NCBI RefSeq assembly: GCF_900115825.1
Contig: NZ_FOXW01000001.1
Span: 62,001 to 126,000, forward strand
Origin: Desemzia incerta
GTDB taxonomy: Bacteria > Bacillota > Bacilli > Lactobacillales > Carnobacteriaceae
DNA length: 64,000 nt
Direction of reading: 5' to 3'
Below are positions 1 to 64,000 of this stretch, one piece after another; within the stretch, counting starts at the first letter, position 1; each line of letters starts with the position of its first letter. The notes below the pieces were generated by a model. That model made no database searches. It was given only the letters and a program-made list of their open reading frames with translations, and was not told where the DNA came from. The position numbers were made by a program, and so were the translations under genes.

Positions 1-815
1 GAGTTGGAGCTGCCAACTTTGGAGATCCATTCAACTTGATTATCGCGAGTTTTGTTTTCTTGATCGTTCTTGGAATCAACCATTATGGCAGCAAGAGAAT
101 TGCTCCAGCTGCTGTGTTGTTAGGGATCGTCATTGGTTATCTTGTCTGTATTCCTCTAGGTATGGTCGATTTTTCTCAAGTGGCTCAAGCGCAATGGTTC
201 GCTTTTCCACAACTGTTCAAGTTTGGAATCAACTTTGATTTGAAATTTGCGATTCCATTTGTAGCAGGATACTTAGTGACCATTATTGAAACGGTGGGAG
301 TTATGCAAACCATCGGCGAAGTCACACAAACGAAATTATCTGATGAAGATATAGCCAATGGTGTGCGGGCAGACGGTGTCGGTTCTTTCATTGGACCAGC
401 TTTAGGATCTGGTCCAGTAGCAACGTTCAGTCAAAATGCTGGTTTGATTCCGTTGACTCGAAACGCTTCACGTTCAGTAGCTATAGCTGCGGGAGTCATT
501 TTGATGTTAATGAGTTTTTTCCCTAAGTTTGCTACTTTGGTATCAATTATGCCCATGCCGGTTCTAGGTGGAGCTGGGATCTTGATGTTCGGCACAGTTG
601 CTGGTGCCGGAATCAAATCCCTTTCACGTGTTAAAATGAATAACCGCAACTTACTGATCGTCTCTTCTGCAATTGGAGTCGGCTTAGGTGTAGCTTTTAG
701 ACCAGAAGTAGTAGCGGGTCTACCGGGAATTCTAGGCGGATTGTTTTCTTCAGGAATTTCAGCTGGTACGATCGTAGCTTTAGTCTTAAACATTTTGTTG
801 AAAGAAGAAAAATAA
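1..815 (+). CDS. NCS2-family xanthine/uracil-type permease, 3' part
   Basis: This is the C-terminal part of a nucleobase:cation symporter-2 protein of the cytoplasmic membrane. The reading frame is open from position 3, so the 5' end lies outside the window; the TTG at 36 is an internal Leu, not the start. About 270 residues are visible, mostly hydrophobic helices. The segment TFSQNAGLIPLTRNASR matches the conserved NCS2 signature around the substrate site (Q-N-x-G-L), and an acidic IIETVG helix lies earlier, as in purine/uracil permeases. The substrate cannot be fixed from this part; xanthine or another purine/uracil is the family expectation. A terminator follows directly. Confidence 0.85.
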   Translation, partial: VGAANFGDPFNLIIASFVFLIVLGINHYGSKRIAPAAVLLGIVIGYLVCIPLGMVDFSQVAQAQWFAFPQLFKFGINFDLKFAIPFVAGYLVTIIETVGVMQTIGEVTQTKLSDEDIANGVRADGVGSFIGPALGSGPVATFSQNAGLIPLTRNASRSVAIAAGVILMLMSFFPKFATLVSIMPMPVLGGAGILMFGTVAGAGIKSLSRVKMNNRNLLIVSSAIGVGLGVAFRPEVVAGLPGILGGLFSSGISAGTIVALVLNILLKEEK

Positions 816-828
816 CTAATTCTTTTAA

Positions 829-866
829 GGTCTGACTTTTATGCAAATAAAAGTTGGGCTTTTTTA
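829..866 (+). terminator. Intrinsic terminator after the permease gene
   Basis: An 8-bp perfect arm pair (ACTTTTAT at 835-842, ATAAAAGT at 847-854) has a GCAA loop. It is extended by G-T pairs and followed by a run of six T. Confidence 0.75.
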
Positions 867-913
867 TGCTTTTCGGTAACTATTTGGTTGTGTAAGGTGA
901 AGAGTCGCTTATA

Positions 914-1070
914 TCGGCCATGAGCGAGTAAAAAAGATGCCTTATGGCACAAAAAAAATTCCAAACGGCCATGAGAGTGGAAAAAATATTCCTCATGGCT
1001 GATATGAACGATTTACAAGCCATGAGCATAGACAAATTAAGATTTATGGCGCAAAATGCCAATCCAGCCA
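914..1070. repeat. Three tandem 51-bp units, each an imperfect palindrome
   Basis: The box GCCATGAG occurs at 917, 968 and 1019, and its imperfect complement (CTTATGGC, CTCATGGC, TTTATGGC) at 941, 992 and 1043. The period is exactly 51 bp in both arms. Each unit can fold as a hairpin with a loop of 16 bases. Sequence between the boxes is diverged, while the boxes are kept. A minus-strand open frame over the array (880-1071) only reflects the period of 17 codons. The rest of the 816-1110 gap holds no gene I can support. Confidence 0.8.
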
Positions 1071-1114
1071 TCCTAAACTAGTAATCAGTCTGTAACCTGC
1101 TGGAGGAGATAATT

Positions 1115-1123
1115 TGGTATACT
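1115..1123 (+). promoter_or_regulatory. Extended -10 promoter for the CAP-domain gene
   Basis: TGGTATACT fits the TGn-extended -10 pattern of sigma-A promoters. No good -35 box is seen 17 bp upstream. It lies 46 bp before the start codon at 1169. Confidence 0.5.
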
Positions 1124-1168
1124 AAAGTATCTAGTAAAACACCTTTGTTCATAAGAAAGGAAGTAAAG

Positions 1169-1831
1169 ATGACCAAATTTTTTGGATTTATATTGACCAT
1201 TTTAGTCTCTGTTGTGTTTGGTTTTTGGCTGGCTGCAACGAATATTTTAGATGGGACTCGCGCAGGAGATGTATTGTATGAAATAGTCGATATAATACCT
1301 ATGCCAAATGAAAGTTCAACAGCTTTGCAAATTGATATCCCTAAAGAAGAAACCAGCGCATCAACGGTGCAATCATCTGAAGAAGGTACTCCCGAAAATA
1401 CTGCAACAAATCAAAATGGAATAGATTATCAGGTTATCGAAAATCATATTTTTGAATTGCTTAATGAGCTGAGAGCTGAAGTAGGTGTCTCAACACTCAC
1501 AAAAAATGATCAGTTAAAAGTGGCTGCAGATAAACGAGCTGTAGAAACGGAAGAATTGTTTGAACACACTCGTCCAGATGGAAGTGATCCTTTTACGGTT
1601 TTAGAAGAAGTAGAAACTCCCTATCGTTATCGATGGGCGGGAGAAAATTTAGCTATGGCAACTTATTATTTAGATGAAATCGGTATGGCAGAAGTTATTT
1701 TTGAAGGTTGGAAAAACAGTGAAGGTCACTACAAAAATATGATCAAGCCTGAATTTAAAGAAGTGGGTATCGGAATTCATTATGATGGAGAGATTCTATA
1801 CGCAACTCAAATTTTTGGGACGCCGCTGTAA
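1169..1831 (+). CDS. Membrane-anchored CAP-domain (SCP-like) protein
   Basis: The product has 220 residues. I place the start at the ATG at 1169, because AGAAAGG lies 7 bases before it; the in-frame TTG at 1145 has no ribosome site. Residues 3-24 form one membrane segment (signal anchor), followed by a polar Ser/Thr/Glu-rich linker to about residue 90. The C-terminal half is a CAP domain with the expected blocks: FEHTRPDGS, AGENLA, a W-x-x-S-x-x-H-x-x-N-M block and a final YATQIFG. CAP proteins of Bacilli act outside the cell, and the biochemical role of most is unknown. The gene stands alone, with its own promoter-like box and a strong terminator. Confidence 0.85.
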   Translation: MTKFFGFILTILVSVVFGFWLAATNILDGTRAGDVLYEIVDIIPMPNESSTALQIDIPKEETSASTVQSSEEGTPENTATNQNGIDYQVIENHIFELLNELRAEVGVSTLTKNDQLKVAADKRAVETEELFEHTRPDGSDPFTVLEEVETPYRYRWAGENLAMATYYLDEIGMAEVIFEGWKNSEGHYKNMIKPEFKEVGIGIHYDGEILYATQIFGTPL

Positions 1832-1840
1832 ATTAAAATA

Positions 1841-1893
1841 AAAACATTCTCCGCATCAATGAAAATCATTGTTGATGCGGAGAATGTTTTTTT
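1841..1893. terminator. Bidirectional intrinsic terminator
   Basis: Two perfect 19-bp arms (1841-1859 and 1872-1890) are flanked by A and T runs on both sides. It serves the CAP gene on the plus strand and the DUF188 gene on the minus strand. Confidence 0.9.
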
Positions 1894-2371
1894 ATGGTTG
1901 ATTTTTTGTTTGTGTTCCATCTGTATACTCGTCCAAAATAATTCTGAATGAGGATTTAAATTGTTCACGGTCTTCTTTGGTAAAGGCTTTTGGTCCTTTA
2001 GTTCGCTGGCCGCTCTTGCGTGCCATAGCGCTTAAATAACGGGACTGCAATAATTGATCTATGTTATCTGCAGTGTATCTAAAGCCGGTATGGTGCAACA
2101 CGATACAGCCCTTTGCTAAACATAATGAAGCTAGACCATAGTCTTGAGTGATCAAGACATCTCCTTTTTTTACCAGCTGCATAATACGATAATCGGCCGC
2201 TTCAGCTCCAGTATCTACATAAACCGTGTTCACATTCTGTGGATATTCCTTTGTGGAATAATGTGAAATGCTCGTCACTAAAGTAACCGGTAATCCTCGT
2301 TTCACGCCTTCTTCAATCACAGTATCTTTTACAGGACTTGCATCGGCATCAATAAAAATATGCACCTTCAT
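1892..2371 (-). CDS. DUF188 / YaiI-YqxD family protein (UPF0178)
   Basis: The product has 159 residues, normal for the family. The N-terminus [15 protein letters not shown] is the family signature; acidic residues of the same sort form the active centre of PIN-like nucleases, to which DUF188 is related. Further blocks are [18 protein letters not shown] and a basic [19 protein letters not shown] segment. I prefer the ATG at 2371, with GAGAAAG 8 bases upstream; a GTG directly before it (2374) is the alternative. The function is not established. It converges on the CAP gene with a shared terminator. Confidence 0.88.
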
Positions 2372-2523
2372 CACCTAAACTTTCTCTTTTGTTCCTTCAA
2401 TTGATTTTAGTATACAAGAAACCCGATGATTTACAAATTGCAAATTAGAAGATTAAATTTAATACAAAAAGTTTTACACAGCTATAGGTAATAATGTGAC
2501 AAACTATTCACATTATTGCCTAT

Positions 2524-2550
2524 TAATTTGTTAGTTTTTCTCCCGATATA
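2524..2550 (+). promoter_or_regulatory. Sigma-28 (FliA/SigD-type) promoter before the first chemoreceptor
   Basis: TAAT at 2524-2527, a 15-bp spacer and CCGATATA at 2543-2550 match the SigD consensus (TAAA-N15-CCGATAT). The same layout recurs before flgM and the first flagellin gene, which raises confidence. The start codon lies about 105 bp downstream. Confidence 0.82.
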
Positions 2551-2656
2551 ATCAACAGTCAATATAATCTTTTTTACAAATTTTAAAGAGGAGGGAAATT
2601 TGTAAGGAATAGTAGTTGTTGTATCGTGTACATAATGAAAAGTGAGGGAAAAATTA

Positions 2657-4426
2657 ATGGAAACAACAAATAAATTAACAGAGACACCTTTAGAAAAAGT
2701 AACATCGCGTTCGTTTAATTTCAAAGATAAATTTAATGCAAAGAGTATCAAAGGGAAAATGCTATCAAATTTTGGTGTAATTATATTATTAGTATTAATT
2801 AGTAACGGGATTAATTTGTTCAGTATTTCTCGTCAAAATGATGCTGTGACAAGTGTATTAGAAGAAGACATGGAATTACTGATTTTAGATGAAAGTTTAG
2901 CCAGTAACATGGCAGAGCGTATGAATTTATTACAAGCTTATGTCATCTCAGAAGATACAGATTATTTAAACACTTTTAATGACAGAATTGACGAAAGTAT
3001 TGCTTTAGAGAACGAATTTTTAAGCAGCTCCAATTCAAGCGAAGCTCAAAACTTGGTGGACCAAAAAATTGAATGGGGAACGTTTACAGATGAAGTGATT
3101 GCAGCAATGGAAGAAGACGATACTGCTCTCGCCGGAATGACTATGCTTAATGAAGTTATTCCTAGAGGAGATGAATTGATTCAATCCTTTAATGAATTAT
3201 CAACTAATCGGGAAGAAGAAATCCAAAAGACAGCTCAAGAAGTTAAAGAGGCTGGTGCAGGAATGGCGATGAATTTAATCATCGTTGCAGGACTTACGAT
3301 TGTTCTTGGTATAGGTATTGCTCTATTTGTTTCTAACAGTATTTCTAAACCCATCAAACAATTGAAAGAACGCATGCAAATTATGGCTGCAGGTGATTTA
3401 AGTACTGAACCTTTAGAAGCAACATCACAAGATGAAATTGGAGAACTAATGACAGCGGCTAATGAAATGAGCTATAGAACAGCTGAAGTCTTGAAAGAAG
3501 CAAGTACGATCGCTCAAACGACTTCTCATTACAGTGAGGAATTGACGCAAGCTACTTTTGAAGTGAAAAGTGGAGCGGAACAAATCGCAACAACTATGCA
3601 AGAAATGGCATCTGGTTCAGAGACACAAGCAGGAAATGCTTCAGAATTGGCTGTAGTAATGGATTCATTTGTAAAAATCATTGAAGATGCTAATACAACA
3701 AGTACTACTGCAAAAAATCAATCGGCTAATATTCTAGAAATGTCTGCGGATGGACAAGATTTGATGAATACGTCAACACAACAAATGACTAAAATCGATA
3801 GTGTAGTCAGCCAAGCCGTTGAAAAAATGTTTGGTTTGAACACTCAAACAAACGAAATTTCTAAATTGGTAGAAGTTATCAAAGATGTAGCAGACCAAAC
3901 GAACTTATTAGCTTTGAATGCAGCTATCGAAGCAGCACGTGCAGGTGAGCATGGTAAAGGATTTGCTGTAGTAGCAGATGAAGTCCGTAAATTAGCAGAA
4001 CAAACTTCCAACTCTGTTAAAGATATTACCAATTTTGTTCAGACGATTCAAAATGAGTCATTCAACGTGATGGACTCATTAAGCAACGGATATAAAGAAG
4101 TAACAGAAGGTACAGCTCAAATCAAACAAACTGGAGCGATGTTGAGCTCCATCAATAATGAAATTTCTAATATCTCCACTGGGGTTAATAAAATTACGGC
4201 TAACTTAGAAGATATTCTAGCATACAGCAAAGAAATGGATGTTTCTATCGGCGATATTGCCTCTGTTTCAGAAGAATCTGCTGCAGGTGTAGAAGAAACT
4301 TCTGCTGCTTCACAAGAAATCTCTGGATCAATGGATGAAGTGTCAGCAAGTGCGGTACAAGTATCAGAATTAGCGGATAAACTAAACGATTTAGTGCAAC
4401 ATTTCAAACTTTCAGCAGAAGCATAA
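2657..4426 (+). CDS. Methyl-accepting chemotaxis protein, four-helix sensor type
   Basis: Membrane chemoreceptor of 589 residues. The ATG at 2657 is preferred because AGGGA lies 7 bases upstream; the GTG at 2642 lies inside that ribosome site. Membrane segments are at about 37-57 and 198-225. Between them is an all-helical, ligand-unassigned periplasm-side region of the 4HB_MCP kind. A HAMP domain follows, then a long coiled coil whose hairpin tip (about residues 413-449) holds the near-invariant [16 protein letters not shown] segment that contacts CheA and CheW. It is preceded by a sigma-28 promoter and heads the chemotaxis gene block. The ligand cannot be read from the sequence. Confidence 0.93.
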
Positions 4427-4466
4427 TCGGCGGAAAGAAAATAACAGCTTAAAAGAAGATAAAAGA

Positions 4467-4494
4467 TGAAGATGAGGTTTTACACTCATCTTCA
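4467..4494 (+). other. Hairpin between the two chemoreceptor genes
   Basis: There are perfect 10-bp arms (4467-4476 and 4485-4494) with an 8-base loop. No T-run follows, so it is more likely an RNA-stability or processing hairpin than a full terminator. Confidence 0.5.
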
Positions 4495-4568
4495 CATACA
4501 TATTTGCTTTAGGTAAGGATTGAAGGAGAGTTTTTAGATGTAGAGAATTTACAGTTGAAGGAGACACA

Positions 4569-6782
4569 ATGATGGCAGACAAGTTCAAAGATATAGTGAA
4601 AACGGTAATTGAGAAAGCAAAGGATATTCGATGGAAAAAGCGAGATGTCTCGAAAACGAATCGAAAAAAAAGTATTAAATACCCTATTATTCTGTTAATC
4701 GTACTATTAGTAGCAGCTCCTGTCGTAGTCGCATTAACATTATCTGCAGATAATTCAACGAAGCTATTAGCTGACCGTATTGAAACCAGCGAAAAAGATA
4801 TGACCACTATCCTGGCAAATCAATTGCAAGATACAGCTAAATCTATGGAAAATAGTCTAGATTTGTTAGCGAAAGAAGAAGTTTTTTGGCAGATTACAGA
4901 AGATGATTCTGTACGTTCAGAGATTTGGAACAATCTGAACATCTTACAAACAACTAGCAACAATATCGGAACAGCTTTATACGCTCCAGTAGAAAAAGAA
5001 GTTATTGCTACTACAACTGGAGTATATGAAAATTATGATCCTACGAATAGAGAATGGTATACCGGCGCATTAGATGCCAAAGGGAAAGTATATTGGAGTA
5101 CTCCTTATACAAATACAGTTGACTCTGAGCAAATCATCACAGCTTCAAAAGCCGTTTATCAAGGTGGAGAACTGGTAGGTGTTCTGGCTTTTGACTTGTT
5201 ATTGAGTAACGTCAATAACATGGTCAATGATCTGAATATTGGAAATACTGGCTATTTCTTTATTGCTGATAAAAATGGAACAGTCTTTATGTCACAAAAA
5301 GCATCAGAAGTCGATTCATCAATTGTAAACGATCTTATGTTTACGACTGCTTACGAAGAAAACGGATTTGTGGACAATGAACGCAACGACAAAGTTGACG
5401 CTTATTATCAAAAAGTACCTGCTTTAGGCTTGACGATTTATACGATTGCTGAAAAAGCAGAAATGGCACCAGAACTAGCGATGAACAATAAAGTTATTCT
5501 GTTCATAGTAGTTGTTGGTACTCTGATAGCTGTTTTACTAGCCTTAATCGTTTCAGGATACCTTACTCGAATCACGTCATCATTTGTTCAGGCCTTTGAT
5601 AAACTAAAAAATGGAGATTTATCTACTCGAATGACTTCAGATGATTTAGCCTTCAAGTTCGAGAGCAAATGGTTGAAAAAGAAAAGAACTATTCAATCAA
5701 CGTCAGTAAGTGAAGACGGAAATGAATTTGGGCAGCTTGCACACCACTTTAATGAAATGGCACGTCGCTTCAATGAGACAGTAGGAAGAATGAAAGAAGA
5801 GAGCATCCAACTGGCAGACATGACAGAAACCATGACAGAGATCGCAAGACAAACGACTTCAGCAACAGAAGAAGTTTCTGAAACGATCATGGGAGTTGCA
5901 GAAGCAACAGGAACTCAAACTCAAGACACAACTCATACGGCTGAACAAATGGGCGAATTGGTAGATGTATTCAATCAAATAGAAGTGAGTTTAGGTCAAA
6001 TGCAAACGAACACTGAAGTTACCGCTGAAGCTAATATGAACAGCAGTGAAAAATTGTTCTTTGTGTATGAGAATTGGCAAGCTACAGTAGAAATGTTGAA
6101 AACATTGCAAAAAAATATCAACGGCGTGAACATGGAAATTCAAAATGTGGATAAGATTGTGCAATCTATTCAAGAAATTTCAAAACAAACCAATCTATTG
6201 GCATTGAATGCAGCTATTGAGGCTGCTCGAGCAGGGGAAGCCGGAAGAGGTTTTGCGGTCGTTGCAGATGAAGTCCGTAAATTGGCCGAAAAAAGTGCAT
6301 CATCCTCTAAAGAAATCAGTCAAATCATTTCCACCATTCAGAAGAAATCGAATGATATGGTGACAAAAGTTCAAGACACGAACGATGGCAGTGAAAAGCA
6401 AACAGCGTTCATTGATCAAGCCATTGATGCAGCCAATACAGTTACAGATAAAATGGACCTATTGATGCAAGACATCAGCAGTGTAGCGGGACTAAATGAA
6501 GTTATTGTGGTCAAAAAAGAAACGGTTGTGTCTTCTATTGAGAACATAGCGGCTTCTGCTGAGGAAAATTCCGCAGCTACAGAAGAAGTTTCTGCTAATG
6601 CAGAAGAAATATTGGCGACTATGCAAGAATTCAGTTCGCACATTACGGATCTAGAGAGAGTAGCAAGTGAATTGAGCGATTCAGCTAACCAATTCCAATT
6701 GTATGATGAGGAAACAGATCATGCAGATGAAGACGATGAAGTTTATCCAGATGTGGAAAACTTATCTCTTGGAGAAATTTAG
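4569..6782 (+). CDS. Methyl-accepting chemotaxis protein with Cache sensor domain
   Basis: Membrane chemoreceptor of 737 residues. GAAGGAGA lies 5 bases before the ATG at 4569 (a second ATG follows at once). TM1 is at about 34-59 and TM2 at about 306-331. Between them is a double-Cache domain with [23 protein letters not shown] and [10 protein letters not shown] blocks; these resemble amino-acid-binding dCache_1 domains, although the usual D after PY-x is N here. The HAMP region carries an extra stretch of about 20 residues, rich in Lys, between its two helices. The signalling hairpin (about 540-575) has [16 protein letters not shown]. Downstream genes follow with short gaps, so it is probably co-transcribed with them. 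Confidence 0.93.
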
Positions 6783-6812
6783 TGTAATACGCTTAAGAAA
6801 GCAGGTGTAAAA

Positions 6813-7292
6813 GTGAAAAAGCACATTATCTTTATGTGTAACAATCAAAAAACAGCCGTTGATATTGATGTTACAGAACGAATCTTGTTGTTGGAAGATA
6901 TCACCTTGATTCCAGATACATCGAATTATATTAAAGGTGTGATCGATTATAGCGAAGAAGTCCTTCCAGTGATTGATTTAAACGAGCGATTATTCCATCA
7001 AACGTATCAAAAAACGGAGCAGACGAAAGTGATCGTAACTTTGTGGAAAAACAAAAAAATCGGATTGATCGTGGATGATGTTACTGCAGTTCAAGACTTT
7101 AGTGATCAAGAACTGCAATCTGATACGAATGAAAATAAAGGCAGAAGCATCAGAGCGATTGTCAGAACTCCTGAAAGTATTATTACCGTTATAGATGTGG
7201 ACAACCTATTTTCAGCTGATGGAGAAGCTGAATTGTTATCTATCATAGAAACCTTTGCAAAAGAAAAAGAAGGCTCTTCTGAAAAAGAGTAA
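6813..7292 (+). CDS. CheW-like chemotaxis coupling protein (159 aa)
   Basis: Cytosolic adaptor expected to link receptors and CheA. The start is GTG at 6813. It consists of a single CheW domain: ILLLEDITLIPDTSNYIKGV, then the family block VIDYSEEVLPVIDLNERL, and IGLIVDDVTAVQ. There is no receiver domain, so it is not CheV. The window holds a second CheW (12756-13172) nearer cheA; this copy sits directly behind the Cache receptor and before cheD and may serve that receptor. A short charged tail (AKEKEGSSEKE) ends the protein. Paralogue division of labour is an inference. Confidence 0.85.
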   Translation: MKKHIIFMCNNQKTAVDIDVTERILLLEDITLIPDTSNYIKGVIDYSEEVLPVIDLNERLFHQTYQKTEQTKVIVTLWKNKKIGLIVDDVTAVQDFSDQELQSDTNENKGRSIRAIVRTPESIITVIDVDNLFSADGEAELLSIIETFAKEKEGSSEKE

Positions 7293-7330
7293 ACCCAACC
7301 TTTTGCGTATGAAAAAGTGGTGAATAGTGA

Positions 7331-7813
7331 ATGTCAGAAGAATTAAAAGTAAGAATATCCGATTATAAAATTGCGACACCCCCAGATTCATTGATCACTA
7401 TCGCTCTTGGTTCTTGCGTAGGGATCGCTGTCTATGATCCTAAAACTAAAGTGGGCGGTCTGAGCCATATCATGCTGCCAGACAGTAAATTATTTAAACC
7501 GCCTTATAAAGTTGAAAAATTTGCTGACTTAGCTATCCCCCAAATGGTGAAAGAGATCAAACAGTTGGCTCGTACCGAAAAACTCGTAGCGAAAATCGCG
7601 GGGGGAGCCAGTATGTTTCAATTTTCCAGTCAATCAGATGGAGAGTCCATCGGGGATCGGAATATCAAAGCTGTCATTGATTGTCTGAATGAATTGAATA
7701 TTCCTTTATTGGGTCAACAAACAGGTGGAAATACAGGTAGAACGATGATGGTAGATTTGGAAGAATTTAAGGTAACTGTCCGTAGTGCGAATCGTGATAT
7801 TAGTGTTTTATGA
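7331..7813 (+). CDS. cheD: Chemoreceptor glutamine deamidase CheD
   Basis: CheD deamidates receptor glutamines and, in Bacillus-type systems, is bound by CheC in a feedback loop. The product has 160 residues, full length. The catalytic pair is visible: Cys29 in ALGSCVGIAVYD and His46 in GGLSHIMLPDS. The later IAGGASMF and GNTGRTMMVDL blocks are typical. The gene lies between a CheW-like gene and cheB. Presence of both cheD and cheC in one block supports a B. subtilis-like adaptation system. Confidence 0.93.
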   Translation: MSEELKVRISDYKIATPPDSLITIALGSCVGIAVYDPKTKVGGLSHIMLPDSKLFKPPYKVEKFADLAIPQMVKEIKQLARTEKLVAKIAGGASMFQFSSQSDGESIGDRNIKAVIDCLNELNIPLLGQQTGGNTGRTMMVDLEEFKVTVRSANRDISVL

Positions 7814-7832
7814 AAGGTAAAGGAATGGAAAA

Positions 7833-8879
7833 ATGAGTATAAAAATATTTCTAGTCGACGATTCGCCATTTATGCGAAAAGTTTTTTCGGATATCATTTC
7901 CGACATAGTTGGTTTGGAAGTTATTGGAACTTCCAGAAGCGGTAGAGATACCATACGCAGGTTGGAGCAATTAAAACCTGATTTGATTTTGATGGATGTC
8001 AACATGCCTGGATTGAACGGATTAGAAACATTGAAACTCATTAAAGAGATGAGTTCGGTTCGTATCGTGATGATGAGCTCTCAAGGTGGGGAAGATATGA
8101 CTATCGAAGCACTGGAAAGCGGTGCGGACGATTTTATAGGAAAACCTGAAAATTTAAGAGCCAATAGCGACGAGTTCAAAAAAGAACTGGAAGTTCGCAT
8201 TAAAGCACTTTTCAAGACCGCAGAGGCAAAAGCCCGAACGGCTATTAAAAGTACACCGGTGAAGAGAAAAAGACCAGTCTTAAACAGTGTTTTTCCAGAA
8301 CAGACTGTTCCAGAAAAAGTAAAAGCGATTGCTATCGGAGCTTCTACGGGAGGACCTAGAGCATTGATGCAAGTAGTTTCGAAGTTTCCAGCGAACTTAT
8401 CGATCCCCGTTTTTATCGTTCAGCACATGCCGGCTGGTTTTACGGCTTCATTTGCTCAACGAATGAATACTGAATCAAATGTTACAGTGGTTGAAGCTGT
8501 GGATGGCTTACCTGTGGAAAAAGGAATAGTGTATGTAGCTCCTGGCAATTACCATATGGTTGTGGAAAACCAAACGATTCGGTTGTTATCCACTCCTAAG
8601 ATCCACGGTGTTCGTCCAGCTGTTGATATTTTGTTTGAGTCGATCAAAGATGAATACAAACAAAATATCATAGGAGTCGTCCTGACTGGAATGGGTTACG
8701 ATGGAACTAAAGGATTATATGATATTAAATCTGTTGGGGGATATACCTTAGCGCAAAACGAAGAAACATCAGTCGTTTACGGGATGCCTAAGAACGCTGT
8801 GGAAAACGGCGTAGTAGATCAATGTATAGGATTGAAAGAAATTTCGGATATCCTAAATCAAATTATAAAGGTGAGCTAA
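7833..8879 (+). CDS. cheB: Chemotaxis protein-glutamate methylesterase CheB
   Basis: CheB removes methyl groups from receptor glutamates after phosphorylation by CheA. The product has 348 residues. The N-terminal receiver domain has acidic DD9-10, phospho-acceptor Asp55 (LILMDVNMPG) and MMSS and GKP blocks. After a basic linker (about 125-160) comes the esterase domain with Ser in AIGASTGGPRAL, His in VQHMPAGFT and Asp in LTGMGYDGTKGL. The final codon overlaps the cheR start by one base (TAATG), so the two antagonistic enzymes are translationally coupled. Confidence 0.95.
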   Translation: MSIKIFLVDDSPFMRKVFSDIISDIVGLEVIGTSRSGRDTIRRLEQLKPDLILMDVNMPGLNGLETLKLIKEMSSVRIVMMSSQGGEDMTIEALESGADDFIGKPENLRANSDEFKKELEVRIKALFKTAEAKARTAIKSTPVKRKRPVLNSVFPEQTVPEKVKAIAIGASTGGPRALMQVVSKFPANLSIPVFIVQHMPAGFTASFAQRMNTESNVTVVEAVDGLPVEKGIVYVAPGNYHMVVENQTIRLLSTPKIHGVRPAVDILFESIKDEYKQNIIGVVLTGMGYDGTKGLYDIKSVGGYTLAQNEETSVVYGMPKNAVENGVVDQCIGLKEISDILNQIIKVS

Positions 8880-9655
8880 TGGAACTTAACTATGATTTCT
8901 TTTATCAATGGACAACAAAAAATCTTAAATTGAACTTAGATGGGTATAAAGAGACTCAATTGCAACGACGTATCGCAACGAGTATGAAAAATGCTGGTGC
9001 AGAATCATTAGAAGAATATGCAGTAGTCATTGAAAAGAATCCTGAAGCGAAGCAAAAATTCTTGGACTATATCACCATCAATGTAACAGACTTTTTCCGT
9101 AACAAAGATATTTTTGAAGAATTCGAAGATCAACTGGTCAATGAGCTGCTGGTAAAGTTTCCTTCTTTAAAAATTTGGAGTGCTGCTTGTTCAACAGGCG
9201 CAGAAGCTTATTCTATTGCAATGATTTTAGCTAAACACAATGTTAAGTTGCAAAATAAAATTCTTGCTACAGATATTGATGAAACGATTCTGCAAAAAGG
9301 ACGAGACGGGATCTATAATGAGTATGAGTTGAAGAATTTAGAATACAACTTGCGAGACAAGTATTTTCAAGAGTCAAAAGGCAAGTATCATGTAAACAAC
9401 TCTATCAAACGTACCGTTGAATTTAAAAGACATGACCTGATATCGGATGCTTATCCAAAAAATTATCACGTCATCGTTTGCCGAAACGTTATGATTTATT
9501 TCAAGAATGACGTTAAGAATGAAATTTATCGCAAGATCAGTGAAGCTCTAGTACCAGGAGGACTCTACTTCGCAGGAGCCACTGAAACCATCTACAACCC
9601 AGCACAATACAACCTAAAAAAACTTACACCCTTTATATATCAAAAGGATGCGTAG
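8879..9655 (+). CDS. cheR: Chemotaxis protein methyltransferase CheR
   Basis: CheR methylates receptor glutamates using S-adenosylmethionine. I place the start at the ATG at 8879, which overlaps the cheB stop and has AAAGGTGAG just upstream; the longer frame from 8822 would run inside cheB. The product has 258 residues. The N-terminal helical domain includes a basic patch (TQLQRRIATSMK); NVTDFFRN and the SAM-binding loop SAACSTGAEAYSIAMIL follow, then ILATDID and the late IVCRNVMIYF block. All are standard for CheR. Confidence 0.95.
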   Translation: MELNYDFFYQWTTKNLKLNLDGYKETQLQRRIATSMKNAGAESLEEYAVVIEKNPEAKQKFLDYITINVTDFFRNKDIFEEFEDQLVNELLVKFPSLKIWSAACSTGAEAYSIAMILAKHNVKLQNKILATDIDETILQKGRDGIYNEYELKNLEYNLRDKYFQESKGKYHVNNSIKRTVEFKRHDLISDAYPKNYHVIVCRNVMIYFKNDVKNEIYRKISEALVPGGLYFAGATETIYNPAQYNLKKLTPFIYQKDA

Positions 9656-9719
9656 GTCGCTGGTTTGACAGAGATGAAGAGAAAAATCCAAAGCGATCAG
9701 ATTTAAAGGAGGGAATGCA

Positions 9720-11756
9720 ATGGATGATAACAGTAAATACCTGGAGTTGTTTTTCGAAGAGTCTGATGAACACATTCAAAGTTTGAATGACTGTGTATTA
9801 GACCTTGAGAGTGATCCAGAAAATCAAGAGATTATTGATGACATGTTTCGTTCAGCTCATACATTAAAAGGTATGGCCGGCACAATGGGATATGATTCAT
9901 TAGCGCAATTAACACATAAAATGGAAAACGTATTTGATCTATTAAAGAAAAAAATAATTAAAGCTGATTCACGTTCTATCGAACTGATCTTTAGTTGTTT
10001 GGATTCTATTTCTGCCATCGTAGAAGATTTGAGACAAGGCGGAGAAGGCGTTTTAGATGTAGCAGATTTAGTCGTGCGATTGAACGCTATCTCTGAAGGA
10101 GAACAAGACGTTTCTGTGGAAGAAAAAACAGTTGCGGAAAGTGACGATAATTTCAATTCGCAATTGCATTTTATTGACGAATCAGACGTAGCCGTAATCG
10201 AAAGTGCTGCTGCGGATGGCTACCAAGCCTATACCGTTACGATCAAGATTGAAGAAACTAGCGGTATGAAAAACGCTCGTGTCTTTCTTGTGATGAGCAA
10301 GTTAGATCAGCAAGGGGAAGTACTTCACTCTGAACCGAATGCAGAAGTATTGGAAAATGAAGATTTTGGTTCCATTTTCAAAGTTGTTTTACTGACTCAA
10401 GCAGATGAGGAAACACTTAAAGAGGCTGCACTGAACAACAGTGAAATTGAAGATGTGTTAGTAAAAGAATTTGACAGCAATGATGTCGTATCTGAAAAAG
10501 AGATCGAAGAAAAAGTTGTCCTTGAGGCAAAAGCTGTTCCTGTAGAAGAAGCGAAAAAAGAAACCGTCAAAAAAACAGCTTCTAAATCAACACAAAGCAA
10601 CCAAACTGTTCGAGTAGACATCACGAAATTAGATGATTTTTTGAATGCTGTTTCTGAATTGCTGATTTACCGAACACGTTTAGAAAGCATCAGTCAAGAC
10701 AACGAGATCAAAGAAATGAATGAGCCGTTGGAACAATTTGCGCGGATCACGACTGAATTGCAAGACTTGGTATTGAAGATTCGTCTTCAACCAGTCAGCA
10801 CAGTGATGACGAATTTCCCTCGTATGATTCGTGATCTTGGAAATGATTTAGGTAAGAAATACAATTTAGTGATCGAAGGCGGAGAAACCGAATTAGACCG
10901 GACAGTTGTTTCAGAACTAGGAGAACCTCTAATTCATTTGATTCGTAATGCTGCAGACCATGGAATCGAGATGCCTGAAGATCGTCAGAAAATCGGGAAA
11001 GATCCAGCAGGATTGATTCATATTTCAGCTTACCAAGAAGGCAACCGAGTCGTACTAACAGTGCGTGATGACGGGAAAGGTTTGAACCCTCAAGCTATCA
11101 AAGAGAGTGCTGAAAGGAAAGGTATTGTGACAACTGGATTGTCAGATCTCGAATTGCAGCATTTGATTTTCCATCCAGGATTTTCTACAGCTAAAGAAGT
11201 GACTGGAATTTCCGGACGTGGAGTTGGGATGGATGCTGTTCAACAGAAAATCCATTCATTAGGCGGAACAGTGGAAATTATCAGTGCAATAAACCAAGGA
11301 ACAACCTTTAAAATCAATTTGCCATTAACGCTGTCCATCATCGATTCATTGCTGATTAAAGTAGGAGACAGTACTTTTGCCATTCCACGAGGAATTATTG
11401 AAAAAGTTGTCAGTCCAGGTCCTGGTGAGATCATTCAAACATATGAAAATGAGATCTACACCACAGGCGGAGCTACACCGGTTATTCGTTTAACTGAAGT
11501 ATTAGGAATGGAAGAGACAAATAATCCAGAACCTTATTTGATCATTGTGAAACTTGGCGAAAATCGATTTGCATTGAAAATCGATGATATCATCAAACAA
11601 CAAGAGATCGTTATCAAAGATCTAGGAAAAGAGTTGTCCCAAGTAAACTGTTACTCAGGAGCCACAATTTTGGGAAATGGAGAAATCGTCTTGATCTTAG
11701 ATGTCACAGCCATTGCCAACGAAAGTCAAGGTGTTCAAAATGCCATCCGAGTTTAG
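9720..11756 (+). CDS. cheA: Chemotaxis histidine kinase CheA
   Basis: Central kinase of the chemotaxis array, 678 residues, cytosolic. P1 (about 1-105) carries the phospho-acceptor His47 in RSAHTLKGMAG. A linker and a CheY/CheB-binding P2 (about 150-255) follow, then a charged linker, the P3 dimerisation helices (about 295-360) and the P4 ATPase domain. P4 has the N box HLIRNAADHGIE (about 404), DDGKGL (about 450) and GRGVGMD (about 499). P5 (about 545-678) is CheW-like. Ribosome site AAAGGAGGG precedes the ATG. The 3' end overlaps cheC by 17 bases. Confidence 0.96.
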   Translation: MDDNSKYLELFFEESDEHIQSLNDCVLDLESDPENQEIIDDMFRSAHTLKGMAGTMGYDSLAQLTHKMENVFDLLKKKIIKADSRSIELIFSCLDSISAIVEDLRQGGEGVLDVADLVVRLNAISEGEQDVSVEEKTVAESDDNFNSQLHFIDESDVAVIESAAADGYQAYTVTIKIEETSGMKNARVFLVMSKLDQQGEVLHSEPNAEVLENEDFGSIFKVVLLTQADEETLKEAALNNSEIEDVLVKEFDSNDVVSEKEIEEKVVLEAKAVPVEEAKKETVKKTASKSTQSNQTVRVDITKLDDFLNAVSELLIYRTRLESISQDNEIKEMNEPLEQFARITTELQDLVLKIRLQPVSTVMTNFPRMIRDLGNDLGKKYNLVIEGGETELDRTVVSELGEPLIHLIRNAADHGIEMPEDRQKIGKDPAGLIHISAYQEGNRVVLTVRDDGKGLNPQAIKESAERKGIVTTGLSDLELQHLIFHPGFSTAKEVTGISGRGVGMDAVQQKIHSLGGTVEIISAINQGTTFKINLPLTLSIIDSLLIKVGDSTFAIPRGIIEKVVSPGPGEIIQTYENEIYTTGGATPVIRLTEVLGMEETNNPEPYLIIVKLGENRFALKIDDIIKQQEIVIKDLGKELSQVNCYSGATILGNGEIVLILDVTAIANESQGVQNAIRV

Positions 11757-12360
11757 TACAGTCCAATTAGATGCTTTAAAAGAAGTGATCAATATTGGTG
11801 GAGGAAATGCTGCAACCAGTTTATCTCAACTCATCAATAAACCGGTGCATATGACAGTGCCAACCATTGAAGTCATGGCATATGAAGATATGTTCGAACA
11901 AGTGATGTCAGAAGATACAATGATTGATGCGGTCCTGACAAAAATGTTTGGACAAGCAGAAGGAGTCTTCTTATTAGTAGGTTTAGAAGAAGATATGAAA
12001 CATTTAGCTTCTATTATGTTGCCGGAAAACAGTGAAACTATGTTGCCGGAAAACAGTGAAACAAATCCAGAGATGATTGACTCAGCTTTGAAAGAGTTAG
12101 CGAATATTTTAGTAAACTCATTTTTGAACGCTGTAACAAAACTGTTGGATATTAACTTATTGACATCCATTCCGTTGTTGACACGGGACATGTTTGGCGC
12201 CATAGTAAGTAGTGTCTATATGGAAAGTGGACAATATGATGATACGATCTTGATTTTAAAAAATGAATTTTATTACATGGGTGAGCGAATGGAAGCAGCG
12301 TTATACTTCGTTCCAACACCAGGCGTATTAGATAAATTATTTAGTGTATTAGGAGTTTGA
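11740..12360 (+). CDS. cheC: CheY-P phosphatase CheC
   Basis: CheC dephosphorylates CheY-P and binds CheD. I place the start at the ATG at 11740 (AAGGTG 6 bases upstream), inside the end of cheA; the 11701 frame start lies within cheA without a ribosome site. The product has 206 residues. Both phosphatase half-sites of the CheC/FliY family (D/S-x3-E-x2-N) are present: DALKEVIN near the start and SALKELAN near residue 115. Between them is a perfect 8-residue tandem repeat (MLPENSET twice), an in-frame 24-bp duplication. Homologues normally have one copy as far as I recall. Confidence 0.9.
   Translation: MPSEFSTVQLDALKEVINIGGGNAATSLSQLINKPVHMTVPTIEVMAYEDMFEQVMSEDTMIDAVLTKMFGQAEGVFLLVGLEEDMKHLASIMLPENSETMLPENSETNPEMIDSALKELANILVNSFLNAVTKLLDINLLTSIPLLTRDMFGAIVSSVYMESGQYDDTILILKNEFYYMGERMEAALYFVPTPGVLDKLFSVLGV
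12016..12063 (+). repeat. 24-bp tandem duplication inside cheC
   Basis: Copies at 12016-12039 and 12040-12063 differ at only the last base. Each encodes MLPENSET in frame. Such near-identity indicates a recent duplication by slippage. Confidence 0.95.
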
Positions 12361-12375
12361 AAGGGGAAATAACAA

Positions 12376-12738
12376 ATGACAAAACGTGTACTTATTGTAG
12401 ATGACGCAGCATTCATGCGTATGAAATTAAAGGATATTTTAGAGAAAAACGGCTATTCAGTTGTAGCAGAAGCAGAGAACGGTGTAGATGCTATTGAAAA
12501 ATACAAAGCTGAAAACCCTGATATTGTTACTATGGACATTACGATGCCTGAAATGGATGGCGTAGACGCATTAAAAGGCATCAAAGCTTTTGATCCAAGT
12601 GCTAAAGTAGTTATGTGCAGCGCAATGGGCCAACAATCTATGGTAATGGACGCGATTCGTGCCGGAGCAATGGACTTTATCGTAAAACCATTTGATACAG
12701 GCCGTGTTATCCAAGCGTTAGATAAAGTCACTCAATAA
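12376..12738 (+). CDS. cheY: Chemotaxis response regulator CheY
   Basis: Single receiver domain of 120 residues that carries the signal from CheA to the flagellar switch. Acidic pair DD9-10, phospho-acceptor Asp54 (VTMDITMPEMDG), the switch Ser in VVMCSAMGQ and the conserved Lys in FIVKPF are all present. AAGGGGAAATAAC precedes the ATG. It lies between cheC (its phosphatase) and cheW, and just upstream of its targets fliM and fliY. Confidence 0.95.
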   Translation: MTKRVLIVDDAAFMRMKLKDILEKNGYSVVAEAENGVDAIEKYKAENPDIVTMDITMPEMDGVDALKGIKAFDPSAKVVMCSAMGQQSMVMDAIRAGAMDFIVKPFDTGRVIQALDKVTQ

Positions 12739-12755
12739 TTGGAGTTGAACAAAAA

Positions 12756-13172
12756 ATGCAAATTGTGATGTTTACGATAAAAGATAACTATTATGCCATA
12801 GAATCAAAAAATGTGGAAGAAATTACGCAACAGTTAACTTGGACACCTGTTCCGAATGCTCCAAAGTGGGTACAAGGATTAATCAATTTAAGAGGTGAAG
12901 TGCTAACTTTGATAAATTTCCAACAATTGTTGTATCCCGATGGCGAAGAAAAAGATTTGTGCTACAATAGGAGCATCATTTTATCAACCGACAAAGGAAA
13001 AGTCGCTTTAATGGTTGATAATGTGGAGGAAGTTACCCAAGTAGAACCATCAGCTATTGAACTTGCGGATAAAAATGCGCAAGAAAAAGTGGCGGGCGTC
13101 ATTTCGATAAAAGAGAAACTCGTCAGCATGCTCAACTTGGATGCTTTACTACCTAAAAGTGAGGGAGAATAG
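12756..13172 (+). CDS. cheW: Chemotaxis coupling protein CheW
   Basis: Bridges receptors and the CheA P5 domain. The product has 138 residues, full length for CheW. The domain has FTIKDNYYAIESKNVEEI, then PNAPKWVQGLINLRGEVL (the strongest CheW block) and ALMVDNVEEVTQV. The stop TAG shares bases with the GTG start of fliM (TAGTG), so translation is probably coupled to the switch genes. It is closer to classical CheW than the copy at 6813. Confidence 0.93.
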   Translation: MQIVMFTIKDNYYAIESKNVEEITQQLTWTPVPNAPKWVQGLINLRGEVLTLINFQQLLYPDGEEKDLCYNRSIILSTDKGKVALMVDNVEEVTQVEPSAIELADKNAQEKVAGVISIKEKLVSMLNLDALLPKSEGE

Positions 13173-14164
13173 TGAAACAAGTCTTATCACAACAAGAGAT
13201 AGACTCCTTATTGGCAGCCGTACAAAGTGGAGAAATCGATTCAGAAGAACTAGAAGAAGCTGAAAAACCGAAAATAAAAGCCTATGACTTCAGACGCCCA
13301 GTTCGTTTGTCAAAAGAATACATTAGTACTTTGACAATGATCTTTGAAGAGTTTGCTAAGATCGCCGGCAACTCGCTGTCTACTCAAGTCCGCAACAACG
13401 TCGACCTGCAACTGGCATCTATTGAACAAGTCAGTTTTGAAGAGTTCACAAATTCTGTTCCTCGTTTTACTTGGATGAATATTTTTCATTCCGAACCACT
13501 GGAAGGTGTTCAAGTAGTAGAAGTGAATCCGCAGTTCACATTGCAAATGATTGAATTGCTGTGCGGGAGTTCGGATATTATCACTACCACTGAACTTCAA
13601 GGAAAAGAAGAGTTTACGGAAATCGAATTGGCTATTTTGGAAGAAGTTTCTGCTAATTTCCAAAGAGCTTTCAAAGCTGCTTGGACTGATATCATGGAAC
13701 TGAACACCGTATTAGATTCCATGGCGACGAACCCGCAAATGCTTCAGAGCATGTCACCCAATGAACCGGTTGTTTTAACAACATTCACCGTGACCTTGTT
13801 AGGAAATCAAACCTTTATGAACTTGTGTATCCCTTATATTTTCTTTGAAAAGATTTTAGACAAGCTGAGTTTTAAAAACTGGTTCCATACAGAAAAAGAA
13901 AATAGTCATTTGGACAGTGATCAATTAGAACAAAATCTGCAATCTGTTCATGTAAATACGGAAGTCTTATTAGGAAAAACAAAGATGACTTTAGACAACT
14001 TTTTACAATTAGAAGTGGGAGACATCATTCAACTGGACGGAAAAACTTCTCAACCGTTAATCATGTCGGTTGAAAACTTACCTTCTTATCTTGTGAAACC
14101 TGGATTAAAAGGGAACAATTTGGCAGTTGAAGTACTAGAAAATATTGGAGGAGAAACAAGCTAA
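13172..14164 (+). CDS. fliM: Flagellar motor switch protein FliM
   Basis: C-ring protein that receives CheY-P. The product has 330 residues with a GTG start overlapping the cheW stop; GAGGGAG lies 6 bases upstream. The N-terminal CheY-binding motif LSQQEIDSLL is at residues 5-14. The middle domain is the CheC-like fold of FliM (YDFRRPVRLSKEYISTL is the standard entry). The C-terminal SpoA domain is at about 255-325 (TEVLLGKTKMTLDNFLQLEVGD). fliY follows with ATG one codon after the stop. Confidence 0.95.
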   Translation: MKQVLSQQEIDSLLAAVQSGEIDSEELEEAEKPKIKAYDFRRPVRLSKEYISTLTMIFEEFAKIAGNSLSTQVRNNVDLQLASIEQVSFEEFTNSVPRFTWMNIFHSEPLEGVQVVEVNPQFTLQMIELLCGSSDIITTTELQGKEEFTEIELAILEEVSANFQRAFKAAWTDIMELNTVLDSMATNPQMLQSMSPNEPVVLTTFTVTLLGNQTFMNLCIPYIFFEKILDKLSFKNWFHTEKENSHLDSDQLEQNLQSVHVNTEVLLGKTKMTLDNFLQLEVGDIIQLDGKTSQPLIMSVENLPSYLVKPGLKGNNLAVEVLENIGGETS

Positions 14165-15249
14165 TGAGTGAAGCATTATCACAAGAAGAAATCGATATGT
14201 TGCTAAATGGAAATTCCTCAGCTCCATCAGAGGAAACAATTGAATCCTTGACGAAAGATCAAAAAGACATCATTGGTGAAGTTGGGAATATCTCTATGTC
14301 TCAAGCAGCGACAACGTTGTCAAAAAACTTGAATCATCAAGTGAAAATTACCACTCCAAGAGTTTCGACAACGACATTCAAAAAAATCATTGAAGAGTCT
14401 GTTACTCCAAAAGTAGCGACGACTGTTGAATTTAAAGAAGGTCTAGTGGGAACGAACTTGTTAATGATGGATGTGAATGACTCAGCTGTTATTGCCGATT
14501 TGATGATGGGCGGAAACGGAGACGTTCAAGTATCCGAATTAACGGAGTTGGAATTGAGTGCAGTCAAAGAAGCAATGAATCAAATGATTGGTTCAGCTTC
14601 TACGGCTATGGCAACAATGCTGGGCAGAATGATCGATATTTTACCGCCGAATGTTCTGGTTTTAGATGAAAGTAATCTAGACGCTCATGAGGATATGATC
14701 AACAACTCAGGAACGGTCTGTAAAATTGCGTTTGATTTGAATGTAGAAGGTATTTTACATAGCGAAATTATGCAAGTCTTTACGTTGGATACCGTCAAAT
14801 TGATTGAAAGTATCGTGATGAATGATACGGCTGAAGTATTGGAAGGACGTACAGCAGAAACAGAAGAAGCTGTTTCTGCACCTGCACCAGAGCCGGTCGT
14901 TGAAGAAACACCTGCTCCAGCTGCTGAAAAAGTGTCGTTTTCAAAACCTCAGTTCTTGGAGTTGAACGCAAAAGAGTCTGAGAAAGCAACGAAAAACTTA
15001 GACTTGATCATGGATGTTCCCTTAGATTTCAGTGTCGTTTTGGGTGAAAGCCGCAAAACGATCAAGGACATTTTGTCATTAGGCACAGGTTCTGTTGTGG
15101 AACTGGATAAAATGACAGATGAGCCATTAGAGATCTATGTGAACGGAAAATTGATCGCTGAAGGCGAAGTCGTTGTCATCAACGAAAGTTTCGGTATCCG
15201 TATCACGAATATTTTAAGCAAAGAACAACGGATCAGACATTTGAGATAA
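14164..15249 (+). CDS. fliY: Flagellar motor switch protein FliY (FliN/CheC fusion)
   Basis: Switch protein that also acts as a CheY-P phosphatase in Bacillus-type motors. The product has 361 residues: CheY-binding motif LSQEEIDMLL at 5-14; a CheC-like domain with two E-x2-N sites (IIGEVGNIS near 38 and VKEAMNQM near 140); a Pro/Ala/Glu linker (about 235-262); and a C-terminal FliN/SpoA domain (about 285-355). It ends the first motility block, followed by a clear terminator. With CheC this gives two CheY-P phosphatases and no CheZ. Confidence 0.94.
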   Translation: MSEALSQEEIDMLLNGNSSAPSEETIESLTKDQKDIIGEVGNISMSQAATTLSKNLNHQVKITTPRVSTTTFKKIIEESVTPKVATTVEFKEGLVGTNLLMMDVNDSAVIADLMMGGNGDVQVSELTELELSAVKEAMNQMIGSASTAMATMLGRMIDILPPNVLVLDESNLDAHEDMINNSGTVCKIAFDLNVEGILHSEIMQVFTLDTVKLIESIVMNDTAEVLEGRTAETEEAVSAPAPEPVVEETPAPAAEKVSFSKPQFLELNAKESEKATKNLDLIMDVPLDFSVVLGESRKTIKDILSLGTGSVVELDKMTDEPLEIYVNGKLIAEGEVVVINESFGIRITNILSKEQRIRHLR

Positions 15250-15265
15250 CAGTAGAGATTCGAAG

Positions 15266-15297
15266 AAAAGGTTAAGACAATTGTCTTAGCCTTTTTT
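15266..15297 (+). terminator. Terminator closing the chemotaxis/switch operon
   Basis: Arms AAAAGG-TAAGAC (15266-15278) and GTCTTA-CCTTTT (15283-15295) pair around a small loop with one T/G bulge pair. A six-T run follows. Confidence 0.85.
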
Positions 15298-15465
15298 GCT
15301 GTCTGCTTTTAGAGAATAGTGTTTTGCGTGCCGTTATGAAGAAAACAGCTTTAAAAATGGAACGCAAATAAAAATAGAGAGTAGAAATGTGTCTTTATTA
15401 TCCAAAATGAAGTGATACATTTTTAATTCACAAAAGATTTCATTTATAAATATTAGAAAGTGAGT

Positions 15466-15492
15466 TAATATTTAAAGGAACTGTCCGATATA
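15466..15492 (+). promoter_or_regulatory. Sigma-28 promoter before flgM
   Basis: TAAT at 15466-15469, 15-bp spacer, CCGATATA at 15485-15492, continuing AAT as in the copy at 2543. It lies 76 bp before the flgM start. The rest of the 15298-15568 gap is AT-rich and shows no gene. Confidence 0.87.
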
Positions 15493-15568
15493 ATCTTTGA
15501 AAGTCATAAAAGACACGAATCGACTAAACAAATTAACTTAATGGACAAGATAGAAAGGAGCTGGAGAC

Positions 15569-15862
15569 ATGAAAATCAATAATGGATACAACCAATATGT
15601 GAATAATTCTCTCCGCTACAATAAAGAAACGACTGAAAATAAAAATATCAAACCTCAAGCAACAGTAAGTGAAGAGGCTGTAAAAGTAGAAATCTCAGAT
15701 GCTGCAAAACAAGTTGCTAAAGCCAATAACAATGCCGCATTCAGCGAAAGAGTACAAGCCATCAAACAAGCTGTATTAAATGGAACATATGAAGTTTCAC
15801 CTGAAAAAATCGCTGATAAAATGGTAGATGACATGAGTCAACAACGTGAGGGCATAGAATAA
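15569..15862 (+). CDS. flgM: Anti-sigma-28 factor FlgM
   Basis: Small protein (97 residues) that binds FliA until it is exported after hook completion. The C-terminal half has the family pattern: VEISDAAKQVAKANNN, then RVQAIKQAVLNGTYEVSPEKIADKMVDDM, close to the FlgM consensus. The N-terminal part is polar and probably disordered. AGAAAGGAG precedes the ATG. It is the first gene behind a sigma-28 promoter, which gives FliA control of its own inhibitor. The stop overlaps the flgN start (TAATG). Confidence 0.92.
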   Translation: MKINNGYNQYVNNSLRYNKETTENKNIKPQATVSEEAVKVEISDAAKQVAKANNNAAFSERVQAIKQAVLNGTYEVSPEKIADKMVDDMSQQREGIE

Positions 15863-16230
15863 TGAGCCAAGAAAATAAAATCTTAGCTTTGTTGTCCGAT
15901 TTTATTGAATTGCTAAAAGACGAAAAAAAAGCTTTGATCGAAAATGATGCAGAGAAAGTGGTAGAAATTGTTTCTGAAAAACAAGTCTTTTTAGAACAAC
16001 TAGAAACGTTATCTCCAGATTCATTTGCTGATGAAGCTTTGAAAGCTCCTTTAGCGGAGATAAAACATTTGCAAGAAACGAATCTAATGTTGACGAAAAC
16101 AGCTCTTCAATTTCAAGAAACGATCTTGAAAGCCATCACGACTACGGTAAAGAGTTCAGGAAATACGTATTCGAAAAAAGGCTATTATAAGGGTAATGAA
16201 CAAGCAACATTGATCAATCAATCGTTATAA
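15862..16230 (+). CDS. flgN: FlgN-family export chaperone
   Basis: Helical protein of 122 residues that is expected to chaperone the hook-filament junction proteins FlgK and FlgL. The sequence is a long amphipathic helix pair (LLSDFIELLKDEKKALIENDAEKVVEIVSEKQVFLEQLE) ending in a YSKKGYY tail, as in FlgN proteins. Its place between flgM and flgK is the normal Firmicutes order. Sequence identity to known FlgN is low by eye, so the assignment rests on both pattern and position. Confidence 0.8.
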   Translation: MSQENKILALLSDFIELLKDEKKALIENDAEKVVEIVSEKQVFLEQLETLSPDSFADEALKAPLAEIKHLQETNLMLTKTALQFQETILKAITTTVKSSGNTYSKKGYYKGNEQATLINQSL

Positions 16231-16249
16231 GAAATGAAGAGGTGGAAAA

Positions 16250-17689
16250 ATGTCCGGATTATTTGGATCGTTAAACTCAGCAACATCAGGAATGACGTCA
16301 GCTCAGACAGTCCTGCAAACAATCAGTCACAACGTAGCTAACGCAAATACAGATGGGTATTCAAAACAACGAGTAACGTTGGAAACAAATAACCCGTTCA
16401 ATAAATCTGGTGTCGGCCAATTAGGTACCGGCGTGCGTGTTTCAGGCGTGATACGTGTAGTAGATGACGCTGTAGTAGAACAATTGAGAGACGAAAACAG
16501 TACATTAGCAAAATTCGAATCAAAATCAGATGCGCTTCAACAATTAGAAGCTATTTTTAATGAACCGTCTAAAACAGGCTTGAGCAACAACTTAAGTGAA
16601 GTATTCGCTTCATGGACTTATTTAGGCTCAAACCCAGAAGTAGCAACGGCTAAAACAATGGTCGTGCAAAATTCTGAAACCATGACCGATACAATGAATC
16701 ACATGGCTACTCAGTTGGAAAAACTGCAAGGAAATACATTAAAAGGTATTGAGCAAGATGTGAAAGACTTCAATACCAAGTTAGAGCAATTACATTCTCT
16801 AAACAAACAAGTTTCTTACTCTATTTCCAGTGGTCAAACACCAAATGACTTGTTGGATAAACAAGACGCTTTATTGAGTGAAATGAGTGAACTGGCTGGA
16901 GTCGAAGTGAAATTTGACGAGATGCGCCAAGCTACAGTGAGTATTGGCGGTCAAGAGTTGTTAACACCAACCAGTATGCAAAAGTTAGCTGTTGCGGTAC
17001 AACCTAATCCAGAAGGAAAGGTTGTGTTAGCTGGAGATACTACTAAAGAGATCACTTTAACCAGCGGATCAGCTAAGGGTTCTCAAGAAGCATTGGCAGA
17101 AATTAACAAGCAAGTAGCTAATTTAAATGATTTTGCCTATACTTTTGCTACAGCAGTCAATACGATACATAGCGGTGATGGAAATGAATATGGGAAACCG
17201 TTCTTTGATCTAGGTGCCGACGGAAATTATGCGAAAAACATTTCTGTTCAAGCTGACTTGGTGAAGGATCCGGAAAAAGTTAGTTCAGGAAAATCTTTAG
17301 ACAAACCAGCTGCAGGGGATGGAAGCAGAGCTCAAGCGATCGCTGATTTACAAAACACGAAATTAGTTTACTCTTCAAATGCAACTTTTGATTATGATGA
17401 AACAACTATGACATTTGAAGATCAACCTAATGGAACTTCTGTTTCTAATGGTTATAACGATATCGTTACAGAAATTGGAATTACGAAACAACAATCAGAT
17501 AATATGTTTGCTAGTCAAAAAGATTTAGTGCAATTACTAGATCAACGACGCCAATCAATTTCCGGTGTTTCAATCAATGAAGAAGTAGCAAATATGATTC
17601 AACATCAGAGTGCTTTCCAAGCGAATTCTCGAATGATTTCAACGATTTCTGAAATGCTGGACACTTTGATCAACCGGACGGGGGTATAA
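16250..17689 (+). CDS. flgK: Hook-filament junction protein FlgK (HAP1)
   Basis: Extracellular axial protein of 479 residues that joins hook and filament. The N-terminus has the rod/hook signature SGMTSAQTVLQTISHNVANANTDGYSKQ (positions 14-41, N-x-N-T-x-G-Y). The C-terminus has SISGVSINEEVANMIQHQSAF and ends in a helix typical of axial proteins. AGAGGTGG precedes the ATG. flgL follows 6 bp after the stop. Confidence 0.95.
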   Translation: MSGLFGSLNSATSGMTSAQTVLQTISHNVANANTDGYSKQRVTLETNNPFNKSGVGQLGTGVRVSGVIRVVDDAVVEQLRDENSTLAKFESKSDALQQLEAIFNEPSKTGLSNNLSEVFASWTYLGSNPEVATAKTMVVQNSETMTDTMNHMATQLEKLQGNTLKGIEQDVKDFNTKLEQLHSLNKQVSYSISSGQTPNDLLDKQDALLSEMSELAGVEVKFDEMRQATVSIGGQELLTPTSMQKLAVAVQPNPEGKVVLAGDTTKEITLTSGSAKGSQEALAEINKQVANLNDFAYTFATAVNTIHSGDGNEYGKPFFDLGADGNYAKNISVQADLVKDPEKVSSGKSLDKPAAGDGSRAQAIADLQNTKLVYSSNATFDYDETTMTFEDQPNGTSVSNGYNDIVTEIGITKQQSDNMFASQKDLVQLLDQRRQSISGVSINEEVANMIQHQSAFQANSRMISTISEMLDTLINRTGV

Positions 17690-17695
17690 TGAACG

Positions 17696-18631
17696 ATGAG
17701 AATAACTGATTCTTACATGTCTTCGAATTTTATCAATAACCTTCAAAGCAATCTAAAAAACCTTTCTAAAGTCCAAAATCAATTATCTTCTTTAAAAGAA
17801 GTAAGCAAATCTTCAGACAATCCTATGTTGGTATCAGAAATAATGGATTTAAACAACAGTATTATCCAAAATGAAGAATACATGCTAACAATCAAAGATT
17901 CGATTGATTTTTCAAACATGCAAGACAGTGCGTATGATGCAGCAACAAAATCTTTATCTCGAATACGTACATTGATTCAACAAGCAGCAACAGGTACCGT
18001 AAATAATGACGATCGCAAAATAATCAAAGAAGAAGTTGAAGCAGAAATTCAGACATTAACTGATGCTTTGAATACTAATTTCGGCGGGAAATATATTTTT
18101 TCTGGGCAAAACACGACCACTAAACCATTCAGTATTGAAAGAGATGCTAATGGTGAAATGACAGGTTTGAATTATGCCGGTACAACTGATGAAGGTACAA
18201 GTGGTAATCTAACAAGAAGAATAGCTCAAGGCGTTACCGTTGAACTCAAAACAGATGGTAGGGAATTATTGAATGAACGAAATTCGATTGATACACCAGA
18301 TAATTTAGGTACCTTCTTAGCAAGAACCTTATCAGCTTTGGAAACAGGAAATGTTGAATCTTTATCTGGTGAATTACTTGTTAGAGCAGAGCAAGAAATA
18401 GATAATATCGTTACGAATAGAACTGAAAATGGAGCAATATTCAATCGATTAGAAGCAGCTAAAGAACGTAGTACAGCTGAAAATTTGAATTTGGAATCGA
18501 TGCGTTCAGATAAACAAGATATAGATTTAGCTGAAAAATTTATGGAGTATACTATGGAGCAGACCGCTTACCAAGCATCGTTAGCGATGGGGACAAAAAT
18601 ATTATCTACTAGTATTTTAGACTATCTGTAA
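17696..18631 (+). CDS. flgL: Hook-filament junction protein FlgL (HAP3)
   Basis: Flagellin-like axial protein of 311 residues. N-terminal MRITDSYMSSNFINNLQSNL and the LSSLKEVSKSSDNP block (matching the flagellin D0/D1 helix) are present, and the C-terminal half ends with DLAEKFMEYTMEQTAYQASL. The stop codon lies within the loop of the transcription terminator, so a ribosome finishing flgL would cover the hairpin. It ends the flgM operon. Confidence 0.94.
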   Translation: MRITDSYMSSNFINNLQSNLKNLSKVQNQLSSLKEVSKSSDNPMLVSEIMDLNNSIIQNEEYMLTIKDSIDFSNMQDSAYDAATKSLSRIRTLIQQAATGTVNNDDRKIIKEEVEAEIQTLTDALNTNFGGKYIFSGQNTTTKPFSIERDANGEMTGLNYAGTTDEGTSGNLTRRIAQGVTVELKTDGRELLNERNSIDTPDNLGTFLARTLSALETGNVESLSGELLVRAEQEIDNIVTNRTENGAIFNRLEAAKERSTAENLNLESMRSDKQDIDLAEKFMEYTMEQTAYQASLAMGTKILSTSILDYL

Positions 18632-18653
18632 AAGATAGTCTTTTTTTTTTTTA
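18619..18653 (+). terminator. Terminator overlapping the flgL stop codon
   Basis: There are perfect 9-bp arms (18619-18627 and 18633-18641), a GTAAA loop that contains the TAA stop of flgL, and a run of T of about 12. Confidence 0.88.
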
Positions 18654-18673
18654 TAAAAGAAAAATAAAGTACT

Positions 18674-18700
18674 TAACTACCTGTCAAACTGTCCGATATA
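18674..18700 (+). promoter_or_regulatory. Sigma-28 promoter before the flagellin genes
   Basis: TAAC at 18674-18677, 15-bp spacer, CCGATATA at 18693-18700. The bases before the -10 (ACTGT) are the same as before flgM. It lies 46 bp before the first flagellin start. Confidence 0.87.
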
Positions 18701-18745
18701 GATTTTGAAGACGATAACTTCACCACATAATAGGAGGAATTACAC

Positions 18746-19621
18746 ATGAGAATCAATACAAATACAGCAGCAATGAATACTTACTCACGTTTAGGTTCAG
18801 CAAATGCAGCAAAAAGCAGCTCATTAGCTAAATTATCATCAGGTTTACGTATCAACAAAGCTGGAGATGATGCAGCAGGATTATCCATTTCAGAAAAAAT
18901 GAAAAATCAAATTAGTGGCTTAACTCAAGCAACACGTAATGCACAAGATGGGATCTCATTGATCCAAACAGCTGAAGGTGCTCTAAACGAAACACACAGT
19001 ATCTTGAACCGTATGCGTGATCTTTCTGTTCAAGCAGCAAATGGAACTAATAGTACAGAAGATTTGGAAGCAATTCAGTCTGAAATTACTGAACTTACTA
19101 CTGAAATAGATAGAATTGCAGAAACTACTGAGTTCAATGGTACAAAACTGTTAAATGGAGACGCATCAGTAAAATTACAAATTGGTTCAAAAACAAGTGC
19201 GAATGACTCATTAACAATTGACATAGATGGTATGGGTAAGGGAGATATTGGGGCTGTTGCATCTGACGGTACTACTACGGGAGTGGTATTAGAGGATATA
19301 GATGTTAGAGTAGAAGACCCGAAAAATGATGGAACTATAACGGGTGCTGAACAAGCTATAAAATCAATTGACAATGCTATTGCAGCTGTATCAGAAGAAC
19401 GTTCAAAACTAGGTGCAAATCAAAATCGTTTGGATCACACAATCAATAATTTAACAACTACAAAAGAAAATTTAACTGAAGCAAATTCACGTATTCGTGA
19501 TGTTGATATGGCTGAAGAAATGATGAGCTTTACTAAATCTAATATCCTTTCTCAAGCTTCAACAGCGATGTTGGCTCAAGCTAACCAAATGCCTCAAGGC
19601 GTTTTACAATTATTACAATAA
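18746..19621 (+). CDS. fliC: Flagellin 1
   Basis: Filament subunit of 291 residues. N-terminal D0/D1 (about 1-137: [37 protein letters not shown]) and C-terminal D1/D0 (about 215-291, ending [10 protein letters not shown]) are standard. The variable middle (about 138-210) is short. It holds DPKNDGTITGAE (191-202), which resembles an EF-hand loop at positions 1, 5, 6, 8 and 12 but has Lys at position 3. The ends are nearly identical to flagellin 2, which follows 44 bp downstream. The sigma-28 promoter is upstream. Strong AGGAGG ribosome site. Confidence 0.96.
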   Translation: MRINTNTAAMNTYSRLGSANAAKSSSLAKLSSGLRINKAGDDAAGLSISEKMKNQISGLTQATRNAQDGISLIQTAEGALNETHSILNRMRDLSVQAANGTNSTEDLEAIQSEITELTTEIDRIAETTEFNGTKLLNGDASVKLQIGSKTSANDSLTIDIDGMGKGDIGAVASDGTTTGVVLEDIDVRVEDPKNDGTITGAEQAIKSIDNAIAAVSEERSKLGANQNRLDHTINNLTTTKENLTEANSRIRDVDMAEEMMSFTKSNILSQASTAMLAQANQMPQGVLQLLQ

Positions 19622-19665
19622 TCAACAAAAAAACTTATTAATCAATCATTAGGAGGAAATACATC

Positions 19666-20604
19666 ATGAGAATCAATACAAATACAGCAGCAATGAATAC
19701 TTACTCACGTTTAGGTTCAGCAAACGCAGCAAAAAGTAGCTCATTAGCTAAATTATCTTCAGGACTACGCATCAACAAAGCTGGAGATGATGCAGCAGGA
19801 TTATCCATTTCAGAAAAAATGAAAAACCAAATCAGCGGATTAACACAAGCTACTCGTAATGCACAAGATGGAATTTCATTAATTCAAACAGCTGAAGGCG
19901 CGTTGAATGAGACACACAGTATCCTGAACCGTATGCGTGATTTATCTGTCCAAGCAGCAAATGGAACTAATAGTACAGAAGATTTGAAAGCAATTCAGTC
20001 TGAAATTACTGAACTTACTAACGAAATAGATAGAATTGCAGGAACAACTGAATTTAATGGTACTAAACTACTGAACGGTGATGCTGATGTTACTCTTCAA
20101 ATTGGAGCAAACGCAGGTGGACAAGATAAACTAAATATAACCGTTAGAGATATGAGTTCCAACTATCTAGGCCAATCATATGCAGACGACCAAACAACTT
20201 CAACAGGAGGAACTCTTCTTTCTGATATTGATGTAACTAACGTAGATGCTGCAGCAGTAGCAGCAAGTGATGGTCCAGATGGAATAGCAGGTAATGCTGA
20301 TGACGTTGGTGCTAGCCCAGCCACTGGTCCATCAGCTGCAATTGAGGCAATTGATAACGCTATTGCTACTGTATCAGAAGAACGTTCAAAATTAGGAGCA
20401 AACCAAAACCGTTTAGATCATACAATCAATAACTTAACAACTACAAAAGAAAATTTAACTGAAGCAAACTCACGTATTCGTGATGTTGATATGGCTGAAG
20501 AAATGATGAGCTTTACTAAATCAAACATCCTTTCTCAAGCTTCAACAGCAATGTTGGCTCAAGCTAACCAAATGCCTCAAGGCGTTTTACAATTATTACA
20601 ATAA
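19666..20604 (+). CDS. Flagellin 2
   Basis: Second filament subunit of 312 residues. It is nearly identical to flagellin 1 over residues 1-137 and in the last 80 or so residues; the middle (about 138-232) is unrelated and longer. It includes an Asp/Gly-rich stretch [12 protein letters not shown] (202-213). No separate sigma-28 promoter is seen in the 44-bp gap, so both genes are probably read from the promoter at 18674. AGGAGG precedes the ATG. A strong terminator follows. Identity between the two genes is patchy at silent sites, which suggests gene conversion. Confidence 0.95.
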
Positions 20605-20626
20605 TTTAGTTAAAAACATGCTAGAT

Positions 20627-20658
20627 AATAAAAAGCCGACTCTAGTCGGCTTTTTATT
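20627..20658 (+). terminator. Terminator after the flagellin genes
   Basis: Arms of 14 bp (20627-20640 and 20645-20658) with a TCTA loop; the 3' arm itself supplies the T-run. Confidence 0.88.
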
Positions 20659-20685
20659 GATAGTTTGATAAAAAAACTATAATAT
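20657..20685 (+). promoter_or_regulatory. Probable sigma-A promoter for flaG-fliD
   Basis: TTGATA at 20657-20662 and TAATAT at 20680-20685 have a 17-bp spacer. An overlapping TATAAT at 20678 is an alternative -10 (spacer 15). The -35 box touches the preceding terminator. Confidence 0.5.
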
Positions 20686-20739
20686 GGTTAAAATAGGGAA
20701 AAGCCATTCTTCTATTTTATCATGGTGGAGGTGTGAGAC

Positions 20740-21099
20740 ATGGCAGAAAATCATGCAATTCAAGCAAGTAAGCCAATAACAGCTGTTTCCAATAATGATA
20801 AAAAGTCATCTTTTGTTTCTAAAAAAGAACTAGCAGAAGTACAGCTTCAATATGATAAAGTAGAAGAGAACATTTCAGATGAAGAGCTAAAAAAAGTAGT
20901 GGATAAAATAAATGATCAAATTCTTGGAGTGAATACACGATTTCAGTATAAAATTCATGAAGGAACAGAAAGAATCATGGTGAAATTAGTTGATACAGAA
21001 TCGAATGCTGTCATCAAAGAAATTCCACCAGAAAAAATGTTAGACATGATAGCTGAAATATGGAAACGAGTTGGACTTGTAATTGATAATAAAGAATAA
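20740..21099 (+). CDS. flaG: Flagellar protein FlaG
   Basis: Small cytosolic-type protein of 119 residues with the FlaG domain in its C-terminal two thirds: NDQILGVNTRFQYKIHEGTERIMVKLVDTESNAVIKEIPPEKMLDMIAEIWKRVGL spans residues 61-116 and matches the family in full. The N-terminus is polar and variable. FlaG influences filament length in some bacteria, with an unclear mechanism. GGAGG lies 9 bases before the ATG. fliD follows after 14 bp. Confidence 0.9.
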   Translation: MAENHAIQASKPITAVSNNDKKSSFVSKKELAEVQLQYDKVEENISDEELKKVVDKINDQILGVNTRFQYKIHEGTERIMVKLVDTESNAVIKEIPPEKMLDMIAEIWKRVGLVIDNKE

Positions 21100-21113
21100 C
21101 GAGGAGATAGATT

Positions 21114-22559
21114 ATGGCAAGTAGTACAAGTATTATGGGAACCTATTCAGGGATTACAATGGATACAATTGATCAATTGATTCAAGCTGAATCAGGAAAG
21201 TTGACCCAATACACGAATCAACAGACTGAATTAACTAACGAAAAAAATGCTTGGAAAGATATCAATACACGTTTAGATACATTGTATAAAAAATTTGATG
21301 TTCTAAAAGAACCTGGCACGTTTGATTCTAAAACAGTCAGTAATAGTAATGAAAATGCACTTAAAGTAACAGCTGGGACAGATGCTTTTGAAGGGACATA
21401 TAGTGTTACGGTTAAAAGACTGGCAACGGCAAGTCAATTGACTTCTGGAACTATTGGAAGTACTACAGATGCGTTATCGCTTTCTGGGAAACTAACCTTC
21501 ACAACTGTAAATACAGAAGATAGTACGGATAGCAAAAACTTTTTTATTGATGTTGAAGACGGGGATAGTTTAAAAGGTATTGTCACCAAAATTAATGAGA
21601 CTGCTAAAGAAAATAAATCTGGTCTTCAAGCGTCAATTATTGATAATCGTCTTGTATTAACAGATAGTGATATGGGAGCGCGTACGATTGAAATAAAAGA
21701 TGAAACACAAGGCCAAGATGGTGTTTCATTCACAAGCAAATTAGGTTTAGAAGATGTACAAACAACTCTAGGCCAATCAGCTATGTTAAGCGTAAACGGT
21801 ATTGAGATTGAGCGGAATTCGAATACTATTACTGACGTAGTGGAAGGACTAACATTTGAATTGACTGGTGTAATTGAGAATAATAAAATCAGTACGATAA
21901 AAATAGCAGAAGATACTGAAAAAACAACGAAGGCTATTCAAGAGTTTGTTGATCAATATAATTCAGTGATGTCTTTCATTGATAAACAATTAGATGTTGG
22001 AGATCCTTCTGCCGAGGGGAATTCAACCGGAGCATTGACTGGAGACAGTTCTTTAATGAAGTTGCAATCTCAACTACGTTCTTTAATGACCAGTTCAGCT
22101 AAAGATTCTAGTCAGCCGATTAAAACTTTATCCGATTTAGGTATAGAAGTGGATCGCTACGGCTCAGCTTCATTAGATACTGCAAAACTAAAAGAAGCTC
22201 TATCAGAGGATTCCAATGATGTTCAAGCTTTCTTTTTTCGAGAAGAATCTACATTAGTAACTAACCCCGATGGAATTGAAACAAGAGAAGTACAACAAGT
22301 TGGATTGTCTCAACAAATGACAACTTTTATTAACGAGTATATCGGCGAAAAAACGGGTATTATTATAACTAAATCAGAAACAATTGATAATATGATGAAA
22401 AATTTAGATGAGCAAATCACTAAGTTTAATGAACGGTTAGAAAGTAAACGCGAACGCTACATAACGCAGTTTACAGCTTTAGATGTTGCTATGATGGAAG
22501 CTGAATCACAATTAAACTACCTAATGAGCCAAGTTGGATCTACTACTCAACAAGCTTAA
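21114..22559 (+). CDS. fliD: Filament cap protein FliD (HAP2)
   Basis: Extracellular cap under which flagellin folds. The product has 481 residues. N-terminal FliD_N domain: MDTIDQLIQAESGKLTQYTN. Central FlgE/FliD-type domains with repeated beta-strand character (KVTAGTDAFEGTYSVTVKRLA). C-terminal FliD_C (about 235-460): IQEFVDQYNSVMSFI to ERYITQFTALDVAMMEAESQLNYL, followed by a short Gln-rich tail. CGAGGAG precedes the ATG. It is followed by two chaperone genes, as usual. Confidence 0.94.
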   Translation: MASSTSIMGTYSGITMDTIDQLIQAESGKLTQYTNQQTELTNEKNAWKDINTRLDTLYKKFDVLKEPGTFDSKTVSNSNENALKVTAGTDAFEGTYSVTVKRLATASQLTSGTIGSTTDALSLSGKLTFTTVNTEDSTDSKNFFIDVEDGDSLKGIVTKINETAKENKSGLQASIIDNRLVLTDSDMGARTIEIKDETQGQDGVSFTSKLGLEDVQTTLGQSAMLSVNGIEIERNSNTITDVVEGLTFELTGVIENNKISTIKIAEDTEKTTKAIQEFVDQYNSVMSFIDKQLDVGDPSAEGNSTGALTGDSSLMKLQSQLRSLMTSSAKDSSQPIKTLSDLGIEVDRYGSASLDTAKLKEALSEDSNDVQAFFFREESTLVTNPDGIETREVQQVGLSQQMTTFINEYIGEKTGIIITKSETIDNMMKNLDEQITKFNERLESKRERYITQFTALDVAMMEAESQLNYLMSQVGSTTQQA

Positions 22560-22600
22560 TTATAAAAAACTGCACGGAAGATGAGAAGGGATAGTATAAT

Positions 22601-22957
22601 ATGACAAATCAACAATCTAATCGTTTAGAAATATTGAATCAACTATCCCAAGGTTTACAGAAGTGGGATGGGAGCAGTGAACAGGCTAATGAGATTGTTG
22701 CAAATAATCATACTTTACTAGCAGAGCTGAAAAAAGTAGATAGTATGCTGCATCGACAAGGCAATGGAAGCTATACAAAAGAAGAACAAGATCAAGTTGC
22801 AACTATTGTTGAGAGCCAACAATCTTTATTGACTGTTATCAAAAAAGACCGCGCAGCTATACTAGATAAAATGAAGCAAATGAACCAAAAGAATAAAGTT
22901 GTGGATAACTATTATACCTCTTTTCAACAGCCTATTTTTGTGGATAGAGGAATGTAA
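22601..22957 (+). CDS. Probable FliT-like flagellar chaperone
   Basis: Mostly helical protein of 118 residues. It has no motif I can name with certainty. The helices (QSNRLEILNQLSQGLQKW, QVATIVESQQSLLTVIKKDRAAILDKMKQM) followed by a tail NYYTSFQQPIFVDRGM resemble FliT/FlgN proteins, which end in an Asn/Tyr/Asp-rich tail. Its place between fliD and fliS fits a FliD chaperone, although many Firmicutes have fliT after fliS. GAAGGGA precedes the ATG. Confidence 0.6.
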   Translation: MTNQQSNRLEILNQLSQGLQKWDGSSEQANEIVANNHTLLAELKKVDSMLHRQGNGSYTKEEQDQVATIVESQQSLLTVIKKDRAAILDKMKQMNQKNKVVDNYYTSFQQPIFVDRGM

Positions 22958-22998
22958 CTCGTAACTTGTGGAAGAACATACATAAGGAGAATAGAATC

Positions 22999-23364
22999 AT
23001 GATGCAACAACGTAATGCTCAAAATGTTTACAAACAAAACCAAATATTGAATGCTAGTCCGAAAAAGTTAGTTGTCTTATTGTATGATGGATGTATCAAA
23101 AATATGAAATTAGCTGAACTAAGTATTGCAGAGAATAAATTGGATCAAGCGAATACAGCCTTAATAAAAGCTCAAGACATTATTGCAGAATTGGCAGGGA
23201 CTTTGAACAAAGATCAAGGTGGTCAAATTGCTCAAGATTTAAGTGATATATACGAGTATCTTATGACGAAATTGATCGAAGCAAACAGAACAAAAGATGT
23301 TGCAATTATTCAAAAGAACCGAGAAATGATGGAAGAGCTGCGCGAGGCTTGGGCAGAAATTTAA
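22999..23364 (+). CDS. fliS: Flagellin export chaperone FliS
   Basis: FliS caps the flagellin C-terminus to stop premature polymerisation. I place the start at the ATG at 22999 (AAGGAG 10 bases upstream); the TTG at 22966 precedes that ribosome site. The product has 121 residues. The family start NVYKQNQILNASPKKLVVLLYDGCIKNMKLAE is clear, as is the later KAQDIIAELAGTLN helix and YEYLMTKLIEAN. It closes the flaG-fliD operon before a terminator. Confidence 0.94.
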   Translation: MMQQRNAQNVYKQNQILNASPKKLVVLLYDGCIKNMKLAELSIAENKLDQANTALIKAQDIIAELAGTLNKDQGGQIAQDLSDIYEYLMTKLIEANRTKDVAIIQKNREMMEELREAWAEI

Positions 23365-23418
23365 GTGAATAAAAAAGTTGAAATTTAGACAATTTTAAAT
23401 AATTGAATAGGATACCAA

Positions 23419-23450
23419 AAACCATCCTGCTTTGTTAGGATGGTTTCTTT
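23419..23450 (+). terminator. Terminator after fliS
   Basis: Perfect 10-bp arms (23419-23428 and 23437-23446) with an 8-base loop. The tail is short (TTTCTTT), so it is moderate. Confidence 0.7.
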
Positions 23451-23564
23451 GCTGTACCAATGAAAAGTACGGCTTTTCACAATACCTCGAATAAGATAAT
23501 AACTAAATGTTACAAAAAATGTCAAAAAATTACTTTGATTTACAAAGGAATTACAAAAAACTCG

Positions 23565-23593
23565 TTGTCAAACAATTTGCTTTAACATATACT
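23565..23593 (+). promoter_or_regulatory. Sigma-A promoter of the flgB operon
   Basis: TTGTCA at 23565-23570, 17-bp spacer, TATACT at 23588-23593. It is the only good promoter I see in the 23451-23909 gap and would leave an AT-rich leader of about 310 nt before flgB. No sigma-28 box occurs here. Confidence 0.72.
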
Positions 23594-23609
23594 TTATCTT
23601 GCCGAGAGG

Positions 23610-23660
23610 TTTTGTCATAAAAGAGAAATTATACATAAAATGTATGTTATTTAATTAAAT
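23610..23660. promoter_or_regulatory. Cluster of dyads just downstream of the flgB-operon promoter
   Basis: Three sites lie close together: TTTT-N5-AAAA at 23610-23622 (the pattern bound by Listeria MogR), ATACAT-N3-ATGTAT at 23631-23645 and the perfect palindrome ATTTAATTAAAT at 23649-23660. The rest of the leader to 23895 is very AT-rich and holds no gene. In such sequence chance dyads are likely, so the operator role is only a suggestion. Confidence 0.35.
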
Positions 23661-23909
23661 GCATAAATATAAATATTGTAATATAATAAACTTTTCTTCT
23701 TTAATAATGCGTGTTTTTATATGTATTAACTATTCATTTAAATAACTGTTTTGAATACAAAAAGAATATTTATTCATATTTTAAAAAGTTATTTTCTTTA
23801 CTTAGTAAAAAGGAAGTTTATGTGAAAGTCTTTTCAATGGTGTAAGAGGAAACTGTAGAATTATAAAAAATGCATAAACCTAGTATATAAAAGACAAGGA
23901 GTGAAATTA

Positions 23910-24287
23910 GTGGATCAAACATTTGGATTAATTAAAAATGCGTTAAACGCCGCTGAGTTGCGACAAGAAATGATTTCCAGCAATATTGCTAACGTTAATA
24001 CAAACGGCTATAAAGTTAATAAAGTGGAATTTGAAAGCTTGTTGAATAGTGCATCTAATGGCTTTTCTTTAATGAAAACAGATGATCAGCATTTCGGTAT
24101 TGCAGATTTGACTGATGTACAACCCATCGTAAGCAAACGAACAAACACTTCTATCAAAGACAACGGGAATAATGTAGACATCGAAGTGGAAATGATGGAT
24201 CAATCAGAAAATAGTTTGTATTACAATGCACTGGTCGCTCAGTTGAATACCAAATATTCTATGCTGAACAGTGTCATCACTAAATAA
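23910..24287 (+). CDS. flgB: Flagellar proximal rod protein FlgB
   Basis: Rod protein of 125 residues if the GTG at 23910 is used. AAGGAG lies 8 bases before it; the GTG at 23901 overlaps that site and is too close. The axial signature AAELRQEMISSNIANVNTNGYK is present, and the C-terminal half has the FlgB pattern GNNVDIEVEMMDQSENSLYYNALVAQLNTKYSML. It is the first gene of the 25-gene basal-body operon. Confidence 0.93.
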   Translation: MDQTFGLIKNALNAAELRQEMISSNIANVNTNGYKVNKVEFESLLNSASNGFSLMKTDDQHFGIADLTDVQPIVSKRTNTSIKDNGNNVDIEVEMMDQSENSLYYNALVAQLNTKYSMLNSVITK

Positions 24288-24315
24288 AGCAATTTGGCAA
24301 TAGGAGGAAGAACAA

Positions 24316-24747
24316 ATGTCTATTTTTGATTCAATGCGTATCAACAGCAGCGGTCTGAGTTTAGAACGATTAAAGCTCGATACGATTTCAAGCAATATTG
24401 CGAACGTGAACACGACACGTACCGAAGAAGGCGGACCTTATCAAAAGAAAACTGTGGTCTTTGAAGAAAGTTTGATGCAAAAGACGTCTGACTTGGCTGG
24501 GAGCATCAATCAAAAAAGTTTTGGTGTCCGAGCAACAGGGATTGAAGCTAGTGACGAGATCGTCATCGAGTACAACCCAACTCATCCAGACGCAGATGAA
24601 TTTGGCTACGTCAATAAATCGAACGTCAATATGACTGATGAAATGGTTGAGATGATGAATACCATTCGTACTTATGAGGCGAACGTAACAGCTACAAATG
24701 CTAGTAAAAATATGTTGAGTAAAGCTTTAGAGATTTCAGCACGATAG
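24316..24747 (+). CDS. flgC: Flagellar proximal rod protein FlgC
   Basis: Rod protein of 143 residues. The N-terminal signature LERLKLDTISSNIANVNTTRTEEGGPYQKK matches FlgC, and the C-terminal block includes NVNMTDEMVEMMNTIRTYEANVTATNASKNM. AGGAGGAAG precedes the ATG. It directly follows flgB, as in most flagellar operons. Confidence 0.94.
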   Translation: MSIFDSMRINSSGLSLERLKLDTISSNIANVNTTRTEEGGPYQKKTVVFEESLMQKTSDLAGSINQKSFGVRATGIEASDEIVIEYNPTHPDADEFGYVNKSNVNMTDEMVEMMNTIRTYEANVTATNASKNMLSKALEISAR

Positions 24748-24825
24748 GGTGACAATAAAATTAACGTTTCGTTTTGCGTACACTACAGTAGAACGAAATG
24801 AGGATAAGCATAAGGGAGTAGGACA

Positions 24826-25146
24826 ATGAACATAGAATCAATGTACAACAGTTTACTGAATGGTATTTCAACAACAGGTGGTTTAGAGAACGCAACTCAA
24901 TCAGTGACAACGAATGCCGCTGATGCTCCATCTTTTGATAATTTGCTTAGTGAATCAATGGAGCAATTAAATCACCAGCAAGTAGCATCCAATGAAGCTA
25001 TTACAGGATTGATCACTGGTGATGTGGATAACTTACATAACGTTATGATTCAAGCGACTGAAGCTCAGCTTTCTTTAGAATTAGCCATTCAAGTACGTAA
25101 TAAGGCAATTGAAGCGTATAACGATGTCAAAAACATGCAATTCTAG
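24826..25146 (+). CDS. fliE: Hook-basal body junction protein FliE
   Basis: Adaptor between MS ring and rod, 106 residues. The conserved C-terminal half HNVMIQATEAQLSLELAIQVRNKAIEAYNDVKNMQF is a typical FliE ending. The N-terminal half is polar and variable. AGGGAG lies 7 bases before the ATG. It lies between flgC and fliF, the normal order. Confidence 0.93.
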   Translation: MNIESMYNSLLNGISTTGGLENATQSVTTNAADAPSFDNLLSESMEQLNHQQVASNEAITGLITGDVDNLHNVMIQATEAQLSLELAIQVRNKAIEAYNDVKNMQF

Positions 25147-25171
25147 AAAAAGTTGAGGAGATTACGTTTAA

Positions 25172-26770
25172 ATGGATAACATAAAGCAAGCATGGGGGAA
25201 AGTCCAAGGCGGATGGCAAGCGTTAGATAAGAGCAAAAAGACTCAGTTAGTTATGATTCTTATTGCGATTGTTCTAGTCGTCGGGGGTCTTACATATATT
25301 ACAAAGAAAGTAGATTACAGCGTGTTGTTTTCAGAAATGGAAGCTTCTGACGCTGGATTGATCGTGGATGATTTGGAAGCTCAAGGAGTAGCGTACAAAT
25401 TAGAAGACAATGGAACAACGATCTTGATCGACTCTTCTTTAGTGGATAAATACCGTATCGAGTTGGCGATGAACGATATGGTACCAGAAAACTCAATTGG
25501 TTTTGAGATTTTCGACACATCAAGCATGATGGCTACAGATGAAGACCGAAATATCATGTATCAAAGAGCTGTATCGGGTGAATTGGAACGAGCAATCAGT
25601 ACGTTAGACACGGTAAAGAGCGCAAAAGTCATTTTATCGATGCCGGAAGACAGTGTATTTGTTGATCAAGAGAACAGAGCAGAAGCTTCTGCTTCAGTCG
25701 TGATCACACCAAGAAAAGCCGATATCTCTCCTGCAGAAGTCCAAGGGATCGCATCTTTAATGGCTGGAGCAGTAGATAACCTGCCGCAAGAGAATATTAA
25801 GATCGTGGATAACAATGGGAACCTTCTTAGCAGCGCTATAGGCGACGAAAGTATCAATTCTGCTACTCTGAAAAATCAATACCGAGATATTGAAGCAAGT
25901 TATGAAAAAGATATGGAACAAAAGCTGATTGAAACGTTAGGACCGATTTACGGAATGAACAATTTGACCGTATCTGTCAGCGTAGCAATGAATTTTGATG
26001 CAGTTGAAGAAGAAGCTGTTCAATATGATGCTTATGGGAATGGCCCAGTTGTCCGCAGCGAAAGCGTACAAGCCAACGGATCGAATATGACAACTGAAGA
26101 AACAGGCGGCAACGACAATATCAGTAACGTCATCGTGGAAGGCGAAGCCGAAGATGGTTCGAGCTACAACCGAACAGTGAACAATGAAATTGATACAACG
26201 ACTACCCATACCATAAAAGCTCCAGGAACAGTTACATCACTGTCAGCTTCTATTGTATATAACGGTAATTTGAATTTAGATCAATCAGCGCAAATTGGGG
26301 AAATTGCTCAAATGACTATTGGAGCTGATCAAGACAGCATTGTTATTCAAGGAATACCGTTTGCAACGGATGATGCTAATGAAGATGCGCCGATTATTGG
26401 ATCAGATTTCCAAGAAGAATTGATAAAAGCCTTCAAGAACAATTGGCCTTATGCTGCTGGCGGAATCGGATTGATCATTTTATTGACATTAATGATGCGT
26501 ATCCTGAAGAAGAGAAGAGCAGCGGATGATGAATTTGATGATCTTTATGACGAAGTAGAAGAAGAACCGATTCAATCTGTCGTGAAAGATGACATCCAAG
26601 CGGCTCTTGCTCGAAAAGCAGCTCAACAAGCGGCTGAAAAAGAAGAAGCTGATCTGAAATTGCAATTAAATAAAACAATGAGTGAAAAAGAAAATAAAGT
26701 CAAAACGATGGCCGAACAGAACCCAGAAATGGCAGCCGATTTGATTAAAATCTGGATGAAGGAAGAGTAG
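25172..26770 (+). CDS. fliF: Flagellar MS-ring protein FliF
   Basis: Membrane ring protein of 532 residues that forms the base of the motor. TM1 is at about 26-46 and TM2 at about 424-445. The YscJ/FliF ring-building region follows TM1 (LFSEMEASDAGLIVDDLEAQGVAYKLEDNG and YQRAVSGELERAISTLDTVKSAKV). The C-terminal cytosolic tail (about 450-532) ends in EQNPEMAADLIKIWMKEE, the FliG-binding segment. The start is 11 bases after GAGGAG, a slightly long spacing. Confidence 0.95.
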   Translation: MDNIKQAWGKVQGGWQALDKSKKTQLVMILIAIVLVVGGLTYITKKVDYSVLFSEMEASDAGLIVDDLEAQGVAYKLEDNGTTILIDSSLVDKYRIELAMNDMVPENSIGFEIFDTSSMMATDEDRNIMYQRAVSGELERAISTLDTVKSAKVILSMPEDSVFVDQENRAEASASVVITPRKADISPAEVQGIASLMAGAVDNLPQENIKIVDNNGNLLSSAIGDESINSATLKNQYRDIEASYEKDMEQKLIETLGPIYGMNNLTVSVSVAMNFDAVEEEAVQYDAYGNGPVVRSESVQANGSNMTTEETGGNDNISNVIVEGEAEDGSSYNRTVNNEIDTTTTHTIKAPGTVTSLSASIVYNGNLNLDQSAQIGEIAQMTIGADQDSIVIQGIPFATDDANEDAPIIGSDFQEELIKAFKNNWPYAAGGIGLIILLTLMMRILKKRRAADDEFDDLYDEVEEEPIQSVVKDDIQAALARKAAQQAAEKEEADLKLQLNKTMSEKENKVKTMAEQNPEMAADLIKIWMKEE

Positions 26771-26773
26771 CGG

Positions 26774-27781
26774 ATGGATACAACGACAGACGGATTAAAA
26801 AAAGCAGCAATTTTGATGATTACGTTAGGTTCTGAAGCCTCTTCAAAAATCATGAAGATGCTGCCGGACAATATCATTCAAAAAATCAGTTATGAGATAG
26901 CCAATATAGACTATGTTAAACCTGAAGAACGCGATACGATCGTTAACGAGTTTATTGAAATGCAGCAAGCTCGAGAATACATCATTGACGGCGGAATCGA
27001 TTATGCGAAAAGTTTATTGAATAAAGCGTTAGGGCCTCAACGCGCAAAAGAAGTGATCGACATGTTGAATCAAATTCAATTGCGCGAGCGTCCATTTGAT
27101 ATAGCTCGTAAAGCAGACTTGCAGCAATTGACCAACTTATTATTGGGAGAACAGCCGCAAACTGTGGCGTTGATTTTATGTTACATGCAGCCTGAAAAAG
27201 CTGCAGCTGTGTTAGCTGAATTTCCGATTGAACAGCAATCTGAAATTGCTGAACGAATCGGTACGATCAGTCACACATCACCGACGATTATTACAAAAAT
27301 AGAAAAAGTGATCGAGAATAAATTCTCCAACTATGTGGAAAACAAAACTGAAGCAGTGGGCGGAGTTCAAACATTAGTAGAGATCTTGAATTCAGTAGGC
27401 AGAGGTACAGAGAAGAATATTATGCAAGTGTTGGAAGAAAGACAGCCTGATTTGGCGGATGAAGTGAAAGCGAACTTGTTTACTTTCGAAGACATCATTA
27501 CATTGGAACGTTCCGATGTTCAAAAAGTGTTGCGTGACGTTAACAAAGATGATCTATTGTTGGCACTTAAAGGTGTCGGCGAAGACATTAAAGACTTTGT
27601 TTACAGCAACTTGTCTAACCGTCAAGTAGAAACTATGAAAGAAGATATGCAGTTCTTAGGACCTGCTCGTTTGTCCCAAGTTGAAGAAGCGCAACAGAAA
27701 GTTGTGGCTACTATCCGCAAATTGGATGAACAAGGCGAAATTTATTTGAGAAGAGGAGAAAGTGATGTCATTATTTCATAA
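26774..27781 (+). CDS. fliG: Flagellar motor switch protein FliG
   Basis: C-ring protein of 335 residues that transmits torque from MotA. Three armadillo-type domains are visible. LKKAAILMITLGSEASSKIMKML starts the FliF-binding N-domain. QTVALILCYMQPEKAAAVLAEFP lies in the middle. The C-terminal torque domain has FEDIITLERSDVQKVLRDVNKDDLLLALKG with charged residues that face MotA. GAAGGAAGAG precedes the ATG. The 3' end overlaps fliH by 17 bases. Confidence 0.95.
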   Translation: MDTTTDGLKKAAILMITLGSEASSKIMKMLPDNIIQKISYEIANIDYVKPEERDTIVNEFIEMQQAREYIIDGGIDYAKSLLNKALGPQRAKEVIDMLNQIQLRERPFDIARKADLQQLTNLLLGEQPQTVALILCYMQPEKAAAVLAEFPIEQQSEIAERIGTISHTSPTIITKIEKVIENKFSNYVENKTEAVGGVQTLVEILNSVGRGTEKNIMQVLEERQPDLADEVKANLFTFEDIITLERSDVQKVLRDVNKDDLLLALKGVGEDIKDFVYSNLSNRQVETMKEDMQFLGPARLSQVEEAQQKVVATIRKLDEQGEIYLRRGESDVIIS

Positions 27782-28514
27782 TGTGATAAAGGCAGAGCAA
27801 GCCTCAAGCGAAGAGCAGTTTGCAGAGATCACTACGAATTTTGTAGTGAAGAAAAAAGAGACAGCTTTTGTTGCAGGCTCAAAAGAAGAGGAAGCCATCC
27901 AATCGAAAGCTGAGCTACTTTTGAAAGAAGCCGAACAAGAAAAAATACGATTGCTGGAAGAGGCATCCTTTGAAGCTGAAAAGATCAAAGAAGCTGCTCA
28001 GCAATCGGGATTTGAAGAAGGTACACAAAAAGGGTACGCAGAAGGCTATAAAGCTGGGTTTGAAAAAGCGATGCAAGAAGGCCAAAATGAAGCAGTAATC
28101 TTGATCCAACATGCTCATGCAATGGTTCAAGAAGCAGAAGAAAAACTGGCAGAATATTACAGCGAAAAGCAAGACCAATTGATTCAATTAGCGGCGACGA
28201 TGGCTGAAGCAATCGTCCATCAGACGATTGATGCTTCTTCTGACCAAGTGTTGGAATTAGTAAAACCTTTATTGATGCGAATGAACAAAACGGAGAAGCT
28301 GATCACGGTGACTGTGCGTCCAGAACAAGAAGAATTGGTGCAAGAAAAATTAGCTTTATTAGAACAAAAATATGTAGAAGTTCGTTTTATCGTGCTGACT
28401 GATCACACACTGGAAAAAAATGGGTGTGTGATCGAGACAGCTCACAATATTACTGATTTGCAGATTGGTAAGCAGCTTAAAAAAATGGTTCAAGAAATGA
28501 AGTCGATGGAGTGA
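27765..28514 (+). CDS. fliH: Flagellar export apparatus protein FliH
   Basis: Negative regulator and stator-like partner of the FliI ATPase, 249 residues from the ATG at 27765 (AGGAGA upstream, inside fliG). The middle is a long charged helix (about 40-90) ending in repeated G-x3-G spacing: GFEEGTQKGYAEGYKAGFEKAMQEG, the FliH hallmark. The C-terminal domain binds FliI and has LAATMAEAIVHQTIDAS. It overlaps fliG and lies 7 bp before fliI, so it is translationally linked. Confidence 0.9.
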   Translation: MSLFHNVIKAEQASSEEQFAEITTNFVVKKKETAFVAGSKEEEAIQSKAELLLKEAEQEKIRLLEEASFEAEKIKEAAQQSGFEEGTQKGYAEGYKAGFEKAMQEGQNEAVILIQHAHAMVQEAEEKLAEYYSEKQDQLIQLAATMAEAIVHQTIDASSDQVLELVKPLLMRMNKTEKLITVTVRPEQEELVQEKLALLEQKYVEVRFIVLTDHTLEKNGCVIETAHNITDLQIGKQLKKMVQEMKSME

Positions 28515-28521
28515 GGATAAC

Positions 28522-29838
28522 GTGATAGAAATTCCTTTTGAAAAGTACACAGCCTCCATAAAAAAGAATACATATTACTTAAAAATGGGAAAAGTCAGCC
28601 AAGTTACCGGAATCATCATCAAAGTTGAGGGTCTGGATGCTTTCGTTGGAGAAGTCTGCGAGATCTTGATCAAATCCAGCGGCAAAGTTGCGCTGAGTGA
28701 AGTAGTAGGATTTGTTGATGAAACAGTCTTATTGATGCCGCTTGATGAAGTGGAAGGTATTGGACCAGGTTGTCTGGTTCGTCCAACCGGAACGACATTG
28801 AAAATCGAGATCAGCGAGCAGTTGTTGGGAACGACGATGGATGGTTTAGGCCGTCCAATGTATCAAGATATTGAAATCAATGGAGAACATTTCAATGTCA
28901 ATCAAAGTGCGCCTAACCCTTTTACACGGATGAAGATCAAAGATGTGATCTCAACAGGAATCAAAGCGATTGATGGCTTACTGACAGTTGGCGAAGGCCA
29001 GCGGGTCGGGATATTCGCTGGTTCCGGGGTTGGGAAAAGTACGTTGCTGGGCATGATCGCTCGTTATTGTGAAGCGGATATCATCGTTATCGGATTGATC
29101 GGTGAGCGTGGACGTGAGGTCTTAGAATTTATTGAAAAAGATCTTGGTCCAGAAGGGTATAAGAAATCAGTAGTCGTTTGTGCGACTTCTGATATGCCGC
29201 CTTTAGTTCGGTTGAAAGGTGCTTCAGTTGCTACGGCGATCGCAGAATATTTCAGGAAGCAAGGCAAAAAAGTCGTCTTGATGATGGATTCGGTGACACG
29301 TGTAGCGATGGCGCAGCGGGAGATCGGTTTAGCTACTGGCGAACCGCCGACATCTAAAGGGTATACTCCTTCGGTATTCACGACACTGCCAAAATTACTC
29401 GAGCGAAGCGGAATGTCCGATAAAGGTTCTATTACTGCTTTTTATACGGTGTTGGTTGAAGGGGACGATATGAACGAGCCTATCGCTGATACGGTTCGAG
29501 GAATCTTAGATGGACATATCGTCTTGTCTCGGAAGATCGCTTCTGAAAATCATTACCCGGCAATCGATGTCCAAAGCAGTATCAGTCGTTTGATGAAAGA
29601 CATTACTGAGGAAAAGCATTATCAATTGTCAGGGAAGTTAAAAGAAAACCTTGCAGTTTATGCAGAATCAAAAGATTTGATTGATGTAGGAGCTTATCGT
29701 CAAGGCAGTAACCCTTTAGTAGATAGGGCGATTCAACTGAATCGTCCGATCAAAGATTTCTTGAAACAAAATGTCGATGAACCTTCAAGCTTTGAGGAAA
29801 CGAAGGAAGCCTTGACGCAATTGTTCCAAGGAGTTTAA
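28522..29838 (+). CDS. fliI: Flagellum-specific ATPase FliI
   Basis: Type III export ATPase of 438 residues, related to F1 beta. Walker A GIFAGSGVGKST is at about 162, the MMDSVTRVAMAQREIGLA block at about 252, and GEPPTSKGYTPSVFTTLPKLLERSG follows. The C-terminal domain interacts with FliJ. The start is a GTG 5 bases after GTGAGGA. The DVIS-x-G-I-K-A-I-D segment before Walker A is diagnostic. Confidence 0.96.
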   Translation: MIEIPFEKYTASIKKNTYYLKMGKVSQVTGIIIKVEGLDAFVGEVCEILIKSSGKVALSEVVGFVDETVLLMPLDEVEGIGPGCLVRPTGTTLKIEISEQLLGTTMDGLGRPMYQDIEINGEHFNVNQSAPNPFTRMKIKDVISTGIKAIDGLLTVGEGQRVGIFAGSGVGKSTLLGMIARYCEADIIVIGLIGERGREVLEFIEKDLGPEGYKKSVVVCATSDMPPLVRLKGASVATAIAEYFRKQGKKVVLMMDSVTRVAMAQREIGLATGEPPTSKGYTPSVFTTLPKLLERSGMSDKGSITAFYTVLVEGDDMNEPIADTVRGILDGHIVLSRKIASENHYPAIDVQSSISRLMKDITEEKHYQLSGKLKENLAVYAESKDLIDVGAYRQGSNPLVDRAIQLNRPIKDFLKQNVDEPSSFEETKEALTQLFQGV

Positions 29839-29873
29839 GAAACAAGTCAGCGAGAGAAAAAGAGGTGCGATAA

Positions 29874-30308
29874 TTGGCAAGTCAAACATTTTCAATGGAA
29901 AAGATATTGGATTGGCGCTCAGATCTTGAAGAAACAGCGAAAAGAAAAGTAGCTCAAGTCCAAGTAAAACTAGACGCGCAACAAGCTGTGCTGGAGGATC
30001 TGATCAGAGAAAATATCAAAGTCAAAAACGATCGCTTAAAGATCAATAAGATCAATGATATGAGACACCAACAACTCTATAAAGCGTTGTTGGATGAAAA
30101 AATCATTCATCAAAAAAATCAATTAGATTTGACGCAAAAAGAACTGGAAGCGGCTCAAGCTGAATTGCTTGAGGCTCATAAAGATAGAAAAGTCATGGAA
30201 AAGTTGAAAGAAAAAGAATTGTGGACGACTGCTGAACTAATCAAGAAAGAAGAACAGCAGCAATTAGATGAGATAGCAACATTGAGTTTCGGCCGAGTTC
30301 TTTATTAG
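29874..30308 (+). CDS. fliJ: Flagellar export protein FliJ
   Basis: Coiled-coil protein of 144 residues that acts with FliI and FlhA. It starts at TTG 29874 with AGAGGTG 7 bases upstream. It is almost fully helical, with charged heptads (LEDLIRENIKVKNDRLKINKIND to KEKELWTTAELIKKEEQQQLDEIA) and an N-terminal FSMEKILDWRSDLEETAKRK typical of FliJ. Identity to known FliJ is low by eye; position after fliI supports the call. Confidence 0.87.
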   Translation: MASQTFSMEKILDWRSDLEETAKRKVAQVQVKLDAQQAVLEDLIRENIKVKNDRLKINKINDMRHQQLYKALLDEKIIHQKNQLDLTQKELEAAQAELLEAHKDRKVMEKLKEKELWTTAELIKKEEQQQLDEIATLSFGRVLY

Positions 30309-30343
30309 GAAGCCTTTAAACTATTTGAAAGGAGGTGATACCT

Positions 30344-31726
30344 ATGCAAGCGACGCAATCCATACCAGCTTTACATACACAATCAGGAAGTCTGCCTGAT
30401 TCCACTACTCCAGTAGATGCGATTGAATTTACTGCTCAATTAACAGAATCGATGCAAAAAAATGGGCAGCAATCAGCAAATCAAGCTGAAAGTAAACATG
30501 GTTTACAGACGGAGGTCTCTGAAAATGAGATGGACCAAGAAGCAGAACTGGCAGATTCTTTGGAAGAACAAGTTGACCCTAATGTAGCGGCGTTCTTTTA
30601 CCAGCCATTGAAGATGGCTGAACAACAACTGACTGCTCAACTGGAACCTGCTTTAGAAACAGGAGAAGTTGCTTCAGTTTCTCAGGAATCAAAAGTCATT
30701 TCTTCTAAGGAACTTTCTTTTGACTATCCAACAGACATCGCTCTGGAAAGTAAAAGAGTGGGACTAGATGATGCTAACGGACAATCCATTGAGCCAAGGG
30801 AAGTACACTTGCCAACAAGTGAAGACAAACTAGCAGCTCAACCAGCAGTTGTTGATGATTCACTAGGTGATAAAATAACTCAAGCCACAGTCGTTTCTCA
30901 AAACAATGAAGGAGTGTTTAAAACACAAGCTCAAACTTTGAAAAAAGATGCTGCTAACTCAACCTTTATGAATGCTGAAAATACCGTTATTGATTTAGTT
31001 TCAACGAACAAGTTGGAGAATAACTTTCTATCTGCAATGGGTTTAAACACAGAAAATACTGTGTTGCCAGAATTTGAACAAGTGATCGAACAGGTCATGT
31101 TTGAACAGATAACAGAAGAAGTATCTACTGGTCAAGATGATTTGGACATCCAATCTCAACTGAGGATGAAAGTTTCTGGATCCTTTACAGATCAGTTAAC
31201 TGCAGTACCTACACAGACAGCAAACCCGCAAAAAGAGATAGCTTTGCCGGTAATGTTGACGAGCGAGAGCAGCAGTAAGAATCAACAAGTCTTAACTCAG
31301 GCGATAAGTGAGGTCATTTTTGATCAAAGCGCTGGGTTGAAAGAAGGACAACAGACAACAGCACGATTAAGTCTGTCTCCAGAATCATTGGGAAACATGA
31401 AGATTGAGATCCAAATACGAGAACAGCAACTGTATACAAAGATCGTCGTAGAAAGTACGGAAACAAAAGAATTGATGGACAACAGCATGAAGCAATTGAC
31501 AGCTAGTTTAGCGCAGAAAAACATTCATTTGCAAGAAATGACTGTTCAGATCAATTTGCCGCAAGCAACCGATTTTTCATTTGCCGGCAGTTCGCAGCAT
31601 GAAGCTGGAAATCAAGATCACGCTGTTCCAAGCAGATTTACAGAATCTACGGACAATAATACAGACTCAACAGTTGTAGAAGAGGAAACCGCTGATTCAA
31701 CAGGGCGTCTGAGTATTTTGGCGTGA
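30344..31726 (+). CDS. fliK: Flagellar hook-length control protein FliK
   Basis: Secreted molecular ruler of 460 residues that switches export specificity at FlhB. I choose the ATG at 30344, because the GTG at 30335 is part of its ribosome site (GGAGGTGA). Residues 1-330 are low-complexity, Gln/Glu/Ser-rich, as expected for a ruler. The C-terminal hook-length domain (about 335-415) has ARLSLSPESLGNMKIEIQIREQQLYTKIVVESTETKELM. It is followed by flgD and flgE. Confidence 0.92.
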   Translation: MQATQSIPALHTQSGSLPDSTTPVDAIEFTAQLTESMQKNGQQSANQAESKHGLQTEVSENEMDQEAELADSLEEQVDPNVAAFFYQPLKMAEQQLTAQLEPALETGEVASVSQESKVISSKELSFDYPTDIALESKRVGLDDANGQSIEPREVHLPTSEDKLAAQPAVVDDSLGDKITQATVVSQNNEGVFKTQAQTLKKDAANSTFMNAENTVIDLVSTNKLENNFLSAMGLNTENTVLPEFEQVIEQVMFEQITEEVSTGQDDLDIQSQLRMKVSGSFTDQLTAVPTQTANPQKEIALPVMLTSESSSKNQQVLTQAISEVIFDQSAGLKEGQQTTARLSLSPESLGNMKIEIQIREQQLYTKIVVESTETKELMDNSMKQLTASLAQKNIHLQEMTVQINLPQATDFSFAGSSQHEAGNQDHAVPSRFTESTDNNTDSTVVEEETADSTGRLSILA

Positions 31727-31739
31727 AAGGGAGAATAAA

Positions 31740-32189
31740 ATGGATATTCCAACAAATTTTACTATCGGTTCTACTGAAAGCATCAGAGGATCGAAACAAA
31801 AAACAAATGCTGAATTAAGTTCAGAAGACTTTTTGAAAATCATGGCTGCTTCAATCAGCAACCCTCCTATTTCATCTGGAGAAGGCGGCGGCAGTAATGA
31901 TGGAGGAAGCGGAGATTACATTTCTCAAATCGTTCAGTTCAATATGGTAGATCAATTGACTGCTTTAACAGAAACGGTAACCACGAACATGCTGATGATG
32001 CAGCAGCAACAAGGATTAGATATGTTGGGTAAAGAAGTGAAAGTTCTGGATGAAACCACTTTTGTCACTGGAACGGTCGAAAAAGTCCGTTACACAGAAG
32101 GTTACGCAACGCTTCAAATCAATGGGAAAGAATATGCTTTAAATGATGTAGTAGAAGTAGGTGTCAAAGCAAATGAACCTAAGAATTGA
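31740..32189 (+). CDS. flgD: Hook-capping/scaffolding protein FlgD
   Basis: Hook assembly scaffold of 149 residues. The FlgD N-terminal block is present: SSEDFLKIMAASISNPP, then YISQIVQFNMVDQLTALTETV. The C-terminal part is short (KVLDETTFVTGTVEKVRYTEGYATLQINGKEYALNDVVEV) and lacks the Ig-like domain of enterobacterial FlgD, as in other Firmicutes. It overlaps the next gene by 17 bases. Confidence 0.92.
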   Translation: MDIPTNFTIGSTESIRGSKQKTNAELSSEDFLKIMAASISNPPISSGEGGGSNDGGSGDYISQIVQFNMVDQLTALTETVTTNMLMMQQQQGLDMLGKEVKVLDETTFVTGTVEKVRYTEGYATLQINGKEYALNDVVEVGVKANEPKN

Positions 32190-32547
32190 TGGAACTCCAT
32201 CACCGGCTAATGTACAGACTAAAACTACTGTAAATCCTAAAATCGATCGCACATTCAGCACTTTTTTAACCGATGCAGCGGCGCAAGCAGACAACACAAA
32301 AGAAGTGAAGATCTCACGTCATGCACAAAAAAGGTTGGAGGAAAGAGGTCTGCAGCTGGAAAGCAATGATATGCAGACACTGGAATCAGCGTTTGATGAA
32401 TTGAATCAAAAAGGTTCCAGAGACTCGCTGATATTTTTTAAAGATATGGCATTGATTGCCAGCATCGACAACCGAACGATTATTACAGCACAAAAAACAA
32501 GCGAAATGAGAACAGTTACCAACATAGACAGCGCAATACATATTTGA
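32173..32547 (+). CDS. Flagellar operon protein, TIGR02530 family
   Basis: Protein of 124 residues from the ATG at 32173; the in-frame GTG at 32161 is poorer, because AGGTG lies 9 bases before the ATG. The core EVKISRHAQKRLEERGLQLESNDMQTLESAFDELNQKGSRDSLIFFKDMALIASIDNRTIITA matches a small family found between flgD and flgE in Firmicutes. Its role is unknown; position suggests hook assembly. The N-terminus is polar. Confidence 0.85.
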   Translation: MNLRIDGTPSPANVQTKTTVNPKIDRTFSTFLTDAAAQADNTKEVKISRHAQKRLEERGLQLESNDMQTLESAFDELNQKGSRDSLIFFKDMALIASIDNRTIITAQKTSEMRTVTNIDSAIHI

Positions 32548-32626
32548 TGATAAACTGGCTGGACCTAACGGAAGCCAAGACCCATGGACTGATAGAAGTG
32601 GGTACAACTGAATGGAGGAAATTAAC

Positions 32627-33487
32627 ATGTTAAAATCACTATACTCTGGCGTTACAGGAATGAAAAGTCAACAAACGAAAATGGACGTTATTTCAAATAA
32701 CATCGCAAACGTAAGTACCACAGGATTTAAAGCAGGCCGTGTGCGCTTTGAAGATATGATCAGCCAAACGAATGCAAATGCTCAAGAAGGAATCAACGCA
32801 CAACAAGTAGGTCTGGGGGTACAAACCGGATCGATCGATACGATCATGACAGGCGGATCACTGCAAACTACTGGTAGAGCTCTAGATTTCGGAATCGAAA
32901 ACGGCGACAGCTCATTCTTCACCGTTAGTGGAAATGACGGAGTGGAAATTTCATATACACGTGATGGCGGATTTTATACGGACGCTAACGGCAACTTAGT
33001 GACTTCAAGCGGATTGAATGTAATGGGATATGCAGCGACAGAAAATGGTTCTGGGATAGTTGAATCAGGTAATCCAGTTGAATTAGTATCTTTAGAAATT
33101 TCAGCTACTCGTACAGTTGGGGGAAATACATTTAACTTGCAAAGCTACACTGTAGACAATACGGGATTGATCAGAGGAACTTACAGTGATGGAAATTCTT
33201 ATGTTCTTGGACAAATGGCTTTGACAAGCTTTTCTAACCCAGATGGATTGGAAAAAGCCGGCAGCAACTTGTACGTGTCGACAGCAAACTCTGGAACTGC
33301 AACAGTAGGCAAGCCCGGGGATGCTGGATATGGAAAAGTTCAATCTGGTTTCTTAGAAATGTCAAACGTTGACTTAGCAAATGAGTTTACCGAAATGATC
33401 GTTACAAACCGTGCTTACCAAGCAAACTCAAGAAGTATCACGACTTCTGACCAAATGTTGGAAGAATTGATCAACCTGAAACGTTAA
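32627..33487 (+). CDS. flgE: Flagellar hook protein FlgE
   Basis: Extracellular hook subunit of 286 residues. I choose the ATG at 32627, since the ATG at 32612 overlaps the GGAGGAA that serves it. The N-terminal LYSGVTGMKSQQTKMDVISNNIANVSTTGFK and C-terminal GFLEMSNVDLANEFTEMIVTNRAYQANSRSITTSDQMLEELINLKR are the axial hallmarks. It is short compared with enteric FlgE (about 400 residues), as is usual in Firmicutes, with a compact D2-like middle. Confidence 0.93.
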   Translation: MLKSLYSGVTGMKSQQTKMDVISNNIANVSTTGFKAGRVRFEDMISQTNANAQEGINAQQVGLGVQTGSIDTIMTGGSLQTTGRALDFGIENGDSSFFTVSGNDGVEISYTRDGGFYTDANGNLVTSSGLNVMGYAATENGSGIVESGNPVELVSLEISATRTVGGNTFNLQSYTVDNTGLIRGTYSDGNSYVLGQMALTSFSNPDGLEKAGSNLYVSTANSGTATVGKPGDAGYGKVQSGFLEMSNVDLANEFTEMIVTNRAYQANSRSITTSDQMLEELINLKR

Positions 33488-33507
33488 GAATAAATAGGTA
33501 AACATAC

Positions 33508-33538
33508 TGCTTAATGGGACTTTCAGTTCCATTAAGCA
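33508..33538 (+). other. Hairpin between flgE and flbD
   Basis: There are 10-bp perfect outer arms (33508-33517 and 33529-33538) and a further ACT/AGT pair inside. No T-run follows. It may protect the upstream flgE message or partly attenuate transcription within the long operon. Confidence 0.55.
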
Positions 33539-33568
33539 AGTTTCGAAGAGAGAAGCGGGGTAAGTAGA

Positions 33569-33775
33569 ATGATTGCTTTAACTTCAGTTTCAGGTAAAGA
33601 ATTTTATTTGAACTGCGATTTGATTTACAAAATGGAACACACTTTTGATACGATCATTACTTTAGTAGATGGAAAAACAATCAGAGTGGTTGATCCTGAA
33701 GAAGATATTATTGAAAAAATCATTGCCTTTAAACGTAAAATCTATACTCAATTACCAGAGGGTGAGGAGAAATAA
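33569..33775 (+). CDS. flbD: FlbD-family flagellar protein
   Basis: Small protein of 68 residues that matches the FlbD family of Firmicutes: MIALTSVSGKEFYLNCDLIYKMEHTFDTIITLVDGKTIRVVDPEEDIIEKIIAFKR. This is not the Caulobacter FlbD regulator. It lies between flgE and motA; its stop overlaps the motA start (TAATG). The role is uncertain; swarming-related or motor-related effects are reported for homologues. Confidence 0.88.
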   Translation: MIALTSVSGKEFYLNCDLIYKMEHTFDTIITLVDGKTIRVVDPEEDIIEKIIAFKRKIYTQLPEGEEK

Positions 33776-34584
33776 TGAAAAAAAATATGGTTCCTTTAAT
33801 CGGTATAGCCTTAGGGATCGGGTTGTTGGTATGGTCTATAACGTCAGGCGGTCCTATTGCTGCTTTTATAGACGCTCCTTCACTTGTCATTACACTAGGC
33901 GGTTCATTTAGTGCGCTATTAGTTAGTTTTCCTTTAACCGATTTAAAGAAAATACCAAATGTGTTGAAACAATTACTATTACAATCAGACATCAAAGAAG
34001 AAGAGCTGATTGCTACTGTCGTAGATATTTCTAAAAAGACCAGAAGTCAAGGGATACTAGCCATCGAGAATGACATCAAAGAGCTGGACAATGAAATGTT
34101 GGTGTATGGTTTAGAAATGGTTGTAGATGGATCTGATCCAGAAGATATTCGAGAAATTATGGAGATCAAAGCAGAAAATATTGAGAAAAGACATAGTGTC
34201 GGACAAAATATTTTTAATAAATGGGGAGAACTTGCTCCCGGATTTGGTATGTTGGGAACATTGATCGGATTGATCATCATGTTGGGACAATTAACAGATC
34301 CTAGTACTATTGGTTCGGGGATGGCGACAGCATTGATCACAACCTTCTACGGAAGTTTGCTGGCCAATATGATCTTCTTACCAATAGCAACGAATTTAAA
34401 AATTCAAACGGAAGCAGAAATGCAATTATGCGAAATGGCTATTGAAGGAGTATTGTCTATCCAAGCTGGTCAGAATCCGCGCGTCATTGAGCAAAAATTA
34501 AGAAGTTACTTGCCTGCCTCCAATAGTGAGCTTGACTCTGATGCAGTCGAAGCTGATTTGACAAAGGAAAGAAATTATGGCTAG
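33775..34584 (+). CDS. motA: Flagellar stator protein MotA
   Basis: Membrane stator subunit of 269 residues that couples ion flow to torque on FliG. There are four membrane segments: about 5-22, 31-50, about 152-172 and about 183-203. The PGFGMLGTLIGLIIML segment carries the conserved functional Pro. The cytosolic loop (about 60-150) has the charged residues that face FliG. GAGGAG precedes the ATG; motB overlaps by 8 bases. Confidence 0.94.
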   Translation: MKKNMVPLIGIALGIGLLVWSITSGGPIAAFIDAPSLVITLGGSFSALLVSFPLTDLKKIPNVLKQLLLQSDIKEEELIATVVDISKKTRSQGILAIENDIKELDNEMLVYGLEMVVDGSDPEDIREIMEIKAENIEKRHSVGQNIFNKWGELAPGFGMLGTLIGLIIMLGQLTDPSTIGSGMATALITTFYGSLLANMIFLPIATNLKIQTEAEMQLCEMAIEGVLSIQAGQNPRVIEQKLRSYLPASNSELDSDAVEADLTKERNYG

Positions 34585-35323
34585 AAAACGGAAAACAACA
34601 TTTATAGAAAGTAGCGGCTCTCCAGGGTGGATGACAACCTTCTCCGATTTGATGACGCTATTGTTAACCTTCTTTATTCTATTATTCTCTATGTCTAGTG
34701 TGGTTGAATCGAAGTTTGATCAGGCCTCTGCGTCTATGTCATTAGCTTTTACAGGTCAAGATGGATTACTGCCTGAAGAGACAACGGTGGTTCCGACTAA
34801 TAATGGAGATGTAGAAGAAATCGAGGGTGTCGAAACAACAGGGGAAGAAATCCCGCCAGAATTAGTCGAAATGTATAAAGAAATGGAAAAAGAATTGAAA
34901 GAACAAGGAATGGAAGGGAATATTAGTATCAAAATCGATTCTGAAGGAATTTATTTGGATATCAAAGATTCTATTCTTTTCACATCAGGCAGTGCAGATA
35001 TAGTAGGATCGGGTAAAGAGACATTAGATAATTTGGCAGAACTGATCAACCAAGTTCCTAATGAAGTGATCATCGAGGGGTACACAGATAATGTTCCAAT
35101 GAGTAATGCACAATACGCAAGCAATTGGGAATTATCTACTTCGAGAGCAGTTTCTGTTTTAAGATATCTTAGCGAAGAAAAACAAGTTGATCCAACTCGA
35201 TTATCAGCTCGCGGTTATGGAGAGTACCAACCAATCGCTCCCAATGATACAGCAAAAAACAGAGCAGAAAATAGACGAGTAAACATTGTCATATTATATG
35301 AAGAATTTAAGGAGGAAAGTTGA
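34577..35323 (+). CDS. motB: Flagellar stator protein MotB
   Basis: Stator subunit of 248 residues that binds peptidoglycan. One membrane helix (about 20-43, GWMTTFSDLMTLLLTFFILL) contains the ion-carrying Asp24. A plug/linker region follows, then an OmpA-like domain (about 125-245) with VIIEGYTDNVPM, SNWELSTSRAVSVLRYL and NRRVNIVI. Whether protons or sodium ions drive it cannot be decided from this sequence alone. Confidence 0.95.
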   Translation: MARKRKTTFIESSGSPGWMTTFSDLMTLLLTFFILLFSMSSVVESKFDQASASMSLAFTGQDGLLPEETTVVPTNNGDVEEIEGVETTGEEIPPELVEMYKEMEKELKEQGMEGNISIKIDSEGIYLDIKDSILFTSGSADIVGSGKETLDNLAELINQVPNEVIIEGYTDNVPMSNAQYASNWELSTSRAVSVLRYLSEEKQVDPTRLSARGYGEYQPIAPNDTAKNRAENRRVNIVILYEEFKEES

Positions 35324-35790
35324 TGGAAAATGCAACTCCTGAATCAAAAAATAAGTTGAAACCAGTTTTGATCGTAGTCATCATTTTACTACTGTTGACG
35401 GTCGGAACACTTGTAGGTATTGGTTTCAGTACAGGAAAAATTCAAGAAGTAACGGCAACAGTTTTTGACTCAAGCGAAGAAACTACCGTGCCTTTAGAGC
35501 AGTTCTTGGTTAATTTAACTCCTGGAGAGAACAACAAAGATCAATACTTGCAAATTGAATTATCGATTCACAGTTCGCAAAAAGATGCCGAAGCCACTAT
35601 CACAGAAAAAACGGCTCAAGTAAGAGATGCCGTTATTGCTGTATTAAGAAACAAAACAAGTGATTCACTGTATACTGCTTCAGAAGACGGCGAATTGGTG
35701 ATCAAAAGTGAATTAAAAACGAAAATCAACCAAGAGATTGGATCAGATTTAGTCAATGAAGTATACATAACCAACATCGTCACACAATAG
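35323..35790 (+). CDS. fliL: Flagellar basal body-associated protein FliL
   Basis: Single-pass membrane protein of 155 residues that surrounds the stator. I choose the ATG at 35323 (TGATG overlap with motB; AAGGAGGAAAG upstream). The TM segment is at about 15-35 (PVLIVVIILLLLTVGTLVGI). The FliL domain follows: PLEQFLVNLTPGENNKDQYLQIELSIH and a C-terminal KTKINQEIGSDLVNEVYITNIVTQ. It directly follows motAB, consistent with its role at the stator. Confidence 0.93.
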   Translation: MENATPESKNKLKPVLIVVIILLLLTVGTLVGIGFSTGKIQEVTATVFDSSEETTVPLEQFLVNLTPGENNKDQYLQIELSIHSSQKDAEATITEKTAQVRDAVIAVLRNKTSDSLYTASEDGELVIKSELKTKINQEIGSDLVNEVYITNIVTQ

Positions 35791-35814
35791 ATGAAGAAAA
35801 TGAGGAGTTAAAGA

Positions 35815-36204
35815 ATGGGTTTTGGAACAGGGCTTGAATATGTGTTGAAAAGCGTTCTCGCATTAATAGTAATCATCTTTTTAGCCAATAAACTATTGGG
35901 TTATATGAATACCATAATGAATAAGCAAACAAAGGCGATCCGTATTATTGAACGGATGCCGGTCAATAAAAATTCGTCTATATGTATTGTTGAAATATTG
36001 GGAAGCTATTATTTGATGAGTTTTACAGAAGGACGAAATGAGATCTTAAAAGAATTCACCGAAGATGAGAGCCAAGCAATCATAGCGATGAGAAAAGAAA
36101 AAGAACTTTCTGCCGGACAAAGCTCATTAGATACGGAACAATTTAAAGAGATCTACACAAAAATTCAAGAAAAAATTCAAACTTATACTGAAAAGAGGAA
36201 CTAA
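35815..36204 (+). CDS. fliO: Flagellar biosynthesis protein FliO
   Basis: Membrane protein of 129 residues that helps assemble the FliP export gate. An N-terminal TM segment (about 8-30) is followed by a small cytosolic domain with the FliO pattern IRIIERMPVNKNSSICIVEILGSYYLMSFTEGRNEILKEF. The C-terminal tail is charged and helical. Position right before fliP supports the call, since FliO is poorly conserved. Confidence 0.85.
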   Translation: MGFGTGLEYVLKSVLALIVIIFLANKLLGYMNTIMNKQTKAIRIIERMPVNKNSSICIVEILGSYYLMSFTEGRNEILKEFTEDESQAIIAMRKEKELSAGQSSLDTEQFKEIYTKIQEKIQTYTEKRN

Positions 36205-36206
36205 AC

Positions 36207-36953
36207 GTGTTGAAAAAAGTCTTGCTTGTCATGGGCGGAATAATAGGATTGTTTGGGTTTCCCCAACAAGTAGGAGCAACAGAAATCATGGACACTATCA
36301 CTTCTGCTCTTGATAGTGGAGCAGGAGAAAATGCTGAAACAGTTCAATTGTTTTTATTGCTTACCCTGTTAAGCTTTGGAACAGCCTTCTTGGTTTTAAC
36401 GACAGCTTTCACACGAATCATTGTGGTGTTGTCTTTTACTAGAAGTTCATTAGGAACACAGCAGAATCCGCCCAATATTGTCATCATGGGATTGGCGATC
36501 TTTCTGACTTTCTTCGTTATGCGTCCTGTGACAGATGAGATCATGGAAGATGCGATCAATCCGTATTTGAATGAAGAAATCACTACGGAAGTGGCGATAG
36601 AAAGAGCAGAAGGACCTTTAAAAGAATTTATGGCTGCTCAAACGCGTGAAAAAGATATTCAATTATTTTTAGATATTTCTGGAGAAGAGAAACCGGAAAA
36701 CTTAGAGAATTTATCAATGACGGTTTTGACACCAGCGTTTGCGATCAGTGAATTGCGGACGGCTTTCAGCATCGGATTTTTGATTTTCATTCCATTTTTG
36801 GTCATCGATATGGTCGTCGCAAGTATCTTGATGTCCATGGGGATGTTCATGCTGTCACCAGTCATGATTTCATTGCCGTTTAAATTATTATTGTTTGTAT
36901 TAGTAGATGGTTGGTATTTAGTAGTAGAATCCCTTGTTTCAGGATTTCAGTAG
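36207..36953 (+). CDS. fliP: Flagellar export gate protein FliP
   Basis: Core export gate subunit of 248 residues. The start is GTG, with AGAGGA upstream. A cleavable-type signal (about 1-25, LLVMGGIIGLFGFPQQVGA) precedes four membrane segments. Family blocks: TTAFTRIIVVLSFTRSSLGTQQNPPN, then LTPAFAISELRTAFSIGFLIFIPFLVIDMVVASILMSMGM. The FliP signature region is fully conserved. Confidence 0.96.
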   Translation: MLKKVLLVMGGIIGLFGFPQQVGATEIMDTITSALDSGAGENAETVQLFLLLTLLSFGTAFLVLTTAFTRIIVVLSFTRSSLGTQQNPPNIVIMGLAIFLTFFVMRPVTDEIMEDAINPYLNEEITTEVAIERAEGPLKEFMAAQTREKDIQLFLDISGEEKPENLENLSMTVLTPAFAISELRTAFSIGFLIFIPFLVIDMVVASILMSMGMFMLSPVMISLPFKLLLFVLVDGWYLVVESLVSGFQ

Positions 36954-36962
36954 AGGTGAAAA

Positions 36963-37226
36963 ATGAAAGTAGAACAAGCATTAGACATTGTGCGCGAAGC
37001 TTTTTTCGCTATCATTCAAGTAGCAGGACCAACATTAGCTATTGCCTTGATTATAGGATTGGTGATCAGTATTTTACAAGCCACTACTCAATTACAAGAG
37101 CAGACATTGAGTTTCGTGCCTAAAATATTAGCCGTCATTGCCTCTTTGATCATATTCGGTAATTTCATGCTGAATGTAATGATTGAATTTACTGAAAAAA
37201 TCTTTGAAACTATTGCGAGTCTATGA
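36963..37226 (+). CDS. fliQ: Flagellar export gate protein FliQ
   Basis: Two-helix gate subunit of 87 residues. The family pattern QVAGPTLAIALIIGLVISILQATTQLQEQTLSFVPKILAV is complete; membrane segments are at about 15-38 and 50-72. AGAGGTG precedes the ATG. The stop overlaps the fliR start by 4 bases (ATGA). Confidence 0.95.
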   Translation: MKVEQALDIVREAFFAIIQVAGPTLAIALIIGLVISILQATTQLQEQTLSFVPKILAVIASLIIFGNFMLNVMIEFTEKIFETIASL

Positions 37227-37996
37227 TGGATAACGCCTTACTAACAGAATTGAACGGAGCTTTATTGATCTTGATGCGAGTGTCTGCATTTATCTTGATC
37301 TGTCCTGGATTTTCTTTTACAGGTCTGCCTAACTTAGTCAAAGTGGTTTTGTCAGCAGGAATATCAATTGGTGTTTATTCTGTTGTGCCGAGTGTTACGA
37401 CTATTGATGGTGTAGTTGAATTTTTCTTTATCGGATTAAAAGAAGTTCTAGTCGGTTTTGCCATTGGTTACATTTGTCAATTGTTTTTCTCAGCAGTCGA
37501 AATGGCTGGTAAGCTGATCGACTTTCAAGTCGGATTTTCAATGAGTGAAGTGTATGATCCCAGTCTAGGAATCAGCGTTTCCAATTATGGGAAAATCTTT
37601 TACTGGATCTCGATGTGTATTTTCTTTTTTACGGATCTGCATCATGCAGTCATCAAGACTCTGGTAAAATCATTCAGTTATTTACCGTTAGACAGCACTG
37701 ATTTAGGTTCTTTTGGAACGGAAGGTATTGTAACCTTATTCGGAATGATTTTTGAGCTGGCACTGAATTTAGCATTGCCACTCATGCTGACGTCATTGAT
37801 TGCTGAAGTGGTATTAGGGTTGATTTCCAGAACGGTTCCGCAGATCAACGTATTGATTTTAGGAATGCCGCTGAAAGTATTAGTCAGTTTGTTGATGACA
37901 TTAGTGGTTTTGACACCGATGACAGAAAGTATTAAAGATATTATGCCGATGATGGTGAAATACATGAATGAATTCATGCGTTCATTACCTGGTTAA
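37223..37996 (+). CDS. fliR: Flagellar export gate protein FliR
   Basis: Gate subunit of 257 residues with about six membrane segments. Blocks typical of FliR: RVSAFILICPGFSFTGLPNLVKVVLS, KEVLVGFAIGYICQLFFSAVEMAGKLIDFQVGF and VLILGMPLKVLVSLLM. It overlaps fliQ, which implies coupled translation. flhB follows 16 bp later. Confidence 0.95.
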   Translation: MMDNALLTELNGALLILMRVSAFILICPGFSFTGLPNLVKVVLSAGISIGVYSVVPSVTTIDGVVEFFFIGLKEVLVGFAIGYICQLFFSAVEMAGKLIDFQVGFSMSEVYDPSLGISVSNYGKIFYWISMCIFFFTDLHHAVIKTLVKSFSYLPLDSTDLGSFGTEGIVTLFGMIFELALNLALPLMLTSLIAEVVLGLISRTVPQINVLILGMPLKVLVSLLMTLVVLTPMTESIKDIMPMMVKYMNEFMRSLPG

Positions 37997-38012
37997 AGAG
38001 AGGTGATTGATC

Positions 38013-39098
38013 ATGCAAGATAAAGACAGTAAAACAGAAAAAGCCAGCCCCAAGCGAATAAAAGACGCTCGAAAAAAAGGGGATATCGCTAAAAGCAGCG
38101 ATTTGACTTCGGCGATTTCTTTTACAGTGTTTGCCTTGATGACAACCTCCCTTGGCTGGTATGTATTTGAGAGAAGCTTTGCTTACTTGAAAGGCTTCTT
38201 GGCAAGTGGACTAACGATGGGAAGCCAGTTGGGTACAGAAGAATTAAGAAATAACCTAGCCAGTATCGGAGTTCAATCGATCATTATGCTGTTTACTATT
38301 GCGGCTCCTTTTTTATTGATTGCCTTTTTTGTTTCTTTATTGGCAGCTGGATTACAGACTAGGTTCTTATTTTCAAAAGAACCGATTAAAATGAGCTTGA
38401 AAAAGATTAATCCTGTCAGTGGTTTTAAGAATATGTTCAGTAAAAAAGCTGCTTTCACTTTAGTAAAAACCATTTTTAAGTTGGTTCTTGTGTTTTTGGT
38501 AACGTACAATGCATTGACAGATTCTATTGACGTAATCGTGAATTTAGGTAAGTTGGGCACTGAAAAAATATTTAGTACTCTTTTGGAATTGATCAAAACA
38601 GTGGGCACGAATTTGGCTGTACTGTTAATGATTTTGGGAATCGCTGATTATGTGTATGAACGCTATGAGTTCAGCCAAAAGATGAAGATGACGAAACAAG
38701 AAGTCAAGGATGAGTACAAAGAAAGTGAAGGAGATCCGCAAGTTAAATCTCAACGGAAACAACTTCACCGTCAAATGATTAACGGCAATATGAGAGATGT
38801 GGAGACAGCGGCAGTTGTCATCACCAACCCGACTCATTTGGCGATCGCGATCCGGTATGAAAAAGGAAAAGATGAAGTGCCTATCGTAGTCGTAAAAGGA
38901 GCAGATCTGATTGCAGAGAAAATTCGAGAACGAGCTCGAGAACACGATGTTCCAATTGTAGAGAACAAACCGATAGCGAGAAATTTGTACAAAAATATCC
39001 AAGTGGGACAACCCATACCGGTAGATCTTTACCAAGCGGTTGCTGAGATCATGGCGTTAGTTTACCAAATGGAAGAAATGAAAAAAGACAAGATTTAA
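38013..39098 (+). CDS. flhB: Flagellar export switch protein FlhB
   Basis: Export gate protein of 361 residues that switches from hook to filament export by autocleavage. I choose the ATG at 38013 (GAGAGGTGA upstream). N-terminal KTEKASPKRIKDARKKGDIAKSSDLT is diagnostic. Four membrane segments lie between about 30 and 210. The cytosolic domain has the cleavage motif NPTH in VITNPTHLAIAIRYE. The motif is intact, so normal switching with FliK is expected. Confidence 0.96.
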   Translation: MQDKDSKTEKASPKRIKDARKKGDIAKSSDLTSAISFTVFALMTTSLGWYVFERSFAYLKGFLASGLTMGSQLGTEELRNNLASIGVQSIIMLFTIAAPFLLIAFFVSLLAAGLQTRFLFSKEPIKMSLKKINPVSGFKNMFSKKAAFTLVKTIFKLVLVFLVTYNALTDSIDVIVNLGKLGTEKIFSTLLELIKTVGTNLAVLLMILGIADYVYERYEFSQKMKMTKQEVKDEYKESEGDPQVKSQRKQLHRQMINGNMRDVETAAVVITNPTHLAIAIRYEKGKDEVPIVVVKGADLIAEKIRERAREHDVPIVENKPIARNLYKNIQVGQPIPVDLYQAVAEIMALVYQMEEMKKDKI

Positions 39099-39146
39099 TC
39101 TGGTATGAAACGAATACTATCAGAGTCAGACGAAGGAGATCATGTA

Positions 39147-41228
39147 ATGATAAGTGCTTTAAACGAGAGAATAGAAAAGTTTAGTCGTTTTTCTGATATA
39201 GGAATTGCTGTTTTGGTGGTCGGGATCTTAGCCATGATCATTATCCCCTTACCAGCACCTATACTGGATTTTATGTTGGCTGTAAATATTTCTTTGTCAT
39301 TGATTATTTTACTGCTGACGTTATTTACAAAAACGGTTCTAGAATTTTCTACTTTTCCTACTTTATTATTGGTCACAACGATGTTCGGTTTGGCGCTGAA
39401 TATTTCGTCTACCCGTTTGATATTGACACAAGGAAATGCCGGACAAATGATCGAGACGTTTGGGAACTTTGTAGCTGGGAATAATTTTATTGTTGGAGCG
39501 GTTATTTTTATCATTATCATTCTTGTTAATATGATGGTCGTGACAAGCGGGTCTGGACGTGTGTCGGAAGTGTCTGCTCGTTTTACATTAGACGCTATGC
39601 CGGGGAAACAGATGTCTATTGATGCCGATATGAATGCTGGTTTGATTACAGAAGCTCAAGCAAAGAAACGACGTAAAGATTTAGAACGGGAAACGCAATT
39701 TTTTGGAGCGATGGATGGAGCCAGTAAGTTCGTTAAAGGGAACGCTATTGCAGGTATCATTATTACCTTGATCAATTTGATCGGAGGAATCCTGATTTTT
39801 TCTCTGCAACAAGGAATGGGAATGATGGAAGCTTTGGACCATTTTGGGAAATTGACGATCGGAGACGGTTTAGTGAGTCAAGTTCCTTCATTGATGGTAT
39901 CTGTTGCATCCGGTATTTTAGTGACTCGTTCTGGAAGCCAAACGGGTTTCGGAAGCTCATTAAGCGGAGAATTATTCGGCAATGCTAAAGTTATCAAAAT
40001 CGCAGCTGGAGTTTTACTGCTGTTTGCTATTGTACCAGGTATGCCGACAATACCATTCTTATTGATCGGGTTAATTGCTTTTGCAGCTGGTTATTTGATT
40101 GACGAGAACGAAAAAGCCAAATTGAATCAAGAAAAGGATACTGAAATAAAAGAAGCAGCGGCTCAACGGACGGAGAATGAAAAAGTCCAAGAAGAATCGA
40201 TCACGGCTTTCCAAGTAGACCCAATCTCGATCGAAATTGGATATGGTTTGATTCCATTGGCGGATGAACGTCAAGACAGCAACTTAACGAGTCAAATCCC
40301 TGCCATACGTCGTCAGTGTGCTCAAGAAATGGGGATCTTACTAAACCCGATTCGTATTCGAGACAATCTGCAATTAGCGCCAAATGATTACGTCATTAAG
40401 ATCAAAGGGAATGAAGTTGCACAAGGAAGTTTGTATTTAGATAAATTCTTGATTATTGATCCAGGAGAGTCTACGTTTGAATTCAATGGAATTCCAGCTA
40501 AAGAACCTTCATTTGGTTTAGATGCTATGTGGATCGATGAAAGCGATCGAGACATGGCAGATATCAAAGGCTACACCGTTGTAGATCCGTTGACCGTATT
40601 GATCACTCATTTGAAAGAGACGATTACACAACACAGTTTCGAATTATTAGGCAGACAAGAAGTGAAACAATTATTCGAAGGTATCAAAGAAAAATATAGT
40701 GTGGTCATTGATGAACTGATCCCAGATATTTTACGCTTGGGAGAAGTACAAAAAGTGCTTCAAAGTCTATTGAAAGAACATATTCCGATCAATGATTTAG
40801 TCACTATTTTGGAAACATTGGCAGACTACGGAAATACAACAAAAGATACAGAAGTGCTGACAGAGTATGTGCGGCAAGCGTTGAAGAGAACGATCGTGAA
40901 ACCTCACTTAGATCAAAATGGTGTGCTGCATGTAGTAACGCTTCATCCAGATTTGGAAGAACGAATCAGCCAAAGCACACGAAAATCTACAGCAGGATCT
41001 ATACCGGCTCTTCAGCCAAATGAGATCACGAATTTCTTTGACAACTTGACGTATTCCAATAATCAATTGGACAGTCATGGGATTCCTCATGTGTTGTTGG
41101 CGTCGCCTAAGATTCGTCCAGCAGTCAGAAATTTATTGGCTTTCAATTTCCCGGACTTGCCGATCTTGTCTCTAAACGAAGTGCCGAATGATATTCCAAT
41201 TGAAACACAAGGTATGATTGAAACATGA
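39147..41228 (+). CDS. flhA: Flagellar export gate protein FlhA
   Basis: Large export gate subunit of 693 residues. GAAGGAGA lies 7 bases before the ATG at 39147; the ATG at 39105 has no ribosome site. The N-terminal half has about seven to eight membrane segments. The FHIPEP signature region is intact: GSGRVSEVSARFTLDAMPGKQMSIDADMNAGLI. The cytosolic half (about 330-693) binds chaperone-substrate pairs. In Bacillus flhF and flhG follow flhA; here fliA follows directly. Confidence 0.96.
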   Translation: MISALNERIEKFSRFSDIGIAVLVVGILAMIIIPLPAPILDFMLAVNISLSLIILLLTLFTKTVLEFSTFPTLLLVTTMFGLALNISSTRLILTQGNAGQMIETFGNFVAGNNFIVGAVIFIIIILVNMMVVTSGSGRVSEVSARFTLDAMPGKQMSIDADMNAGLITEAQAKKRRKDLERETQFFGAMDGASKFVKGNAIAGIIITLINLIGGILIFSLQQGMGMMEALDHFGKLTIGDGLVSQVPSLMVSVASGILVTRSGSQTGFGSSLSGELFGNAKVIKIAAGVLLLFAIVPGMPTIPFLLIGLIAFAAGYLIDENEKAKLNQEKDTEIKEAAAQRTENEKVQEESITAFQVDPISIEIGYGLIPLADERQDSNLTSQIPAIRRQCAQEMGILLNPIRIRDNLQLAPNDYVIKIKGNEVAQGSLYLDKFLIIDPGESTFEFNGIPAKEPSFGLDAMWIDESDRDMADIKGYTVVDPLTVLITHLKETITQHSFELLGRQEVKQLFEGIKEKYSVVIDELIPDILRLGEVQKVLQSLLKEHIPINDLVTILETLADYGNTTKDTEVLTEYVRQALKRTIVKPHLDQNGVLHVVTLHPDLEERISQSTRKSTAGSIPALQPNEITNFFDNLTYSNNQLDSHGIPHVLLASPKIRPAVRNLLAFNFPDLPILSLNEVPNDIPIETQGMIET

Positions 41229-41273
41229 CATCACTAATGATACACCCAAATAAAATGGCTAGGAGGAAGGGCA

Positions 41274-41993
41274 ATGATGTATTATGAGACTGACCGAGAA
41301 CAGGAAATCTTAAAGTATCTTCCCTTGGTCGAAAAAGTAGTGAATGGGTTGAATATCAAGCGAAGCGATTATGAACGGTCTGATTTGATCAACATGGGCG
41401 TGATCGGGTTGATGGATGCATTAAATAAATTCGATCATTCGAAGAAAGTTCCTTTTGAAGGGTATGCTTATATTCGAATCAAAGGTGCTATCATTGATGA
41501 AGTGCGTAAAACGTCTAAAGTCTCCCGGTCTCGCATCACGAAATTGAACGATTTCTACAAAGCCAAAGAGAAATTGGAAAAGACGCTGATGCGTACACCT
41601 TCGGATCATGAAATTTGCGCAGAATTAGGAATCGGAGAAAAAGAGTTGAGTAAGATTCACGAAACTGTTCATCAGTTAGCTTCGGTATCTTTAGAAGATG
41701 TGCTGTTTTCTGAAGAAGGGCATGATGTTGAGATACAGGATGTTTTGGAAGATACCACTGCAGTGAATTCTGAAGAGGCTCTTTTAGAGATCGAACGAAA
41801 AGAAATGTTAGCTTTAGCGATCAAAAAGTTAGACGAGCGTGAGCAGCAGATTTTAAACATGCTGTATATAGAAGAATTAAGTTTAAAAGAAATTGCATTC
41901 GTATACGATTTATCGATTCCGCGTATTTCCCAGATTCATGGGAAAATGATTGTAAAATTAAAGAGTCATATGAAAGAGGCTTATAATGATTAG
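41274..41993 (+). CDS. fliA: RNA polymerase sigma-28 factor FliA (SigD type)
   Basis: Sigma factor of 239 residues for late flagellar genes. Region 2 has SDLINMGVIGLMDALNKFDHSKKVPFEGYAYIRIKGAIIDEVRK; region 3 has RTPSDHEICAELGIGEKELSKIHE; region 4 has LDEREQQILNMLYIEELSLKEIAFVYDLSIPRISQIHGK. AGGAGGAAGG precedes the ATG. Its target promoters (CCGATATA type) occur three times in this window and its inhibitor FlgM is encoded at 15569. It overlaps the next gene by 8 bases. Confidence 0.95.
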   Translation: MMYYETDREQEILKYLPLVEKVVNGLNIKRSDYERSDLINMGVIGLMDALNKFDHSKKVPFEGYAYIRIKGAIIDEVRKTSKVSRSRITKLNDFYKAKEKLEKTLMRTPSDHEICAELGIGEKELSKIHETVHQLASVSLEDVLFSEEGHDVEIQDVLEDTTAVNSEEALLEIERKEMLALAIKKLDEREQQILNMLYIEELSLKEIAFVYDLSIPRISQIHGKMIVKLKSHMKEAYND

Positions 41994-42729
41994 AGGATTT
42001 ATTACCACAAATAGAAACTTACATATATTAGAAAAAAAGCAGGAAAATTTAAGTACGACTGTTGCTAATTTAAATACAGTCGGATATAAAGAGCAAGAAA
42101 TCATCCAAAGCAGTTTAGTGGAGCAAAACTTGTTTAACCGATTAGATGGTCCAGAATTGAATCAGCAGTTCAATGTTGGGGGACTGTCATTAGGGAGTCA
42201 GATTGATGAAGTGTACCGTGATTTTAGCCAAGGCGGTATCAAATTAACCAACTCATCAACTGACTTAGCACTTCAAGGTGAGGCATTCTTTACGGTTCAA
42301 ACGGCGAATGGCGAAACGATGTATACACGTAACGGAAACTTCACGGTAGATGCAGAAGGGTTCCTGGCGACTCAAGAAGGTCATCAAGTAATGAGCACTG
42401 CCAATACACCGATTCAAGTAGGCAGTATGGAGTTTATGGTCTCAACGGATGGTACGATTCTTGAAACGGGGCAGCAACTGCAATTAACCAGTTTTGCTGA
42501 TCCTGCTGGACTGACTAGTCAAGGAGATACGTTATTTTCAGGGAATGGCGGGATGATGGCTAACGATACAGCCGTTTTCCAATCAGCAGTCGAAACGGCT
42601 AACGCCAATACAGCGGACGTGATGATTGATTTGATGCAAGTGTCCAGAGAATACGAAGCGAATCAAAAAATCTTGCAAGCAGCAGATCAAACCTTGCAAA
42701 AAGCCGTCAATGAATTAGGAAAAGTGTAA
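41986..42729 (+). CDS. flhO: Flagellar hook-basal body rod protein, FlgF/FlhO type
   Basis: Distal rod protein of 247 residues. N-terminal RGFITTNRNLHILEKKQENLSTTVANLNTVGYKEQE is an axial-protein start with weaker conservation than the neighbouring gene. The middle has GEAFFTVQTANGETMYTRNGNFTVDAEGFLAT, and the C-terminus DVMIDLMQVSREYEANQKILQAADQTLQKAVNELG. It overlaps fliA. In Bacillus the pair is named flhO-flhP. Confidence 0.88.
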   Translation: MIRGFITTNRNLHILEKKQENLSTTVANLNTVGYKEQEIIQSSLVEQNLFNRLDGPELNQQFNVGGLSLGSQIDEVYRDFSQGGIKLTNSSTDLALQGEAFFTVQTANGETMYTRNGNFTVDAEGFLATQEGHQVMSTANTPIQVGSMEFMVSTDGTILETGQQLQLTSFADPAGLTSQGDTLFSGNGGMMANDTAVFQSAVETANANTADVMIDLMQVSREYEANQKILQAADQTLQKAVNELGKV

Positions 42730-42774
42730 AGCTGTTTTAAGATAGCTGGATAAAAGGGAGATTGGAGAAATAAA

Positions 42775-43557
42775 ATGAGTATTTCTTTAAGCACAAGCAG
42801 AAGCGGAATCCATGCACATCAAAAAGCTATGGATGCTATTGCTAATGACATTTCAAATGTCAATACAACTGGATACAAATCAAAGCAAGTCAATTTCCGT
42901 GAATTGATGACCAATCAATTAGCTGAAGATAAATTGCTTTTATCCGATAATGCAGAAGGCGGAGAAATCGGCGTAGGGTCATTAAGCGGAGTAACAACTT
43001 CGAATTTCAAACAAGGATCTTTGACTGAGAGCCAAGGGGAGTTTCACATGGCTGTTGCTGGAAACGGCTTTTTTGGAGTCACAGATGCTGCTGGACAGTT
43101 TTACCTGACTCGTGATGGCGGATTCCAACTGAATGCTAACGGAACGCTGACAAATGGGAACAATGAATCGTTGTCGATCAATACGACGGTGCCGGTTGAT
43201 CAATGGCCTGCCGGAAATGTTGCCATACAAGATTCAGGAGCTGTTATGATCTTAGACGACAATGGAAACCAAACCCAAGTAGCTACTATTCCATTGTTTT
43301 ATCCGAGTGTAGCTGATGCTTTGCAACCTGCAGGAGGAAACAAGTATCAAGTACCAGCCGGAATCGAATTAATGACTTCAAATGGCGACAATGATGCTTT
43401 TGGTAGTATCAAGCAAGGTTACTTAGAAATTTCCAATGTAGATTTGGCAACGACTTTTACGGATATGATCGTCACGCAACGAGCTTATTCATTGAATTTA
43501 AAAGCCGCTCAAAGTACAGATGAAATTATGGGAATGATCAACAACTTTAAGCAATAA
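42775..43557 (+). CDS. flhP: Flagellar hook-basal body rod protein, FlgG/FlhP type
   Basis: Distal rod protein of 260 residues, last gene of the operon. N-terminal STSRSGIHAHQKAMDAIANDISNVNTTGYKSKQ, middle GNGFFGVTDAAGQFYLTRDGGFQLNANGTL, and C-terminal QGYLEISNVDLATTFTDMIVTQRAYSLNLKAAQSTDEIMGMINNFKQ follow the FlgG pattern. Flagellar genes end here at a terminator. Confidence 0.9.
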   Translation: MSISLSTSRSGIHAHQKAMDAIANDISNVNTTGYKSKQVNFRELMTNQLAEDKLLLSDNAEGGEIGVGSLSGVTTSNFKQGSLTESQGEFHMAVAGNGFFGVTDAAGQFYLTRDGGFQLNANGTLTNGNNESLSINTTVPVDQWPAGNVAIQDSGAVMILDDNGNQTQVATIPLFYPSVADALQPAGGNKYQVPAGIELMTSNGDNDAFGSIKQGYLEISNVDLATTFTDMIVTQRAYSLNLKAAQSTDEIMGMINNFKQ

Positions 43558-43583
43558 AATCGAAGAATCAACTGTTTTCATTT

Positions 43584-43628
43584 AAAAACAACCGCTCAAG
43601 TCATTAAGATGGGGCGGCTGTTTTTTTG
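43584..43628 (+). terminator. Terminator closing the flgB-flhP operon
   Basis: Arms of about 13 bp (43584-43597 and 43610-43624) with one mismatch and one G-T pair, followed by seven T. Confidence 0.85.
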
Positions 43629-43704
43629 TAACATAAAATAATTCTTTTCAGCTTCTGACATTTGAGCTATGATGAAAGAGAAAAAGCGAGGGATCGATTG
43701 TAGT

Positions 43705-43935
43705 ATGTATTTAACAATAGAAAAAACGGCTGAATATTTGAATGTACCTGTCAGCGAAGTCTACCGATTGATTCGTGAAAAACAAGTGCGGACAGTCCAA
43801 GTAGATGACGAGCTGTTGCTGAATAAGGAACAATTCAACTTATTTATGAAAGAAATGGAAAAACAAAAAGAAGCGCTGGAAGAGTATTTGAATACACCTA
43901 TTCCAGAAGATATCGATATTAAGGATGAAGATTGA
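43705..43935 (+). CDS. Small helix-turn-helix protein, excisionase-type fold
   Basis: Protein of 76 residues from the ATG at 43705 (GCGAGGGA about 11 bases upstream, a long spacing; an ATG at 43669 is the alternative). The N-terminal MYLTIEKTAEYLNVPVSEVYRLIREKQVRTVQVDDELLLNKEQFNLFM is the MerR-like winged helix of the excisionase/helix_turn_helix_17 group. The rest is acidic. No integrase is nearby, so it is not likely a phage excisionase. It may be a small regulator; target unknown. The following gene starts 22 bp after its stop. Confidence 0.75.
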   Translation: MYLTIEKTAEYLNVPVSEVYRLIREKQVRTVQVDDELLLNKEQFNLFMKEMEKQKEALEEYLNTPIPEDIDIKDED

Positions 43936-43957
43936 TTTTTATAAGGATGTGACACTT

Positions 43958-44449
43958 ATGAGTAATTATCAATTCATTGCCAGTACGATTGAACTGCCTG
44001 AAATTGAGAATCCGCATGTCCATTTGTATTCTATTAATGAAGCTTTAGCGAACGGACTCTCGATAGAGGAAAGTATTTTGGAGATGGATATTGATCCTGA
44101 CGAACCTGAAGTGCTGCTTTGGTTCGAAAGCGAAGAGTTGTTAGGGGAGATTACAGTGCAAAAAGAGGAAGATGGCTATTATTCTGATCCGTATACTCAA
44201 TTGCCTTATCGGTATACTTTCGAATGGGGCAGATACACACAAAAAAGAGCGGAAGAAATCATCACTTTTTTGAATCAACATATGCAATCAGGAAGCATAG
44301 TAGAGCTTTGGGATACGTGGATGGATGATATTGAAGAACCTGTAGTAAAGATATTATCTCTTGATCATGTTACTCCACAACATATTCAAGCGATATTTGG
44401 CAACACAGAGTACGAGAAACCGACAGTTTTGTCCCTACAAAAAAGCTGA
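43958..44449 (+). CDS. Hypothetical acidic protein
   Basis: Protein of 163 residues from the ATG at 43958 (AAGGAT 9 bases upstream). I do not recognise the family. It is acidic and soluble, without signal or membrane segment. Noticeable stretches are IELPEIENPHVHLYSINEAL, PDEPEVLLWFESEELLGEI, SDPYTQLPYRYTFEWGRYT and VELWDTWMDDIE. It follows the small helix-turn-helix gene closely and probably shares its transcript. Confidence 0.75.
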   Translation: MSNYQFIASTIELPEIENPHVHLYSINEALANGLSIEESILEMDIDPDEPEVLLWFESEELLGEITVQKEEDGYYSDPYTQLPYRYTFEWGRYTQKRAEEIITFLNQHMQSGSIVELWDTWMDDIEEPVVKILSLDHVTPQHIQAIFGNTEYEKPTVLSLQKS

Positions 44450-44484
44450 AACAAACAGTTTTGAACTGCTTATTTCAGCTTTTT
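44439..44484. terminator. Bidirectional terminator between the hypothetical gene and rplY
   Basis: Outer arms of 12 bp (44440-44451 and 44473-44484) with an inner CAGTT/AACTG hairpin. A runs on one side and T runs on the other serve both convergent genes. Confidence 0.85.
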
Positions 44485-44497
44485 AAATGTTTAACGA

Positions 44498-45100
44498 TTA
44501 TTTAGCTTTATCTTCACCGATAACTTCTGGATCAGCAGCATCTTCTTCAGGCTCTTCTTCTACACGAGGAGCTGAAACTGTTGCGATCAACGTATCAGGT
44601 TCTTCAACAATTTCTACATCTGGAAGTTGTTCTAAGTCAGCAACCGTTAATGTGTCACCAATTTCTAAACTTCCTGCATCCACTGTATATTCTTCAGGCA
44701 CCTTGTCAGCTACTGTTTCAACAGAAACTTCATAAAGGGCTTGTTCTAATACCCCAATTTTTACATTTTCTGTATTTTCTAAAACCACAGGAACAAAGAC
44801 CGTTAATTTTTGTCCAGCTTTTAATGTTTGCATACTTACATGTAAAATTTGATTTTTTAATGAATGACGTTGAACTTCTTTAATGTAAACTTGAAGTTTT
44901 TTGCCGTCTTCCATGGTAACGTCAAAGATTGCACTATCTCCTTGAGTTTTTAAAACTTCACGGATTTCTTTTTCATTTAAGAGTACAGAAATCGAGCCTT
45001 CTTCTTTCCCGTAAATCACGCCTGGGATGTTTTCTGCACGACGATCCTTGTGTGATGCGCCTGTACCGACTGATTCTCTTTTCATAGCTTTGATGTTCAT
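44498..45100 (-). CDS. rplY: Ribosomal protein L25, long general-stress Ctc form
   Basis: 5S-rRNA-binding ribosomal protein of 200 residues. N-terminal L25 domain (about 1-92): ASHKDRRAENIPGVIYGKEEG and IKEVQRHSLKNQILHVSMQ. C-terminal TL5/Ctc beta domain (about 95-180): VPVVLENTENVKIGVLEQALYEVSVE and IGDTLTVADLEQLPDVEIVEEPDTLIATVSAP. The tail is very acidic. In Bacillus ctc is sigma-B controlled; here I see no GTTTAA-type -35 box, so that control is not supported. GGGGGAA precedes the ATG. Confidence 0.94.
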   Translation of the reverse strand: MNIKAMKRESVGTGASHKDRRAENIPGVIYGKEEGSISVLLNEKEIREVLKTQGDSAIFDVTMEDGKKLQVYIKEVQRHSLKNQILHVSMQTLKAGQKLTVFVPVVLENTENVKIGVLEQALYEVSVETVADKVPEEYTVDAGSLEIGDTLTVADLEQLPDVEIVEEPDTLIATVSAPRVEEEPEEDAADPEVIGEDKAK

Positions 45101-45777
45101 ATTACTATTCCCCCTTAAGATAATTACCTTAACATCAATGATACCCCAAATAGAATGGAAATGAAAGCGATATGACTTTTTGGAGCTTTATGTAAAATAA
45201 AGCATGGCTCTATTAAGCAAATAAAATGAAACAAATTGGATTGCTTTTAGAGATAGGTAAATTTATTACTTAATACTATAGAAGAAAGACGTTAATGAGA
45301 GAGATTTTTACTCACAAGAAAGAGACAAAAAACTAAATTTGTGTGTAAATGACAATATAGTTGGAACAGATCAGCCGAAATACTAGTCGATAGTAAAATA
45401 GCGAACGTTTGTTTTGTGAGACAGCTTACAACATCGTTTTTGAGCTGATATAAACTATAAAAGTTGGAAATAGTGCATTTTGAGCATGAATAACGAATAA
45501 TTACAAAACGTTGCGATAACATGTTGTATTTTACGTAAAGTTTGATTTTGTCATACTTCTGCAATGAACACTTACTTTTAATACAAAAGCAATAAAGAAC
45601 CATAACAAAAGCTCTTTTTAACAGACTTCTCTTTCGAATCATGGTACTATTCATTTCGTGGCAAAGGAACACTTAATAGAACACTTTAAGAAACACATGA
45701 AGGCTATTAAAAATACAAAGAGGTTCTTTTGGAAATGTGGAAGAAAATAAGCATTTGGAATAGAGAGGGAGAAAATA
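45101..45777. other. Long intergenic region without a supported gene
   Basis: This 677-bp gap lies between divergent rplY and the LysM-3D gene. It is AT-rich. A minus-strand open frame at 45292-45672 has a Cys/Phe/Tyr-rich composition unlike a real protein and no clear ribosome site. A TGn-extended -10 box (TGGTACTAT, 45642-45650) would give the LysM-3D gene a leader of about 120 nt. I saw no match to a known riboswitch, although genes of this type sometimes carry one. Confidence 0.5.
45642..45650 (+). promoter_or_regulatory. Extended -10 promoter for the LysM-3D gene
   Basis: TGGTACTAT fits an extended -10. No convincing -35 is present. It leaves an untranslated leader of about 120 nt. Confidence 0.45.
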
Positions 45778-46566
45778 ATGAGAAACATAAAGTCAAAATT
45801 AGTAGCTGCAGGATCAACTTTAGCAATGGTAGGACTATTCTCAGTAGCTAACCCGTCAGAAGCATCAGCAAACGAATATAACGCTAATTCATGGCAAGCA
45901 CGTACTGTAGCAGAGGTCAAAGAGGATATCCAAAGTGATGAAACAGGATCAAAATATACTTTCCAATGGGGAGATACATTATCAAGCATCGCTTTAGCAA
46001 CAGATATTTCTGTAGATTCATTAGTGAAAATCAATGATATCAGCAACGCAGATGTGATTATTGCTGGAAATTCGATTCATTTATCAAGTGATCATTCAGT
46101 TGTAACGGTAGAAAACAACAACGAAGTGAAAACTTATAATGTAAGTGAAGAAGAAGTGAAAGAAGTAGAAACGCCAAAAGAAACAAAAGAACAACTAGCT
46201 AAAGAAGAAGTTACAGAAGAAGCTGTTGAGACAAAAGCACCAGCTGCTGAAACAACTCAACCGGCTGCAGAAGAAAAATCTGGTGAATGGGTTACTGTAG
46301 AAGCTACGGCTTATTCAACAAATCAACCAGAATTAAGTGATACAACGTATACTGGAATCAATTTGAATGAAAATCCAAATGTTATCGCTGTTGACCCAAG
46401 TGTTATTCCATTAGGTTCAACGGTATATGTACCAGGATATGGAACATTTATTGCTGGAGATACTGGTAGTGCAATCAAAGGACACCGTATTGATGTCCAC
46501 ATGACTGATTTAAATGCTGCATTACAATTTGGAAGAAAAACATTAGACGTTCAAATTTTGAACTAA
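45778..46566 (+). CDS. Secreted LysM and 3D-domain cell-wall protein
   Basis: Extracellular protein of 262 residues, probably a peptidoglycan-lytic enzyme. Signal peptide about 1-32, ending ANPSEASANE. One LysM domain (about 60-103: YTFQWGDTLSSIALATDISVDSLVKINDI). A Glu/Ala/Thr/Pro-rich linker (about 120-170). The C-terminal 3D domain (about 175-262) has the three conserved Asp residues: IAVDPSVIPLGSTVYVPGYG, AGDTGSAIKG and RIDVHM. 3D domains resemble lytic transglycosylase cores of the RpfB/YabE type. GAGGGAG precedes the ATG. Confidence 0.92.
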   Translation: MRNIKSKLVAAGSTLAMVGLFSVANPSEASANEYNANSWQARTVAEVKEDIQSDETGSKYTFQWGDTLSSIALATDISVDSLVKINDISNADVIIAGNSIHLSSDHSVVTVENNNEVKTYNVSEEEVKEVETPKETKEQLAKEEVTEEAVETKAPAAETTQPAAEEKSGEWVTVEATAYSTNQPELSDTTYTGINLNENPNVIAVDPSVIPLGSTVYVPGYGTFIAGDTGSAIKGHRIDVHMTDLNAALQFGRKTLDVQILN

Positions 46567-46590
46567 TAAATGGACAAAATCTGAAAAATT

Positions 46591-46638
46591 AAAAGAAGAA
46601 GGAGCTGGGAAATAATTCCCAGCTCCTTCTTCTTTTAC
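46591..46638 (+). terminator. Strong terminator after the LysM-3D gene
   Basis: Perfect 21-bp arms (46591-46611 and 46616-46636) with a 4-base loop. The stem is A/G-rich on the 5' side and T/C-rich on the 3' side. Confidence 0.9.
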
Positions 46639-46659
46639 GAATATTGGTTTCGTAAACGC

Positions 46660-46770
46660 GCTCAAAAAGGCAGCCCCGACATCCACTTCACGAATAATGC
46701 TCAAATGGTCTACGACCATCCTGTGCTTATTCGCTCCAGTGATTCGGGCTAAATGCCTTTTTTCCCACTC
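46660..46770. repeat. Long imperfect palindrome of about 105 bp
   Basis: Paired blocks from outside in are AAAAAGGCA / TGCCTTTTT, GCCCCGA / TCGGGC, CACT / AGTG, CGAATAA / TTATTCG and ATGGTC / GACCAT with a TAC loop. The whole folds as one long hairpin with small bulges. It lies between the LysM-3D terminator and the end of the minus-strand gene at 46804, and may also terminate that gene. It has the look of an interspersed palindromic element. Confidence 0.7.
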
Positions 46771-46803
46771 TCTTCTTTTTTGTTTGAAGATGAGATGAAG
46801 GGA

Positions 46804-47100
46804 TTAATACAGCAGCACTCTGATATAGACGATTGTTGCTCCTAAAGCTGCTCCAACAATAAAATAAAGCAGCATCTGTAAAAGCAAGTACCAATCTATT
46901 TGATTAGGAGAGCTGTTTTTCTTTTTTTGAGTTGTTTTATTCGTTTCTTCTCGTCGAGATAAGATCAAATATCCCAAACCAACGATGATACCCACAACAG
47001 ATAATAGAGATTGTGAGACTTCAGGGCGCAGATACCCCATGACCAAGCCCACTAAAGCCGCGAATACTAATAAAGCGTAACGTCTCATCTTATTGGACAT
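46804..47100 (-). CDS. Hypothetical small membrane protein (98 aa)
   Basis: Membrane protein of 98 residues; I do not recognise the family. Hydrophobic segments are at about 8-24, 29-47 and 70-95, with a basic cytosolic loop between (SRREETNKTTQKKKNSSPNQ). The N-terminus is basic (MSNKMRRY). CGAAGGAG lies 10 bases before the ATG. It stands alone between two hairpins. Confidence 0.75.
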   Translation of the reverse strand: MSNKMRRYALLVFAALVGLVMGYLRPEVSQSLLSVVGIIVGLGYLILSRREETNKTTQKKKNSSPNQIDWYLLLQMLLYFIVGAALGATIVYIRVLLY

Positions 47101-47192
47101 ACTTCAAACTCCTTCGAGGAATAGATTTTTCATTTATTTTACCATAAAGAATTCCCATCACTGTAATCATTTCATTTGAAAGATGTAAGCCG

Positions 47193-47231
47193 AAAAAAGA
47201 AACGAGACTTCTCAAAGGCTCGTTTCTTTTT
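47193..47231 (-). terminator. Terminator of the murE-like gene
   Basis: Arms AAAAAAGAAACGAG (47193-47206) and CTCGTTTCTTTTT (47219-47231) with a 12-base loop. T-runs lie at the 3' side on both strands. Confidence 0.85.
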
Positions 47232-47234
47232 GTA

Positions 47235-48689
47235 TTAATATTGCATCAATTTTAATTGAAGAACCGTTTCTTTATCTGAGTGAGTTCCCATTTGAAATTC
47301 TTCTTTATACGATTCCGGCCCTTTTCCTGTCAAGATAACGTAATCACCAGGTTGAGCTATTTTTTGAGCTTCTTGAATCGCGATGGTTCGATCCATAATG
47401 ATATCTATGTGATCCTCTAGCTGAGCTTCTTCAACCAATGTTTCGTAAGTCTGTTTCATTTCCTCTTCATATGTCCCATTTAAATCATCCGTAGTTAAAA
47501 TAGTGTAATCACTTAATCTATGAGAAGTTTGAAGCATCGGAACACGTTTTGTACTATCCCTATTTCCGCGGAAACCAAATATATGGATGATCTTATTTGC
47601 TTTGCATTCTCTAATCGAGTCTATGCAATACTGCAATGCCAAGTCTGTATGTGCATAGTCGCTGATGTAATGAACTCCATCAATTATGGCGAGTGTTTCA
47701 AATCTGCCTGGAATGCCAGCGAAATCCTTAAGGCTATCGTTAATATGGTCAATAGTGTAGCCCATATCTACAATTACTCCACTAGCCATAGCTAAGTTGT
47801 ACACATTGTGCATACCGATCAAAGTAGAATAAATAGTTTCGACTGAACCTTCCGTATCTACTTGAATATCTTTGCCTTTTTTTGATAAGAGTTTAAAAGT
47901 GGCTTTTTCGTCATGGCCGATAGTGATGGTTTCAACATTTTTAGCCAGTAACCGTTGAGCTAGATGTTGTCCCCAAGTATCATCGATATTGATGACAGCT
48001 TTTCCGTCTGGCTTTAATTTATCAAATAACAAAGCCTTAGCTTCAAAATATTCTTCCATCGTATGGTGATAATCTAAATGATCGTGCTGCAAATTGGTAA
48101 ATAAAGCATAATCAAACGTTATTCCTTCTAAACGATATTGAGTCAATCCATGAGAAGAGACTTCTACGATAACCACTTGGTCTGTTGATTGAGCCATCAT
48201 TTGATGAATGAGCAATGCGCTGGGGGTAGTGTTCAGGGATTTAGATGTCTGTCCATTGATCACATATTCTATCGTGCCGATCAACGAAGTAGAATAACCC
48301 GCTTTTTCCAATAAATGCTTCAATAAGTAACAGGTCGTTGTTTTACCATTCGTACCAGTCACCCCGATAACGATTTTATTATCAGAAGCATTTCCGTAAA
48401 AAGTCTTGCACAATTGTCCAAGCATTTTTCGGCTGTTTTTTGTGAGGACATAAGGAGTATCCCCGATATTGGGTTGAACTGCTTCGCCAATGATCAATGA
48501 TGCGCCATTTTTTGCAGCGTCTCTTATATAATCATGTCCATCAAATTGGTAACCTTTGATAGCTACAAAGAGCATCCCTGGTTTTACATTTCTTGAATCA
48601 TCTGTTATACCCGTAACCTCCATTTCAAGATCTACTCCTGAAAATTCAGATAAAGAAGAGAAGGATTCAATTAGTTGTTTTAATTTCAT
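47235..48689 (-). CDS. MurE-type UDP-MurNAc-tripeptide ligase paralogue
   Basis: Mur ligase of 484 residues. The N-domain has GITDDSRNVKPGMLFVAIKGYQFDGHDYI; the ATP loop is VIGVTGTNGKTTT (about 110); then STTPSAL-like LNTTPSALLIHQMM, EVSSHGL and FTNLQHDHLDYHHTMEEYFEAKALLF. MurE enzymes that add meso-diaminopimelate carry DNPR; here the site reads TTDDLN (401-404), and the later GKGHE block reads GKGPE. It is not in a cell-division cluster. This suggests a second MurE-like ligase with other substrate preference. GAAGGAGG lies 10 bases before the ATG. Confidence 0.85.
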   Translation of the reverse strand: MKLKQLIESFSSLSEFSGVDLEMEVTGITDDSRNVKPGMLFVAIKGYQFDGHDYIRDAAKNGASLIIGEAVQPNIGDTPYVLTKNSRKMLGQLCKTFYGNASDNKIVIGVTGTNGKTTTCYLLKHLLEKAGYSTSLIGTIEYVINGQTSKSLNTTPSALLIHQMMAQSTDQVVIVEVSSHGLTQYRLEGITFDYALFTNLQHDHLDYHHTMEEYFEAKALLFDKLKPDGKAVINIDDTWGQHLAQRLLAKNVETITIGHDEKATFKLLSKKGKDIQVDTEGSVETIYSTLIGMHNVYNLAMASGVIVDMGYTIDHINDSLKDFAGIPGRFETLAIIDGVHYISDYAHTDLALQYCIDSIRECKANKIIHIFGFRGNRDSTKRVPMLQTSHRLSDYTILTTDDLNGTYEEEMKQTYETLVEEAQLEDHIDIIMDRTIAIQEAQKIAQPGDYVILTGKGPESYKEEFQMGTHSDKETVLQLKLMQY

Positions 48690-48879
48690 TGTAAAAGTTG
48701 CCTCCTTCTATAAGACAATCCATATAGGATAAACGATTTTATTTTGACTATTCTTCCAGAAGAACTGACAAGTCAGTCCTTATACGAATGAGGAAGATAG
48801 CCGTCCTGTATTCAAGTATAATTGAATCATTAAACCATATCATTAAAAAAGCTTAATATAAATAACGTTATTCGTAAAA

Positions 48880-48906
48880 AGGAAAGAGGCATGTATTTCT
48901 TGCCTC
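48880..48906 (-). terminator. Probable terminator after the SixA-CHAD gene
   Basis: Six-bp arms GAGGCA/TGCCTC with a 9-base loop, followed on the minus strand by TTTCCTTTTT. It is weak but correctly placed, about 70 bp after the stop. The rest of the 48690-48974 gap shows nothing else I can name. Confidence 0.5.
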
Positions 48907-48974
48907 AATAGAGATGATAAGTAAAGCGAATAAAAATAGAAAAAATACATGAGTATTTGGTAAGAGGAGAAGCA

Positions 48975-50309
48975 CTAGATGAGGTCTGTAGAGTTTTCTT
49001 GAAGGTGCATCAACTCTGAATCTAGTTGCTTTGTTTCATAATCGATTAAAGTCAGCAAATCTTTTTCCAGCCATTCCGGTAGTTCTTGATGCATGAAAGA
49101 ATGAAGAGCTAGAATATTTTCATGAAAATCTGTAGCAGGGCTCAACTTTTTTTGAAGTATTTTTGCAAATTTTTGTTTTTTCTTCAACGCTTTCTTGTTT
49201 TGTTCAGAAAGAGAGGCAAAATTTTTGAGCACATAACGATAATGTTTAGCTTTTAGGCGAACATGATGGACTGCTTCTATATCCGTATAATCGAGTTGGT
49301 TAATTTTTTCTGCAACCTTTTTGTGTTCTTTCTTGGACCGTTTTTTTACAAATGAAGACAAGTCTTCTGTACCTAGGATCAAAGAAGCCCATTCCACAGA
49401 TTCGACCCACTGGTACAAATGAGCGAAGACAAGCCGCATTTTCTTCTGGTTGCTTGAATGAATCAGTCTGCGCTGTTCTTTTAATCGCGCTTTAGAGATT
49501 AATTCTACAACCCCTTCAGGATCTTCCAGCAAATCGGGTTCTTTGTTACAAATCAACTCGACTTCTTCTAATAAGACATCCAATTCACGCAAACGGGAAA
49601 ATTGTTTGAACAATTCTTTTGCGGGATTGCGAGCGTCTTGATAAACATTGTCGGGCAATAATGGTTTGAGAAAATTCAATGCAGAACGGAATTGTCTAGT
49701 ATGGACACGCAATTGATGGACGTTCTCTTTGTCATAAGGAGACGCTAGAAAAGCTTTATGAAAGCTAAGCATATTGTTTAAAGAGTTTCTTAGCAAGATA
49801 GCTAAAAGATTTGAAGGATTGTCCTTTATTACACGTAAATTTTTCAATGATTTAGATTGATGAAACCAGAGCAGTTGTGCTTCAGAAGCATTTTTTAGTT
49901 GAACGCCTGCACAAGCTCCTTTGCCAAATGGCAGCAGCGATCCCGTCAACTGTTCAACCCAAGTACTTAAAGTTGGCTCATGTCCTACAATAATGATGGT
50001 GCAATGTTTTGTTGTACTTTCGATTTCAGACAAAAGCTGATCATAATCTCCTTCAACAATAAAACCTTGTTCTATAATAGGCAGTCCACCTAATGAGCGG
50101 GAAATAATCTCAGCAGTTTCAACAGCACGTGATAGAGGACTGGACCAAATTAAAATCTCTTTCTCCATATTAATCAAGTAGTGAAGAATAGGAGCGGAAT
50201 ATTCCAACTTTTTTCTACCTTCAGAAGTTAGAGTACGATTAAAATCTTCTTCTACTACTTCTTTGTTTTCAGCAATCCCGTGACGAAAAAAGCATACGAA
50301 TCGACTCAC
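48975..50309 (-). CDS. SixA-like histidine phosphatase fused to a CHAD domain
   Basis: Cytosolic protein of 444 residues. The N-terminal 170 residues are a SixA-type phosphatase: FFRHGIAENKE (RHG motif), SSPLSRAVETAEI and IIVGHEPTLS. The C-terminal 260 residues are a CHAD domain: NVHQLRVHTRQFRSALNFLKPLL with conserved His/Arg, and later AVHHVRLKAKHYRYVLKNF. CHAD domains bind polyphosphate. I prefer GTG at 50309, with AAAGG 9 bases upstream; the ATG at 50318 abuts that site. Linking a phosphatase to a polyphosphate binder is an uncommon arrangement. Confidence 0.85.
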   Translation of the reverse strand: MSRFVCFFRHGIAENKEVVEEDFNRTLTSEGRKKLEYSAPILHYLINMEKEILIWSSPLSRAVETAEIISRSLGGLPIIEQGFIVEGDYDQLLSEIESTTKHCTIIIVGHEPTLSTWVEQLTGSLLPFGKGACAGVQLKNASEAQLLWFHQSKSLKNLRVIKDNPSNLLAILLRNSLNNMLSFHKAFLASPYDKENVHQLRVHTRQFRSALNFLKPLLPDNVYQDARNPAKELFKQFSRLRELDVLLEEVELICNKEPDLLEDPEGVVELISKARLKEQRRLIHSSNQKKMRLVFAHLYQWVESVEWASLILGTEDLSSFVKKRSKKEHKKVAEKINQLDYTDIEAVHHVRLKAKHYRYVLKNFASLSEQNKKALKKKQKFAKILQKKLSPATDFHENILALHSFMHQELPEWLEKDLLTLIDYETKQLDSELMHLQENSTDLI

Positions 50310-50499
50310 AGCACTCATCCTTTCTTGACGGTAAAACCATTTTAAAACAGAGGAGACATCTTTTCTAGTTTGACAACTCTATTATCGCTTCTTTATCGGT
50401 TTATTTCCACTAATAAGACATTGTTCTACCCATAAAAACACCCAATAATAGAAGGAAATCAAATAGTATAAAAATCTCCTTTAGTTTCTATTTTGAATA

Positions 50500-50508
50500 T
50501 GATATGAT
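50500..50508 (+). promoter_or_regulatory. Extended -10 promoter for the DAACS symporter gene
   Basis: TGATATGAT fits TGn-TATGAT. The -35 is weak. It lies 55 bp before the start codon. Confidence 0.5.
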
Positions 50509-50562
50509 GGAATTTAATTTATGAAAAAATGATTAAAATTTTAATCAGTAGGAGGAACCACA

Positions 50563-51804
50563 ATGAAAAAAACAAAAATTGGTTTAGTGCCAAAATTAAT
50601 TATTGCCATTGTTTTAGGTATTGTATTTGGGCAACTAGACGTCTTACCCGCTATTATTTTGCAGATTCCAATTACAATATCCAGTTTGTTTAGTAGTTTA
50701 TTATCTTTTATAATTCCACTAATGATTATTGGTTATGTAATAGTTGGGATAGCAGATCTCACTCAAGGAGCCGGTAAACTACTTGGTGCGACTACACTTA
50801 TTTCTTATGGATCAACACTAGTAGGTGGAGTAATCGCCTATACGATTGCTTCCATTGTTTTCCCAATGTTCATTACTCCAGAATTGAGTCAAAAAGTTAC
50901 TGAAAGTGGAGAAGGGTTGGCAGCATTGTTTACCATTCCTTTAGAACCAATGTTAGATGTAACTTCCGCTATTGTATTTGCTTTCTTATTTGGTATTGGT
51001 ATCTCTTGGTTGAGAGGACAGAACAAAGGAGAGACGATCTATCATTTCTTTAGTGATTTTAGTGCCATTATCACGCGTATATTGAACACATTAGTTATTC
51101 CTGGATTACCTATTTATATCTTCGGAAACTTTGTAAACTTGAGTTACACTGGATCTATTCAATCTATCCTATCTGTTTTCTGGAGAGTTTTTTTGGTTGT
51201 GTTAGCTTTGCAGTTAATAGGAGTCCTAGCTTTGTTTGTCATTGCAGGTATCTACCGAAAAGAAAAACCATGGCAATTTATTAAGAACCAAGTACCAGGC
51301 TATATTACGGCTCTAGGAACACAATCTTCAGCTGCTACTATTCCTGTTAACATAGAAATTGCTCGTAAAAACGGGGTATCGCGTCAAATCAGAGAGTTTG
51401 TAGTACCTTTGTGTGCGACAATCCATTTATACGGAAGTATCACAACAGTTATTTCATGTGTAACAGCTGTTTTGATCATGTACGATATGCCTTATGATTT
51501 TCAACTGATGATGGGATTCATCTTGATACTTGGAATAGCTATGGTGGCAGCACCAGGAGCGCCAGGTGGGGCAATCATGAGTGCTCTTCCTTTTCTAACT
51601 GTCGTAGGAATTTCAGCAACTGGACCAATCGCTACTTTATTGATTTCTCTTTATTTGACGCAAGATAGTTTTGGAACTGCGGCAAATGTTTCAGGAGACA
51701 ATGCGATTGCTTTGATGGTGGATAAAATCTATCATACTAAAATTTTAAAAGAAAAAAATTGGGTTCCAACTAGAGGTAAACCAATCAACAGTGAAGTTCT
51801 GTAA
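50563..51804 (+). CDS. Dicarboxylate/amino acid:cation symporter (DAACS family)
   Basis: Membrane transporter of 413 residues with eight to nine hydrophobic segments. The family blocks are FIIPLMIIGYVIVGIADL near the N-terminus, ALGTQSSAATIPVNIEIA (the Ser-rich re-entrant loop), and the late GAPGGAIMSALPFL and LTQDSFGTAANVSGDNAIALMVDK, where Asp/Asn residues bind cation and substrate. The substrate may be glutamate, aspartate, serine or a dicarboxylate; it cannot be decided here. AGGAGG precedes the ATG. Confidence 0.9.
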   Translation: MKKTKIGLVPKLIIAIVLGIVFGQLDVLPAIILQIPITISSLFSSLLSFIIPLMIIGYVIVGIADLTQGAGKLLGATTLISYGSTLVGGVIAYTIASIVFPMFITPELSQKVTESGEGLAALFTIPLEPMLDVTSAIVFAFLFGIGISWLRGQNKGETIYHFFSDFSAIITRILNTLVIPGLPIYIFGNFVNLSYTGSIQSILSVFWRVFLVVLALQLIGVLALFVIAGIYRKEKPWQFIKNQVPGYITALGTQSSAATIPVNIEIARKNGVSRQIREFVVPLCATIHLYGSITTVISCVTAVLIMYDMPYDFQLMMGFILILGIAMVAAPGAPGGAIMSALPFLTVVGISATGPIATLLISLYLTQDSFGTAANVSGDNAIALMVDKIYHTKILKEKNWVPTRGKPINSEVL

Positions 51805-51830
51805 TAATCAATAAATAGTTGCCCAGACAA

Positions 51831-51878
51831 AAACCCCCATCTCTACTAGTGATAGAAAACTAGTGGAGATGGGGGTTT
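51831..51878 (-). terminator. Terminator between convergent transporter genes
   Basis: Arms of about 20 bp (51831-51850 and 51859-51878) with one mismatch. The T-run is stronger on the minus strand, so it mainly serves abgT; it can also stop the symporter transcript. Confidence 0.8.
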
Positions 51879-51900
51879 AGTCATGTTCAATGGTCAATAC

Positions 51901-53445
51901 TTAAAAGGTCATGTAAGAACCTGGTCCGATTGGAAGACCGCTGAAATACCAACCGATCAACATGATCAACCAAACTACTAAGAAAGACATCGAGTAAGGA
52001 AGCATGGTTGAAATCAGGGTTCCTAAACCGCTCTTTGGTTCGTAACGTTTCATAAAGACTAATACCATAGCAAAGTAACTCATTAAAGGAGTAATAATGT
52101 TGCTGGTAGAGTCGGCGATACGGTAAGCGATTTGCGTCAATTCAGGTGTTAACCCTACATTGAACAGCATAGGGATGAAGATTGGTGCCATAATAGCCCA
52201 TTTCGCTGAAGCAGAACCTAAGAATAAATCTAAAAAGGCTGCTAACAGTGTGAAAGCGATGATTAATGGAATACCGGTAAATCCAACTGATTCCAAAAAC
52301 TCTGCCCCATTTACTGACAAAATCATACCTAAGTTGGTATAAGAGAAGTAACTGATGAATTGAGCTGCAAAGAACGCAAGAACGATATAACCGCCCATTG
52401 AACTCATTGATTGAGTCATACCTTCGACCAAATCGTTACTGTTTTTTATTTTCCCTACTGTTTTTCCATAAACGAAACCAGGAATCACAAATAATAGGAA
52501 GATTGCAAAAATCAAACCTTGGCTTAAGAAATTGTCCATCGTCATCAACCCAGTGTCTTCGTTAAGAGCACGAAGCGGAGCATTTTCCGGAACAAGCATC
52601 AAACCAATAATAAAGACGTATACTAGTACAGATAAACCAGCTAGTTTCAAACCTTTGTGTTGAAGATCAGTTAGAGGCTCGTCATCCGGTTTGTATGAAC
52701 CTTTGTATTCGCCTAACTTAGGTTCAATAACTTTCTCGGTAATAATCGTTCCAACGATCGTTAACAGGAATGTTGAAACAACCATGAAATACCAGTTCCC
52801 TGTTACAGCCATTTCATAATCAATATTGGCACTTTCTAAAGCCGCATTAGTGATACCCGTCAAAAGAGCATCTGTAGGTCCAATCACTAAGTTTGCTGAA
52901 TACCCTCCAGATACCCCTGCAAAAGCAGCGGCCAAACCAGCGAGCGGATGTCTTCCAGCTCCAGCAAATACAATAGCTCCCAATGGAATAATGACAACAT
53001 ACCCAGCATCAGAAGCAATATTCGATACGATACCTGCGAAAACCACTACAGAAGTTAGTAATGCTGTAGGAACCGATTTGATCAGTTTTTTCAATGCATC
53101 TCCAATCAATCCAGACCATTCTGCAACTCCAACCCCCAGCATAGCTACCAATACAGTTCCTAAAGGAGCAAAACCAGTAAAGTTGGTTGTCGCGTTGTTA
53201 AAAATGAAACTCAACCCTTCACCATTAAATAGTGAGACAGCTTCAATGGTGACTTCTTCACCAAGCCGAGCATCCACAAAAGTTGCGGCTAACCCTGCAC
53301 GTACTGCAATTTCTGAAATAACAATAACCATAAGTGCTAGAATAACAAATAATATTGCGGGATGTGGCAACTTATTCCCGACATTTTCAATTATCCCTAA
53401 AAAACCCTTAGACCTTTCTTTCGTAGGTCGTTCTTTCTTGCTCAT
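51901..53445 (-). CDS. abgT: AbgT-family transporter (p-aminobenzoyl-glutamate type)
   Basis: Membrane transporter of 514 residues with about twelve hydrophobic segments. Family features: the polar N-terminus followed by IENVGNKLPHPAILFVILAL, and later NLVIGPTDALLTGITNAAL, LGSASAKWAIMAPIFIPML and SYFAMVLVFMKRYEPKSGLGTLISTMLPYS. AbgT proteins import p-aminobenzoyl-glutamate or export sulfonamides. No peptidase partner gene is adjacent. GGGGGAA lies 6 bases before the ATG. The promoter is flanked by two perfect dyads, so it is likely under specific control. Confidence 0.92.
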   Translation of the reverse strand: MSKKERPTKERSKGFLGIIENVGNKLPHPAILFVILALMVIVISEIAVRAGLAATFVDARLGEEVTIEAVSLFNGEGLSFIFNNATTNFTGFAPLGTVLVAMLGVGVAEWSGLIGDALKKLIKSVPTALLTSVVVFAGIVSNIASDAGYVVIIPLGAIVFAGAGRHPLAGLAAAFAGVSGGYSANLVIGPTDALLTGITNAALESANIDYEMAVTGNWYFMVVSTFLLTIVGTIITEKVIEPKLGEYKGSYKPDDEPLTDLQHKGLKLAGLSVLVYVFIIGLMLVPENAPLRALNEDTGLMTMDNFLSQGLIFAIFLLFVIPGFVYGKTVGKIKNSNDLVEGMTQSMSSMGGYIVLAFFAAQFISYFSYTNLGMILSVNGAEFLESVGFTGIPLIIAFTLLAAFLDLFLGSASAKWAIMAPIFIPMLFNVGLTPELTQIAYRIADSTSNIITPLMSYFAMVLVFMKRYEPKSGLGTLISTMLPYSMSFLVVWLIMLIGWYFSGLPIGPGSYMTF

Positions 53446-53500
53446 TTTCTATTCCCCCGTTTATATATTTCTCTTCGTGATATAAATAAAAGAGAAGTAT

Positions 53501-53524
53501 TTATCGGTCCCTATTAACCGATAA
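53501..53524. promoter_or_regulatory. Operator-like inverted repeat in the abgT promoter
   Basis: Perfect 8-bp arms TTATCGGT / ACCGATAA with an 8-bp spacer. It lies 6 bp downstream of the abgT -10 box, over the expected start of transcription, a typical repressor position. Confidence 0.65.
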
Positions 53525-53529
53525 TTTTT

Positions 53530-53558
53530 ATATTACAGGATTTCAAAAGGGGGGTCAA
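53530..53558 (-). promoter_or_regulatory. Sigma-A promoter of abgT
   Basis: On the minus strand TTGACC (53553-53558) and TAATAT (53530-53535) are 17 bp apart, with a TG directly before the -10. Confidence 0.75.
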
Positions 53559-53561
53559 TGA

Positions 53562-53573
53562 ACTTACGTAAGT
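53562..53573. promoter_or_regulatory. 12-bp perfect palindrome upstream of the abgT -35
   Basis: ACTTACGTAAGT lies 3 bp upstream of the -35 box on the minus strand, a position that fits activator binding. Confidence 0.45.
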
Positions 53574-53643
53574 GAATAGGTCATAGCAAGTATTGTATTC
53601 GCTAACAATATTTATAAATAAAGTTTTTAAAATGTTCAGAATT

Positions 53644-53703
53644 TTTAAAAAAGAACCTGAATCCACCAATAGGCTAAAGTTGCTATCGGTGAATTCTGGT
53701 TCT
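53644..53703 (-). terminator. Terminator of the AraC-type regulator gene
   Basis: A long hairpin with paired blocks AGAACC/GGTTCT, GAAT/ATTC, ACC/GGT and ATAG/CTAT; on the minus strand it is followed by six T. Confidence 0.8.
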
Positions 53704-53706
53704 ATC

Positions 53707-54537
53707 TTATTCTTTTTGGAATAGTGTCGGCGACTTGCCGTAATATTTTTTGAATAATTTGCTGAAATAATAGGCGTCTTGGTAACCTACTAATTGAGAC
53801 ACTTGACGGATGCTGATATCTAAGTTGTCCTCAATCATTTCTTTCGCTTTTAACAAACGCAATTGGATAAGGTAGTTGATAACGGTTTCACCTGTATGTT
53901 CTTTAAAAGCTCTAGACAGCGAAGTTGGGCTTGTGTAAAAATGATCGGCGATTTGATTTAATGTCAGATCTTCCATGTAGTGATTCTCTAAGTACTGAAC
54001 AACTTCTTCTATCAAGGTTAGTTTTTCTTTTTCATCCGCGGTCAATAATAAAGAACTTTCATTGACAGGCAAGATGGAAGCGTCTCTAAGCAAGAGAACA
54101 AAAAGTTTCAAAATCAACCCTTTTAATAATAGCTCGGAACCTGTTCTGAACTGTTCGCGTTCCTTGAGGATCTCATCGCAGCTGTCAAAAAAGTTCTGTC
54201 GGTTTTTTGACAAGCGGATGATAGGTTCTTTTATAGGGAAATAATCCCTTGGAAATAGATCGATCGTAAAATTACGGATTCCTATATGAATTTGCCTATT
54301 TTTCATATCAGAAGGCATATACTCATAATGACTGACTCCAGGGTTTAATAAAAGCACAGTCGGTTCTGTTAGGTGAGTCGTTTTTCCTTCTATATTATAG
54401 AAAACTTCTCCGCTGACAAGGATACTCATTTCTACGAAATCATGATGGTGGTTTTTTCCATCAAATGGTCCTTTGGAATCTGCATCAAAAATGTAAAGAA
54501 TTTCTGGATTAAACGTTTTAGCATCGATTTTAAGCAT
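53707..54537 (-). CDS. AraC-family transcriptional regulator with cupin sensor
   Basis: DNA-binding regulator of 276 residues. I choose the ATG at 54537 (GGGGGTGAAGGG directly upstream); the longer frame to 54678 adds an unlikely hydrophobic stretch. The N-terminal cupin-like domain has KNHHHDFVEMSILVSGEVFYNIEG and LLLNPGVSHYEYMP. The C-terminal two helix-turn-helix motifs (about 170-276) include LTLNQIADHFYTSPTSLSRAFKEHTGETVINYL and SIRQVSQLVGYQDAYYFSKLFKKYYGKSP. It may sense a sugar or small ligand. Its target could be abgT next door or the divergent ABC exporter; neither is shown. Confidence 0.9.
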   Translation of the reverse strand: MLKIDAKTFNPEILYIFDADSKGPFDGKNHHHDFVEMSILVSGEVFYNIEGKTTHLTEPTVLLLNPGVSHYEYMPSDMKNRQIHIGIRNFTIDLFPRDYFPIKEPIIRLSKNRQNFFDSCDEILKEREQFRTGSELLLKGLILKLFVLLLRDASILPVNESSLLLTADEKEKLTLIEEVVQYLENHYMEDLTLNQIADHFYTSPTSLSRAFKEHTGETVINYLIQLRLLKAKEMIEDNLDISIRQVSQLVGYQDAYYFSKLFKKYYGKSPTLFQKE

Positions 54538-54740
54538 CCCTTCACCCCCATACATTCTATTGACATAAAATGTAAACTCACGTGTATTATATGCTTTTTT
54601 CAAACAAATAACTATCACAATAAGAAAACTTTTGGATACAGTTAGTTCAATTATAAAGTATTTAAAAATTGAACTCAAAAAGGATGATCAAAAGTTTCCT
54701 TGAAGAATTGAGAAACGATCTTCACATGTTGAATTTCAGT

Positions 54741-54847
54741 TGCGTGCCTCAGCTCCTCGGATAAAATCATTGCCTGTTTTGAGAATAAAGAGGATTCTCT
54801 AAACAGGCAATAGATTTTTCTGTCGGAGCTAAACGAGGCACTCCGCA
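54741..54847. repeat. Palindromic element A, 107 bp
   Basis: A long hairpin: outer TGCG-TGCCTC / GAGGCA-CTCCGCA, then AGCTCC / GGAGCT, AAATC / GATTT, ATTGCCTGTTT / AAACAGGCAAT and GAGAAT / ATTCTC with a 7-base loop. It starts with TGCG and ends with CTCCGCA(TG), like element B. Confidence 0.75.
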
Positions 54848-54861
54848 TGTTTATTATCAGC

Positions 54862-54967
54862 TGCGAGGCCTAGCAACTGTGCAAAAAAGATAAATTTTGG
54901 TTGGGATAGAAAGCATCCCAATCAAAATTTCCTATTTTTGCTTCGTTGCTGTCAAGTCCTCTCCGCA
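54862..54967. repeat. Palindromic element B, 106 bp
   Basis: A long hairpin 14 bp after element A: TGCGAGG / CCTCTCCGCA, GCAAC / GTTGC, GCAAAAA / TTTTTGC, AAATTTTG / CAAAATTT and TTGGGAT / ATCCCAA with a 7-base loop. Length and terminal bases match element A while inner arms differ. No gene is seen in the 54538-55068 gap besides these elements. Confidence 0.75.
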
Positions 54968-55068
54968 TGAAGTAATTTTATCCATTGTTTTTGTTGGTTA
55001 TGTCCATTTTATGTGGGGTGGTTTTGGCTTAAGATTTGGGTAAGAGATTTATTGGGGGGAGTGAGAGT

Positions 55069-56829
55069 ATGTCTAGTTTTCGTTGGATATGGGGTTACAT
55101 TAAGCCGTACAAGGTGTATTGGTTTTGGGCGAGTTTGTGGACGGTTATTGTGGCGTTGTTAAATGTGGTAACGCCGTATATTGGTGGAATGATCGTTGAT
55201 GAGGTCATCAATAAGGAAAGAGGGTCTTTATTGGTGCCGTTGTTAGTGATTATGATTGTTGCTACGGTGTTGCGGACGGTATTGCGGTATGTGTACCAAA
55301 TGATGTTTGAAACGACAGGCCAGAATGTATTGTTTAAGATCAGAGAAGACCTGTACACAAAGCTGCAAGAAATGGACTTTGTTTTTTTCAATACGACTCG
55401 TGTTGGAGATATCATGGCGCGTATGACAGGGGATACGGATGCGATCCGTCATGCGGTTTCGTGGGTTTATTTTAACATTTTGGACAGTGCGATATTGTTT
55501 ATTTCAGCCATCATTTTTTTAGGCGCCATTCAGTGGCGATTGATGCTCTCTATGTTGATCATCACGCCATTCATTGGAATATTGACTGTCATGTTGTCTT
55601 CTCGCGCAAATGCTGCTTACTATGAGATTCGAGAAAGTTTTTCGAGATTGAACTCTATGGTAGAAGAAAATATTGGAGGAAACAAAGTCGTTAAGGCTTT
55701 CGCCAATGAGGATTACGAGACAAAAAAATTCAATAAACGAAATGAAGATTACAGAGAACGCAATTTGTTTTCTGCCGAAATCTCAAGAACCTATTTGCCG
55801 GTTTTAGAAACTTTGGCCGGGCTACTGTCTGTCATAACTATCGGATTAGGCGGGTTCTTTGTTATTAGAGGAATCATGACAGTCGGAGAATTGGTTGCTT
55901 TTAGCGGGCTGACTTGGATGCTGAACGTACCGATGCGGAGTATAGGGATGTTTATGAATGACTCCCAACGGTTTATCACAGCAACGTATAAAATCAGACA
56001 AATGTTGTCTGCTAAACCTCTGATTCCAGTGGAACAGCAAAGAAGAGAGCAACGGATTCGAGGAGAAGTGGAATTTCAGCATGTTTCTTTTGCCTTTGCT
56101 GATGACCCAGAGAACAAAGTATTGGAAGACATTTCATTGAAAGCTAGTCCTGGGCAAACTATAGGGATTTTAGGAGAAACCGGTTCAGGTAAATCAACGT
56201 TAGTAAACTTGATTTCCAGATTTTTTGATCCTACTGAAGGCAGAGTGCTGATTGATGGAGAGGATATAAAAAATTGGAACGTACGCGAATTGCGACAAAA
56301 TATTTCTATCGTCATGCAAGATGTGTTTCTGTTCTCAGATACGATTCAAGAGAACATTTCTTATGGTACTCCAGAAGCTCCAATTGAAACTATTCGAGAA
56401 ATGGCCAAAGTGGCTGATGCCAGTCCTTTTATTGAAAAAATGCCGGAAAAATACGGCACGTATTTGGGTGAACGAGGCAGCGGACTTTCTGGGGGACAAA
56501 AACAGCGGCTATCATTAGCTCGCGGATTGATGAAAAATCCAGCAATTTTAATTTTAGACGACACGACTTCTGCAGTAGATATGGAAACAGAAGTGAAAAT
56601 TCAAGATGCTATGAGAAGAGTCAGCCAAGAAAAAACAACTTTCATTATTGCGAACCGAATTTCTTCTGTAAAAGCTGCGGATGAAATCGTGATCTTATCC
56701 AAAGGTAGAATCGTTGAACGCGGACGTCATAGCGAGCTGCTTCAAAAACGCGGCGCGTATTACGACATTTATAGAGAACAACTTGGCCAATCTGAAGTAG
56801 AGGAGGCGTTTGATGATGGCACAGAATAG
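55069..56829 (+). CDS. ABC exporter half-transporter, degenerate-site subunit
   Basis: Membrane half-transporter of 586 residues (ATG 55069, GGGGGAGTGAGAG upstream). Six membrane segments lie within about 1-310. The nucleotide-binding domain has Walker A GETGSGKST (about 369), signature LSGGQKQR (about 474) and Walker B ILILDDTTSAVD. The catalytic Glu is replaced by Asp, and the H-loop His by Asn (IIANRISS, about 525). This fits the inactive site of heterodimeric exporters such as BmrCD, LmrCD or YheIH. The 3' end overlaps its partner gene by 17 bases. Confidence 0.92.
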   Translation: MSSFRWIWGYIKPYKVYWFWASLWTVIVALLNVVTPYIGGMIVDEVINKERGSLLVPLLVIMIVATVLRTVLRYVYQMMFETTGQNVLFKIREDLYTKLQEMDFVFFNTTRVGDIMARMTGDTDAIRHAVSWVYFNILDSAILFISAIIFLGAIQWRLMLSMLIITPFIGILTVMLSSRANAAYYEIRESFSRLNSMVEENIGGNKVVKAFANEDYETKKFNKRNEDYRERNLFSAEISRTYLPVLETLAGLLSVITIGLGGFFVIRGIMTVGELVAFSGLTWMLNVPMRSIGMFMNDSQRFITATYKIRQMLSAKPLIPVEQQRREQRIRGEVEFQHVSFAFADDPENKVLEDISLKASPGQTIGILGETGSGKSTLVNLISRFFDPTEGRVLIDGEDIKNWNVRELRQNISIVMQDVFLFSDTIQENISYGTPEAPIETIREMAKVADASPFIEKMPEKYGTYLGERGSGLSGGQKQRLSLARGLMKNPAILILDDTTSAVDMETEVKIQDAMRRVSQEKTTFIIANRISSVKAADEIVILSKGRIVERGRHSELLQKRGAYYDIYREQLGQSEVEEAFDDGTE

Positions 56830-58597
56830 GTTGGAGGAAGAACAACAACTAGGAACCAAATTCAACACCGAAAACTACACAAGAATTGCTAAGTATTTAC
56901 TGCCATATAAAAGTTCCATTGCTAAAATATTTGGAGTAATCATTTTCTCCAATATCGTGCTTGTTCTAGGACCTTTCTTAACAAGTGTTGTTATCGATGA
57001 GACTATTCCGAACCAAGATGCTACACAGCTTTTGTGGATCACGATTATTTACACGTTGGCAACCATTTTGAATGGAGCCGCTATTCGTTACCGGTTATAC
57101 AATATTCCATTACTGGGACAAAATGTCTTACGAGATATGCGGTATGACTTGTTCACTCATTTACAGCGCTTATCTTTCTCATTTTACGACAGCAGACCTC
57201 ACGGAAAAATTTTGACCAGAGTGGTCAACTATATCAATACGTTGAGCGATTTGCTATCAAATGGGGTCATCAATGTGTTGTCAGATATATTAAGTATTTT
57301 AGTGACATTAGTATTTATGTTTTCTTTAGACGTCACGCTTACTTTATATAGTTTCATTCTGCTGCCGATTTTATTTGTGATCACATTGGTAATAAAGAAC
57401 AAACAACGGATCGCATATGATGAATTAAGTGCAGAACAAGCCAACTTAAATGCCTACATTCATGAAAGTATCGCAGGGATTAAAACAACTCAATCCTACA
57501 CGCGCGAAGGAATGAACTACGAGATTTTTTCTCAGTTCAGCGACAATCAGCGAAAAGCATGGATGAGAGCTGTTCGGGTTCAATTCTTACTGGGACCAAT
57601 CGTTCAAAACATCGCCACCATAACGATCGCGTTTATTTACTTCGCCGGAATCAGCGGGTTAGGCGTAAACGTTTCGACTGGTATTTTGATTGCTTTTGTC
57701 GGATACGTCAATAACTTTTGGAACCCAATCATTAATTTAGGAAACTTTTACAACTCATTGGTATCTGGATCCGTTTATTTAGAACGAATATTCGAATTGA
57801 TGGACATTGAACCTAGTGTGAAGGATTCAGAGGATGCTTTTGAAATGCCGCCGGTAAAAGGAGACGTAGAGTTTAGAGATGTGACTTTTGGATACAAAGA
57901 AGGGCAAACGATTTTTGAAGAATTGAATTTCCATGTAAAACCAGGAGAAACGATTGCTTTAGTGGGTCCAACAGGAGCTGGTAAATCAACGATTACCAAC
58001 TTGATCAGCCGATTTTACGATGTACAAAAGGGATCGATTTTGATTGATGGGATCGATATTCGCGATGTTACATTAGACTCTTTGCGCAACCAAGTAGGTG
58101 TCATGCTGCAAGATACATTCATCTTTTCAGGTACGATTCTAGAAAATATCCGGTACGGAAAATTAGACGCCACACATGAAGAAATCGTTGAAGCCGCAAA
58201 AATCGTTCGAGCAGATGAATTTATCAGCGGAATGAAGCATGGGTATCGTACGATCGTTCAAGAAAGAGGAAGTACCTTATCAGCCGGGCAAAGGCAGTTG
58301 ATTTCATTTGCCAGAACGCTATTGGCTGATCCTAAGGTATTGATTCTTGACGAAGCAACTTCAAGTATCGACACTCAAACAGAAGTCCTTTTACAAGAAG
58401 GTCTGGATCGATTATTGGAAGGTCGAACAGCTTTTATCGTCGCCCATCGCTTATCAACGATTCGAAATAGTGACCGTATATTCTATATCGGAGACAAGAA
58501 AATTCTGGAATCCGGCAGTCACGAAGAATTGATGCAGCAAAAAGGCTTATATTACCAACTGTACCGAACACAGTCTGAGTTATTGAAGAAAGTATAA
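56813..58597 (+). CDS. ABC exporter half-transporter, catalytic-site subunit
   Basis: Partner half-transporter of 594 residues (GGAGG 6 bases before ATG 56813). Six membrane segments within about 25-330. Walker A GPTGAGKST (about 385), signature LSAGQRQ (about 488, Gly to Ala at position 3), Walker B VLILDEATSSID with intact Glu and H-loop IVAHRLST with intact His. The altered signature pairs with the intact site of the other subunit in the usual asymmetric way. Likely a multidrug or lipid exporter; substrate unknown. Confidence 0.93.
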   Translation: MMAQNRLEEEQQLGTKFNTENYTRIAKYLLPYKSSIAKIFGVIIFSNIVLVLGPFLTSVVIDETIPNQDATQLLWITIIYTLATILNGAAIRYRLYNIPLLGQNVLRDMRYDLFTHLQRLSFSFYDSRPHGKILTRVVNYINTLSDLLSNGVINVLSDILSILVTLVFMFSLDVTLTLYSFILLPILFVITLVIKNKQRIAYDELSAEQANLNAYIHESIAGIKTTQSYTREGMNYEIFSQFSDNQRKAWMRAVRVQFLLGPIVQNIATITIAFIYFAGISGLGVNVSTGILIAFVGYVNNFWNPIINLGNFYNSLVSGSVYLERIFELMDIEPSVKDSEDAFEMPPVKGDVEFRDVTFGYKEGQTIFEELNFHVKPGETIALVGPTGAGKSTITNLISRFYDVQKGSILIDGIDIRDVTLDSLRNQVGVMLQDTFIFSGTILENIRYGKLDATHEEIVEAAKIVRADEFISGMKHGYRTIVQERGSTLSAGQRQLISFARTLLADPKVLILDEATSSIDTQTEVLLQEGLDRLLEGRTAFIVAHRLSTIRNSDRIFYIGDKKILESGSHEELMQQKGLYYQLYRTQSELLKKV

Positions 58598-58610
58598 AAA
58601 GCTGCAGCAC

Positions 58611-58668
58611 AAAAAAGCAACTCTATAGTGAGACTCAAAATGAGCCGAACTATAGAGTTGCTTTTTTT
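58611..58668. terminator. Bidirectional terminator after the ABC exporter operon
   Basis: Perfect 19-bp arms (58611-58629 and 58649-58667) with A and T runs at the outer ends. It also ends the minus-strand small-gene pair. Confidence 0.92.
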
Positions 58669-58684
58669 AAGTGGCGATTACACA

Positions 58685-58783
58685 TTATTTTTTTCCTTGT
58701 TCAATCCAATAATCGGCGATTGTACCCATTTTAGACAAGCTACAAACAACGATCCCCAAACCAAGTAAAGCCAGCAGTAACAT
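58685..58783 (-). CDS. Very small membrane peptide (32 aa)
   Basis: An open frame of 32 residues with start ATG at 58783: MLLLALLGLGIVVCSLSKMG followed by TIADYWIEQGKK. A good ribosome site, AGGACGGGAG, lies 4-5 bases upstream. Residues 1-16 can span the membrane and the tail is polar. It lies 55 bp after the stop of the 64-residue membrane gene and before a terminator, so the two may form one transcript. I do not know a family; similar one-helix peptides are common and often missed. Confidence 0.6.
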   Translation of the reverse strand: MLLLALLGLGIVVCSLSKMGTIADYWIEQGKK

Positions 58784-58838
58784 CAATCTCCCGTCCTTTC
58801 TATGATTTAACGTTGTTCTAAATATTTCTACTCACTCA

Positions 58839-59033
58839 TCACTTTCTGCGTCTAGCACTATAAGAGAGAAGACCTCTTGTGATCAATGCCGTCCCGATGA
58901 TAAATAAAAACCAAAACAGTAAAAAACGGTTCAAAGAAAGGTGATCCGGCACAAAGTAATTTTTAAAGAAAAGAGTCATAATTGCTGCATCCACTATAAG
59001 ATAATAAATCAATCGTTGTTTTTTCAAACTCAT
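58839..59033 (-). CDS. Hypothetical small membrane protein (64 aa)
   Basis: Membrane protein of 64 residues with two hydrophobic segments (about 8-25 and 34-54) and basic ends (MSLKKQR and SYSARRRK). AGGTGG lies 6 bases before the ATG, and a good promoter is upstream at 59100. I recognise no family. Confidence 0.72.
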   Translation of the reverse strand: MSLKKQRLIYYLIVDAAIMTLFFKNYFVPDHLSLNRFLLFWFLFIIGTALITRGLLSYSARRRK

Positions 59034-59099
59034 CTAAAAACCACCTAAAAGTTAGTTGTACGATCTTTTATAGTTATCCAAACGTAAGTTTTCATCTAA

Positions 59100-59127
59100 A
59101 GTATACCATTCCACAAGTGGCTTGCAA
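59100..59127 (-). promoter_or_regulatory. Sigma-A promoter for the small membrane genes
   Basis: On the minus strand TTGCAA (59122-59127), a 16-bp spacer ending in TGG and TATACT (59100-59105) form an extended promoter. Confidence 0.65.
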
Positions 59128-59250
59128 TCGTTTTTATAACAAATCCGATTTATTAAAGATGCAGTCCTTAATGCTTTGACTTTTTTCGCGCTCTGACTGA
59201 TTTTGTGGTAATCTAGTTAGTATGAATAATTTGAAAAGAGGCTATTTTGA

Positions 59251-59997
59251 ATGAGTGGAAAAATTTATCAAGCAAAACATTTAGTGAAATATTATGAGTG
59301 TGATACGACTAAAAAAATGACTTTACCTATGTTAGTAAATATTATGGTACATACTTCTGGGGAGCAGAGTCACCTTTTAGGTGTGAGTGATGAAGTGGTA
59401 AATGAAAGAGGTTTGTCATGGATCATTCTGCAATATGAAATGAAATTCAATAGAATGCCGGAATTTGCAGAAGAAATCACGATCACTACTCAAGCGATAT
59501 CATACAATAAACTGTTTTGTTACCGTGAGTTTAAAGTATATGGAGCTGACGGAAAAGAATGTGCAACAGCTATGACGACGTTTGCTTTAATCGATACTGA
59601 AAAACGGAAAATGTCTCGTATTCCGGATGATCTTGTAGAGCCTTATGAAGCACCTTTTGATAAAAAATTAGTTCGGACTCCTAAACCAGAAAAAGTGGGC
59701 GAGGATGCATCTTCAACAGAATACCGCGTGCGCTTCTTGGATATTGATCGGAATCAACATGTGAATAACTCGAAATATTTTGAATGGGCCATTGATGCGT
59801 TAGAATACGATTTCTTGATTCAATACGAGTTTGATGCAGTAAATATCAAATTTGAAAAAGAAGTTCATTACGGAAATATGATTTCCAGCGAATTCAGTAG
59901 GACAGAACTGGAAGATGGTAAAGTGTTGACAGCTCATCGAATCAGAACAGATGAAACTGTCAATTGTGAACTAAGTGTCGTGTGGAGGAAGCGATAA
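59251..59997 (+). CDS. Acyl-ACP thioesterase
   Basis: Cytosolic double hot-dog enzyme of 248 residues that releases fatty acids from acyl carrier protein. The N-terminal fold has YYECDTTKKMTLPMLVNIMVHTSGEQSHLLGV and GLSWIILQYEMKFNRMPEFAEEI. The C-terminal fold has VRFLDIDRNQHVNNSKYFEWAIDAL, with the catalytic Asp/Asn/His group (D-x-N-x-H-V-N-N). Length and blocks match bacterial FatA-like enzymes common in Lactobacillales. GAAAAGAGG precedes the ATG. Confidence 0.9.
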   Translation: MSGKIYQAKHLVKYYECDTTKKMTLPMLVNIMVHTSGEQSHLLGVSDEVVNERGLSWIILQYEMKFNRMPEFAEEITITTQAISYNKLFCYREFKVYGADGKECATAMTTFALIDTEKRKMSRIPDDLVEPYEAPFDKKLVRTPKPEKVGEDASSTEYRVRFLDIDRNQHVNNSKYFEWAIDALEYDFLIQYEFDAVNIKFEKEVHYGNMISSEFSRTELEDGKVLTAHRIRTDETVNCELSVVWRKR

Positions 59998-60020
59998 GTT
60001 AGAAAAAACATTTTTTGTCC

Positions 60021-60049
60021 TTGAGTTTTTCTGATTCGCCTAGTATACT
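60021..60049 (+). promoter_or_regulatory. Sigma-A promoter for the VOC gene
   Basis: TTGAGT at 60021-60026, a 17-bp spacer and TATACT at 60044-60049; the start codon is 49 bp downstream. Confidence 0.8.
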
Positions 60050-60098
60050 TATAAAAAGTAAGTTAATAAACGAATTGTAAATAAGAAAGGATACTGAT

Positions 60099-60956
60099 AT
60101 GTTTAAATTAAACGAGAATACAAAAATAGGTAAAGTAGTTTTAAATGTAGAAAATCTAGAAAATATGAAGAATTTTTACCACACTTATATTGGATTAGAT
60201 ATCAAAAAGGAAACCGCTGAGGAAATTTCTTTTGGGGCTCATGGAGAAGACAAAGTGATTTTAGTTCTGAAGTCTGTACCGGCTTCAGGTGCAAAAGGAC
60301 GTTATGCAGGTTTGTATCACTTAGCTCTTTTAGTACCAACTAGAAAAGATTTAGGGGAAGTGCTTTACCACTTATTATCTGCTAAGTACCCAATAACAGG
60401 CGCTAGCGACCACGGTTATAGTGAAGCTATTTACTTAGACGATCCAGAAGGCAATGGAATCGAAATTTACCGCGATAAACCAGTAAGCGAATGGGATATC
60501 CGTGACAATGGAGATATCGCTGGAGTTACAGAGCCGATGGACGCTGAAGGAGTTATTGCTGAAGCTGCAGAACCGTTCAAAGGTATGCCAGCAGGAACTT
60601 ACATGGGACATGTTCATTTATTCGTTTCGGACTTGGAAAAAACAGAAGAGTTTTATAAAAACCTATTAGGGTTTGATTTGAAATTCGACTTCGGTTCTCA
60701 AGCTAAATTCTTTGCAGCTGGTCTGTATCATCACCAAATCGGTTCAAACGTTTGGGCTGGAACAAACATTCCTGCAGCTCCTGAAGGAACTCGTGGAATG
60801 GACTTCTACACGATCGAACTGGACTCTGCAGAGGATTTTGAAGCGATCAAATCGTTGTTAGACGAAAAAGCTTATGCTTACGAGTTAAACAGTGAAGACA
60901 AGCAACTAACTTTGGATGATCCAAATGGCATCCACATCGTTATCGAAATGGCGTAA
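60099..60956 (+). CDS. Two-domain VOC protein, CatE-like dioxygenase/glyoxalase family
   Basis: Cytosolic protein of 285 residues with two vicinal-oxygen-chelate domains. Domain 1 (about 8-128): IGKVVLNVENLENMKNFYHTYIG, YHLALLVP and YLDDPEGNGIEIYRDKP. Domain 2 (about 165-285): MGHVHLFVSDLEKTEEFYKNLLGFD and DDPNGIHIVIEM. Potential metal ligands are His in HVHLF and Glu in VIEM. It resembles Bacillus CatE (catechol 2,3-dioxygenase-like), but the true reaction is unproven in most such genes. AGAAAGGA precedes the ATG. Confidence 0.87.
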   Translation: MFKLNENTKIGKVVLNVENLENMKNFYHTYIGLDIKKETAEEISFGAHGEDKVILVLKSVPASGAKGRYAGLYHLALLVPTRKDLGEVLYHLLSAKYPITGASDHGYSEAIYLDDPEGNGIEIYRDKPVSEWDIRDNGDIAGVTEPMDAEGVIAEAAEPFKGMPAGTYMGHVHLFVSDLEKTEEFYKNLLGFDLKFDFGSQAKFFAAGLYHHQIGSNVWAGTNIPAAPEGTRGMDFYTIELDSAEDFEAIKSLLDEKAYAYELNSEDKQLTLDDPNGIHIVIEMA

Positions 60957-60966
60957 TACGAAAAAT

Positions 60967-61009
60967 AAAGAGCGTTGATTGCTTATTTAGTGCAATCAAC
61001 GCTCTTTTT
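60967..61009. terminator. Bidirectional terminator between the VOC and stress-protein genes
   Basis: Perfect 16-bp arms (60967-60982 and 60992-61007) with a 9-base loop and a T-run on the plus strand; A-rich flank on the other side. Confidence 0.9.
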
Positions 61010-61011
61010 GT

Positions 61012-61569
61012 TTAGGATTCGCTTGGATCTCTAGGTGTTCCTGGAGAGAATGGAATGTTTTGTTCATTTGCTGTTTGTTTTTGATCAGAAGTTTCTCCAG
61101 GTATATTGTCTAAAACTGGCCGGTCGCTTTCTGGTGTTGGTTTACCTCTATAAGACTCTGACACTTCTCCAATATTAGAGAGAGTAGGATCACTTTTTGA
61201 TTTGATCGGGGAACGGTTCAAGGCCGCTCCTTTTTTGTTGTCTACTGCTTCTTTTTCGACCAGAATGACATATCCGCCGTTTTTAACGGTTTTGTTGTAG
61301 TGTTCAGTTGTATCTTTATCCAATTCATATGCGGCAAGAGGATTGGTTTCATCCCCGTAATCGAAGAAATCGGGATGTCCTTTAGCCACCCCTTTTTTAT
61401 CCGCTACCGGGTCCACATTTGCTACAGTTAGAGATTCTAAAGCACCTTTATTGGCACTTTTTGTTACGACGACAAGATCAGATGAAGTATAGCCTACTGT
61501 CAGTAAATGTTCTATTTCAGCAGCTGCTTCTTCTACAGACATGTATCCACCTATTACTTTTTTGACCAT
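61012..61569 (-). CDS. General stress protein, YflT/GSP17M-type domain
   Basis: Soluble protein of 185 residues. The N-terminal domain (about 1-108) follows the heat-induced stress protein YflT pattern: VIGGYMSVEEAAAEIEHLLTVGYTSSDLVVVTKS and a Gly-x-x-ILVEKE strand. The rest (about 110-185) is hydrophilic and Pro/Ser/Asp-rich, likely disordered. AAAGGAGG precedes the ATG. A sigma-A-like promoter lies upstream; no sigma-B box is seen. The biochemical role is unknown. Confidence 0.82.
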   Translation of the reverse strand: MVKKVIGGYMSVEEAAAEIEHLLTVGYTSSDLVVVTKSANKGALESLTVANVDPVADKKGVAKGHPDFFDYGDETNPLAAYELDKDTTEHYNKTVKNGGYVILVEKEAVDNKKGAALNRSPIKSKSDPTLSNIGEVSESYRGKPTPESDRPVLDNIPGETSDQKQTANEQNIPFSPGTPRDPSES

Positions 61570-61608
61570 CGAATGAATTCCTCCTTTGATTAGCTTTGTT
61601 TCAAGTTC

Positions 61609-61637
61609 ATACTAACAAATTATGTAAGCGAACCCAA
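61609..61637 (-). promoter_or_regulatory. Promoter of the stress-protein gene
   Basis: On the minus strand TTGGGT (61632-61637) and TAGTAT (61609-61614) are 17 bp apart. Confidence 0.55.
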
Positions 61638-61690
61638 ATGATTAGTTTGTGTCGGAAATGACAATTGGGGGAAGTTATTTTTAAGAATGC

Positions 61691-61720
61691 TTATACTTCT
61701 AGGTGAAATCCTGTTATACT
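61691..61720 (+). promoter_or_regulatory. Promoter of the DEAD-box helicase gene
   Basis: TTATAC at 61691-61696, an 18-bp spacer ending TGT and TATACT at 61715-61720. It leaves only about 25 nt before the start codon at 61751. Confidence 0.6.
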
Positions 61721-61750
61721 GGAAAAAAATGGACGACGAAAGAGGCTATT

Positions 61751-63202
61751 ATGAACAAACAGAAGAGTTTTAAAGATTTTGCAGTCAGCGATGAAATTGT
61801 AGAGGCATTAACAGATTTGCGCTACTTTCATCCTACTACAGTACAAGAAGAAGTTATCCCTGTAGCATTAAAAAATGAAGATATTATTGTAGAAGCTCAA
61901 ACTGGTAGTGGAAAAACAGTCAGCTACGGTGTGCCGTTGGTCGAAAAAGTGGAATGGGCAGAAAATAAACCGCAAGCATTAGTGTTAACACCGACTCGTG
62001 AGTTGGCTATGCAAGTAAAAGAAGATTTGACCAATATTGGGCGTTTCAAGCGTGTGAAAGCAGCAGCCATATTTGGGAAAGCTTCTTTCAAAAAGCAACA
62101 GCTTGAATTAAAGCAAAAAAACCATATTGTAGTGGGTACCCCAGGACGATTATTGGATCATTTGCAAAAAGGAACAATAAATGTAGACAAAGTCCGTTAC
62201 TTAGTCTTGGATGAAGCAGATGAAATGTTGAATATGGGCTTTATTGAACAAGTAGAAGCTATCATTGAATACATTCCTAAAGATCGTCAAACGTTATTGT
62301 TCTCCGCTACGATGCCAAAAGAAGTCGCTAGATTAGCTGCTTTTTATATGAAAGAGGAAACGACCTCGATCAAGATCGAAGCGAGCGAAATCAATAAATC
62401 AACGATCCATCAATCATTTGTTAAAGTGCAAGAAGAAGACAAAGAGCGACAATTGTTGAATTTACTGACTGTTGAAAATCCGGATAACTGTATGATTTTC
62501 TGCAACACACAAGCAGCTGTCAACGAGGTCTATGCTTATTTGAACAAAGCTGGGTTGCCAATCGATAAATTGCATGGTGGAATGTACCAAGACGATCGAT
62601 TTGAAGTCATGAAAGAATTCAAAGAAGGCCGTTTTCGTTATTTAGTGGCTACAGATGTAGCAGCCAGAGGAATCGATGTTGATAACGTGACACATGTCAT
62701 CAACTATGACGTGCCCGTTGAAAAAGAAAGTTTCATCCATCGTACTGGTCGTACAGGCCGTGCAGGTAAGGCTGGATTGGCGCTGACAATGGTAACGCCA
62801 AAAGAAATGAGCTGGTGGAGAGAAATACGAGAGTATGCACAGCAAGATTTCGAAGAAGTTCCATTGCCAAATGCTCGTTTAGTTCAACGTCACCAAAATG
62901 CATTTGACGAAAAAATTGCTAAACGTCCGCCATTGAAGCGTCCACGTGAAAAAGACTTGAATAAAAATATCACTAAAGTCTATTTCAACGGTGGGAAAAA
63001 GAAAAAATTGCGTGCAGTTGACTTCGTAGGGACGATCGCTAAAATTCCTGGAATCAATGCAGAAGACATCGGAATCATCACTATTCAAGAAAGCTCGACT
63101 TACGTAGAGATTTTGAATGGAAAAGGACAGTATGTCATCGATGCAATGAAAGACCGCACGATTAAAGGAAAACAACTAAAAGTTTATAAAGCTAAGAAAT
63201 AA
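61751..63202 (+). CDS. dbpA: DEAD-box RNA helicase, DbpA/YxiN type
   Basis: RNA helicase of 483 residues (ATG 61751, AAAGAGGC upstream; the ATG at 61703 lies over the promoter). Q motif [31 protein letters not shown]; motif I AQTGSGKT (about 49); DEAD (about 155); SAT (about 187); HRTGRTGR (about 330). The C-terminal RRM-like DbpA domain (about 408-483: [26 protein letters not shown] and YVEIL) binds hairpin 92 of 23S rRNA in characterised homologues, so a role in 50S assembly is likely. Confidence 0.92.
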
Positions 63203-63204
63203 AG

Positions 63205-63337
63205 AGAGCAGAACAAAGCGCTCAGAATACTGGATATAAGAAGGAATAGCCTCGTTGATGTTTTTTATCAATCGGGCTATTTCGGCTTATAGACATGTAG
63301 TCTGCTTTGTGCAGCTCGTTTAAGAGCAGAACAAAGC
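63205..63337 (+). repeat. 15-bp direct repeat after the helicase gene
   Basis: AGAGCAGAACAAAGC occurs at 63205-63219 and 63323-63337; a 10/12 inverted partner lies at 63304-63315. The second copy forms the 3' arm of the next terminator. The first copy could pair with the same 5' arm. Confidence 0.75.
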
Positions 63338-63343
63338 TTTTTG
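63304..63343 (+). terminator. First terminator after the helicase gene
   Basis: Arms of 14 bp with two mismatches (63304-63317 and 63324-63337), loop of six, then five T. Confidence 0.7.
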
Positions 63344-63361
63344 CTGATCGATTTAAAAAGA

Positions 63362-63405
63362 GTCTTGATTATTGGGTAGATGACCCAATAATCAAGACAC
63401 TTTTT
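63362..63405 (+). terminator. Second terminator after the helicase gene
   Basis: Perfect 16-bp arms (63362-63377 and 63383-63398), loop AGATG and a five-T run. The remaining sequence to 63612 shows no gene. Confidence 0.85.
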
Positions 63406-63612
63406 GTGTTGTAGATTTGGAAAACGGACTTGTGGAGAGAAAATTATCTCGTTTAAGTCGGGAAAGTTAAACAAACCTAACTTATGAGAGTTAGAAAGCT
63501 GCAGTCAAGTCAAGTAAACCTAGTTTAGCTGACTTAAGAGCTTTAAGTTACACTCGACAAGGCACCTTTCTAAGTTATTCATCCAAAACTGAAAAGTCGT
63601 AAAAATGAACAT

Positions 63613-63639
63613 AAAAAAGACCGCACAATGGCGGCCTTT
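63613..63639 (-). terminator. Terminator of the ABC-F gene
   Basis: On the minus strand, AAAGGCCGC pairs with GCGGTCTTT around a 6-base loop and is followed by six T. Confidence 0.85.
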
Positions 63640-63647
63640 CTTTACTG

Positions 63648-64000
63648 TTATTTTGCGTAAAGTTCTGCAATTTGTTTTTGAACTGTTTCATTTTCCAAGA
63701 AATCTTCGTAAGTTGTTTCCGCACGGTCTACAACTCCGTTTGGTGTAACTTCAATAATGCGGTTAGCGATTGTTTGGATGAATTGGTGGTCATGAGAACT
63801 GAACAATAATGAACCTTTGAAAGCAATCAAACCATTATTCAAAGCAGTGATCGATTCTAAGTCCAAGTGATTTGTAGGGTCGTCCATTACCAAAACGTTT
63901 GCTTTACTTAACATCATTTTAGATAACATACAACGTACTTTTTCTCCCCCTGAAAGGACAGAAACTTCTTTCATTACTTCTTCTCCAGAGAACAGCATAC
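63648..64000 (-). CDS. ABC-F family ATPase, 3' part
   Basis: C-terminal 117 residues of a duplicated-cassette ABC-F protein; the 5' end is beyond the window. The visible part holds the second signature VLSGGEKVRCML, Walker B VLVMDDPTNHLDLESI and the H-loop FSSHDHQFIQTIANRIIEV, then a short tail ending IAELYAK. ABC-F proteins act on the ribosome (translation factor or antibiotic protection). The Walker B reads MDDPTNHLD, with Asp in place of the usual Glu, a variant seen in the YkpA/YbiT group. Membrane segments are absent. Confidence 0.85.
   Translation of the reverse strand, partial: MLFSGEEVMKEVSVLSGGEKVRCMLSKMMLSKANVLVMDDPTNHLDLESITALNNGLIAFKGSLLFSSHDHQFIQTIANRIIEVTPNGVVDRAETTYEDFLENETVQKQIAELYAK

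Follow-up and report, generated by a model that had tools for sequence, protein, structure and literature searches.

Patchy silent-site homogenisation in a tandem flagellin pair of Desemzia incerta suggests recombination between the two copies

The flagellar gene cluster of the Carnobacteriaceae member Desemzia incerta, ordered flgL, flaA, flaB, flaG, fliD within the 64,000-nucleotide stretch of DNA analysed here (the window), contains two adjacent flagellin genes that are alike at both ends and unrelated in the middle, raising the question of how parts of the two copies have remained alike and others have not. Both genes are read on the forward strand, flaA at 18746-19621 (291 aa; Pfam Flagellin_N 5e-47, Flagellin_C 9.4e-32) and flaB at 19666-20604 (312 aa; 3.1e-47 and 8.1e-32), and both pass the Pfam cut-offs of the two domains, identifying them as bacterial flagellins. 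Among solved structures, the best match of flaA is the flagellin 5wjt over residues 1-290. With 348.8 and 349.4 bits the pair misses the curated cut-off of 352 bits of NCBIfam PRK12804.1 (flagellin Hag) and is therefore not filed under that label; both proteins are flagellins of the ordinary kind. A model of flaA computed with AlphaFold2 from 21 sequences (mean pLDDT 80.0, pTM 0.61) predicts helices at residues 3-98, 104-127 and 200-290, separated by strands and loops, and places the unrelated middle between the helical arms. In the filament, the flagellin middle generally faces outwards. Elsewhere in the window, a perfect 24-base tandem duplication (2.0 copies) at 12015-12062 repeats the peptide MLPENSET within the frame 11701-12360, a 97-aa frame at 15569-15862, directly before the FlgN gene, appears FlgM-like by eye, and no RNA family reaches its gathering score.

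The contrast between alike ends and unrelated middles, already pointed out in a preliminary description of the locus, is borne out by the proteins, which are identical at residues 1-107 and over their last 77 residues and share 38% identity over 58 aligned positions, with 33 gap columns, in the middle (flaA residues 140-205). At silent sites (all coordinates on the forward strand), divergence of flaA from flaB is low over codons 1-53 (18746-18904; 6/50), strong over codons 54-95, where the protein is identical (18905-19030; 19/41), absent over codons 96-125 (19031-19120; 0/28; flaB partner at 19951-20040) and low again over codons 241-291 and the stop (19466-19621; 4/46). Codons 126-240 (19121-19465) consist of diverged flanks, 12/17 at codons 126-145 and 11/33 at codons 205-240, around the unrelated middle. 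A recount returned the differences first reported for this pair, namely 14, all silent, between the 90 bases of 18941-19030 and 19861-19950, and three between 19031-19120 and 19951-20040, which fall in two codons, change amino acids (E108K and T119N) and include no silent one. The last 150 bases, described as nearly identical, differ at four positions, all silent. An assembly artefact, in the form of a collapsed or chimeric repeat, could be suspected from the 44-nt gap between the genes, unusual next to the 124-234 nt (once 827 nt) of other arrays, and from the three or four copies possible in relatives; the longest exact run common to flaA and flaB is nevertheless about 60 nt, shorter than ordinary reads, and the pair sits within a contig of 593 kb, making such an origin highly improbable.

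Silent divergence between the two genes is not uniform but patchy in run, dispersion and change-point tests, with tract borders that constraint does not explain. In the run test, per-site silent rates were taken from pairs in different genomes and permutation was plain or weighted. The clean run of 28 sites gave P values of 0.001 (plain) and 0.0034 (weighted) in the N-terminal domain, 0.0081 and 0.0156 over both domains, and 0.0043 in a weighted rerun over codons 1-140, and the dispersion of silent differences gave 0.0032 in the N-terminal domain, 0.0004 over both domains and 0.0009 in a rerun. Patchiness was not significant in the C-terminal domain alone (run P 0.51, dispersion 0.25). A change-point fit supplied with the number of segments, not their borders, divided the first half at six segments into codons 2-53 (6/50), 54-95 (19/41) and 96-125 (0/28) and the second half into codons 127-210 (15/21), 211-235 (8/24) and 236-291 (4/51), a gain reached by none of 100 permutations, as was also the case for four segments. 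With seven segments, codons 2-53 were split into 0/17, 6/16 and 0/17 and two segments past codon 126 were merged. On the run and change-point tests, recombination is the best reading of the sharp change at silent sites, as had been proposed, and codons 96-125 are read as a converted tract; the recent date attached to that proposal is something we infer. In the predicted structure the tract corresponds to the second N-terminal helix and its lead-in. It holds two replacement and no silent differences, a composition that mutation after conversion need not produce and that involves too few changes to judge. Gene conversion is not distinguishable here from double crossover or from the uptake of sister-genome DNA.

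The same likeness might have arisen without recombination, through purifying selection combined with codon or RNA constraint, which would be in keeping with a protein identical across the ends and with the rather close silent resemblance of codons 1-53 to Carnobacterium copies (8-17 of 46). Codon constraint does not explain the identical tract, however, because codons 96-125 show ordinary between-species silent rates (0.39-0.51 per site), and the adjoining block, equally of identical protein, is the one that differs at 19 of 41 sites; we regard this explanation as very unlikely. CsrA often accompanies hag in Bacillus, and its control of the start region was considered as a cause of the identical 5' ends, a candidate rejected since CsrA has no match in the D. 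incerta genome.

If tandem copies evolve in concert, paralogues should resemble each other at silent sites more than orthologues do. This is observed in codons 96-125 and 241-291, where flaA and flaB are both closest and sisters; in codons 1-53 they are closest (6/50, next 8/46), yet not sisters in the best tree, and in codons 54-95 the excess is not seen. For codons 96-125 of flaA, flaB is by far the closest in a panel of 39 genes (97% of bases; next 82%). Over codons 54-95, on the other hand, the silent distance between flaA and flaB (19/41) is about as large as the distance between species or that of either copy from the congener, flaA being nearer the third copy of the congener G001 (14/41), and a search of 198 genomes with flaA codons 54-96 found seven matches, in five other genomes, scoring above flaB. 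Block trees, built from 23 of the 39 panel genes, recovered flaA and flaB as sisters in three of five blocks, trees of single blocks being weak. For codons 54-95 and 1-53, where the best tree does not join them, the sister grouping was not rejected (p-AU 0.185 and 0.442), AU tests on single short blocks giving little. The pair is consequently either an old one that has been homogenised in part or a young one in which parts have been replaced.

A second mosaic, which was unexpected, bears on this choice. Among 11 loci, the nearest FlgL, FlaG and FliD are those of the congener (84, 68 and 66%, compared with 55, 33 and 45% to Marinilactibacillus piezotolerans), while flaA and flaB have their top score with M. 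piezotolerans (76 and 74%). Over the inner part (codons 96-145 and 205-240), both proteins reach 88% to M. piezotolerans and at most 62% to the 11 loci compared from the same family. When inner-block similarity was taken relative to FlgL for 276 pairs of 24 loci, this genome with M. piezotolerans ranked highest (z 4.3) and G001 with G005 second (z 4.2). Those two genomes belong to separate genera, yet their flagellins are 99% alike over the outer blocks and 88% over the inner ones while their FlgL are 58% alike, which makes a flagellin transfer likely. A search of the 198 genomes with the flaB middle found only M. piezotolerans (40%) besides itself, and in sliding windows the better match of flaA turns from its own family to M. 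piezotolerans at about codons 90-100 and back at about codon 235. Plasmid records gave 18 matches of 67-74% identity; 12 carry a flagellin annotation, and no gene is listed for the other 6.

Trees of the two parts, whose groups were picked after earlier trees had been viewed, gave a mixed result. For the inner block, the best tree groups the genome with M. piezotolerans (91/94 for DNA, 99/100 for protein); placement with its own family gave p-AU 0.002 with 33 rows, 0.169 with 29 rows and 0.0995 for protein, and placement with G001 and G005 gave 0.078 (33-row DNA) and 0.206 (protein). The inner protein tree is poor at family relations, since it puts G001 and G005 among the other family. For the outer blocks, grouping with M. 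piezotolerans was rejected for DNA (p-AU 8e-5) and not for protein (0.078), the outer protein blocks being slightly nearer M. piezotolerans (95%, with z raised to 2.5) than the congener (93%). The 33-row trees were obtained from 49 genes by removal of 13 of other families and of L151_1, L151_2 and L152_1, and the 29-row inner DNA and protein trees by further removal of L042, L043, L048 and L051; a regular-expression scan of 29 further loci had supplied 18 new genes, the other 11 loci adding no new row (identical or unmatched). An import of the inner part, in either direction, is plausible on these comparisons. A foreign origin is put no higher than a possibility, the tree tests disagreeing.

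Accepting such an import for the pair itself leads to the alternative of a young tandem duplication that later became mosaic through imported diverged segments, the identical tract being a remnant. It would suit the resemblance of the inner parts to M. piezotolerans at a locus whose FlgL, FlaG and FliD resemble the congener, as well as the closer silent match of flaA codons 54-95 to the congener than to flaB. On the seven-segment fit, however, it requires independent imports near codons 20-35, 54-95 and 127-231, and no match above 88% to flaA codons 54-96 was found in the 198 genomes with the flaA block as query. The old pair is favoured because a young one needs several imports without known donor, and we judge the young duplication unlikely.

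The explanation that we consider probable is therefore an old tandem flagellin pair, served by one sigma-28-type promoter, whose core parts have been patchily homogenised by recombination between the copies. Homologous recombination, as gene conversion, would keep parts of the helical core alike, most clearly over codons 96-125, and purifying selection would preserve an identical core protein in places where the silent sites have diverged. The middles would be too different to recombine and thus remain distinct, and both products would most likely enter one filament, whose surface would then carry two kinds of subunit. A more tentative extension, which we put forward with considerable doubt, is that these flagellins are put together from two exchangeable parts that meet near codons 95 and 240. 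One would be a lineage-bound core formed by the long first helix and the C-terminal half; the other, an outer module, would comprise the second helix, the surface middle and the beginning of the last helix and would move between genera. Tandem copies could then act as a landing site, and conversion could carry the edge of a new module to the neighbouring copy, which would explain why the clean tract starts about where the foreign affinity starts.

Patchiness of this kind between copies is also seen in relatives, which carry two to four flagellin copies. At least two flagellins in a row were found at 14 of 23 loci (in two of them a contig end truncates a gene) in a set partly chosen for this, and the expression used to find arrays missed further copies in G176 and G183. 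The N-terminal run test was significant at P<0.05 in 9 of 25 within-array pairs (8/24 without flaA/flaB), compared with 2.3% of 836 between-genome control pairs, of which 0.5% fell below 0.01 in this test. Dispersion was significant at P<0.01 in 4 of 25 within-array pairs; flaA/flaB is among the positives of both tests, and 16 of the 25 pairs lack a significant N-terminal run. Simulations numbered 500 per control pair and 10,000 per within-array pair, the control pairs also supplying the rates. Within-array pairs have genes in common and are not independent, and several arrays were fetched for holding more than one copy, so 8/24 is no frequency estimate for the order. In this comparison, with one genome per species, the general layout is common, but the longest homogenised stretch sits at differing positions among the relatives, as expected of separate events, and the identical pattern that could have spoken against the preliminary description was not found.

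In the congener G001, copies 2 and 3 differ at 8 of 133 silent sites in the N-terminal part, compared with 47 of 130 between copy 2 and G005; the middle of copy 2 is 82% identical in amino acids to G005, without gaps, and 58% identical, with 17 gap columns, to copy 3. Copy 2 of Carnobacterium jeotgali (G012) shows the same discordance with copy 2 of G011. The tree tests of the two cases, made with 11 of the 39 panel genes, are only suggestive of discordance (for G001, p-AU 0.08 with the N-terminal tree and 0.094 with the middle tree; for Carnobacterium, 0.229 and 0.0335). The 124-nt stretches preceding copies 2 and 3 of G001 read identical, so homogenisation or duplication there took in the promoter region. 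At the G162 locus, copies 1 and 3 are near-identical throughout and the intervening copy 2 differs in the block with the variable insert. In G022, with four flagellins in a row, the box of copies 2-4 ends in CGATAG and that of copy 1 in CCGATAA; the variant boxes are possibly weaker promoters.

The arrangement of signals around the pair relates to its expression. A terminator-like hairpin with a T-run (18619-18650, forward strand) lies behind flgL and upstream of flaA, followed by a sigma-28-like box, TTAA-N16-CCGATAT (18673-18699, forward strand), recognised from the general sigma-28 consensus. The flaA-flaB gap (19622-19665, forward strand) contains a ribosome-binding site, AGGAGG, and neither a sigma-28-like box nor a listed terminator, so the two flagellins are probably made together, in an operon-like manner; a terminator-like hairpin behind flaB (20630-20655, forward strand) was noted by eye and is not among the hairpins of the scan. 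Of 18 second-or-later array copies checked, 15 match a strict or loose box pattern, copies 2 and 3 of G001 carry a near-match by eye (TTAA-N16-CCGATTA), and flaB is without any.

These features also speak to antigenic variation, in which middles would be exchanged between flaA and flaB or with silent copies, a purpose proposed for fla recombination in Campylobacter (excerpt of PMC5126078) and one that constant ends with differing middles would allow. The suggestion that the pair swaps its variable middles to alter the filament surface was not supported: the middles are unrelated, like sequence is found nowhere else in the genome, and flaB has no promoter-like box of its own, which makes alternate expression unlikely. 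No further middle cassettes were found in the assembly, there is no sign of middles moving between copies, and neither alternate expression nor silent donors, either of which would mark flagellar antigenic or phase variation, is indicated by the sequence. Silent donor cassettes were rejected as a candidate: searched against the genome, each middle recovered its own copy, the edge it has in common with the adjacent gene (36 and 33 bases) and short stretches no longer than 28 bases. We give antigenic variation hardly any credence, and the homogenised old pair is retained.

The pair offers a clear and testable case of partial concerted evolution in Gram-positive Lactobacillales, with tract borders resolvable at silent sites, and its relatives, with two to four copies and homogenised stretches in different places, lend themselves to a comparative study of how conversion maintains a compatible filament core as the surfaces diversify. 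Among open-licence titles and abstract openings on flagellins of Desemzia, Marinilactibacillus and Carnobacterium, no treatment of such pairs was found. In other lineages, one close parallel is Campylobacter flaA/flaB, duplicate flagellin genes with signs of recombination between copies, for which recombination and concerted evolution have been published (excerpt of PMC5126078, citing Harrington 1997, Wassenaar 1995, Meinersmann and Hiett 2000); there, however, flaB is under sigma-54 control and its partner under sigma-28 control, whereas the present pair has a single sigma-28-like box and no second. The tandem fla copies of Alteromonadales, listed in a survey of recurrent concerted evolution (PMC6053082), are likewise more alike within than between species, but that survey considered homogenisation along the full gene and left partial cases for the future, and that of the present pair is patchy. 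Within Lactobacillales, Lactobacillus (Ligilactobacillus) ruminis ATCC27782 also has two flagellin genes, fliC1 and fliC2, which, unlike this pair, are 98% identical and have a predicted sigma-28 promoter each, fliC2 alone being highly expressed, according to the excerpt of PMC3393694. Tandem flagellins in one operon are also known as fliC1-fliC2-fliC3 in Stenotrophomonas maltophilia, an unrelated lineage, where mutants indicate that flagellin composition affects filament form and conversion is unmentioned in the abstract (PMC8998449). Flagellin hypervariable regions have been proposed to spread by recombination ending in conserved regions (excerpt of PMC7018530), and the flagellins described there share with this pair the conserved ends, the variable middle and a proposed movement between species; in contrast, the foreign affinity seen here seems to cover the second N-terminal helix as well, together with the beginning of the C-terminal helix. 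Taken together, recombination-driven evolution of duplicated flagellins is already known elsewhere, and the flaA-flaB pair of D. incerta is a new example of it.
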